Shown here piece by piece: positions 1 to 44,970 of a stretch of DNA of 44,970 nucleotides. The translations under genes and the position numbers were made by a program. Under the pieces are notes generated by a model that was given only the letters and a program-made list of their open reading frames with translations, did not search any database and was not told the origin of the DNA. Location: NCBI GenBank assembly GCA_900299205.1, contig OMIW01000091.1, positions 1-44,970 of the forward strand. Reading direction: 5' to 3'. The stretch comes from Pseudomonadota bacterium (GTDB lineage Bacteria; Bdellovibrionota_C; UBA2361; OMIW01). The first letter of the stretch is position 1, and each line of letters begins with the position of its first letter.

Positions 1-164
1 CTCAGAGCGCGTTTTCAACCAGTCGGTGCTTGTTTTAGGCGAGCGGGGTCAACCGACAATCACGGTCCTCTCGATTTTCTTCTCCCAATCGACACCCAAA
101 CTCCGATTGAAGTGGGTGATTGGGAGGACAATCAGAGGGTTGAAAGAGAAGTGGCTAACTTTAA

Positions 165-252
165 GGAGAGATGGCCGAGTGGCTGAAGGCGCACGCTTGG
201 AAAGCGTGTATAGGCTAATCCCCTATCGAGGGTTCGAATCCCTCTCTCTCCG
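165..252 (+). tRNA. tRNA-Ser (anticodon GGA)
   Basis: GGAGAGA...TCTCTCC acceptor pairing plus discriminator G, anticodon arm cacgc-ttGGAaa-gcgtg, long variable arm, T-arm GGGTTCGAATCCC. 88 nt. Confidence 0.97.
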
Positions 253-452
253 TTCGTTACACCCGCCGGCAACCGATATTGGGTATTCCCAACGTCAGCA
301 GGCGCCAGGAGGGGTAAGATCCGGCGGGTCAGGGCACAATTCATCAAGCTGATTGAATGCTTGTTAGCACATTGACTTTGATGATACTTTGATTCTGATG
401 TTCCACCGTAACGGCGCGTCAGGGCTACGCCAGCACGATCGCCAAGAATCCT

Positions 453-755
453 CTACCCGGCACCACGGCCAAGCAGGCCTATGACGTCAGCTATCCCCGC
501 ATCAAATGCACGGCTCAGCGTTTGTGCATCGGGCTGGCGGTAGGTATTGTTCCTGACCTCATTCGCAATTCTTGCCACCCTCTCTCGCTGCTCCACATCA
601 AAATCCGTTCTGACACCGATCTTCACCGCATCGTCCGCCGTTGTCTCTGCCCTTACGACCTGCGAATCCAGTTCATTTGGTCGAGAGGTCGTTACTTTTT
701 TCGAGGAGACTTCAAATAGAACGCCGCCCTCTTCTCCTATCTTCTTGATTTCCAT
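453..755 (-). CDS. FlgM-like anti-sigma-28 factor (putative)
   Basis: 100 aa; C-terminal pattern ERVARIANEVRNNTYRQPDAQTLSRAF resembles the FlgM core (R..RIA.I...V..G.Y......A). Confidence 0.5.
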   Translation of the reverse strand: MEIKKIGEEGGVLFEVSSKKVTTSRPNELDSQVVRAETTADDAVKIGVRTDFDVEQRERVARIANEVRNNTYRQPDAQTLSRAFDAGIADVIGLLGRGAG

Positions 756-1083
756 CTTATTAGATTCTTATGGTAGTACCAAGAGGGGGTCAAAGCCGGG
801 CTGATGCCCTCCGATTAAAGCGATTCACCCCCCAAATAAATTTCTCACCCGCTAACGGCTGCACATTAAAAAAACTTTAGAAAAAAATCGTCAGCTTTGG
901 TTTTTTCTTTTTCGGCGAGACACTCTCTTGACTAAAAAACATAGTTGGTCGTAGAAAACAAACAATCAAGAACCCTGCAAGAGATATAATAGGACCCTTG
1001 TTTCGGCTTACTTTTTTGGCATTCCCGCAGCACTCCGCTCGCATGTTTAGAACTGGCTCTCCGCCAGTGCTTCCCCTACAAAA

Positions 1084-1578
1084 GTGACCCAGATGACAAA
1101 GATTAGAAAATTCCCCACCCTATCGGTCCAGAGGGTTGAAGGTGGTAAGGATGCTGTGAAGGTTGTTGAGGACCTGATTTCTCGTCTCGGTTTCAGCCCA
1201 GAGAGCTGTCAACGAGAGAATACCGCTGAAACAGCAAGGTGGATGATCCCGCTTCAAGATGATAAGGAGCTGGAAATTCTTATTGAAAATCTCAAGAAGC
1301 CACTCGAAACAACGGCCTACATCGGGGTCAATATCTGTACCGTTCCCTTACGGGGCTCTTTCGACCTGATCACCGCGGCGCTAGAGGTTGCGGACGGACT
1401 CATCGGGGTCAAGATTAGTCTGGTTGGTCATTACCTCGTACTGAGTGCCAGCCTGAGTGCCTCCGGCCTCACCGGAGAAGAGCTAGAATACTACGTGAAG
1501 CTCATAAATGCCCAAGAATCCTGGTTTCGTGAGGAGTTAATTGCAGAACTAGGTTGGGATGACATGCCAGATGTCTAG
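1084..1578 (+). CDS. hypothetical protein (164 aa)
   Basis: Intact ORF with no overlapping competitor; acidic soluble protein; family not recognised. Confidence 0.6.
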   Translation: MTQMTKIRKFPTLSVQRVEGGKDAVKVVEDLISRLGFSPESCQRENTAETARWMIPLQDDKELEILIENLKKPLETTAYIGVNICTVPLRGSFDLITAALEVADGLIGVKISLVGHYLVLSASLSASGLTGEELEYYVKLINAQESWFREELIAELGWDDMPDV

Positions 1579-1811
1579 GAAAACAACGGACGAATTGCGA
1601 TAATAAAACTCGATTAGCAAACCAAACACTGTGCGAGGGCTTTTACACCCGACCTTTTAAGTAGCTTCCCTCACATGCAATGTTTAAAGTAGAATAGTTG
1701 GAGTAGCAGAACAATCATTGAGCAAATTTCCGAGGATTCTTAGTGCGGTTAATCCGCAAGGTCGACCGCGATAGGTTCGCTTAATTCAATGAGAGTAACA
1801 TTTCTTCGCTC

Positions 1812-2447
1812 ATGGAAAACAAGACCTTATCCAACGTTTCAATTCCCCCCGCACTCTCAACTCCATTGATCATTGCGGGCATTATCGTCGCGTTGATCGT
1901 GCTGTTCAGCCTTCTTCCAAAGTTAGTAAGGCTTATTTCAAAGAATCGCCTCAGTCGAGAAGAAGAAGATGCCATCCTTCGGGAAGTAAACGAACTGGAT
2001 TCCCGGATTCACGAGTTTGAAAAAAGAGTGGAAACTTTGGAGGATTTGGCCGCAGGCTATTATGCGTCTTTGATGGGGGTGCCCGGTTTCACGGTGAGGC
2101 TACAAACTCTGGCAGGATATCGCGACAGGCTCATCCAGCTCCTCGTTGATGTCGAGGCGCTGATTGAACAGAATCAGTACGCTAAAACTAGGAAAGTTTT
2201 GCAGTTTCTTCACGGCAGTGCTCTGATATCTGCCGAGTCGATTGGAAGTATTGTTCTTGCGGACGAAGGGATAGACCTTAATGGTTGGGAAAAGAGGACG
2301 ACTCCGTTAGTAGTACAAAGCTGCGCGGATCTTGAGGCAGTCGCCGGCGAGATGGCAAAAATAAGGATGATAGACCCGAATCGAAAAAGAAAGCCCACTT
2401 TACTCCGACTTCAAGAGCTTCGTGACCGTATTCTTTTTCAGTCTTAG
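1812..2447 (+). CDS. hypothetical protein with N-terminal TM segment and coiled-coil
   Basis: 211 aa; TM segment PLIIAGIIVALIVLFSLLPKLV followed by a charged helical region. Confidence 0.65.
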   Translation: MENKTLSNVSIPPALSTPLIIAGIIVALIVLFSLLPKLVRLISKNRLSREEEDAILREVNELDSRIHEFEKRVETLEDLAAGYYASLMGVPGFTVRLQTLAGYRDRLIQLLVDVEALIEQNQYAKTRKVLQFLHGSALISAESIGSIVLADEGIDLNGWEKRTTPLVVQSCADLEAVAGEMAKIRMIDPNRKRKPTLLRLQELRDRILFQS

Positions 2448-2682
2448 GCGCCCCTCGTTTATTATAAGCCTTACCCGCTAAGGGGTGGTTTCCTTCGGGT
2501 GGACCCTAACCCGAGCTTCAACCTTTTTGTCCCATCTCAACTCAGCTTTTTGCTCTCTCCGATCACTTTGGCTTAGGTTTAACCTGAGCATACCTTGACA
2601 ATCACAACCCCCTTTGGATACTGCTTCTCCAAATTCAGCTCTCCATTAATTACCCCGTTTAAATCTTAGAATTTGCAAAAAC

Positions 2683-4356
2683 ATGGCACCAGAATTCGCT
2701 TTTAGCATGCAGCGTGTAGGTAAGACCTATCCGGGAGGAAAACAGGTCCTTCGGGATATCAGTCTCTCCTTTTTTTACGGTGCAAAGATCGGCGTCCTCG
2801 GCCTGAATGGCTCGGGGAAATCAACGCTTCTGAAGATTATCGCGGGGGTAGAGAAAGATTTTGTTGGGGATGTCCAGAGAACGGAAGGGCTCTCAATGGG
2901 GTATCTTCCTCAGGAGCCCTACCTTGATGAAACAAAAACGGTCCGAGAAGTCGTTGAGGAGGGGGTCGCCCCTCTAATGGCACTTAAAAAGAGGCTCGAC
3001 GAAATAAACGAAGCATTCTCGGATCCCGAAGCTGATATGGATGCGCTGATTGCAGAGCAGTCCTCAGTCCTTGAGGAATTTGAGTCGCAGAACGGTTGGG
3101 AGCTTGAACGCACCCTTGATGTCGCAATGGAGGCTCTCCGACTTCCCCCCTCTGATCAACCTGTACAATTTCTTAGTGGTGGTGAGCGGCGCCGGGTAGC
3201 CATCTGCCGGCTGCTCTTGCAGCGACCCGATATTCTGCTGCTGGATGAACCGACCAACCACCTCGATGCAGAGTCTGTCTGGTGGCTTGAGCGATTTCTC
3301 AATGACTATGAAGGAACTGTTATCGCGGTCACGCATGACAGATACTTCCTTGATAACTCAGCTCAATGGATCCTTGAGCTCGACCGAGGACATGGCATAC
3401 CCTGGAAGGGGAACTACTCCTCATGGTTAGAACAAAAGGAGAAAAGGCTTGCTCTCGAAGAGAAGCAGGAAACAAAGCGACAGCGAACGTTGGCTCGAGA
3501 GCTAGAATGGATTCGTATGAGCCCCAAGGCTCGTCATGCGAAGAGCAAGGCCCGTATAGCGAATTATGAGGCCCTCTTAGCGGAAGATACTCCTGAAAGA
3601 GTCGAGGAAATGGAGCTCTATATCCCTCCTGGGCCACGACTGGGGGGCAAAGTTATTGAGGCGACCTCGATATCTAAGGCATTTGGCGAGAAACTTCTCT
3701 TTGAGAACCTTTCTTTCACCATCCCACCTGGAGCAGTCGTAGGCATTATCGGAGGAAACGGAGCAGGGAAGACCACCCTTTTTCGTTTGATTACAGGACA
3801 GGACTCCCCGGATACTGGCTCGTTTGCCGTGGGAGATACGGTATCACTGGCCTATGTTGATCAATCCCGAGACACCCTGAATCCTAATCGAATGGTATGG
3901 GAAGAGATAGCTGATGGTCCGAATGAAACGGTCAAGCTAGGCTCCAAAGATGTGAATGCCCGCGCTTACTGCGCTCGATTCAACTTCACCGGCTCAGACC
4001 AACAAAAGAAAGTAGGGATTTTATCTGGTGGCGAGCGGAATAGGGTGCATCTCGCAAAACTCCTCAAAAACGGGGGAAATGTGCTCCTCCTCGACGAGCC
4101 CACGAACGATCTTGATGTAAACACCCTTCGTGCGCTTGAGGATGCCATTCTTTCATTTGCAGGTTGTGTACTCGTTATTAGTCACGATAGATGGTTCCTC
4201 GATAGAATCTGTACCCATATCATGGCGTTTGAGGGCAATAGCTCTGTGGTAATGATTGAGGGGAACTTCCAGGATTATGAGGAGGACAAAAAGCGCCGCC
4301 TTGGATCGGAGGCAACGCAACCGCATCGTATGCGATATAAGCCCATACATCATTAG
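2683..4356 (+). CDS. ettA: ABC-F ATPase, energy-dependent translational throttle EttA-like
   Basis: Tandem ABC domains: GLNGSGKST / LSGGERRRVAICRLL / LLLDEPTNHLD and GGNGAGKTT / LSGGERNRVHLAKLL / LLLDEPTNDLD; full EttA length (557 aa). Confidence 0.93.
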   Translation: MAPEFAFSMQRVGKTYPGGKQVLRDISLSFFYGAKIGVLGLNGSGKSTLLKIIAGVEKDFVGDVQRTEGLSMGYLPQEPYLDETKTVREVVEEGVAPLMALKKRLDEINEAFSDPEADMDALIAEQSSVLEEFESQNGWELERTLDVAMEALRLPPSDQPVQFLSGGERRRVAICRLLLQRPDILLLDEPTNHLDAESVWWLERFLNDYEGTVIAVTHDRYFLDNSAQWILELDRGHGIPWKGNYSSWLEQKEKRLALEEKQETKRQRTLARELEWIRMSPKARHAKSKARIANYEALLAEDTPERVEEMELYIPPGPRLGGKVIEATSISKAFGEKLLFENLSFTIPPGAVVGIIGGNGAGKTTLFRLITGQDSPDTGSFAVGDTVSLAYVDQSRDTLNPNRMVWEEIADGPNETVKLGSKDVNARAYCARFNFTGSDQQKKVGILSGGERNRVHLAKLLKNGGNVLLLDEPTNDLDVNTLRALEDAILSFAGCVLVISHDRWFLDRICTHIMAFEGNSSVVMIEGNFQDYEEDKKRRLGSEATQPHRMRYKPIHH

Positions 4357-4428
4357 CGAGGCTGCTACCGAACCTTTTTGACTTCAGGGGCGGCGAAGGG
4401 AGGGGCGGGGACGGCAGGTAGCCGGTAT

Positions 4429-5769
4429 TTATCTCGCCTGCTTAACTCTTTGACCCGGCCCTGAGGAGGTGGCTGCCTTCTTTTTTTTCACATCACCCTC
4501 TGCTGAAACAACCCGAGGATAGCAGCGGGCTATAGTAAACGGTCGCTGCGATAGATCCTCTCCACGATGAAAAAGAGCTGCTCGATGAAGCTGCGAGTTT
4601 GAGATATATACCTCTCCCTTTTGCCCCCTAGCAAAGGAGGTTGGCCATGAAAAATCCTCTCCTTTAGTCAGGGGGTGATAACCACCGTCCTTATCCACAG
4701 CCCCTAACCCGCTATTGTTCACGTCAGAAACCAAGACAAAGTCAGAGCCCAAAGCGAGCAAACCTTGAGATGGCGGCTTATCCCCTTTGCGGGTCACTCG
4801 CTCACCTATCTGCGCAGAAGAAAGTTCGCGATCACGAAGGGCCTCAAGCGGCACCTGAAATACCGAACGACCATTCGCCGCGCCGAAAAGGAGATTGGTG
4901 CCCTCAGAATCAGCCATGAGACCGGCAATCCCCAAGCTTGGTCGGACCATCGAACCTTTTGCATCTGGGGCAAGAAGCGGTTCGCCCCGAACCACAAAAT
5001 CACCTCCGTCCGCATTTAGTGAATAGTGATCCTCGAGGGCTCGCCAAGACTCACCCGTTTTAATATCAACCGAAATAATCGCTGCTTCCGCCTTACCTAT
5101 AAAATCATGGCGCCCCTGGTCGGCTATGAAAGCGAAATCTCCCTTTTCATCAATGGCAACGCTGACAAGGAGGGAGTTTGGTTTTGTAACAGGTGCGGGA
5201 AGGTAGAGAATCCGGTGAAGGGCATCGGTTTGGAGGTTCCAGCCGACTAATTTCGGTTGGAGCTCGGGAAGATGTCCCGAGTCAAGTATCCAGAGAATCC
5301 CCCGATTATCAACGGCGAGAGAGAGGACTTTGGCGAGCTTTTCTGAGGGAAGATGCGAATCACTTGCCCAGCGAGAGGGAAACGGTCGGAAACTTCCATC
5401 CGGGAGGATTTCTCGAACACCAGAGTCCTCATTACGATCCCGAAGATGATTGGCTAGACTCACAAACAGCCTCTCATCCTTACTGATTGCAATACCAAAC
5501 GGTCGAAGCTCTAGAGAGGCGACGATATCACACGGCGAGTTCGGAAGAGGACGTTGGATCGGAAAGCGATATTCCCCAGAGGGAGTTATTCGATCAAGAG
5601 TGAGGATATTTTTTTCTTCCAGTTGGTTGGCCGTGCCGGTCGGAGTCCCTCCGCCCTTGGGCTTTGCCCAACAACACTGGCAATTTAATTGCGCAACCAA
5701 AACCATCAACCCGAGGAAAGAACGAAGCCACGTTCTTGTGGGAACCAGATAATTCGGACAGGAGGCCAT
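4429..5769 (-). CDS. secreted Yellow/major-royal-jelly-protein-like beta-propeller protein
   Basis: Signal-like hydrophobic N-terminus; LWILDSGHLPELQPKLVGWNLQTDALHRILYLPAPV...VAIDEKGDFAFIADQG...AAIISVDIKTGESWRALEDHYS matches the Yellow/MRJP signature pattern. Confidence 0.72.
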   Translation of the reverse strand: MASCPNYLVPTRTWLRSFLGLMVLVAQLNCQCCWAKPKGGGTPTGTANQLEEKNILTLDRITPSGEYRFPIQRPLPNSPCDIVASLELRPFGIAISKDERLFVSLANHLRDRNEDSGVREILPDGSFRPFPSRWASDSHLPSEKLAKVLSLAVDNRGILWILDSGHLPELQPKLVGWNLQTDALHRILYLPAPVTKPNSLLVSVAIDEKGDFAFIADQGRHDFIGKAEAAIISVDIKTGESWRALEDHYSLNADGGDFVVRGEPLLAPDAKGSMVRPSLGIAGLMADSEGTNLLFGAANGRSVFQVPLEALRDRELSSAQIGERVTRKGDKPPSQGLLALGSDFVLVSDVNNSGLGAVDKDGGYHPLTKGEDFSWPTSFARGQKGEVYISNSQLHRAALFHRGEDLSQRPFTIARCYPRVVSAEGDVKKKKAATSSGPGQRVKQAR

Positions 5770-6039
5770 GGATACTCCGTGAGCGGATCGAATAAAAAGA
5801 TGAAGTTTGTTCTACGAAAATATCGTGCACAACAAGAGTCTATACCACTCATATACTGAATCACAGATCCGATTGAACTCGGCCTTTTACGCCGAGTATT
5901 CACCTTTTCAGAATAGGAAAGGGGAAAACGTCGTATGGTCAAAAAGGGTGCATATGATACGATTCTGCGTCCTCACCCCTGATCGCAAAAGTTTCCCGGC
6001 CCTCCTTTTTAACTCAATTCATCATTCGGTTTTTTCGCA

Positions 6040-8280
6040 ATGCCCATACCTCCTTGGCTGATCATCTTACCGTTTTTTACGACGTTCCTTCTTCTCTCTC
6101 GTAAAGGTGTCGCCCCTTCGTCCCTGCTTTTCGAGCGGCTGATTTGGGGGGCGGCCATGACCATTTCTCTCCTCACATTTCTCATGGTCGGGCTGATGTC
6201 GGGGCGAATCTGGCGGACGGATACGATTTTTTTGAGCTGTAGCGTGTGCACCCTGGTCGCAGCGCTCATACCCCGTTCATCCAAGAGAGTATTAACGGAA
6301 AAAGGGGGGACGTTCCCCCGAATATCAGTCGTCTCGGCGATATCAATTATCGCCGTCTGCGGATTTGCTATCATCTTCAGGTTGAAGCCCTCGTCCTACC
6401 TCTTTGGTGGCCAGGATCCCGGCGTCTATTTCAACACTGGCAATCTCATAGCCCAGCATGGCTCGCACATTTACACGGATACGACTCTATCACTTGTCCG
6501 AGATGACCCAACTTTATTCCGATATTATCTCGAAAACTCCTACCTTCACGCCGATCCTCGACCAGATGGTTCATGGTCGGGCAATCTGGTTGCGGGCCTC
6601 TATCTGCTCGATATTGAAAAAGGCGAACACGCTACGCAGTTCTATCCCGCAACCCAAACATGGCTTGCCCTCGGCTCTCTCTTGTTCGGAAGATTGTCAA
6701 GCACATGGATTCTTCTCCCCTTCAGTTTGCTATCCATCGCTGCAGTGGGGCTGCTAACTCTTCGCTTAACCAGCTCGCTTAACTCCGCCATCGTTGCAAG
6801 CGCACTTCTAGCTATAAGCCCTCCACATGCCGCGATTGGTACATCACCTTTTTCGGAAGCAACAGCCTCTTACTTTTTTATCACGGGGCTTTGTCTGTTG
6901 GTCATATCAGTCAGCCGTGAAGGTCGACCGCTCGGTGGGCATTCTCTGGTGGCTTCGGCCTTGTGCTTTGGTGCCTTGTTCTTCTCAAGAATCACCGGAT
7001 TTCTCACCCTTCCCCTGATTTTGATCTCCATCACTGGCGTGTCCGTAGCGACCAAATCGCCCCGAATTCGCCGCCACATGCTCCTTTTTGGGCTTTCGCT
7101 TGGGGGACTCTATCTTCTCAGTTTTATATGGGGCCTCTCATACTGCTTCCCATATGCTCGGGATATTTATAGGGGAAAACTCAAAATAGACCCCCATCAT
7201 CTTCACCTGGTCGCTCCCCTTATTGTCGGTTCAATCCTTTTCTGGGCAGCTCTCCATTGCACAACTTCTCGATGGCGTCCTCTTTTCCGAAGCCTTCGCC
7301 GATATCGCTCATCTCTTGGAAACGTGATCGTCATCTCCGCATTGGCTCTCATCATTTGGCGGGGGTACAAGCTCGGTTTTACGGACACGTTCCAGGGACA
7401 TCGATGGTTTGACCGTCGGTGGCATATGGCCGGTCATGGCTGGGAATCCGTTCCTTACCTCAGCATCGTCGTCCTTTCCCTTCTTCTCTCTCCGCCCGTT
7501 TTTTGTGCCGGTCTTTGTGGCATATCTCATTCATTTCGAGGAGCGCTGACAACTCTTAAATGGATCCCGGTCAGTGTAACGGCCCTAGGATTCATCCTTG
7601 CGCTAACCCTGAAACAGCTCACCGTCCCGTATCTCTATTTTTATGCTCGCTATCAGGTGAGCGAGCTTCTTCCTTTAATGATCGTGCTGAGCTGCTGCTT
7701 TTTTTTTCACGGTATGCGACGTTTCAGCCTGTTGAGAAATCAGCCAAAGGCGGAGGTTGCCTGCTGGTTCTTGTACCTAGCCCTTAGCGCCTCATTTCTG
7801 GTAAAACCAGCTTACGGAAGATTACAAAGAACTGAGGGAATGCTGTTTTCTCAAGCCCTTGAATGTATCGATGAACTCTCCCGACAGCCAACTATCATAA
7901 TGATAGATAAATTCTTCTTTCCAGAGTCCCCCGTTGTTCTTCCCCTAAGACTAACCTACAACAAAAATACCTTCGCCTTTAGACGGGAGGATTTCGCCGA
8001 TGATGCTCAGCTTAAATCTCTCTTTGATTTCTTTGGGAACAAGGGTTACGCTGTTCTGCTGATAAGCTCTCAAAATTCCTGGGCATCTTCGCCTTGGTTT
8101 ACGAAAATTGGCAGATTTATGGCGAGGATGCGAAAGTTTGGAGGCAAGAAGGGGTCCTACGTATTGCCCTCTCTTTATTCGGAGGAAGCGTATCCCCTTC
8201 GAGTTTTTCGCTATCACTCCGGGGACAAGCCACTTTCAGGAGATAGAGAACCCCTTCCGAAGGCATGTCAAGGATTGTAA
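6040..8280 (+). CDS. polytopic membrane protein, GT39/ArnT-like glycosyltransferase candidate
   Basis: 746 aa with many TM segments; FGGQDPGVYFNTGNLIAQHG motif near the first luminal loop; adjacent to two glycosyltransferases. Confidence 0.65.
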   Translation: MPIPPWLIILPFFTTFLLLSRKGVAPSSLLFERLIWGAAMTISLLTFLMVGLMSGRIWRTDTIFLSCSVCTLVAALIPRSSKRVLTEKGGTFPRISVVSAISIIAVCGFAIIFRLKPSSYLFGGQDPGVYFNTGNLIAQHGSHIYTDTTLSLVRDDPTLFRYYLENSYLHADPRPDGSWSGNLVAGLYLLDIEKGEHATQFYPATQTWLALGSLLFGRLSSTWILLPFSLLSIAAVGLLTLRLTSSLNSAIVASALLAISPPHAAIGTSPFSEATASYFFITGLCLLVISVSREGRPLGGHSLVASALCFGALFFSRITGFLTLPLILISITGVSVATKSPRIRRHMLLFGLSLGGLYLLSFIWGLSYCFPYARDIYRGKLKIDPHHLHLVAPLIVGSILFWAALHCTTSRWRPLFRSLRRYRSSLGNVIVISALALIIWRGYKLGFTDTFQGHRWFDRRWHMAGHGWESVPYLSIVVLSLLLSPPVFCAGLCGISHSFRGALTTLKWIPVSVTALGFILALTLKQLTVPYLYFYARYQVSELLPLMIVLSCCFFFHGMRRFSLLRNQPKAEVACWFLYLALSASFLVKPAYGRLQRTEGMLFSQALECIDELSRQPTIIMIDKFFFPESPVVLPLRLTYNKNTFAFRREDFADDAQLKSLFDFFGNKGYAVLLISSQNSWASSPWFTKIGRFMARMRKFGGKKGSYVLPSLYSEEAYPLRVFRYHSGDKPLSGDREPLPKACQGL

Positions 8281-8397
8281 GAGCATTCGATGAGATTGGG
8301 ATTCTTCGCAAGGTCCTGGCCGACCCACTTTTCGCGCTGTAGCTTTTAGATACGTTGATCCCGATAAGAGATAATTTTTCCTTGTTCCTCTCTAGCA

Positions 8398-9684
8398 ATG
8401 ACCGACGTCCTCTTCATACTCGATGAATTGTACCCTATTAAAAATGCCCCCTCGGTTCGCATCGAAAATCTCTATGCGGCGTTATCACCAGGGAAGGCGG
8501 TAGCAATCGGCGGAACTTCTTCTCCCCGCGATCCAAAAATGAATACCAATGGGGAAATTAATAGCGAAACTCCGCCCGGGTACATCACCATCCCCCGCCC
8601 CTCGGAGCGACGCCCTCTCGCTTTTGCAATTTTTCTCCTCAAATTGGGAGTTCAGGCTCTTAGAGCCGCAAAATTACTTCGCCCCAAAATCATCGTGCTC
8701 TCAGTCCCCAAATATGAGATGTTGCTTTTTGCCCCCCTGCTAGCGAGGTTGTGTTCACGACTTGTGATTGATGTCCGAGATTCTCTCTCATTTCTCGACT
8801 ATGGGGCGTATCTTGGGCACTTTCTTCCTCGGTGGCTTGCCTCACCGGTCGGCAGACTGATTAAGGTAATAGTCACCGGAATTCAGCGCCGGTCACTTCG
8901 GGCCGCCTCCGTTGTCACCGTCGCCAATCAAGGGATTGCGAGCTCTCTCTCTCACGACTTCATTCACCTTCTGCCCAATGGTGTCGATACGGAGAAATTT
9001 TGCCCCATCCCAAAATCTGGCACCAACAGCCCCAAGACGTCTGGAGAGCAGGACTCCTGTGACGACAATCCAATTCGTCTTGTATACCTCGGAAATTTTG
9101 CTGAGAAGGATACGTTTGATATAATCACCGAGTTGGGGCAGTCCTCGCAGATTCCATTCGTCATACATCTCATCGGCGAAGGACGAAACCGCGCTCAGGT
9201 AGTCGAAAACTTCGAGAGGGCGAGGGTACCGTTTGTCGACCACGGAACCATTCCTCACGAGAAACTTCCTACCCTTCTTGGCTCTATGGATCTCGGTTTT
9301 ATCTTCCGTGCCTCGGGCGTTGACGAGTCAATCCCCGTGGCGCTGTTCGAATTCGCGGCATGCGGCATACCTTCCCTTTGCAATAATATCGGTTTAATGG
9401 CGAAGGTAGTTCGGGAGCATAATCTAGGTTTTATTTGCAGTAGTGGTAGCGAGCTTGAGACCGCTCTTCAAACATGGCTCAGCAACCCATCAAAAGAGGA
9501 GTGGGCTCACTCGCTTCATAGAAAAGCTGTTCAGTCGTTTTCTCTCGGGTCCACGAGGTCCCTTTTTCGTGATCTGATCGAAAATCTGCTCGGCAATTTA
9601 TCAGGTAACCCGGCGCCATCCACACCAGTCCGCTCAGCTTTCTCCGTGAAGACCGGGCAAACCTCACATAGGGAAGCTCAATGA
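8398..9684 (+). CDS. glycosyltransferase family 4-like
   Basis: LPNGVDTEKFCP, LVYLGNF..., HLIGEGRNRAQV, ESIPVALFEFAACGIPSLC: GT-B/GT4 motifs. Confidence 0.85.
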   Translation: MTDVLFILDELYPIKNAPSVRIENLYAALSPGKAVAIGGTSSPRDPKMNTNGEINSETPPGYITIPRPSERRPLAFAIFLLKLGVQALRAAKLLRPKIIVLSVPKYEMLLFAPLLARLCSRLVIDVRDSLSFLDYGAYLGHFLPRWLASPVGRLIKVIVTGIQRRSLRAASVVTVANQGIASSLSHDFIHLLPNGVDTEKFCPIPKSGTNSPKTSGEQDSCDDNPIRLVYLGNFAEKDTFDIITELGQSSQIPFVIHLIGEGRNRAQVVENFERARVPFVDHGTIPHEKLPTLLGSMDLGFIFRASGVDESIPVALFEFAACGIPSLCNNIGLMAKVVREHNLGFICSSGSELETALQTWLSNPSKEEWAHSLHRKAVQSFSLGSTRSLFRDLIENLLGNLSGNPAPSTPVRSAFSVKTGQTSHREAQ

Positions 9685-10664
9685 AGCTCATTATTCAGAT
9701 ACCGTGCTTCAATGAGGAACGGACTCTGCCGGCCGTATTTCGCGAAATGCCTCGCTCCATTCCGGGGATAACCTCAATTGAGTTTCAGATAATCGACGAC
9801 GGGTCAACCGATCGGACCGTGGAGGTTGCTCGCGAACTCGGAGTACACCATGTCGTCAGTGCAGGCTGTACCAATCGTCGATGGCTGGGTCGAGCATTCC
9901 GGCTCGGCGTCGACAACGCCTTGAGAGCTGGGGCCGACATCCTCGTCAATACCGATGGCGACAACCAGTATCCATCGACACTAATCCCCGACCTCGTAAA
10001 GCCAATCATTGAAGGCACCGCCGACATTGTGATTGGGGATAGGAATCCCGGACGAGTTGAGGAGTTCTCCTGGATAAAGCAAAGACTTCAGGTGCTTGGA
10101 AGTAGCGTCATTCAGTATCTCACTGGGGCCCCCGTTCCTGACGCAGTCAGTGGGTTCCGAGCGTACAGCCGCGAATCGCTCCTCAAAATTCATATCCTCA
10201 CAAATTTCACCTACACTGTTGACACCCTTATCCAAGCCCACATGAAGGGGCTAGATGTCGCGTGGTTGCCGATTCCCATAAATCCGAAAACACGCGAATC
10301 CCGCCTGATCAAAAGCCTACTCAACAAGGTACGCCGCTCAGGGATCACTATCCTGAGAATGGTGACTGTTTATCGCCCCTTCCAAACCTTTCTCGGGCTC
10401 ATGGCTGTTTTCCTTCTTCCCGGCCTCGTACTACTCGGTCGGTTCGGATATTTTTATCTCTTCACCCCCGGAGAGGCGGCAGGGCACGTTCAGTCCGTGG
10501 TGGTGGGAGGAGTGCTGCTAATAATCGCTGTACAGATGTTTGTTCTCGGGATCCTCGCTGAACTACTGGCGGCGAATAGAGCCCTGATCGAGGATATCCT
10601 CATGCGGTTGAAGCGAGTCGAGTTCAAGGAGGAGGGGAAACCAAAACATTGCTCCTCAAAATAA
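9681..10664 (+). CDS. glycosyltransferase family 2 (DPM1-like) with C-terminal TM pair
   Basis: IPCFNEERTLPAVFREMP, IIDDGSTDRTVEVAREL, DILVNTDGDNQYP; two C-terminal TM helices; ATGA overlap with the upstream gene. Confidence 0.9.
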   Translation: MKLIIQIPCFNEERTLPAVFREMPRSIPGITSIEFQIIDDGSTDRTVEVARELGVHHVVSAGCTNRRWLGRAFRLGVDNALRAGADILVNTDGDNQYPSTLIPDLVKPIIEGTADIVIGDRNPGRVEEFSWIKQRLQVLGSSVIQYLTGAPVPDAVSGFRAYSRESLLKIHILTNFTYTVDTLIQAHMKGLDVAWLPIPINPKTRESRLIKSLLNKVRRSGITILRMVTVYRPFQTFLGLMAVFLLPGLVLLGRFGYFYLFTPGEAAGHVQSVVVGGVLLIIAVQMFVLGILAELLAANRALIEDILMRLKRVEFKEEGKPKHCSSK

Positions 10665-10800
10665 AAATTTCAGGTGCTTAGGATATTTTTCAGGCGGTAA
10701 ATCAAATAACCCTTAGGAGAGCCCTTTTATTTAGCGCTCCGACCGCTCGGGTTTGGGCTTGATTGGACGGAGGGCGAGTTTGAATTTTCGGGAGGTTCCT

Positions 10801-11916
10801 GTGAGCATCAGTCCTGATTTAGCCCCCCCCCCAACAGGCCCTGCCCAGCCCCCCAGTCAGTTGACTCCTGTTATGGCATCGCAGCCAAGCACTGATGGGC
10901 TTCCCGCTTCCCTCAAAGGCCTGCTCGACCAAAAGTTCGCCGATCCTCGCCTCACCCCAGAGCAAAAGGAGCAAGCTCTGAAAGTAATACGTGGCTTGCT
11001 GGAAGAGGATCCTAAAACCGAGGTGTTTCTGGGTAATTCTCTCAAGGCTGGTGGGGTCGCCTTCCTGGCAAAGCTCGACGGTATGCCCGTTGAATATCAG
11101 CAAAAGATCATTTCCCGTGTTTCTTGCGGTAAATTGTACTTCGAGTCGTTGAATCGAACTCTTGATGCTTGGATTAGCGACGGTAGGAACCTTGAAGATT
11201 TGCTCGATTTTTTGCGGGGTGTCGACCGTTTACAGAATGCCGATCAGGTGTCGAGACTGATAAGTTCAGGGGGCATTCTCGCCGTCGTTCAGGCAGCAGG
11301 ACTTCCCGCAGTATCTCAAGGGGCGGGAGCCAGTTCTCCAACTGCCGCCGCAAGGGTGACGGCTCCCACGACAACTCAAACCGGGTCAATATTTTCCTTA
11401 AACACACCTCTACCGGATTTCTTCGCCCTATCAAACTCAACGTCGAAAACCGCTCCCCAGGTACTCGTTGCGGAAGCCCTTATTGATTTTGCAAAGAGGT
11501 GTCTTGAGGAAACACGGAAACAGAAGGAGGAACAAGGGGTCACAACGAGCATTTATTCCTTCGGTTCCCCCTCTACTCTGCGGGATCTTCAGCAGGCTCT
11601 CCAGATCGTGAGTGCGCGGTATGGGGGACCTGGCGATATGGCGCGGGCCTTGAGTAAATTGCCGGCGATTCAAACAGCCTTTAGGTCTGATATAGTGGGC
11701 TCGAATATCACGGCAGAGGAGATAGAGTCTTCGCTGCACTCTCTCATCACAAGCTGGAAAGGTCAGATACGCCCTCCCGAAGATCAGCCTTTCCCAGCCA
11801 CTGGGTCGACACCACCTACCAACCAACCGCAGACCTATCGTTCTCCGCAATCCGAACCCCCTGCAACGTCGCTTGTAAGCTTCGGTCGCCAAGGTACGAG
11901 TTCACATCCAGCTTAA
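10801..11916 (+). CDS. hypothetical Pro/Ser/Thr-rich protein
   Basis: ORF track starts at TTG 10753, but the in-frame GTG at 10801 has a GGAGG Shine-Dalgarno just upstream (gggaggttcctGTG). No family recognised. Confidence 0.65.
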   Translation: MSISPDLAPPPTGPAQPPSQLTPVMASQPSTDGLPASLKGLLDQKFADPRLTPEQKEQALKVIRGLLEEDPKTEVFLGNSLKAGGVAFLAKLDGMPVEYQQKIISRVSCGKLYFESLNRTLDAWISDGRNLEDLLDFLRGVDRLQNADQVSRLISSGGILAVVQAAGLPAVSQGAGASSPTAAARVTAPTTTQTGSIFSLNTPLPDFFALSNSTSKTAPQVLVAEALIDFAKRCLEETRKQKEEQGVTTSIYSFGSPSTLRDLQQALQIVSARYGGPGDMARALSKLPAIQTAFRSDIVGSNITAEEIESSLHSLITSWKGQIRPPEDQPFPATGSTPPTNQPQTYRSPQSEPPATSLVSFGRQGTSSHPA

Positions 11917-13645
11917 AAGCGACATCAACCTCTGCTCCCCTGGTGAGGGAGGGATGATAGGGCGTTCTCCAAAGCATACTGGTCAGCGTTCGCACACCGT
12001 CGGACAATACAGCCTTTAGATGTCCGCCCCGGAGTTCCCTCACATCGCTTACCTGAAGGTTTCGAGATAATAACACAGGTGCAGGATTTCCGACTCCGAA
12101 GGGGGCAAGTGTTTCAAAACGCTCGGCAAGGTTCAGGGACAGCTCCTCGAGCCCAACCTCAGTATCGACAGTAACAGTGGGCATCTTTTGCTCCTCCGTG
12201 AGCATACTGCCACAGGTCTCATCAAACGCCCGACAAAACCCCTTGAGCCGATCCGAGTCAATAGAAAATCCTCCGGCTCCCTCGTGACCACCGAAGCTCA
12301 CCAGATGGTCAGATAATCTAGCGAGAAGTTCGACCACACTTATTCCCCTGACTCCACGGACCGATCCTTTGAATAACCCGTCAGGGCCTCGCCCCATGAC
12401 CGCTGAGGGTCTGTAAAATTGCTCCACGAGTCGTTGTGCAACTATCCCGATGACACCAGGATGAAATTCGGGGTGCCAGACAGCTATACCGTCCAAAGAG
12501 CCTCCAGCCTGCCTGACTAATTCAAGAGCCTTGGCCCGAACGCGGCCTTCAACCTCTTGTCGCTCTGAATTTAATCTATCGAGTCGCTTCGCTAGTTTGG
12601 CACCCTCCGCCTGACTCTTCGTTGTTAGCAAACGCACAACGATATCACCATGCTCGATACGACCCGCCGCATTGATGCGAGGTCCCAATCCAAATGAAAC
12701 GTCGAATGAGCGCACGCCCGCCCGAATTCCCGCTACTTTTTTTAGTTCGCTCAGCCCCACTCGACCAGTGGTCTCGAGACACTCGAGCCCTCGCCTGGCG
12801 ATGATCCGATTCACCCCCTGTAAAGGCACCATGTCGCAAATAGTGCCAAGGCAAGCGAGGTCAAGGAAAGATCGGGGATCCACCTTAGCGGCCTGAGGAA
12901 TCATAGCCCGAGATGCTGCGATGAAATACCAGGTCAGCCCTGACGCACAAAGCAGCCGGTCTGCAAAAGCGCATCCCCTCTGATGAGGATTCACAAAAGC
13001 ATCAGCGGGATTTATCACCCCCGAAATATCGTGGTGATCGATAACTATCGTTTTCATTCCGAGGGACCGCGCGAGCTCAAGCTCGACTCCATTTTTTGTC
13101 CCAAAATCGACCGCAATAAGAAGACCCGCTCCATCCCGATGGGCTCGCTCAACGAGGGAAGAACTAAGGCCGTACCCATCCTCGAGACGATCAGGAACGT
13201 AGGCACCAGCGCTTGCACCAATCTGACTGAGAAAATCAACAAGCTGCGCGGCGCTTGTGAGTCCATCAACATCGAAATCCGAACAGACCGCAATATGCGA
13301 ACCAAGCGAGACAGCATCTCCCAACAGTTCAACGGCTTGACTGATATTTTTTAGACCAGATGGGTGGGGCAGTCCGTCGCGAAGGGACGGCTGAAGAAAC
13401 TGCTCGAGAGGCGTCCCAGGGGTAAATCCACGTGCGGCGAGAACTCTTGCGATAACCGGGTCGAGTTCATAAAGCTCCCTTATAGCCTTCGCAGAATCAA
13501 ATGCCTGAGGCCGCAGAATGAACTGTTTTGAGAGGGGGGAGAGGTTTGTCACTGGGGCTGTCCATTCTATGATATATTTCTCGGGCTGTTGGGGAGTTTG
13601 GAGCATACGCGGGTCAGCTATAATCCGCTCACAATCCCCATTCAT
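11816..13645 (-). CDS. recJ: single-stranded-DNA-specific exonuclease RecJ
   Basis: CSDFDVDGLTSAAQL, VIDHHDISG, FGLGPRINAAGR, VIGIVAQRLVEQFYRPSAV, FGGHEGAGGFSI: DHH/DHHA1 motifs. Confidence 0.93.
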   Translation of the reverse strand: MNGDCERIIADPRMLQTPQQPEKYIIEWTAPVTNLSPLSKQFILRPQAFDSAKAIRELYELDPVIARVLAARGFTPGTPLEQFLQPSLRDGLPHPSGLKNISQAVELLGDAVSLGSHIAVCSDFDVDGLTSAAQLVDFLSQIGASAGAYVPDRLEDGYGLSSSLVERAHRDGAGLLIAVDFGTKNGVELELARSLGMKTIVIDHHDISGVINPADAFVNPHQRGCAFADRLLCASGLTWYFIAASRAMIPQAAKVDPRSFLDLACLGTICDMVPLQGVNRIIARRGLECLETTGRVGLSELKKVAGIRAGVRSFDVSFGLGPRINAAGRIEHGDIVVRLLTTKSQAEGAKLAKRLDRLNSERQEVEGRVRAKALELVRQAGGSLDGIAVWHPEFHPGVIGIVAQRLVEQFYRPSAVMGRGPDGLFKGSVRGVRGISVVELLARLSDHLVSFGGHEGAGGFSIDSDRLKGFCRAFDETCGSMLTEEQKMPTVTVDTEVGLEELSLNLAERFETLAPFGVGNPAPVLLSRNLQVSDVRELRGGHLKAVLSDGVRTLTSMLWRTPYHPSLTRGAEVDVAFKLDVNSYLGDRSLQATLQGVRIAENDRSAVGW

Positions 13646-14141
13646 GAATCCGCAGCTCTAACTCTTCGAGAGCCCGTTCATAACCGGAGCGACGAACAAT
13701 CGAAGTAAGCGATATGACCTCATCGCGAGGACACCACCGCCATTGCTGGAACTCGATGGGGAGGTGACGATCAAGCCTGATCTCCGAGTCCTCACCCTGA
13801 AATAGGATGACACAGAATTTTTGAGATTGACCCACGTAGGGTCGCAATTCGGCATCGCACAGATCCCGCTTTCGATTCTCCGACCAGAGATATTCGTTTA
13901 CAAGGGAGAGGTACCCAACCAGTCGACAGGAAGTCGGATCAATTCCCGTTTCCTCCTTGAGCTCCCGAAAAGCGTTCTCATCGAGAGAGCTCCCTCTATC
14001 AACCCCGCCTTGGGGAAACTGCCAATGGCCCGGTTCATCGAGACGTTCGCCGAGAAAGAGTTCTCTTTTCCGATTAAGAATTAACAAGGCCACGTTGGGC
14101 CTTAATAGGGGCAAATCTGATAGACCTGATGAATACTGCAT
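13629..14141 (-). CDS. rppH: RNA pyrophosphohydrolase (Nudix)
   Basis: RPNVALLILN..., WQFPQGGVDRGSSLDENAFRELKEETG Nudix box; 170 aa. Confidence 0.9.
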   Translation of the reverse strand: MQYSSGLSDLPLLRPNVALLILNRKRELFLGERLDEPGHWQFPQGGVDRGSSLDENAFRELKEETGIDPTSCRLVGYLSLVNEYLWSENRKRDLCDAELRPYVGQSQKFCVILFQGEDSEIRLDRHLPIEFQQWRWCPRDEVISLTSIVRRSGYERALEELELRIHEWGL

Positions 14142-14168
14142 AAACCGACATTCCTCGTCTCTTTCTGC

Positions 14169-15680
14169 TCACCGATCAAGCTGAGCTAGCGTCCGATATT
14201 GATCGACTCCAATTATTCCTGCCTCGAACATACGCTTTCCGCAGGACGCAAAAGGAAGGAAGCTATTCCCGTCCATCCTCTGATAAAACTCCCCTCGGCT
14301 GAGCCCTCTCCTCTTTAGCAGTCGCTGCAACTCGGGAGAAATCACGAGCGTTTGAGTTGCAAGATGAAGAGGCGGTTGAGACGCCATATGGACTCCCTCA
14401 GCTTGAACGAGCCGCTGCGCTACAACCGCGGAGATCCCTGAGAGCTCACTCAACCGACATGGAACCAAAGCAGCAAGCCGCTCGATAGCCTCAAATACAC
14501 ATCTCGCGTGAATAGTCGAGAGAACCAGGTGGCCACTCAAGGCAGCCTTCACCGCCGTTTGTGCACTCTCAGAGTCTCGGATTTCACCTATTACCAAGGT
14601 ATCTGGCCCCTGACGAAGAACTGCCCTCGCGGCGACCCCAAAGGTCAACCCGGCAGCTTCGTTTAGACTCGCCTGACTTACTCCCTCTATCCACCGCTCG
14701 ACCGGATCCTCTATGGAGATTACAACTCGGCCTACATCCACCAATCTCCGGAGTATACTGTACAAGGTGGTCGTTTTACCACTTCCCGTCGGCCCAACCA
14801 AAAGAGATAGACCACTTCCCTTAACGATGAGATCTTCAATGATCTGTCTTGTCTCAAGATCGAGCCCCAGGCAGTCAAGCGAATCATTTCGCGCGGATCT
14901 GCCGATCCGGAGAACCACCCGCTCACCAAAAATAGTAGGTAAAGAGCTAAAGCGAATCAAAACTGGATCAACGCCTTGATCCACAGGAAATCCGCCATCA
15001 AGAGGAGTAAGTTTGCGGCTAGGATCCACCCCAGCCAGTATCTTTAGTCGGGCCACAACGCGATCAAAGACCATCCGTTCACACAACGAGTCGGTCAATA
15101 TATGCATCTCTTTTCCGATGCGGAGACCAAGGATGATCTTATCTTTTGAAGGCGTCAGGTGGAGATCGCTCGCACACCGAGCTATCGCAAATTCAACCAG
15201 GGACGCTACAAACTCCGAAATGCTACTATCGCTAAAATCCCTGAGACGAGGATTCCATCCCTCAACTGACTTCGTGAACTTCCCTTCCCGAACCTCGGAA
15301 TCCGCCCTACCTGCGGCGGCAAGTAGTCGAGATTCACTTCCGTGGTAAGCCAATTCAATATCTCTCTGCAGATTAGTTCCCCGATAGGGAATAACTTGAA
15401 TCTGCTCTCCGACAACAAACTCGATCTCCCTCAATACCTTGTGCAGACTCTCGCTATCCCCAGCAATAGTGATTTGACGCCCCCGCCGTGACGAGAGAAT
15501 ACTCATGGGAAGAAATTGATACCGGATGGCGACCTCAAGGGGTACAAGCCGACGTGCTCGTTCACTTGAGTGAAGGGGCAATATTGTTTTCTGGGATTGT
15601 TCCTTGTCAGAGGGCCAATGAGGCGAATGAAATGTGTTAGAACTACTCCCCTCGTTGTCCATAATACCTCTATCGGTCAC
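14169..15680 (-). CDS. GspE/PilB-type secretion/pilus assembly ATPase
   Basis: Walker A GPTGSGKTTTLY, ISIEDPVE, QGPDTLVIGEIRDSESAQTAVKAALSGHLVLSTIHA. Confidence 0.9.
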   Translation of the reverse strand: MTDRGIMDNEGSSSNTFHSPHWPSDKEQSQKTILPLHSSERARRLVPLEVAIRYQFLPMSILSSRRGRQITIAGDSESLHKVLREIEFVVGEQIQVIPYRGTNLQRDIELAYHGSESRLLAAAGRADSEVREGKFTKSVEGWNPRLRDFSDSSISEFVASLVEFAIARCASDLHLTPSKDKIILGLRIGKEMHILTDSLCERMVFDRVVARLKILAGVDPSRKLTPLDGGFPVDQGVDPVLIRFSSLPTIFGERVVLRIGRSARNDSLDCLGLDLETRQIIEDLIVKGSGLSLLVGPTGSGKTTTLYSILRRLVDVGRVVISIEDPVERWIEGVSQASLNEAAGLTFGVAARAVLRQGPDTLVIGEIRDSESAQTAVKAALSGHLVLSTIHARCVFEAIERLAALVPCRLSELSGISAVVAQRLVQAEGVHMASQPPLHLATQTLVISPELQRLLKRRGLSRGEFYQRMDGNSFLPFASCGKRMFEAGIIGVDQYRTLAQLDR

Positions 15681-15952
15681 CCAATGCCCCTACCGACGCC
15701 ACAGCCGGCTAGTACAGAACCCAATCTATCTTTCTATCGAGTTCGTGGGCGAAAAGGTTTCCTGTCGAACCTTCTAACCACACTCCGTTAAGAAGGCTCT
15801 CTGGTTTTATGTCGAGCAAAAAAGCGGGGACGCGAAGGGTACCCAATGGACTTCGGCTATCGGTGCTGACAAGGTCGAAAAGCAAAGCGAACCTCAGGTG
15901 CTCCGCCCAAGAAAGGGCTTCCGAGGTTGCAAACTACTCCCTGAAGTAAACA

Positions 15953-16213
15953 CTAAAAGGCTCGAACCCAATCGGTGAGGACGACAACTTTACCATCCTG
16001 ACATTCAATACTCCCCTCGGAGATAGAGAATTTTTTGGTCTTTCCTGAAGCTGAAGCCACAACCTGTAGGTCGCCCTCTTCCAAGAGACCCACATAGGAA
16101 CAGTGCCCCGGCAGAATCTGGATCTGACCCGAGGGGGTAGACGCCGTGACCGTTGATACATCCTCCTGAGCGGCAACTCCGGCGGGTGTGACGAGTGAAA
16201 ATGATAGTATCAT
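15953..16213 (-). CDS. atpC: F1-ATPase epsilon subunit, short form (86 aa)
   Basis: MILSFSLVTPAGVAAQEDVSTVTASTPSGQIQILPGHCSYVGLLEEGDLQV...: epsilon N-terminal beta-domain. ATG at 16213 chosen; the longer 15953..16405 ORF overlaps atpD. Confidence 0.85.
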   Translation of the reverse strand: MILSFSLVTPAGVAAQEDVSTVTASTPSGQIQILPGHCSYVGLLEEGDLQVVASASGKTKKFSISEGSIECQDGKVVVLTDWVRAF

Positions 16214-16292
16214 GAGGAACTCTCGGAGAGCGGGGTAACACGGTAAATTTCCGCAGAGTGTTACCCCTAAAGAAACCCTCGACAAGCCGAGG

Positions 16293-17735
<1,443 letters not shown>

Positions 17736-17760
17736 CTACTCCTGAATAAACGCCACTCTA

Positions 17761-18666
17761 TTATCCGAGCGCCTCGGATCCACCAATAATATCGAGAAGC
17801 TCGGAGGTTATCCCCGACTGCCTCAACTTGTTGTACTTCAGCTGTAGCCCCTTGATAAGCTCTCCCGCATTTTTGGTCGCCGCATCCATCGCTGCCATAC
17901 GGCTTCCATGTTCACTCGCCTTGGAATCGAGGGCTCCCTGCAAAACGAGAGACCGAAAAACCCGAGGCACAATGGCGCTAAAAACCTGCTGCGGACTGGG
18001 TTCAAAAACTAGTTTTCGAAACCGGTCAGGCGCCCCTGCTGATCGATCGGGGCGGAGCATCGATGGCTTCATCGGGAGAAGCTGCTCGGTAATTGGAGCG
18101 CTCGACAAAGCAGAACGAAACTTGGTGTATACCAAGTACACAGCATCAATACGTCCCTCTCGAAAGTCTGACTCAATCCTCGCAAGCACCGGCCCAAGTT
18201 CCCACTGATTCGGATCCTCGGGAAGCTGGTCAAAGGCAAACTGTGGAGCTCTGTTCATTCGTCGCAGCCCCTCGACCGCCTTTCGCCCAAACGCAACGAG
18301 CTCCATGTCCGCCCCAGGATCGCCAGACCGCAGGTCAAGTATCGTACTCTCGACCTTACGGACAAGATTTGCATTGTATCCTCCCGCCAGTCCCCGAGAA
18401 CCTCCGATAACAATAACACAGGCGCGCCGAACTGGGCGTTCTTTCATGAGAGGATGGGTCGTGTCTTGCCCCTCCGAGGCGGAGGCCATGGATTCCTGCA
18501 GACGAGCCGCTAGGTGCCTCAATAGCTCTGTGTACTCCCGAGAACGAGAAGTCGCTTCTTGTGCCTTTCGCAACTTAGCCGCTGACACAAGCTTCATCGC
18601 ATAAGTTATCTTCTTCGTGTTCCGAACCGATTTTAGACGGCTGCGCAGCTCTTTCAGTCCCGCCAT
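17761..18666 (-). CDS. atpG: ATP synthase F1 gamma subunit
   Basis: N-terminus KELRSRLKSVRNTKKITYAMKLVSAAKLRKAQ; C-terminus MDAATKNAGELI..L.L.YNKLRQSGITSELLDIIGGSEAL. Confidence 0.97.
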   Translation of the reverse strand: MAGLKELRSRLKSVRNTKKITYAMKLVSAAKLRKAQEATSRSREYTELLRHLAARLQESMASASEGQDTTHPLMKERPVRRACVIVIGGSRGLAGGYNANLVRKVESTILDLRSGDPGADMELVAFGRKAVEGLRRMNRAPQFAFDQLPEDPNQWELGPVLARIESDFREGRIDAVYLVYTKFRSALSSAPITEQLLPMKPSMLRPDRSAGAPDRFRKLVFEPSPQQVFSAIVPRVFRSLVLQGALDSKASEHGSRMAAMDAATKNAGELIKGLQLKYNKLRQSGITSELLDIIGGSEALG

Positions 18667-18748
18667 ATAGAAATTTCCATCCTGCCTGTTTGAAGTCGCT
18701 GGCGTGACAATCTGTCTAATCCACGCCAGTCATGATCTGAGCCGAAAC

Positions 18749-20260
18749 CTATCGAGAGAGAAATGAGTGTGCAAACTCCCGAGCAAACGAGAGCAGCTGC
18801 TCCTGAGTCGATCCCGACATCTCAAGCTTTGTCCGTATTTCCTCGAGAACTGTTGGGTGCTTGACCTTCAAAGCGCTGTGAAAAGATGCCTCAAAATCTC
18901 TAATCTTTGACAGCGGAACCTTGTCAATCGCCCCACTATTGGCAACAAAAATTGACACCACCTGCAACTCAACAGGCATAGGCCGATACTGATCCTGCTT
19001 GAGTATTTCAACGAGCCGCTCCCCACGATCGAGCTGTGCCTTTGTCGCTGCATCGAGATCCGAACCGAATTGGGCGAAGGCTTGCTTTTCACGATATTGT
19101 GCGAGGTCAAGTCGCAGCGTCCCTGCAACCTTCTTCATCGCTTTGATTTGAGCTGCTCCCCCAACCCGAGACACAGAGAGCCCGACGTTAACGGCTGGAC
19201 GAATACCAGCATGAAAGAGCGATGACTCTAGGTAAATCTGGCCATCTGTAATCGAAATCACATTCGTCGGTACATACGCCGAAACGTCTCCTTCGAGGGT
19301 TTCGATAATTGGCAAGGCGGTCAAAGAACCCGCGCCTGCTGAATCGCTGAGTTTGGCCGCACGCTCAAGTAATCGGCTGTGAAGGTAGAACACATCCCCT
19401 GGGTAAGCTTCACGTCCGGGAGGACGACGAAGAAGAAGCGATACGGTTCTCCACGAGACGGCATGTTTTGAAAGATCATCGTAAACGATGAGCGCGTGAC
19501 GACCGGAATTCATGAAGTATTCCCCCATGGCACAACCGGCAAAGGGGGCGATGAATGAAAGAGGTGGTGGCTCCGATGCAGTGGCTGCCACAACAATCGT
19601 ATGGTCCATCGCACCATGCTCTTTTAGCTTCTCAACAACCTGTGCGACCGACGACCTCTTCTGACCTATGGCTACATAGATACAAATCACCCCGTTCCCT
19701 TTTTGGTTGATGATTGTGTCTATCGCGACTGCGGTCTTCCCCGTCTTTTTATCTCCGATGATAAGCTCGCGTTGCCCCCTCCCAACCGGAGTCATCGCAT
19801 CGATGGCTTTTATGCCCGTTTGCATGGGCTCATGGACGGATTTTCGCCTCACAATCCCGGGCGCTTTAAATTCAAGCTTGCCCCGTGAAGTAGCGGCAAT
19901 TGGCCCCAGTCCATCGATTGGATTACCGAGAGCATCTACAACCCTTCCAATCAGCGCTTCGCCCACCGGAACTTCGGCGATGTTGCCAGTTCTTTTAACC
20001 GTATCTCCCTCGGAGATGGCTGTCACATCTCCCATAATAACAACTCCGACGGAATCGGACTCTAGGTTGAGCGCAATACCCTTGGTCGTACCCGCGATCT
20101 CCACCAACTCCCCGGCGGCAACCTTTGAAAGACCCGCCACACGGCAGATACCGTCACCAACCGATAGCACGGTGCCAACCTCGCTCAGCTCAGAGGATGG
20201 GCGGAAATTGGCTATCCGCTCTCTAAGCAGGGTCGTTATCTCATCGGCTCTTCCTTCCAT
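18749..20260 (-). CDS. atpA: ATP synthase F1 alpha subunit
   Basis: [64 protein letters not shown]; 503 aa. Confidence 0.98.
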
Positions 20261-20386
20261 GATATCTGCTCCCTTAACGCGATAATCTCAACCTGAGGCT
20301 CTCAATGAGCTTATACACAAATTGATCTTTGATACTTTAGGCCAAAATTTTTATTTTCTTATTGAGGCTGAACCCGGATTAACTGC

Positions 20387-20941
20387 CTACAAACTGCTGG
20401 CGACTAAACTAGCTTCCATTCTTCGAAGTCGGGTCCTCATCGAGGCATCAAAAACTTTATCCCCTGTTCTTAGCACCAAGCCACCGAGAATGTTCGGCTC
20501 AACGGAAATCGAGACAGAAAGAGATGCATTGACGGATCTTCTCAGCCTCTCTACCAGATCGTTTTCCTCCTGGTGCGATAGCTGCCGCGCGACTGCTACG
20601 TTTACGGAAAGCAAATTCCTGAATTCGCGCACCGACTGATTAAATGCACCGACCAATTGCTCGAAGATCACGAAGCGCCCCCTCTCGGCGAGGATAAGTA
20701 GGATATTCGTGACGGACTGAGCCCACCCCAACCGATCTGAAAGCGCTCTCATCAGAATCATCTTCTGCTCAGGGGTTACGGTACGCGAGATTAACGCCTC
20801 TTGCAGATCGGGATTCTCCCGAAATAGCCGTCCCACATCGTCAAGCTGTGCAGCGACTAAATCGAGCTGAACTGGATCGCAAGCCAAAAAGAGAGCTTGT
20901 CCATACGCTCGTGCTAGCCGCCCCTCTGTTCCTCGAGCCAT
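20387..20941 (-). CDS. atpH: ATP synthase F1 delta subunit
   Basis: Position in operon; RLARAYGQALF N-terminus and ILGGLVLRTGDKVFDASMRTRLRRM C-terminal OSCP/delta signature. Confidence 0.93.
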   Translation of the reverse strand: MARGTEGRLARAYGQALFLACDPVQLDLVAAQLDDVGRLFRENPDLQEALISRTVTPEQKMILMRALSDRLGWAQSVTNILLILAERGRFVIFEQLVGAFNQSVREFRNLLSVNVAVARQLSHQEENDLVERLRRSVNASLSVSISVEPNILGGLVLRTGDKVFDASMRTRLRRMEASLVASSL

Positions 20942-20984
20942 CCCCCCTCCGAATCCCCTTCTAAAATCCGATTACATCTGGTTG

Positions 20985-21626
20985 CTAGTCGCCTAGACGC
21001 GCAAGAATCTGACCATTCGATAACGCGACCGACCGTAATTGACGATCGGACTCCTCTGTCACCCCCTGACGAACGATGGTCTCGGCACGGTCAATTACTC
21101 TTCTCGCAAATTCTTTGCGAAGCACCTCGAGCCTTCGATTCCTTTCAGCCTCTGCTAAATGACTCGCCTGACGAAGGAGCCGATCAGCTCTTTCCCTCGC
21201 CATGGAAATCATCTCCTGGGCCTCGCCGTTCGCCGAATCTATTAATTCCTTCCTTGCAACCTCTAGGGTAGATTCCAGGGCAGAATGGTCCTTCAAGGCA
21301 GCTTCATAGCCGATCTGAGCCTCTTCCATGAGCTTTGCTGATCGCTCCACGGCAGATCGAATCCGCTCTCTCCTGATCTTCCATTGGGCCAGAAAAGGCT
21401 TCTTGAGTAATGCGAAAAAGAGCCCTGAATAAATGGCAAAATTAATCCACAGTAAAAAAAGCGAGGGGCCATGGTGGGCTGAGCTTGCGTGCGCCCCTTC
21501 GGCTGATTCGGCCAACGATGCCGTAGCATTTGCAATCAACGCTCCGACGAGAGCAACCACCGCGGCGATCATCCACTTGCCCAAACGACTCTTCCGCCCT
21601 GCTCGTAATTTTGAAGTGCTACTCAT
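20985..21626 (-). CDS. atpF: ATP synthase F0 b subunit with N-terminal signal-like segment
   Basis: LFLLWINFAIYSGLFFALLKKPFLAQWKIRRERIRSAVE then a long charged helix; additional hydrophobic N-terminal stretch. Confidence 0.88.
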   Translation of the reverse strand: MSSTSKLRAGRKSRLGKWMIAAVVALVGALIANATASLAESAEGAHASSAHHGPSLFLLWINFAIYSGLFFALLKKPFLAQWKIRRERIRSAVERSAKLMEEAQIGYEAALKDHSALESTLEVARKELIDSANGEAQEMISMARERADRLLRQASHLAEAERNRRLEVLRKEFARRVIDRAETIVRQGVTEESDRQLRSVALSNGQILARLGD

Positions 21627-21652
21627 TCTTTCCCCTTTTTAAGAACCTCGAC

Positions 21653-22126
21653 CTAATGAACCGAAAAAAACTCATCCGACGGCTCCCTGAGGCGGGTAGC
21701 AACGGCGTAAGCTATCTCCTCGACAGAAGAGATTGTATGTTCCCTTATTCGCTCGTATTCCCCGTCCAACTCCGCTCGCTTTTCTTGAAGTATCGCTGCG
21801 GCTGTCTTCTCCGCGGCTGAAATTATTGATATGACTTCTTGCCGGGCAGAATCTAGTATCTGCTTACGGGCAGTCTGAGCTTCGGCTTCCGATATGAGGG
21901 TGCGGACTTCGATGGCATTTCTAACCTCCTGCGCCTTCTCTTGTAATGACCGGCTTGAAAGCTCGGCCCCAGTCGTTCGTTGCTCCCGATCCTCTATTAG
22001 ATCAACAAGGGGTGCAAAGAACTTCAGAGACAATGCCCGATACAGACAGAAAAACAGTACGGTACCAAGGGGTATCATGACTGCGTCTGCTTCGGTTAAG
22101 CTAAAGGTTTCCAGAAGGCTTGACAT
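21653..22126 (-). CDS. ATP synthase F0 b' subunit
   Basis: N-terminal TM then LVDLIEDREQRTTGAELSSRSLQEKAQEVRNAIE long charged helix; first gene of the atp operon. Confidence 0.85.
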   Translation of the reverse strand: MSSLLETFSLTEADAVMIPLGTVLFFCLYRALSLKFFAPLVDLIEDREQRTTGAELSSRSLQEKAQEVRNAIEVRTLISEAEAQTARKQILDSARQEVISIISAAEKTAAAILQEKRAELDGEYERIREHTISSVEEIAYAVATRLREPSDEFFSVH

Positions 22127-22754
22127 AGGTCTTATTTTGGTACTGAGAAGGGTCTCGATTTAAATCTATCTCATTCGTCTCGGCTGAATACGATTGCAGC
22201 CTCCTCTTCCTTCATGAGCGTAACGGACATTAGAGGCGGCTCGCTCTGCTTCCAAAGATTGGTCAGCACTTAAATCGCGAACCCCTGTTGTTACTGGAGG
22301 ACTTAAAAAGCGGGGCAACAAAGGCCACCTTGAACAGACGGTAAGGTAAGGGGGAACGCCATAGATGTCAATTTAACGGGGGGGAATTCAGCCGAATCCG
22401 CAAAGAAATTTCAAAAAAGGCAAAAAAATGCTACTCAAAATCGGCAGGAACCGACCAGAAATCCCAGATCGATTATTTGGGCCTAAAGTGAATTGAGTTA
22501 GGCCCTGCCTGTTGCTTCGCTCGAGCCACTATGTTGTCTGCCCGCCCCCAAATACGGAACCGTCAAGACGTCACCACAGGAGTGCCGAAATGGCCCAACG
22601 GGGGAAGAGTGGTACACATCTTGCCGCGCCAGTCGACTTTCTCGATCATTGGGCTCTTCACTATTGATTTGTTTTTTAAAATGGCTTTCCAGACGATGCC
22701 CCTTCGGCATTCCGTTCTAATCTCATCATAGGCCCTTTTCTGCTGGTGGAGACA

Positions 22755-23750
22755 CTATTCAGCTATCAGCTCTACGAGGCGGCTCAATTCCTCCTCGGAA
22801 AAATAGTCAATCTCAATTCGACCTTTTCCACCGGCTGACGAGCGTATCGCCACCCTTGTCCCAAGGTGTCCTCGGAGCTGATCCTCGATGTGAGAAAATG
22901 GATTATCAGGAGTATTCGCCCCGTCGGCCATCAAGGACCGCTTTAGCGGCTTCTTGCTCTCCAGGATAATGACTCTGGCGACTATTGCCTCAACCGCTCG
23001 AACTGATAGACCTTCTTCAACGATCTTTCTTCCCAAATTCACCTGTGCCGCCGGCTCTTTGATGGTCAAAAGGGCCTTGGCATGCCCCATAGAGATTCGC
23101 GAATCCTCCAACATTGCCAAAACTTCGGGGGCGAGTTTGAGCAACCGCAAGTAGTTGGCGATACTCACTCGATTTTTTCCCACGGCCTCCGCCACCTGCT
23201 CCTGGGTTAGCTTAAATTCTCGAATCAGACGGTCATATGCGTACGCTTCCTCCACTGGAGTCAGCTGTTGGCGTTGGACATTTTCAACGAGAGCAATTTG
23301 CAGAAGCTCATATTCAGATAGTTCGCGAATTATCGCTGGAATCTCGCTTAAGCCGGCCCTCTGAGCCGCTCGCCACCGACGCTCCCCGGCTACAATTTCA
23401 AAACTTGAACCACGTGGTCGAACAAGTATTGGCTGGAGAATCCCCAGATTTTTAATTGATGCCGCAAGCTCATCAAGCTCTGATTCTGCGAAGAATTGGC
23501 GGGGCTGAGATGGATTGCCCTCCACCGAGCCTATCGGAAGAAACTTGACACTCCGAGCGCCCTCTTCGACCTCCGCACTTACCCCAGCATCTCCTAATGA
23601 CTCGACAGCGACCAATGGAGAGCTCACTCGAGCAGCGATGGATTCCTCTACAATGCGAGCGTTTGAACCATCCACCTGTAACGACACCGCCTCGGGCGAG
23701 ATCAGTGCGCTCAACCCCCTCCCCAACCCTCGCTTCTCCACTTTCATCAC
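22755..23750 (-). CDS. parB: chromosome partitioning protein ParB
   Basis: KRGLGRGLSALIS; NPSQPRQFF..ELDELAASIKNLGILQPILVRP; VAGERRWRAAQRAGL; ENVQRQQLTPVEEAYAY; HTH with QEQVAEAVGKNRVSIANYLRLLKL. Confidence 0.97.
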   Translation of the reverse strand: MMKVEKRGLGRGLSALISPEAVSLQVDGSNARIVEESIAARVSSPLVAVESLGDAGVSAEVEEGARSVKFLPIGSVEGNPSQPRQFFAESELDELAASIKNLGILQPILVRPRGSSFEIVAGERRWRAAQRAGLSEIPAIIRELSEYELLQIALVENVQRQQLTPVEEAYAYDRLIREFKLTQEQVAEAVGKNRVSIANYLRLLKLAPEVLAMLEDSRISMGHAKALLTIKEPAAQVNLGRKIVEEGLSVRAVEAIVARVIILESKKPLKRSLMADGANTPDNPFSHIEDQLRGHLGTRVAIRSSAGGKGRIEIDYFSEEELSRLVELIAE

Positions 23751-23789
23751 ATTCCCTTTTTAAATCTTTTATCCCGCCAATCAGAGTCC

Positions 23790-23805
23790 TGTTCCACGTG
23801 GAACA
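23790..23805. other. parS site 1 (TGTTCCACGTGGAACA)
   Basis: Perfect 16-bp palindrome of the ParB-binding parS type, in the parA-parB intergenic region. Confidence 0.93.
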
Positions 23806-23828
23806 TACTGGCACGGCTGGATAGCAAA

Positions 23829-24641
23829 TTACTCATTACCGACCGCCACCAGGCCAGAATTGCAGTTCGATGCCCACCCCATACGAGCAACTACTTCATC
23901 GGCTAGGATGTGATATGCTTTCCCCCCCGCAGAATGAGGATCATACCGACAAATCGGAAGACCATGACTAGGGCACTCGGACAGTCGTATATTTCTGGGT
24001 ATTCGCGTATTGAACATCTTGCCAGGAAAGAATTTGGCCGCCTCCGCCTCGACTTGGCCTGAAAGGTTAGTCCTCGCATCGAACATGGTCATCACAACCC
24101 CAAAAAGCTGGAGAGCTGGATTGAACGTTGCTTGAACGAATTGAATCGTCTTTGTCAGGGATGAGAGCCCTTCAAGAGCGTAATACTCAGCCTGGAGCGG
24201 GACCAAAACTCCTTGTGCAGCACCAAGAGCATTTAAGGTTAAGAGACCAGAGGACGGGGGACAGTCGATGAGGATTACGTCGAAGCTCGCCTGCACCCCC
24301 TTCAGCTCCGAGGTTAAAACAAGCTCTCTTCCATGCCGTTTTCCAACCTCTAGCTCAAGACTGACAAGGTCGCGCGAGGCGGGCACGACAAACAGACCCT
24401 CCATCGACGGACTCTCTATAATAATATCGGAAAGGGTCTTCTTGCCGAAGAACACATCATAGAGATCACTTCCCTCAGGAGGGAGATCGATACGGAGACC
24501 ACTTGAGGTACTGGCCTGAGGATCCATATCCACGAGAAGCACCCTTAATGATCGGAGAGCCAACTCCGCCGCGAGACTTACGGCGGTTGTGGTTTTCCCG
24601 ACCCCCCCCTTCTGATTGGCTATTGCAATGGTAATTGCCAC
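23829..24641 (-). CDS. parA: chromosome partitioning ATPase ParA/Soj
   Basis: IAIANQKGGVGKTTTAVSLAAELA deviant Walker A; VDMDPQASTSSGL; VILIDCPPSSGLLTLNAL. Confidence 0.97.
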   Translation of the reverse strand: MAITIAIANQKGGVGKTTTAVSLAAELALRSLRVLLVDMDPQASTSSGLRIDLPPEGSDLYDVFFGKKTLSDIIIESPSMEGLFVVPASRDLVSLELEVGKRHGRELVLTSELKGVQASFDVILIDCPPSSGLLTLNALGAAQGVLVPLQAEYYALEGLSSLTKTIQFVQATFNPALQLFGVVMTMFDARTNLSGQVEAEAAKFFPGKMFNTRIPRNIRLSECPSHGLPICRYDPHSAGGKAYHILADEVVARMGWASNCNSGLVAVGNE

Positions 24642-24765
24642 TCCATCCTCCCCACAACCTCACCCCGTGTATACCGCTCAGCACACCAAGTGGTACCAGA
24701 ATACGGGAAACAATACAATTGACTATAAGCATTTTCCAAAAATGACACGTCGGTTCCAAAAAGAC

Positions 24766-24781
24766 CGTTCCACGTGGAACA
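24766..24781. other. parS site 2 (CGTTCCACGTGGAACA)
   Basis: Perfect 14-bp core palindrome GTTCCACGTGGAAC upstream of parA; one outer base differs from site 1. Confidence 0.88.
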
Positions 24782-24809
24782 CCCTCGCCCCTCGAGCGGA
24801 GTCCGGCGA

Positions 24810-25997
24810 CTACCCCGCTCCCCGCGAAGAAGCAACCATCCCCCTTGAAACCCCCGCCATAACCTCCAAAAGTCGTTTTATTTGATCGCTGTCGTGCCGA
24901 ACAGAGATTACAAATCGGATAACGGATGTCCGAGACTGTCTCAGAACGGTTTCATCGAAATCACACCAAAATCCACCCTGGAGAAGAACCTCCCAGATTC
25001 GGTAGGCTTCTATCGCTGGGGGAAGAATAATCGATACGATAGGGAATCCACCCACAGACCGAGTATCAAATCCAAGCTCAGCCAGTCCCATCTCAAGCTG
25101 CCGTCGAAGGAGCTGTAGTCGCTCCGTCTCACCCGAAAGACCTCGCAGCAGGTCTATTGCAACGGGTATGCTCGCGGCCGTCCCCACGGAGAGCGGGGCC
25201 TCCTTGTGAACAGCTGGTGAACGGAGCCGAATCAGCTCGCAGAGATGTCCAGAACCGGCGATAACCCCCCCGCTGACTCCAAGTGCGGGCCCTACTCCTC
25301 CCACAATCGCAGCCGGGACTCCTCGAAGGCCGAGCAAATCGACGACTCCAGCGCATTGAGCACCCAGCAGACCAAGAGAAAATGTTTCATCAACAACAAC
25401 TCTATCGCCACGCTCCCTCGCTACTCTTTCGACCTCAGCCAGAGGTGCCATTACTCCAAGTTCAGGGTGGAGACCCTGGACCCAGAAAAGACGCTCTCCG
25501 GTCGATACCGGCGATACATGTCGTCGGGACAGCTGATCCAGGTAGCCATTTCGATACGTCACCACCGGAATACCTCCGACGCACGCTGCATCGAGTATTG
25601 GAGCGGCCCCCAACGTCTCATCGACGAACAAGATGTCCTGATCGGCAAGCGTGTTCAATACAAACGAAAAGATAGCTTGATTTCGGGAGCTCAAAAGAAG
25701 GGCGTCATCACAACCAAGAAAGCTTGCCAACGCCGATTCAGCCGCTCTGTGGTACCTCGTCCACCCCCCTCGGCTCAAGGATAGTCGACCTGCACCGCGC
25801 CCTGAAAACTCTTGATGTATTTTCCTGAAATCTCGACGACTCGAGAGGTCGAATACGTCCCAATTTGCGAAGTCGATGAGTCGCCGATTATCAAATTTAA
25901 CGAACGGGGTACTATCCTCCTCGATAGGCAAGAGCCGCCTCATGTCTCGACTGCGCTTCAAAAGTTGCAGTTCAACTCGGAGCCTCTCATCCCACAT
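24810..25997 (-). CDS. alpha-oxoamine synthase (AONS/KBL/SPT)-fold protein, probable pseudoenzyme
   Basis: Colinear with BioF: GAGRLSLSRGGWTRYHRAAESALASFLGCDDALLLSS...VVVDETFSLGLLG...IVGGVGPALGVSGGVI. PLP lysine position is proline. Confidence 0.8.
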   Translation of the reverse strand: MWDERLRVELQLLKRSRDMRRLLPIEEDSTPFVKFDNRRLIDFANWDVFDLSSRRDFRKIHQEFSGRGAGRLSLSRGGWTRYHRAAESALASFLGCDDALLLSSRNQAIFSFVLNTLADQDILFVDETLGAAPILDAACVGGIPVVTYRNGYLDQLSRRHVSPVSTGERLFWVQGLHPELGVMAPLAEVERVARERGDRVVVDETFSLGLLGAQCAGVVDLLGLRGVPAAIVGGVGPALGVSGGVIAGSGHLCELIRLRSPAVHKEAPLSVGTAASIPVAIDLLRGLSGETERLQLLRRQLEMGLAELGFDTRSVGGFPIVSIILPPAIEAYRIWEVLLQGGFWCDFDETVLRQSRTSVIRFVISVRHDSDQIKRLLEVMAGVSRGMVASSRGAG

Positions 25998-26106
25998 ACC
26001 GTATCCCCATCACCCGAAGATAAGCCCGTTTAAGGCAAGTAGTTTGCACCTGTCATAGAAAAACCGTGTGGAAGGACTGCGATAACGGGTAAGATGCTTC
26101 TGGACG

Positions 26107-27915
26107 ATGAACGGAGACATTTTTTCGTTTCAACATCCGTTATCCTACGGCTCTTTCAACGCAGTTCCCCTCACCGCTGTCCGATGCCCGCGAAAAACTA
26201 AAACCTCGGAGAAACCTCGGGTGACAATCCCAACAATCCCTCGAATCAATAGAGCGATGAAAAGCCTCCGTCGAGGTCGGGAGATTGTGCGAGTCCTCCT
26301 CAAGCATGGATTTGCCGAGACGCTCAGTGACTCAGGCCTGGCAAAATGGGCGAAAGATACCCTCGAGATGGATCTATTTTCCGTCTCACCCGAGGAGCAA
26401 AAACTATCCCGAAATCAAAGGATTCGGAGAGTTATCGAGGATCTAGGTCCCACCTTCATAAAAATCGGCCAGATTCTCAGCACTCGTCCCGACCTTCTTC
26501 CAATCGACCTAGTTGACGAGCTAAAAAAACTCCAGAGCGATGTCGCACCGGTGCCTTTTGAAAAAATAAATGATGCCCTCCTCCAGGAATTCGGGGATCG
26601 ATTATCCACCCTCTTCACATTCATAGATCCCAAGCCCCTGGGTTCTGCCTCCCTCGCTCAGACCCATCGCGCTCGCCTCAATTCTGGAGAAACCGTTGTA
26701 CTAAAGATCCTACGCCCGGGGATCCGGTCACAACTTGAGGCGGATATCGCTATCTTGAGAGAGATCGCACGCCTGACCGAATCACAATTTTCAAATCTCG
26801 GATTCAGTCCCCTCGATGTATGCGCAGAATTTACTGCCGAGCTGGAGCGAGAAACCGACTACTTTCGAGAGGCGACCTCCACCGAACGACTATCGGCTCT
26901 CTTTCTATCTGACCCAGGGGTTCGTTTTCCGAGAGTTTACCGTCACGCATCGACCTCAAATGTGCTTGCCCTTGAGGAGGTTGAAGGAATACTGATATCT
27001 CATTCCGACCCCTCCTCTATCGATCCAAAAATCCGTCGGAAGGCCGTAGAAAACGCTACGCGAGCGGTATTTAAGCAGTGTCTTGAATACGGTTTTTTTC
27101 ACGCAGATCCTCATCCAGGCAACATCTTCATTCTTCCTGATGGTGCCATTTGCTTCGTTGATTGTGGTATGACGGGCCATCTTGAAGAACGAACCTCTCA
27201 GGACATAGCTCGACTCTGCAGCGGTATAGTGACGTCTGACCTCGATGAAATAATCGAGGTTGTACGTTCATTAACCTCGGCAGACCCCGGAGTAATGCGA
27301 AGTAGATCTTTTCGGAACGATCTGTGGCAATTGGTGAGTCAGTTCCAGCACGGAACCCTCGAGAGCCTCAACATCGGTGCTTTACTATCTGAGTTTTTCT
27401 CACTACTCCGCCGATATCATATTCGCTGTCCTAGCGATCTTGTTTATCTGATAAAGGCTCTCACCACTATTGAAGCCGTGGCTGCATCACTCGACCCTTC
27501 GTTTGACCTCATTGATTACGTCTATCCGTACCTTGAACAATTGATTCGGAAACGGTACGGCCCTGGCGCAATAGCTCGTCGAACACGACGCTCCATGGCC
27601 GGATATTTTGAGCTTCTCGAGGATCTTCCGAAACATCTTCAAAATCTTATCGACCAACTTCTTAATGATCGCTTTCAAGTGCACCTCGAACATCGGGGGC
27701 TACATGACCTCACCGATACACTCGTTAGTGTGGGCAGAAAGCTCTCTTCAGCGGTCACCCTTGCAGCTCTTCTCGTTGGCTCCTCTATACTCATACTGGC
27801 AGATAACATGAGGGGAGCCGGCCCCTCTATTGCGAGTGCAATTGGAGCTATCGGTTACGCCATCAGCTCTGCGGCTGCACTGTCAAGCATGATCGCGTTC
27901 TGGCGAGGTCGCTAG
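26107..27915 (+). CDS. UbiB/ABC1/AarF-family kinase-like protein
   Basis: FIKIGQILSTRPDLLP (KxGQ), GSASLAQTHRARLNSGETVVLKILRPGI, FFHADPHPGNIFILPDGAICFVDCGMTG; two C-terminal TM segments. True start may be ATG 26257. Confidence 0.92.
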   Translation: MNGDIFSFQHPLSYGSFNAVPLTAVRCPRKTKTSEKPRVTIPTIPRINRAMKSLRRGREIVRVLLKHGFAETLSDSGLAKWAKDTLEMDLFSVSPEEQKLSRNQRIRRVIEDLGPTFIKIGQILSTRPDLLPIDLVDELKKLQSDVAPVPFEKINDALLQEFGDRLSTLFTFIDPKPLGSASLAQTHRARLNSGETVVLKILRPGIRSQLEADIAILREIARLTESQFSNLGFSPLDVCAEFTAELERETDYFREATSTERLSALFLSDPGVRFPRVYRHASTSNVLALEEVEGILISHSDPSSIDPKIRRKAVENATRAVFKQCLEYGFFHADPHPGNIFILPDGAICFVDCGMTGHLEERTSQDIARLCSGIVTSDLDEIIEVVRSLTSADPGVMRSRSFRNDLWQLVSQFQHGTLESLNIGALLSEFFSLLRRYHIRCPSDLVYLIKALTTIEAVAASLDPSFDLIDYVYPYLEQLIRKRYGPGAIARRTRRSMAGYFELLEDLPKHLQNLIDQLLNDRFQVHLEHRGLHDLTDTLVSVGRKLSSAVTLAALLVGSSILILADNMRGAGPSIASAIGAIGYAISSAAALSSMIAFWRGR

Positions 27916-27960
27916 GGGTCGAACAACTTATCAACGAGGAGTACAGAGAAATTTATCCGC

Positions 27961-28614
27961 TCAGTTCGGTGGCTGAGGGTCAAGACGCTCTGCTGCCCGC
28001 CGGAGGGCACTTGCAAGCAATGATCCGGTCTTCGAGGCTGCCTGCATCGCGACCTCCTGGGGAATCTCCATAGCCGCCTGGAGAAGCGATTGGACGAGAG
28101 GCATCACCTTCATCGCAATACGGCCGAGATGCATCCGAATCTCTGAGACCTCAAACCGAGCCTCTTGGCTTAACTGTCCCACATACTTGGATACAATTTC
28201 ACCGAATAGCTGCGTCAAGCTAAAAAGCTCCGCCGAGAAATCCCGAATCTCCTGCCCTGCGACTTGATCGCCCCGCCCCATTGCCTCCCTCACTGTGTAC
28301 TGGAAAGCCGTCAGGACAGAGACCATTACCTCCTCAAGATCTCCGAGCACAGCCTCAAGTCTCTCTCGCTGTTCACCCGGCGCAACCGCCACCACCCCCT
28401 TCATTGAACCTTCAAAAACTGCCAAAAGCACCCTCGGAAGTGCGGTTAAGGCTCCTCCTCCCTCACAAACCGCACGATGTATCACCCCTGTGATCCGTTT
28501 TGCAATATCCTTACCATCGCGCACTATCGAAGATACTTCGTCACGGATAGCCGAATCTCCTCCTTCGGCTCCCCTCTCTGTTCCCTCGCCTGTTTTATCT
28601 TGGGTCATAACCAC
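27961..28614 (-). CDS. hypothetical helical protein (217 aa)
   Basis: Intact ORF directly downstream of prfB on the same strand; no family recognised with confidence. Confidence 0.6.
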   Translation of the reverse strand: MVMTQDKTGEGTERGAEGGDSAIRDEVSSIVRDGKDIAKRITGVIHRAVCEGGGALTALPRVLLAVFEGSMKGVVAVAPGEQRERLEAVLGDLEEVMVSVLTAFQYTVREAMGRGDQVAGQEIRDFSAELFSLTQLFGEIVSKYVGQLSQEARFEVSEIRMHLGRIAMKVMPLVQSLLQAAMEIPQEVAMQAASKTGSLLASALRRAAERLDPQPPN

Positions 28615-28634
28615 CAGCTCCTTTTAAAGTATGC

Positions 28635-29781
28635 CTAAGACTTTTCACTCATAAGATAAGCCTCTATGAAGCGGTCTATCTCTCCATCAAGAACTCCTTC
28701 CACATCTGAAGTCTCGAATTGGGTTCTCAGGTCCTTCACCATCCGATAAGGCTGCAAAACATAAGACCGAACCTGACTGCCAAAATCTATCGATTGGCGG
28801 GCTCCTTTAACTTGCTCAATTTTCTGCTCCTGAATCAGCCGTTCGCGCTCAAAGAGCTTCGCCTTGAGCACCTTGAGCGCTCGGGCTTTATTCTTGTGCT
28901 GCGACCGCTCGTTCTGACAGGCGACAACGATCCCCGTCGGAAGGTGAGTAATTCGCACCGCTGAGTCTGTTTTATTAACATGCTGGCCACCCGCACCGGA
29001 GGAACGATAAGTATCAATTTTTAGGTCTGTTTCAGAGATTTCGATTTCAATCTCCTCCTCAATATCCGGAGCCACTGACAGCGAAGCAAATGATGTGTGA
29101 CGGCGAGCGTTCGAGTCAAATGGCGAAATCCGTACAAGGCGGTGTACTCCAGCCTCAGCGCGGAGGTGCCCATAGGCGTAGGGCCCCCTCACAAGAAGGG
29201 TTGCACTCTTGATGCCTGCCACTTCTCCAGCCTGAAAATCGAGTTCCTCGACGGAGAACCCCTTCCGCTCGGCCCATCGTGTGTACATCCGAAGGAGCAT
29301 CAGGGCCCAATCTTGCGCCTCTGTGCCTCCAGAGCCTCCGTTAAACTCAATGATCGCGTCGGACTTATCGAACTCCCCCCGCATCATACGCCGGAACTCA
29401 AGGGCCCCCACCTCGTGCTCAAGCCTGGCGAGCAGCTGGATGGTCTCTCTCTTGAGCTCCTCGTCATCCGCTTCAAGAGCGAGCTCCAGAGATGCCTGAA
29501 TATCGCCGAAGAGTGCCTCTGCCCCGACAACGACCCCGATATCCTCCTTCAAGCCTGCGATCTCTCGCATAACTTCCCGCGCCCGGTCCTGATCGTCCCA
29601 CAATGACGACCCACGAGCTGACCCAGCTTGGGACGATTCCCCCTCAACCTGAGCCTCGAGCTCCCTCATCCGCTCCCGCTTTCCATCGAGGTCAAAGATA
29701 CCCCCTCAGAGCCTGCATTCGGCCCTGTAGGTTCAAAAGTTTCGCTCGCACATCTGACGCTTCAAAAATATTAGCCACCAT
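28635..29781 (-). CDS. prfB: peptide chain release factor 2, expressed via +1 programmed frameshift
   Basis: SPFDSNARRHTSFASLSV and SSGAGGQHVNKTDSAVRITHLPTGI. The short upstream ORF from ATG 29781 (MVANIFEASDVRAKLLNLQGRMQALRGYL-UGA) joins the main frame by +1 shift at CTTTGAC. Confidence 0.95.
29691..29706 (-). promoter_or_regulatory. prfB programmed +1 frameshift signal AGGGGGTATCTTTGAC
   Basis: Internal SD-like AGGGGG, slippery CTT and in-frame UGA followed by C, as in the canonical RF2 autoregulatory site. Confidence 0.95.
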
Positions 29782-30078
29782 GTATCTTCTTCCTTAATCC
29801 GAATTCTGGGTGCAGATAAAAAAGCTCTTCCTTATTGTCTCTGAAATCTTTGATTAACGCCAATCAAGTATCAATTAAAAAGGCTGGATTATCAAAGCCT
29901 TCCATCTCCAATCATCACCTTGTTAGAAAAATGAATCCTCCAAAGCCCCTCCTTAATTCCGATGGATTAGGAATATTAGCTAAGCATATCTCTTCAAAAA
30001 AAGTCGCGCTTCAGAATATCTAGTAGTCACTCTTTTTACCCGATACACCTCCCAGAACCGGAGAGGTAGTTTTACGAC

Positions 30079-30546
30079 ATGAAAAAAACCCATATTCTTC
30101 GACAAAACGGTGCCACGTTGCTCGAGTTGCTTGGGGTCCTGTCTATCCTGAGTCTGGCTTTTACAATTGGAGGCGTCCACCTTGCCTCTATTCAGAAAAG
30201 CTTCCGAAATGGCTCAATAAAGCAGCTTATTCGAGATGACCTCCTACTAGCCGAATCCAAATCCATAGCCGAAAGGGCTCGAGTAATATTTCGTGAGACG
30301 CCCAACGGCTATCAGGTCGGCTTTGACTATCCACCTTACTCTGGAACAGGCCAGATCGACACCGTAAGTCCACTCGATATTCGTCGGACCGTGTCATCAG
30401 AAGTAAAAATTTCAATTGAGCCCCTCGGCCGGATTATTTTTGATTCGAGGGGAAATGTAATCGATGGAACCACCGGGGACCGGACGACCGGATTGATTCG
30501 GGTTACATCGTCCGACAAACCGTTATTGTCTGAGATTGTAGGATGA
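30079..30546 (+). CDS. type IV minor prepilin, FimT/GspH-like
   Basis: Prepilin peptidase motif QNG|ATLLELLGVLSILSLAF with Glu+5; cluster context. Confidence 0.82.
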   Translation: MKKTHILRQNGATLLELLGVLSILSLAFTIGGVHLASIQKSFRNGSIKQLIRDDLLLAESKSIAERARVIFRETPNGYQVGFDYPPYSGTGQIDTVSPLDIRRTVSSEVKISIEPLGRIIFDSRGNVIDGTTGDRTTGLIRVTSSDKPLLSEIVG

Positions 30547-31013
30547 AACGAGAGATTCTTTCGGCTAACAAACCCCTTAAGACGAACCAGAGGATTAGTC
30601 CTATCACAGTTGAGGAATCCATCAGGTCACCAAAGTTTAAACAGAAGGGATTTTCGTTGTTTGAGCTGCTCATATCGATTGGACTTCTTGGCACTATCTC
30701 AATTGGACTCGCCAGGAGTTTTGCCACCGCTTCGGCGATAATAAAAGGTTCGGACCTCTCGGCAATCCAGAGTCAGCTTGCTTTGACAAAATTGGAGGAA
30801 ATAGCCGGAAGAAATCCCTCGACTATTTCAACGGGTGAAGAGATTGAAGGTGAAATTCACCGAGGTGGAATGTCATTCAAGCGGGTAACTCTGATTACAG
30901 CGCTAAGCGATACCGCATTGAAAGTTTCTGTCTCTGTTGCGGCGAATTATCCCGGTTTTAAAGAAAAACCTATTGTCTATGACGGTGTGTTTAATCAGTC
31001 AGGTTTGAGATGA
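30543..31013 (+). CDS. type IV minor prepilin, PilV-like
   Basis: KG|FSLFELLISIGLLGTISIGLARS; ATGA overlap with upstream gene. Confidence 0.8.
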   Translation: MKREILSANKPLKTNQRISPITVEESIRSPKFKQKGFSLFELLISIGLLGTISIGLARSFATASAIIKGSDLSAIQSQLALTKLEEIAGRNPSTISTGEEIEGEIHRGGMSFKRVTLITALSDTALKVSVSVAANYPGFKEKPIVYDGVFNQSGLR

Positions 31014-31909
31014 AGAAGAAAGGGCTTCCAAGATTTGTTCACTTAAAAAACTTCTCACTTCGTGAGAGAGGAGAAACATTTGTCGGTTTTCTAGTGGCCA
31101 CTATGATCGGTGCTCTTGTCATCGCCGGCTCAGCCTCGAGCTTCACATTTTCCATGAGAACTCTCTCTGATCGCCTCATAATATCAGATGCGAATAACCA
31201 CGCGCGAAAAATAGTGCATCTGATTGCCTCCGACCTTCGAGGAATCGGCTCCGGAATGCCGCTCATGACTCCCCGTTTTGACCCTGCAGACCCCGCCATC
31301 GGAGGTGCCGGTCTTCCGATATTAACTGACTCCAGTAGAGACCAGGTGCGTTATCGTTTAAACGATTATGGCCGTTTCAGCAGCCTTAACGCCACATTCA
31401 ACCCCGCCACTGAATCGGCAATCTCCGTTCTGTCAACCGAGAGCTTCCACCCTGGTGCGATAATTTACATTTCAAATATCACAAGTGAATTCTCCCAAAG
31501 TTCTACGATAGGCGGCGCTCGGGCGAGAGTGGTAAACGTGGGGCCCACAACCGTTTCGGTTGATGAAGTAAAATCGGGAGGAGGGACCATTTTCAATCCG
31601 GGAAGCCTCGTCGAAGCGGTTTCCGAGGTATCGATTTCCTGCCCCCATTCAGCCGGTATTTCCCGGACTTCAGGTGATTATTCCCAAAGTCTATCAAAGC
31701 AGGGTAGCTGTAACTTTGTTTATCTTGATTCTTTCGGAGGAGAGATTGAGCCTCCTCTGACCATCGAATCAATAAGATCCTCTTTGACGAGCATTCGTGT
31801 CTCGGTCTCCGCGTCAGGCCGCCGACCGCTCAAGAGTGGCACTACCTATACCGCCCAAGCGTCCGAAACCGTTGCTCTTCGTAATCTTATTCTCGCGAGG
31901 AACGCATGA
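31010..31909 (+). CDS. type IV minor prepilin, PilW-like (no Glu+5)
   Basis: ERG|ETFVGFLVATMIGALVIAGSA hydrophobic N-terminal helix; RKIVHLIASDLRGIGSGM; ATGA overlap. Confidence 0.75.
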   Translation: MKKKGLPRFVHLKNFSLRERGETFVGFLVATMIGALVIAGSASSFTFSMRTLSDRLIISDANNHARKIVHLIASDLRGIGSGMPLMTPRFDPADPAIGGAGLPILTDSSRDQVRYRLNDYGRFSSLNATFNPATESAISVLSTESFHPGAIIYISNITSEFSQSSTIGGARARVVNVGPTTVSVDEVKSGGGTIFNPGSLVEAVSEVSISCPHSAGISRTSGDYSQSLSKQGSCNFVYLDSFGGEIEPPLTIESIRSSLTSIRVSVSASGRRPLKSGTTYTAQASETVALRNLILARNA

Positions 31910-33534
31910 ACTCATTTCGTATCCCATCTTTGAAGAAAATGGGAAAGGCTCGCCTCAGTCACCGTCGAGTCTCCGAAAGGGGATATATTCTGGTTTCCGT
32001 TCTTGTTCTTTTTTCCCTTGCTCTTTCCCTTACCATGATATTGCTCAATGCCTCCGCTGTTGGTCGTGGCTCGATGGCCTCTGTTAGGATGGCGGAGAGA
32101 GAATACTTGGACGCTGAGGCCACCGCTCAAGAGTCTTTCCAGTGGCTCAACGCAACTTCTCGGAAGTGGGGTTCTCTCTTCAGTGGCGGCGTTTTTACAA
32201 AGACATTTGTTCGTAATCCGACACCCTCCATCGGATCCAATGACTCCGGCTCCTTCAAAGTCCCGACAAGGGTAAAGATAGCTGGAACCAACAACTCGGT
32301 GATTCTGCACTCAGACTCGTCAACATTCGGAATGACCGCGTTCCCCCAATCGAACGATCTCATTTCAGGTGAATTGTATCAGCCTATCGATAGATTTAAG
32401 GAACAGGCTTTCGCACGAGGAAAAGTGCGGGTTACTCTCATCGATGCGATTCCTCTTGATCCCTCGAATCTCAATTCAACGGAATACTCACCTGTATTCC
32501 GTATTGACGCGATGAAAGCCGCGGACAGGGGAGGTCATGTTTCCATGATTGTAACCGGAAAAATGCAGACTGCTCCGGGCTCAGGATTTGTGGGAAAAAC
32601 CTACGTTGAGATGAGACAGCCGTGCGACTCCTACCAATCATCAACTTCGATTACTAATTTTTCAACTCAGGCCAGACGGGCAAATTGCCCTATTGCTTCC
32701 GAGGGATCGATCGCCATTCACTCGACCACGACAATTTTTGGTTCGGTAACAACCAAATCTACACTTGCTTCGGGTAGCCCTTGGGGTGGCCCGATCTGCG
32801 CGTCTTTCGCATCTGGATGCCCTGTGAAGGGAACAATATGCACCGGTTCGACGTGCCAAACACCGGCCTTAAACCTTAGCCCCTCATCATTTTCAGCAGC
32901 ATGTCCGACGACCGCACCCGACCTCACAATCCTCGGTGGTGGGTCCGAGGTGACTGCACAGACGATCGAGTCAATTCGAGAGCCTTCAAGCTCGACAAAT
33001 ACTCCCCCGGGAACTCCGGCGAAAACCTTTCGCAACAACTGTTGGCAAAATCTAAAGATTGGAACAAACGGATGGGCTCGATTTCGCTCTGGGCTAAATG
33101 GCTCAGCGCCAGTCGCCTTCTACATTAAAAACTTGGAGATTGCGAAGAACGCACGGGTTCTGTTTGACGACAATGGAGGCAAACAAATTACTTTGTATGT
33201 CGACCGAATAGTGGGGGACTCCTACAATGGAAATCAGATTGGGGGATTAAAGAGCGATGCTTCTGGATCGATGGTTGCTCCAAATATGCTCAAGCTGAAT
33301 TACTGGGGGTCATATCCTCTCACTCTCAATGGAAATGCAACGATGAACTCCTTTGTGGTTGCTCCTCATGCGGCGGTGACTGTGTCCGGAAACTTTACCT
33401 TCCACGGCGGGATTATGGCTGACAGGCTAGTCGCGAATGGGTCGGGTGCTCTCCATTATGATGAGACCGGAGGGAATGCTGTTAATGTAGACATGCAGCT
33501 AAGAATCCGGTCCATTCAGGAGTATTTTAGGTAG
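31906..33534 (+). CDS. PilX-like minor pilin with large Ser/Thr/Gly-rich passenger
   Basis: ERG|YILVSVLVLFSLALSLTMILLN, AEREYLDAEATAQESFQWL; Cys-containing low-complexity C-terminal region; ATGA overlap. Confidence 0.72.
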   Translation: MNSFRIPSLKKMGKARLSHRRVSERGYILVSVLVLFSLALSLTMILLNASAVGRGSMASVRMAEREYLDAEATAQESFQWLNATSRKWGSLFSGGVFTKTFVRNPTPSIGSNDSGSFKVPTRVKIAGTNNSVILHSDSSTFGMTAFPQSNDLISGELYQPIDRFKEQAFARGKVRVTLIDAIPLDPSNLNSTEYSPVFRIDAMKAADRGGHVSMIVTGKMQTAPGSGFVGKTYVEMRQPCDSYQSSTSITNFSTQARRANCPIASEGSIAIHSTTTIFGSVTTKSTLASGSPWGGPICASFASGCPVKGTICTGSTCQTPALNLSPSSFSAACPTTAPDLTILGGGSEVTAQTIESIREPSSSTNTPPGTPAKTFRNNCWQNLKIGTNGWARFRSGLNGSAPVAFYIKNLEIAKNARVLFDDNGGKQITLYVDRIVGDSYNGNQIGGLKSDASGSMVAPNMLKLNYWGSYPLTLNGNATMNSFVVAPHAAVTVSGNFTFHGGIMADRLVANGSGALHYDETGGNAVNVDMQLRIRSIQEYFR

Positions 33535-33547
33535 CAGGGAGGTATTA

Positions 33548-33973
33548 ATGGTCCGCAAATACTTGTGTTGTCTCGTCATCACTATTCTCCTATCGACAAA
33601 ATCAGGATACTCGCAGGAAATCGCAACGGATGGAGCCCCCCCTCCTGAGGAATCTCAGGCCATAAGTCAAGATGTTGCTAATACCGTAAACCCTGAGGCG
33701 ACTTCACCAACTGAATTGTCCCAGCAAGGAGTTCTCAGAATTGACAAGCCCGATGATGAGACTGCTCTTATTTTTAAATCGGGAATCTTCTCAGATAAAG
33801 TTGAGTTGGTGCCCGATGGATTTGGATGCCGAGTTGGTGATGGACTCGCTGCTCGAATATCTTTTTGTTCGTCAGATAAAGCCTCTTTCTCGGTTCGTGG
33901 CGGTCCCACGCTTAATTGCCCGCTCCACTCTGGAGTCTTCTATGGCCCATGCGAGGTCGAGCGTGAGGATTAG
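33548..33973 (+). CDS. small secreted hypothetical protein
   Basis: Signal peptide-like MVRKYLCCLVITILLSTKSGYSQ; four Cys in the mature C-terminal half; follows the pilin cluster by 13 bp. Confidence 0.6.
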   Translation: MVRKYLCCLVITILLSTKSGYSQEIATDGAPPPEESQAISQDVANTVNPEATSPTELSQQGVLRIDKPDDETALIFKSGIFSDKVELVPDGFGCRVGDGLAARISFCSSDKASFSVRGGPTLNCPLHSGVFYGPCEVERED

Positions 33974-34102
33974 AATTTTGAATTAGAGGAAAAATTGGTT
34001 TATTTGGCTCATGACCTCTGGAGCGGTGTTGTATCACTCTTGCAGTGTTCATCCACCTCCTAGATGATTCGGGTGTAATCGATACTTCGAGGGTAAATTG
34101 CT

Positions 34103-35113
34103 ATGTTCAAAGCTTACGCTGCTAGTCAGCCCGGGGGAGAGCTTTCTTCCTTTTCATTTGATCCGGGGGCTCTCAAGGACGATGAAGTTCAGATTAGAGT
34201 TGAGTTTTGCGGTATCTGTCACAGTGACCTGAGTATGCTCAACAACGATTGGGGATCGACCACGTACCCATTTGTACCGGGACACGAGGTGGTAGGGGTA
34301 GTAGAGGAAAAAGGCTCGCTTGTTGCTGACCTCTGCATAGGTCAACGGGTCGGTGTTGGGTGGTTCTCGCGGTCATGCCTTACCTGCGAATCTTGTCTTG
34401 AAGGCCATCAAAACCTCTGTTCTCGGTCCGAGGGTATTATCGTCGGTCGTCATGGGGGATTTTCAGACAGAGTTCGATGTCATTTCAGCTGGGCAACGCC
34501 GGTCCCCGAGGTGATTCCTCCCGAAACCGCCGGTCCTCTCTTCTGTGGCGGCATCACCGTATTTGGACCTATTCTCGATCATGTAAGACCGATAGATAGG
34601 GTCGGAGTTATCGGTATAGGAGGGCTCGGTCACCTTGCAATAAAGTTCCTGAGATCCTGGGGGTGCGAAGTCACCGCATTTTCATCAAACCCTCAAAAAA
34701 CCGATGAAATACTCGCGATGGGTGCCCATCGAGTGATAGATTCCTCAAACTCGGCAAAACTCTCTGAAATGAGGGGTTACTATAATTTTATTCTTTCCAC
34801 GGTGAACGTCGCGCTCGATTGGAACGCGTATATCAATGCTCTCGCGCCAAACGGCAAACTTCACTTCGTCGGAGCGGTCCTGAATCCTGTATCAGTTGGA
34901 GTCTTTTCTCTTCTTGCTGGCAACAAGTCGCTTGGTGCAAGCCCGCTTGGTTCAATCAGACAGGTCCGTCATCTTCTCGATTTCGTCGCGCGTCATCAAC
35001 TATTTCCCACTGTTGAGGTCTATAAACTCAGCGAGGTGAACCTCGCCCTCACGGAGCTCAAGAATGGGAAAGCGAGGTATCGGAAGGTGCTCGATTGCCG
35101 CGGAATCGATTGA
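34103..35113 (+). CDS. zinc-dependent alcohol dehydrogenase (MDR, cinnamyl/YahK-like)
   Basis: CGICHSDLSMLNN, PFVPGHEVVGVVEEKG, GWFSRSCLTCESCLEGHQNLC structural zinc motif, GVIGIGGLGHLAIKF. Confidence 0.92.
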   Translation: MFKAYAASQPGGELSSFSFDPGALKDDEVQIRVEFCGICHSDLSMLNNDWGSTTYPFVPGHEVVGVVEEKGSLVADLCIGQRVGVGWFSRSCLTCESCLEGHQNLCSRSEGIIVGRHGGFSDRVRCHFSWATPVPEVIPPETAGPLFCGGITVFGPILDHVRPIDRVGVIGIGGLGHLAIKFLRSWGCEVTAFSSNPQKTDEILAMGAHRVIDSSNSAKLSEMRGYYNFILSTVNVALDWNAYINALAPNGKLHFVGAVLNPVSVGVFSLLAGNKSLGASPLGSIRQVRHLLDFVARHQLFPTVEVYKLSEVNLALTELKNGKARYRKVLDCRGID

Positions 35114-35140
35114 AATGGAAAACCTTTTGCAGATGGGGCC

Positions 35141-35665
35141 CTATTCGACCTTGACCACTCCAGATGCTCGATCTCGGACAAGTGCGAACACAGCATCCTC
35201 TGATCGGCGCATCCGCTGCGCGACTGCACGGCTTACTCCCTCGTGATCAAATCCAAGCAGGTGATGAAGCCCGTGCACGAGCAACCGGACTATCTCCTCG
35301 GGATAGGAAGTGTGATATTTTCCGTGTTGGCGAGCGGCCGTTTCAAGGGATATGACAATATCGCCGAGCGATGGGGTCTCTTCATCGCCATCACCCATCG
35401 CGAATGAAAGCACATCGGTGGGTTTATCTTTGCCTCGATAGTCACGATTAAGATCTTGTATGAAATCGTCGTGGCAGAAGAGTATGCTGACACTGCCCCG
35501 CACACCATGCCGAAATGATGGTGGGTCTTTTATCGCATCGACGATCTCCTGAGTCAGCCGCTTGATCTCCCGTTTTTTTATCCGAGATCGGGCCGGACGC
35601 TCCGCTACCAAGATGGAGAGCTTCTCACGGGGTCCCGCTTTGAGGGCTGCACTACGGGACTTCAC
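35141..35665 (-). CDS. ybeY: endoribonuclease YbeY
   Basis: LVHGLHHLLGFDHE zinc motif; NRDYRGKDKPTDVLSFAMGD. GTG start at 35665 overlapping the end of phoH preferred over the track start at 35788. Confidence 0.88.
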   Translation of the reverse strand: MKSRSAALKAGPREKLSILVAERPARSRIKKREIKRLTQEIVDAIKDPPSFRHGVRGSVSILFCHDDFIQDLNRDYRGKDKPTDVLSFAMGDGDEETPSLGDIVISLETAARQHGKYHTSYPEEIVRLLVHGLHHLLGFDHEGVSRAVAQRMRRSEDAVFALVRDRASGVVKVE

Positions 35666-36650
35666 GGGCCTGCTCGCGACGATCGTACGCCTGAATAATC
35701 CGCGACACGAGGGGATGACGAATGACATCCTCATCTGAGAATCGCACAACACAGACCCCATCCACGGCGTGAAGAGTCTGCAGCGCATCGACGAGCCCTG
35801 ACATCTGACCTCGAGGGAGATCTATCTGCGTGACATCACCCGTAACGAAGCATTTCGACCCAAATCCTAATCGAGTGAGCAACATCTTCATCTGACCTGG
35901 AGTCGTATTCTGCGCCTCATCAAGAATAACGAACGAGCTGTTCAGCGTCCGTCCCCTCATAAACGCGAGTGGCGCGACCTCAACAATCCCTCGCTCGACC
36001 AACTCCTTAGCCCGCTCAAAATCTACCATATCATGGAGCGCATCGTAGAGAGGACGCAGATACGGATTGACCTTCTCGGCCATATCACCCGGTAAAAATC
36101 CAAGTTTCTCCCCTGCCTCAACTGCAGGCCGACAAAGGACCACCCGCTTAACCTGCTTTTTCATCAAAGCAGAAACCGCCATCGCCATCGCAAGGTAAGT
36201 CTTTCCGGTTCCCGCCGGGCCCACGCCAAAGACAACATCGTGAGTTTCCGCTGACTCTATGTACTGCTTTTGCTTGAATGTTTTTGGAACTATAGGATGT
36301 TTTCTCCCCGATATCTTTACCTGATCTCGAAAGAGATCCGAGAGACGAAGCTTACGATTTTGCGAGAGCATCTTTATTGAGCGCTCAATGTCGGACGCCC
36401 AGATATGTTCTCCTCGCTCAAAAAGCTCTTTCAGCTGCGTTAAAAGGTCACGAGCAAGCTCAACTTCAGAATCGTTTCCCTGAATGACCAGATGAGCTCC
36501 ATCTCTACCGATTTCAACCTCAAGGAGCCGCTGAATGGTTTTAAGATGAGCGTCCTGTTCACCAACAAGATGTTGCAACACCGAAGTGTCGTCGACCTGG
36601 ACGACAGCCTCTGCACGATGTCCCCTCGGATAGTTACCTCGCTTTGTCAC
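35652..36650 (-). CDS. PhoH-family (YbeZ) ATPase
   Basis: VFGVGPAGTGKTYLAMAMAV, RPAVEAGEKLGFLPGDMAEKVNPYLRPLYDAL, SFVILDEAQNTTPGQMKMLLTRLGFGSKCFVTGDVTQIDLP. Confidence 0.95.
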   Translation of the reverse strand: MTKRGNYPRGHRAEAVVQVDDTSVLQHLVGEQDAHLKTIQRLLEVEIGRDGAHLVIQGNDSEVELARDLLTQLKELFERGEHIWASDIERSIKMLSQNRKLRLSDLFRDQVKISGRKHPIVPKTFKQKQYIESAETHDVVFGVGPAGTGKTYLAMAMAVSALMKKQVKRVVLCRPAVEAGEKLGFLPGDMAEKVNPYLRPLYDALHDMVDFERAKELVERGIVEVAPLAFMRGRTLNSSFVILDEAQNTTPGQMKMLLTRLGFGSKCFVTGDVTQIDLPRGQMSGLVDALQTLHAVDGVCVVRFSDEDVIRHPLVSRIIQAYDRREQAREVP

Positions 36651-36875
36651 ATGAACTCCATCGTGAGTAAATGCCCCTCTTTACCGACAATCGCCTGAGA
36701 AGGCTTCCCCCCTCTCGGGATGCGTATCCACGCATTCTCATTGTCCTCTTCAGACCGCAACGCAGGATGGTATTCACCAACCTACTTCGTCCCATCTTCG
36801 CAGTCGGGTAGCAAGAGTGTAAAGGGGGAGTATGCAACCCGATGTTCTCAATGATCTCGGCACAATTTCGCCGGA

Positions 36876-39512
36876 CTAAGGAACAATTTTAACAAAGGCT
36901 GCAAGCGCATCCCGCACCTTTTCTCTGTCAAGCCCCCCCGCTTGGGCGAAATCGGGTCTTCCTCCCCCCTTACCACCTGCGACAGCAACCGACTCTTTGA
37001 GGATATTACCGATGTGGAGCCGTCCCTTTAGATCCGCCGTTGCACCCGCGAGCAACATTCCCCCTCGATCCCCCTTGATCCCGACGACTACTACTCCGGA
37101 GCCAACTTTCACCCGAGCTATATCGACAACCTCTTTTGCAATCTCCCCGTCGATATCATCGAAAAGATCCGCACAGACCCGTATACCCGAGGGCGAAGTC
37201 ACCCCTCCACGAAGAAGCGCATCGGCGGACAGCGAGCCCAGACGCGCGCGGAGCTGCTCGATCTCCCGGCCCAACTCCCGCTCCCTCGCCAACACCCCGT
37301 GTAGTTTGACCTCAATAGACCCCTCATCGGTGTTGAGAATTCCCGCGATCCCACCCAGGATTGCTCCGGTGGCGAGACCGTGAGAAACCGCGCTTGCTCC
37401 CGCGACGCACTCGATCCGTCGAACCCCCGAAGCAATCGCCCCCTCTCGAACCACGGTAATTGAGCCGATATCACCGCTCCGCTCGACATGGGTTCCTCCG
37501 CAGAACTCAAGGGAGTCGGGCCCGACCTCAATCACCCGCACGATGTCCCCATACTTTTCACCGAAAAGAGCCATCGCACCCAGTGCTCGCGCCTTGTCGA
37601 TCGGCAAAAGCGAGGTGATAACCTCGTGGTTTGCCCGAATGTAGCTATTCATGAAGATTACTAGCTCCCGGAGCTGCTCGTCCGATATCGGCGCATGATG
37701 ATTAAAGTCAAACCTTAACCGCTCCGGCGTCACCAACGAGCCCGCTTGCTTGACGTGCTTCCCGAAGATAGTGCGAAGGCCCAGATGAAGAACATGAGTC
37801 GCCGTATGATGAATCGCTGTCGCACAGCGACGCTCTTCATCTACCCGAAGCACTGCAGACTGACCCACCAGCTTCCGAAGCAGATCCCCCTGCGTAGTGC
37901 GCACCACATGAGCAAACTGACCCGCCGGCAGCTTTATCGTATCCTCAACGTCAAACGAATGCCCATCGATTGATACAGTGCCCGTGTCACCAACCTGACC
38001 ACCCGACTCTGCGTAGAAGGGGGTCTCATCAAAAAAAAGGGTGAAGAGATCTTCTGACGACCCCGATGGCATCACCATCTGAAGTGTTCCCTCTCCACCT
38101 CGTTGGTCATACCCAACAAAGGTTGTAGCCTCGAGATCAACACTTTTTGCTTCGAACGATATTCCCTTTGAGCGACGATCTTCACGAGAACGGTGGCGCT
38201 GAGCCTCCATCGCCGCCTGAAACCCCGCCACATCGACGGCACGCCCGAACGGTTTGAGCGCATCCTCAGTAAGGTCAAGGGGAAATCCAAACGTGTCATG
38301 GAGCAGAAATGCGGTCGCTCCCGGAAACAGCTCTCCTGAACCGAGCCGTTCGACTTCACGATGCAACACTTCGAGGCCCCCCTCGAGGGTCTCGTAAAAC
38401 TTCGCCTCCTCATTTCGGATTACCTCAGCGATTGTATCGCGGGCGGCGGTCAGTTCGGGGTGCGAATGAGCGAACATCGATACTACTTCTCCGCAGGTAT
38501 GAACCAGGAACGGTTCCCGAAAACCGAGCACCTTACCATGGCGAACGGCACGCCGAATGATCCTTCTGAGCGCGTAACCTCGTCCATCACTCCCTGGAAA
38601 AACCCCATCAGCTATTAGAAATGCGGCCGCCCGAGAGTGATCTCCGATAACCCGAAAGGCGACGTTTCGGGCATACCGGAGATCGGATCGCAGATCCTGT
38701 GAGCCATAAGAACCCTCGTCATACCCAAAGCCAGAGAGCTGTTCAGCCCTCCTGATGACCCCTCGCACGAGATCAGTCTCATAGTTGCCGGGCAGTCCTT
38801 GAACGACCGAAACCAACCTTTCCAATCCACTCCCGGTATCTATTGAGGGAGAGGGCAGGGGGGTCATCGTACCATCCGCAGCCCGATTGAATTGCATAAA
38901 GACCAGGTTCCAGATCTCGAGATATGACCCATCATCCCGCCGAAACGCTGCTTCCGATTGAGGAACGTCATCAGGTCCGACGTAATAGAATATCTCCGAG
39001 CATGGTCCACACGGCCCGGTGTCACCCATCGCCCAGAAATTGTCCTTCTCATCCATGCGAAGAATCCTGTCCCGATGGACCGGGGTCAGGTCTCGCCACA
39101 GCTGCGCCGCCTCATCATCTTCCCTAAACACCGTCACCCACAATCGATCTCGAGAGAGACCAAGCCGCTCCGTTACATACTCCCACGCATAACGAATTGC
39201 ATCGGCCTTGAAGTAATCCCCGAACGAGAAGTTGCCTAACATCTCAAAAAAGGTGTGGTGCCGAGCGGTCACCCCCACATTTTCGAAGTCGTTGTGCTTC
39301 CCCGAAATCCTAAGGCACTTCTGCGCGGAAGCGGCGCGAGTGTAGGAACGCTTTTCGGAACCAAGAAAACACTCCTTGAACTGATTCATCCCTGCATTCG
39401 AAAACAGCAGGGTTGGGTCGTCGACGGTTATGAGCGATGCACTCGGGACGACGGTATGTCCCTTGCTCTGGAAAAACTCAAGGAAGCTCTTTCTGATATC
39501 TGCACCTTTCAT
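36876..39512 (-). CDS. alaS: alanyl-tRNA synthetase
   Basis: LLFSNAGMNQFKECFLG, SAQKCLRISGKHNDFENVG, HHTFFEMLGNFSFGDYFK, FCGGTHVERSGDIG; 878 aa. Confidence 0.98.
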   Translation of the reverse strand: MKGADIRKSFLEFFQSKGHTVVPSASLITVDDPTLLFSNAGMNQFKECFLGSEKRSYTRAASAQKCLRISGKHNDFENVGVTARHHTFFEMLGNFSFGDYFKADAIRYAWEYVTERLGLSRDRLWVTVFREDDEAAQLWRDLTPVHRDRILRMDEKDNFWAMGDTGPCGPCSEIFYYVGPDDVPQSEAAFRRDDGSYLEIWNLVFMQFNRAADGTMTPLPSPSIDTGSGLERLVSVVQGLPGNYETDLVRGVIRRAEQLSGFGYDEGSYGSQDLRSDLRYARNVAFRVIGDHSRAAAFLIADGVFPGSDGRGYALRRIIRRAVRHGKVLGFREPFLVHTCGEVVSMFAHSHPELTAARDTIAEVIRNEEAKFYETLEGGLEVLHREVERLGSGELFPGATAFLLHDTFGFPLDLTEDALKPFGRAVDVAGFQAAMEAQRHRSREDRRSKGISFEAKSVDLEATTFVGYDQRGGEGTLQMVMPSGSSEDLFTLFFDETPFYAESGGQVGDTGTVSIDGHSFDVEDTIKLPAGQFAHVVRTTQGDLLRKLVGQSAVLRVDEERRCATAIHHTATHVLHLGLRTIFGKHVKQAGSLVTPERLRFDFNHHAPISDEQLRELVIFMNSYIRANHEVITSLLPIDKARALGAMALFGEKYGDIVRVIEVGPDSLEFCGGTHVERSGDIGSITVVREGAIASGVRRIECVAGASAVSHGLATGAILGGIAGILNTDEGSIEVKLHGVLARERELGREIEQLRARLGSLSADALLRGGVTSPSGIRVCADLFDDIDGEIAKEVVDIARVKVGSGVVVVGIKGDRGGMLLAGATADLKGRLHIGNILKESVAVAGGKGGGRPDFAQAGGLDREKVRDALAAFVKIVP

Positions 39513-40010
39513 CGTGAGACCCCGCTAAGATTTGAATATAGTGCTTGAACAGCCTTTGTCCGGCGATCCACCACGGTATCGCGAGAGAGTTCACTCCGTC
39601 AAAAGAGTAAACGTAAGGCAGCACGACGGGCATATGCCGCCCTCACCGCCCCAGATATTCATGCCCCAAAAAGCCCACATCTGTCGTATATACACAACAC
39701 CGACTAATTCGCTGTAAAAATAAAAAAATAAATGCCTGCCTCTTCACCAAGCAGTATTCAATCAGCAGAACTCTAAATAGCGGAAATTATCCGATAATCC
39801 CCGAAAAATAACCTATTCTCCCCATTTCCACGAGGTGTTCCCGCTCTTGATTGGATGATAAACTTTGGGTTAAGCCTACAAACAAGAGCGTGCGCGAGAA
39901 AAATCAGCGCAGTTATTAGCCGTTTTCGAGGTCATGATGAAAAAATCAGGTTCCTCTTCGAGAGTTTCTCAAGTTGCCCGCAGAATTTCTTCGGAGTCCC
40001 AGCCAGCAGC

Positions 40011-40400
40011 TCACCAAGGTCGACTAAGAGTCTCCTCTTTAGGAGAAGATCGGCCGTCGCGCTTGTCCTCCTCCACATCCTCCCCAACCCAATCGAGGCG
40101 TATTTCAAAACTGTCCACAAGACCCGACAAGCTATCATTTAACGAGTCTGGATCATCAAAGGCTTTATACTCCTCAAACATCCTCATTCGCCCTCGATCA
40201 GACGAAAAGAAAGGGCAGTTTGATTTTGTTTCTTTTCCTTCGGAGCGACCGACAAAAAAAGTGCCGACGGGCGTACTCGGCGTCGCTCCGTCGGGGCCGG
40301 CGGTCGGTGAATATCAGGCTGGCGGAGAGGACTAGACAAAGACCTCGCGAGAGGAGAAGTCTCGGTCTGCAATCGTCGGCCCCAAAAGAGTTTGTGTATC
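40011..40400 (-). pseudogene. decayed CinA C-terminal (PncC-type) domain remnant
   Basis: Minus frame ending at 40011 encodes AGPDGATPSTPVGTFFVGRSEGKETKSNCPFFSSDRGRMRMFEEYKAFD, ungapped against intact CinA AGPEGGTPSKPAGTFFVGISTERETKAYRFFFASDRERVRVYAAFKALD. Stop codon and frame changes just upstream. Confidence 0.75.
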
Positions 40401-40512
40401 TGAAATGAGCGTAAAGAGCCTCAGTTAAGAGCTTTAAAATTTTTTAGCTTTCTTGTAACTCTAACACCGACTCTCAATCGTTTCCCGGAAGATAAAGCTC
40501 CAACAAAGGCTC

Positions 40513-41796
40513 CTAACCCTCCTCCACCCCATCTTCTGGTGGTGGCAAACCAAGGAGCGACCGCCTCACCACATCGAGAGCTTTGAATGCTGCATACACT
40601 CTGACTCGTTCTCTGTCTGATGCGAAGAAGAAGCGATATGCTTTTGTTTCCCTTTCCGTTGAAATCCCGACGAAAAAGGTGCCAGCAGGCTTGCTTGGGG
40701 TTCCACCCTCCGGTCCGGCGATGCCGGTGATCGAGACACCAACTGATGACTGAGTGCGTTTCCGCACTCCTGACGCCATCGACTGGGCGACGATGCTGCT
40801 CACTGCGCCAAATTGGGAAAGTGCCTCTCGGGGCACACCGAGCTGGGTCTCCTTGATGCTATCTGCGTAGGCGATTACTCCTCCAAGAAAGACCTCTGAT
40901 GCGCCGGGGAATCGAGTAATAAGCTCCCCGACCAAGCCACCGGTGCACGACTCGGCAACACTGATCGTGTCGCCCTGAGACCGCAGGGCCTCCGACAGAG
41001 CTTTCGCCAGAGGCGTATCGTAACGCTCGGCAACGATATGGTCAGCCCCGAGAGCTTTCCGAACTGCGCTCTGCAACTCCTCCCATCCAGCCTCTCCTTC
41101 ATCTGCTAATTGCCGAACGACGACAATCACTTCCGGAAACATCACCTGGTAAGCCACCTGCGCGTGTTCGAGCTCGGGGATCCCCTCAACCCGACGGGCA
41201 ACCTCAGCCTCAGGTAATCCAAAGACCCGGCATACCCACTCGATGGTAACGTCCAGTGCCCCGAAAAAAGTTGCAATCCTATCAAGGACATCCTCTCGCC
41301 ACATCGGCTCAAGCTCTTTCGGAATTCCGGGTAATGCGACGATGGCCTTCTTTTTTCCCTCGAGCGATAGCTCAAACCAAATACCGGACGCCGTCCCGAC
41401 CGGATTATGGATTCGGGAAGCTCCCACCGGAAACCACGCCTGTCGAGCATTTATATCAGTTAATTTTCTTCCCTTTGATTCGTACCATTCGGTGAGTTTT
41501 CGGATCTCCTCGTCCACTTTGATGAGAGGAACTCCCGCAATTGCGGCGATCGCATCGCGAGTGAGGTCGTCCTTGGTTGGACCAAGTCCCCCAGTGACGA
41601 CGATAAGGTCGACAGCTTTAAAAAGTTCTTCGAACCATTTAACAATAACCGGAAGATCATCGTCGCATGCCACTCTGGTGGCAACTGACACTCCTCGCGA
41701 GCGGATTGTTCGGCCAAGAAATGACGAGTTAGTATCAATGATGCGACCGTCGAGAATTTCAGAGCCTATGGTGAGTATGGCAATAGCGGGGGTCAT
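40513..41796 (-). CDS. cinA: CinA (competence/damage-inducible; nicotinamide-nucleotide amidohydrolase domain)
   Basis: ILTIGSEILDGRIIDTNSSFLGR, VVTGGLGPTKDDLTRDAIA, VAESCTGGLVGELITRFPGASEVFLGGVIAYADSIKE, ITGIAGPEGGTPSKPAGTFFVGI. Confidence 0.95.
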   Translation of the reverse strand: MTPAIAILTIGSEILDGRIIDTNSSFLGRTIRSRGVSVATRVACDDDLPVIVKWFEELFKAVDLIVVTGGLGPTKDDLTRDAIAAIAGVPLIKVDEEIRKLTEWYESKGRKLTDINARQAWFPVGASRIHNPVGTASGIWFELSLEGKKKAIVALPGIPKELEPMWREDVLDRIATFFGALDVTIEWVCRVFGLPEAEVARRVEGIPELEHAQVAYQVMFPEVIVVVRQLADEGEAGWEELQSAVRKALGADHIVAERYDTPLAKALSEALRSQGDTISVAESCTGGLVGELITRFPGASEVFLGGVIAYADSIKETQLGVPREALSQFGAVSSIVAQSMASGVRKRTQSSVGVSITGIAGPEGGTPSKPAGTFFVGISTERETKAYRFFFASDRERVRVYAAFKALDVVRRSLLGLPPPEDGVEEG

Positions 41797-41928
41797 CGAT
41801 TAGTCCTTAGAATGGAGCTTCGGCAATGCCGTTTTGCAAACTTTGAGAACGCGATACAGTGTACCGAGCTCAATTGAAACGACGCTACCAGAAAGATCTA
41901 CTCCGTCCTAGCCGAACTCAAGAGAACG

Positions 41929-42444
41929 ATGTCTGCAGAAATCTCCGGTCCCTCAGTTGGGCACCATGTCACCACCCTCGGACTCGATGTTGGTATTCAA
42001 CGCGTGGGGATGGCTCTTTATCGGCCGGAATTAGCCGCTATTGTCCCGATACCGACCGTTGAACGGGCTGGAAAGCGGGCAGAACAGCGAGCAATAAGTC
42101 TCGTGCAGGAGAACGCCATCCCCCTGATTGTGGTCGGAACGCCACTATCAAGCTCGGACGAAAAGACCCTTCAGGGGGAAGACGTCAACAATTTCAAACA
42201 TCGGCTCGCTCGTCGGTGTTCTGCGCTGATTATCGCGTGCGATGAGTTTCTCTCCTCCGAAGAGGCGAAAGAACTCCTCGGAATTAGAGGCTCGCCGAAC
42301 CGAACAATTCGGGAATCGGGGGCGATCGATGCGGTAGCGGCTTGCCTGATTCTCCTTCGACACCTCACGAGCAAGGGCCTTAATCCAACGATTGAGATCG
42401 GAGCCCTTGTTCGCCAAGTCGCCAAACTTCAACGGAGGAACTGA
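41929..42444 (+). CDS. ruvX: RuvX/YqgF-family Holliday junction resolvase-like nuclease
   Basis: LGLDVGIQRVGMAL, IVVGTPLSS, CDEFLSSEEAKELL, SGAIDAVAACLILLRHL match the RuvX catalytic layout. Confidence 0.82.
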   Translation: MSAEISGPSVGHHVTTLGLDVGIQRVGMALYRPELAAIVPIPTVERAGKRAEQRAISLVQENAIPLIVVGTPLSSSDEKTLQGEDVNNFKHRLARRCSALIIACDEFLSSEEAKELLGIRGSPNRTIRESGAIDAVAACLILLRHLTSKGLNPTIEIGALVRQVAKLQRRN

Positions 42445-42664
42445 ATATCAAAACAAAGCTCAAGAACGCCTTCTCAGCGAAAAGGGTCCCGCGGCGGACG
42501 CTGCCATTACCCAGGCAGAGATCAAAAACCTGTTCTTCAAACACAACTCCCTGATAACATGATGATCGACTGAACATATCTTCCCTCGGGAAACATCTTC
42601 CTTTCATGAGGTATTAGGGGGGTCGAATGACGATCTTTAACGGGCAGGAACAAAAACTCATATC

Positions 42665-43879
42665 ATGAAACTGACCAGAAAGAAGCTAACGAAACCTGAT
42701 GCCTGGCCTGCTGGGATCATATCGGCCATATCCTCCGAATCCGGGGTCTCGCGAGTCCGCTTTTTAGTTTACGCAATCATTCCAATTTTAGCTGGCTTCA
42801 TTACCTATACCACTCTCCACACCCTTTTTTTCAATCCGATAAATCCCGACGACACAGCTCCACAATCGATCGAGATCATGAAAGAATCTACCCTCAAAAG
42901 GATCTCCATAGAGCTCCAACAGCGAGGTTTCATCAAGTATGCATGGCCCCTCAACTATGCGGGCCGGGTATCGGGTAAGGACCGAAAAATAGTCGCGGGG
43001 GAATACGAGATTCGGCGGTCCATGTCTCCCACTCAACTTCTTGAAGCGATAACTTCAGGAAAACCAATCGAGCGGAAAGTTATCGTAAAAGAGGGGGTCT
43101 CAATCGCAGATATCGGCCAGATAGTTGAAGATGCCGGTCTTCTGAAAAAAGGGGCTTTTGATCAAGCCCTCGTTGATCCCTCACTGATCAAAGCCTCAGG
43201 TTCTTACAATGGTCAGCTTGAAGGATATTTATTCCCAGAAACTTACATCTTCTCTCGCCCGGTCTCAGCCAAGGAGATCGTCACTCGTATGCTGAAAATG
43301 GGACTTGAGCGCTGGCCACAAACTTTTAGTGACCGTGCCGAGCAGTTGGGTATGACCCGTCATCAGGTGTTGACTCTCGCCTCTATCATAGAAAAGGAAA
43401 CGGGTGTCTCAGAGGAACAACCGAGAATCGCTTCAGTCTTTCACAATCGTCTCGAGCGCGGGATGCCCCTTCAGAGTGACCCCACAGTTATTTATGGATT
43501 AAGGGGTAACTTCGACGGTAATTTAACTCGGGCCCACCTCGAAATGCCAACTCCCTACAATACCTACACCATCTCTGGACTTCCGCCCGGCCCAATCGGC
43601 AACCCTGGCGATTCTGCGATAAAGGCAGCTCTATATCCCGAGAAGACCGACTATCTTTTTTTCGTCGCAGATGGAGCGGGTCGACACGTTTTTTCAGCTA
43701 CTCTTGAAGAGCATAATTCCGCTGTTGCGCGGTACCAGCTCGGGGTAAAGCGTGAGCCGGATACGAAACCAAGCCCTGATATTGGCACCTCGGGGGGAGG
43801 ACTGGAAAATGCTTCTTCAAAGCCCTCTCAATATGAAGAGACAGATCCCCTCATGATTCCACCACTGACTGCACCGTGA
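42665..43879 (+). CDS. mltG: endolytic murein transglycosylase MltG
   Basis: LTLASIIEKETGVSEEQPRIASVFHNRLERGMPLQSDPTVIYGL, MPTPYNTYTISGLPPGPIGNPGDSAIKAAL; N-terminal TM. Confidence 0.96.
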   Translation: MKLTRKKLTKPDAWPAGIISAISSESGVSRVRFLVYAIIPILAGFITYTTLHTLFFNPINPDDTAPQSIEIMKESTLKRISIELQQRGFIKYAWPLNYAGRVSGKDRKIVAGEYEIRRSMSPTQLLEAITSGKPIERKVIVKEGVSIADIGQIVEDAGLLKKGAFDQALVDPSLIKASGSYNGQLEGYLFPETYIFSRPVSAKEIVTRMLKMGLERWPQTFSDRAEQLGMTRHQVLTLASIIEKETGVSEEQPRIASVFHNRLERGMPLQSDPTVIYGLRGNFDGNLTRAHLEMPTPYNTYTISGLPPGPIGNPGDSAIKAALYPEKTDYLFFVADGAGRHVFSATLEEHNSAVARYQLGVKREPDTKPSPDIGTSGGGLENASSKPSQYEETDPLMIPPLTAP

Positions 43880-44970
43880 CGTTTCAATCGCTCATCACAA
43901 AAGTCCTCGTTAGCCGGCGGAGGATCGCTATACTCGATAAAGTAATCGAGGCTGGTCTCACGTGTTGTGGAATCACGATTGCATTTATTCTGTGCGAGAT
44001 CGTATCTAAAACAGCGGCAGCAATAGTTCTCTTTTTTGGTTTTTGCCTATTTATTTATCTTCTGTTCCGACGAAGATGGTTTTTTCTGCCCCAATTTGAT
44101 GACACATGCCTTCTGATAGACGAACAGCTCGATCTGAAAAGCAGAGCTGTTAGCTTAATGTATGCTCAAACAAGCTCAGCGGAGGCCCGCGGCGCAATCT
44201 GTGCAATCATCGAAAACCAGCTTGCCCAAGTAAGCGTTTCTGCCGAGCAGATATCCTCTCTGAGAGAGCCCGTCCCTTGGGTGAAAATGGGTTGGCTCGG
44301 AGTTGGTATGGGTTTAACTACCCTTATCATCATCCTCAAACAACCCGGCGCGATAAACGAAGAGTCTGGTCTCGTCGCGCAGAATCTCGAACAATTCATC
44401 TCTGAGAATCAGGGGCTACCGCCGCGAGCATCTGAGAAACTCTCGGAGTTGGCGCAGACCATTCGCAGTTCGGGCCTTGGTAGCGATGCCGTTGAGGAAA
44501 AAATTACTGAGACCCTGTCAGCCTTGGATGATTCGGCAAAAAGTGGGGATAACTACGAACCTTCCCTCAGCCCAAAGAACTCTGAGGGAGTGCCAGAGGA
44601 GATACCGAACTCCATCAGTATCCCTACCCCAACTCCAACGGCCACTGCCACGCCCACACCACAACAAACCTCATCAGACAGGTCAGACGTCGATATTCAA
44701 CACAGCGATCAAACAGATGGGCGAAATTCGGCAAGTAAAAAGAATGAAGAACGAAAGGAGGAAAGCACGAATCAGAGTTCGGAGAAAAAAACCTCCGATG
44801 AGCGAGAAAAATCTCAACAAGAGGGAGGAAGCGGGGCCCAAAACAAAGAGTCTGCTCAAAAAGGCGATGAACAGTCTAAGAATGAGGGTTCAGGGAATGG
44901 GCAAGAGAAGAACGACCAGAAAGGGGGAGGACAGAAATCTGACGAACCTGCCGGAAGCGGAAAAGGCGAC
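43876..44970 (+). CDS. membrane protein with Lys/Glu/Gln/Ser-rich tail, truncated by window edge
   Basis: Open frame from GTG 43876 (GTGA overlap with mltG stop) to the window end with no stop: VTFQSLITKVLVSRRRIAILDKVIEAGLTCCG..., TM segments, LLIDEQLDLKSRAVSLMYAQ, then PTPTPTATATPTP and a charged low-complexity tail. Absent from the ORF track because it lacks a stop. Confidence 0.8.
   Translation, partial: MTFQSLITKVLVSRRRIAILDKVIEAGLTCCGITIAFILCEIVSKTAAAIVLFFGFCLFIYLLFRRRWFFLPQFDDTCLLIDEQLDLKSRAVSLMYAQTSSAEARGAICAIIENQLAQVSVSAEQISSLREPVPWVKMGWLGVGMGLTTLIIILKQPGAINEESGLVAQNLEQFISENQGLPPRASEKLSELAQTIRSSGLGSDAVEEKITETLSALDDSAKSGDNYEPSLSPKNSEGVPEEIPNSISIPTPTPTATATPTPQQTSSDRSDVDIQHSDQTDGRNSASKKNEERKEESTNQSSEKKTSDEREKSQQEGGSGAQNKESAQKGDEQSKNEGSGNGQEKNDQKGGGQKSDEPAGSGKGD

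Follow-up and report, generated by a model that had tools for sequence, protein, structure and literature searches.

The gene analyzed here lies on the reverse strand of a 44,970-nucleotide stretch of bacterial DNA (hereafter the window), between prfB and the chromosome-segregation genes parA and parB (Table 1). Its reading frame runs from ATG to stop with no interruption, and its GC content by codon position (0.67/0.46/0.51) is in line with that of the neighboring genes, which bears out the long intact ORF of the original prediction. The product has the fold of the alpha-oxoamine synthases (AOS), with no predicted membrane parts. As had also been proposed, it sits immediately upstream of parA with one near-perfect parS site in between, and a perfect parS follows between parA and parB. 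On its other side, two genes part it from prfB in the window. These are a divergent ubiB-like gene, an arrangement not found in the relatives read, and an ORF for a DUF6781 protein, which occupies the place where relatives carry the lysine-less AOS gene. The start of prfB (29691-29781, reverse strand) contains the RF2 +1 frameshift signal AGGGGG TAT CTT TGA C, which we take to be the classical RF2 autoregulatory site. The true start of prfB is probably the ATG at 29781, with a +1 frameshift at CTTTGAC (29697-29691), rather than 29669.

Elsewhere in the window, we noted a protein with a Major royal jelly protein/Yellow domain, which is uncommon in bacteria, and a set of four overlapping ORFs, the second of which has a type-IV-pilin-like N-terminal methylation motif. 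These ORFs may form an operon of a divergent pseudopilin or secretion type.

Table 1. Features of the window, by position, strand, and supporting observation
Feature	Position	Strand	Observation
Major royal jelly protein/Yellow domain	4429..5769	-	Protein with this domain; PF03022, 70.9 bits
parB	22755..23750	-	Pfam ParB_N, HTH_ParB, ParB_C
parS, perfect	23790..23805		Between parA and parB
parA	23829..24641	-	ParA-type sequence by reading; orthologs adjoin the lysine-less gene in most carriers
parS-like site	24766..24781	.	One mismatch to TGTTCCACGTGGAACA; between the lysine-less gene and parA; 0 expected in shuffles
Lysine-less AOS-fold gene	24810..25997	-	Intact ORF, 395 aa; AOS fold, catalytic residues replaced
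P237, codon CCC	25287..25289	-	Aligns with the lysine that forms the Schiff base with PLP (BioF K236, SPT K265)
UbiB/ABC1 kinase-like gene	26107..27915	+	PF03109, 207.6 bits
DUF6781 protein	27961..28614	-	PF20572, 33.2 bits; 217 aa; directly downstream of prfB
prfB (RF2)	28635..29669	-	Immediate upstream neighbor of the lysine-less gene in most relatives
Four overlapping ORFs	30079..33534	+	155, 156, 299, and 542 aa; no clear family matches

An AOS fold without the PLP lysine

The strong phmmer matches of the protein are exclusively AOS enzymes, with bacterial serine palmitoyltransferase (SPT) at 2e-26 and BioF at 4e-24. It matches the Pfam family Aminotran_1_2 with 42.7 bits and the NCBIfam models for SPT, BioF, and Kbl with 100-131 bits, far under their cut-offs (426-670). 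An AlphaFold model, for which the window protein and 12 relatives were the input, gave the AOS fold with a mean pLDDT of 81.6 and a pTM of 0.80. When this model was searched with Foldseek, it matched Kbl, SPT, BioF, and ALAS over most or all of its length (TM 0.81-0.89, E about 1e-26 to 1e-30), the TM of 0.89 being that of Sphingomonas SPT (PDB 2jg2). By phmmer, the AlphaFold model, and Foldseek, the protein is a full-length fold-type-I member of the AOS superfamily, and its predicted colinearity with BioF extends over 380 residues.

We compared the active-site residues with those of E. coli K-12 BioF (PDB 1bs0), whose sequence was taken from the MG1655 genome record. The Schiff-base lysine K236 is replaced by P237, the PLP-stacking H133 by A131, and the second histidine, H207, by F206. 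Further replacements are N47 by W46, S135 by P133, S179 by P178, E175 by Q, and T233 by G. In contrast, D204, which in BioF pairs with the pyridine nitrogen of PLP, is kept as D203, and the substrate-carboxylate arginine R361 is kept as R361. Every particular of the original residue reading that was tested proved correct: the proline encoded by CCC, the alanine of LGAAP in the stacking-histidine position, the phenylalanine for the histidine of DDAH, and the retained aspartate of VVVDE. The stretch DETLGAAP carries a one-residue insertion relative to the orthologs (DE-LxQxP), which leaves the conclusion unaffected. Bacterial SPT (Sphingomonas, PDB 2jg2; Sphingobacterium, PDB 3a2b) is the best sequence match of both the window protein and its family. 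The whole-length fold, the aspartate, and the carboxylate arginine are common to the two, whereas Lys265, the stacking histidine, the second histidine, the interface residue Asn100, and the phosphate-cup residues of SPT are replaced in the family.

The PLP lysine is established as essential to the covalent PLP chemistry of AOS enzymes, and if that holds here, such chemistry would be excluded. Since the lysine, the stacking histidine, the second histidine, and the phosphate-cup residues are all missing, PLP-dependent acyl condensation would not be possible. Noncovalent binding of PLP also looks improbable because the stacking histidine and phosphate-cup residues are gone.

A lysine-less family in one bacterial order

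A search of relatives returned matches at 25-28% identity within the same order, and an ortholog is present in 15 of the 29 genomes examined from the order, or about half. When all 29 were searched with a family profile, 14 members scored above 277 bits and lysine-bearing paralogs at most 231 bits. The 15th member, in genome G002, is a shortened protein of 328 aa directly after prfB. This copy (contig L126, 1922-2905, forward strand) is strongly shortened and divergent, overlaps the end of prfB, and has glutamate for the aspartate of the VVDE motif. In most lineages across the order, the lysine-less ORFs are full-length.

Lysine is absent from the K236 site in every ortholog whose sequence covers it, including all the aligned orthologs of G004, G006, G007, G008, G010, G015, G016, G018, G020, G023, and G027. 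Contig ends truncate the orthologs of G005 (before the lysine column) and G022 (after it). Of the 12 family members having the column, 0 carry lysine, as against 45 of the 45 lysine-bearing comparison proteins. The two observations that would have refuted the original prediction, lysine conserved at the site or present in close relatives, were thus looked for and not made. The proline itself is not conserved: the site shows P, T, I, L, Y, or F, and what is constant is that it is not lysine. The columns of K236, H133, and H207 are each invariant in the 45 lysine-bearing proteins and hold five to six different residues among the 12 members, and the equivalents of both histidines are gone throughout the family. 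A lysine conserved at any other position of the family alignment was not found either, which rules out displacement of the lysine to a nearby position. A recent point mutation or sequencing error is ruled out as well, since the relatives likewise have no lysine. Other positions are strictly kept. D203, R361, and H368 are each present in 12 of 12 members, and family-specific conservation is seen for tryptophan at the BioF N47 site (10/11) and for Q107, P133, and A137 (11/12 each). The polar family-specific positions Q107, Q340/R341, and R259 are kept in most members.

The nearest named relatives of the source bacterium are Oligoflexia and deltaproteobacterial assemblies. Family records carry mutually discordant NCBI labels (Oligoflexia bacterium SSF28, Deltaproteobacteria metagenome-assembled genomes, and one Candidatus Dadabacteria metagenome-assembled genome), and the carriers among the genomes examined all belong to a single order, in a phylum represented by 46 genomes. 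In a scan of 383 genomes, most of them outside the order, lysine was present in all the best-scoring matches read, and no further lysine-less member was found among these.

Gene neighborhood in relatives

In most carriers, the gene order is prfB, lysine-less AOS gene, parA, parB. Most carriers in which the distance to prfB can be measured have -26 to 66 nt between the two genes (exceptions are 233 nt in G006 and 2.5 kb in G020). Toward parA, a stretch of 88-596 nt containing one to three parS sites intervenes, G002 with 3.5 kb being the exception. This shared site supports orthology independently of any tree, and the layout suggests that the gene belongs to a prfB operon, with parAB behind it under separate control. 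Since roughly half the related genomes have the same lysine-less version, as a rule next to prfB, it is a preserved, presumably noncatalytic protein and not a sequencing accident.

The arrangement has exceptions. In G006, the next gene encodes a PrsW-like protease and parA is not adjacent, and in G008 neither prfB nor parA is close to the gene. In G024 and G026 (genus g11, nested beside G018), prfB, parS, parA, and parB are kept, and no tblastn remnant of the lysine-less gene was found. The prfB-parA intergenic stretches of these two genomes (contig L124 of G024, 1625-3079; contig L125 of G026, 1496-2183) contain clusters of perfect parS 14-mers. The parA neighborhood is therefore real but dispensable, and an essential part in ParABS is ruled out.

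Tree and selection

In a tree with 45 lysine-bearing AOS proteins, including E. coli BioF, the 12 members and the G002 copy form a single clade with a support of 100/100, which is recovered in 100% of 200 bootstrap trees. Taking out the active-site columns together with the G002 and SPT-like rows left it intact, as did additionally dropping the rows of the window and E. coli. This rules out a tree artifact from shared active-site loss or long branches. Presence of the gene changes five times on a prfB+parA tree, which by itself is silent on gain versus loss. Because the gene position is shared, one origin with several losses is the simpler reading. Judged from these sequences, the lysine-less family is an ancient, order-specific, vertically inherited single clade of AOS-fold pseudoenzymes.

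The gene evolves fast, with 21-32% identity between the window copy and its orthologs compared to 57-67% for parA. Purifying selection is nonetheless clear in the sister genus g11, where the closest pair (G020/G022) has a dN/dS of 0.133/1.375, or about 0.1, by NG86 and 0.11/2.37, or 0.05, by YN00. These estimates apply to g11, the window copy having no close relative from which to calculate one. Together with the full-length ORFs, they rule out a pseudogene for the family. The window copy, on a branch of 3.16, and the G002 copy evolve faster than all other members. The window copy has also lost some family-conserved residues (R74, now L, and R261, now P), so it may be decaying in its own genome.

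Lysine-bearing AOS enzymes in carriers

A search for an active paralog in the genome of the window (a draft, 90% complete) found a single lysine-bearing AOS enzyme. This is BioF (TIGR00858, 328.8 bits; cut-off 426), and its gene overlaps a BioD-like gene for a dethiobiotin-synthetase-like (AAA_26) protein. SPT was not found in this draft. By comparison, central members of the lysine-less family score 144-216 bits with the same TIGR00858 model. Among the other carriers, G002 (95% complete) has Kbl and a third AOS class and no BioF, G005 has an SPT-like protein as its only lysine-bearing AOS, and G008 has Kbl only. One or more additional matches to the AOS family occur in each of the 15 carriers, although in G016 they consist of fragments only. 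These draft genomes point to no enzyme as an obligatory catalytic partner, given that no lysine-bearing AOS class was found in all of the carriers.

Discussion

We think it rather probable, judging from sequence, that the lysine-less protein is an AOS-fold pseudoenzyme acting as a noncatalytic dimeric binding or regulatory protein. The fold-type-I architecture of BioF, Kbl, and SPT has been kept while the Schiff-base lysine, both histidines, and the phosphate-cup residues were lost, and AOS-like dimerization is probably retained. In place of the interface asparagine (BioF N47, which appears to correspond to Sphingomonas SPT N100 from our reading of the NxYLG motif), the family has a conserved tryptophan, which probably packs in the vacated pocket. 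The dimer may sense an amino or keto acid via the retained aspartate/arginine pair. As for its ancestry, the gene probably came down as the second member of an autoregulated operon that begins with prfB (RF2) and lies upstream of parAB. This noncatalytic dimeric role is favored because there are positions conserved in the family but not in the enzymes, and because the tryptophan fits a filled, inert pocket.

The original prediction had spoken of an SPTLC1-like pseudoenzyme that might act as a partner subunit. What stands is a long-conserved AOS fold without the PLP lysine, which SPTLC1/LCB1, the noncatalytic subunit of eukaryotic SPT, likewise has; the kinship is not supported by the profile scores. 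The family profile scores 219 bits with bacterial SPT and 205-210 bits with Kbl and BioF, compared to 167 for plant LCB1, 135 for human SPT1, and 125 for yeast SPT1. Since it scores lower with LCB1 than with the bacterial enzymes, the lysine was likely lost independently, and the likeness would lie in loss of the same lysine rather than in a demonstrated common origin. As to the partner role, the protein is presumably noncatalytic, in agreement with the prediction, but no lysine-bearing AOS class occurs in every carrier and no sphingolipid context of the gene was seen.

A role like that of LCB1, as one half of a heterodimer that shapes or regulates the active site of the cell's lysine-bearing AOS enzyme (BioF in the window genome), ranks second to the noncatalytic dimeric binding or regulatory protein, and we consider it unlikely. 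LCB1, with the same fold and the same lost lysine, works in this way (PMC3794620). In AOS enzymes, the active site is located where the subunits meet, and each of the 15 carriers has a further AOS-family match, as described above. However, the enzymes differ from carrier to carrier, non-carriers possess the same ones, and in none of the loci read is an AOS partner gene adjacent. Moreover, Sphingomonas SPT N100 lies near the subunit interface, contacts the active-site lysine, and corresponds to C133 of human LCB1 (PMC3794620). At this position, LCB1-type subunits have asparagine or cysteine and the lysine-less family has a conserved tryptophan, and C133W in human LCB1 is a disease mutation. A broader version is somewhat less likely again. 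The family would be a bacterial counterpart of LCB1 that arose independently of eukaryotes, an order-wide AOS pseudosubunit setting the activity of whichever lysine-bearing AOS is present, with expression tied to RF2 via the shared operon.

We assign a lower probability still to a new enzyme, in which the AOS scaffold would have been rebuilt, with lysine-free use of PLP or no PLP, around an active site of Asp203, Arg361, His368, and family-specific residues. The invariance of these three residues and the retention of the polar positions Q107, Q340/R341, and R259 are consistent with it. However, the three are also common in lysine-bearing AOS enzymes and may be structural, and the rest of the pocket (the former K, H, H, and T positions) varies within the family, which would be atypical of an enzyme active site. 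An accessory factor of ParABS chromosome segregation, which would account for the place between prfB and parA, is quite improbable. Where the contig extends to parA, the gene does adjoin it in most carriers, with parS sites separating the two, but the short gap is to prfB, and the exceptions in G006, G008, G024, and G026 argue against such a role. Last, that the gene is what remains of a BioF-like gene in decay, its frame merely still open, fits the fast evolution, the two long branches, and the patchy presence, but it is highly improbable and for the family as a whole already largely refuted by the full-length ORFs in most lineages, the dN/dS in g11, the normal codon-position GC, and the conserved family-specific motifs.

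In the open literature (most subscription journals lay outside our coverage), no description of a bacterial lysine-less AOS protein or family was found. The closest bacterial parallel found is Rv3778c of M. tuberculosis, a fold-type-I PLP protein that also lacks the lysine and is judged noncatalytic but is a relative of cysteine desulfurases, not of AOS enzymes (PMC12910592).

These findings also show that it would be a mistake to label such genes "BioF," "SPT," or "glycine C-acetyltransferase." LCB1/SPTLC1 is the textbook case of an AOS protein retained after the loss of its lysine. The bacterial family has lost the same lysine, with the fold kept under purifying selection and a signature of its own, tryptophan for the interface asparagine, and it is probably an independent test of why the AOS fold is kept once catalysis is gone.
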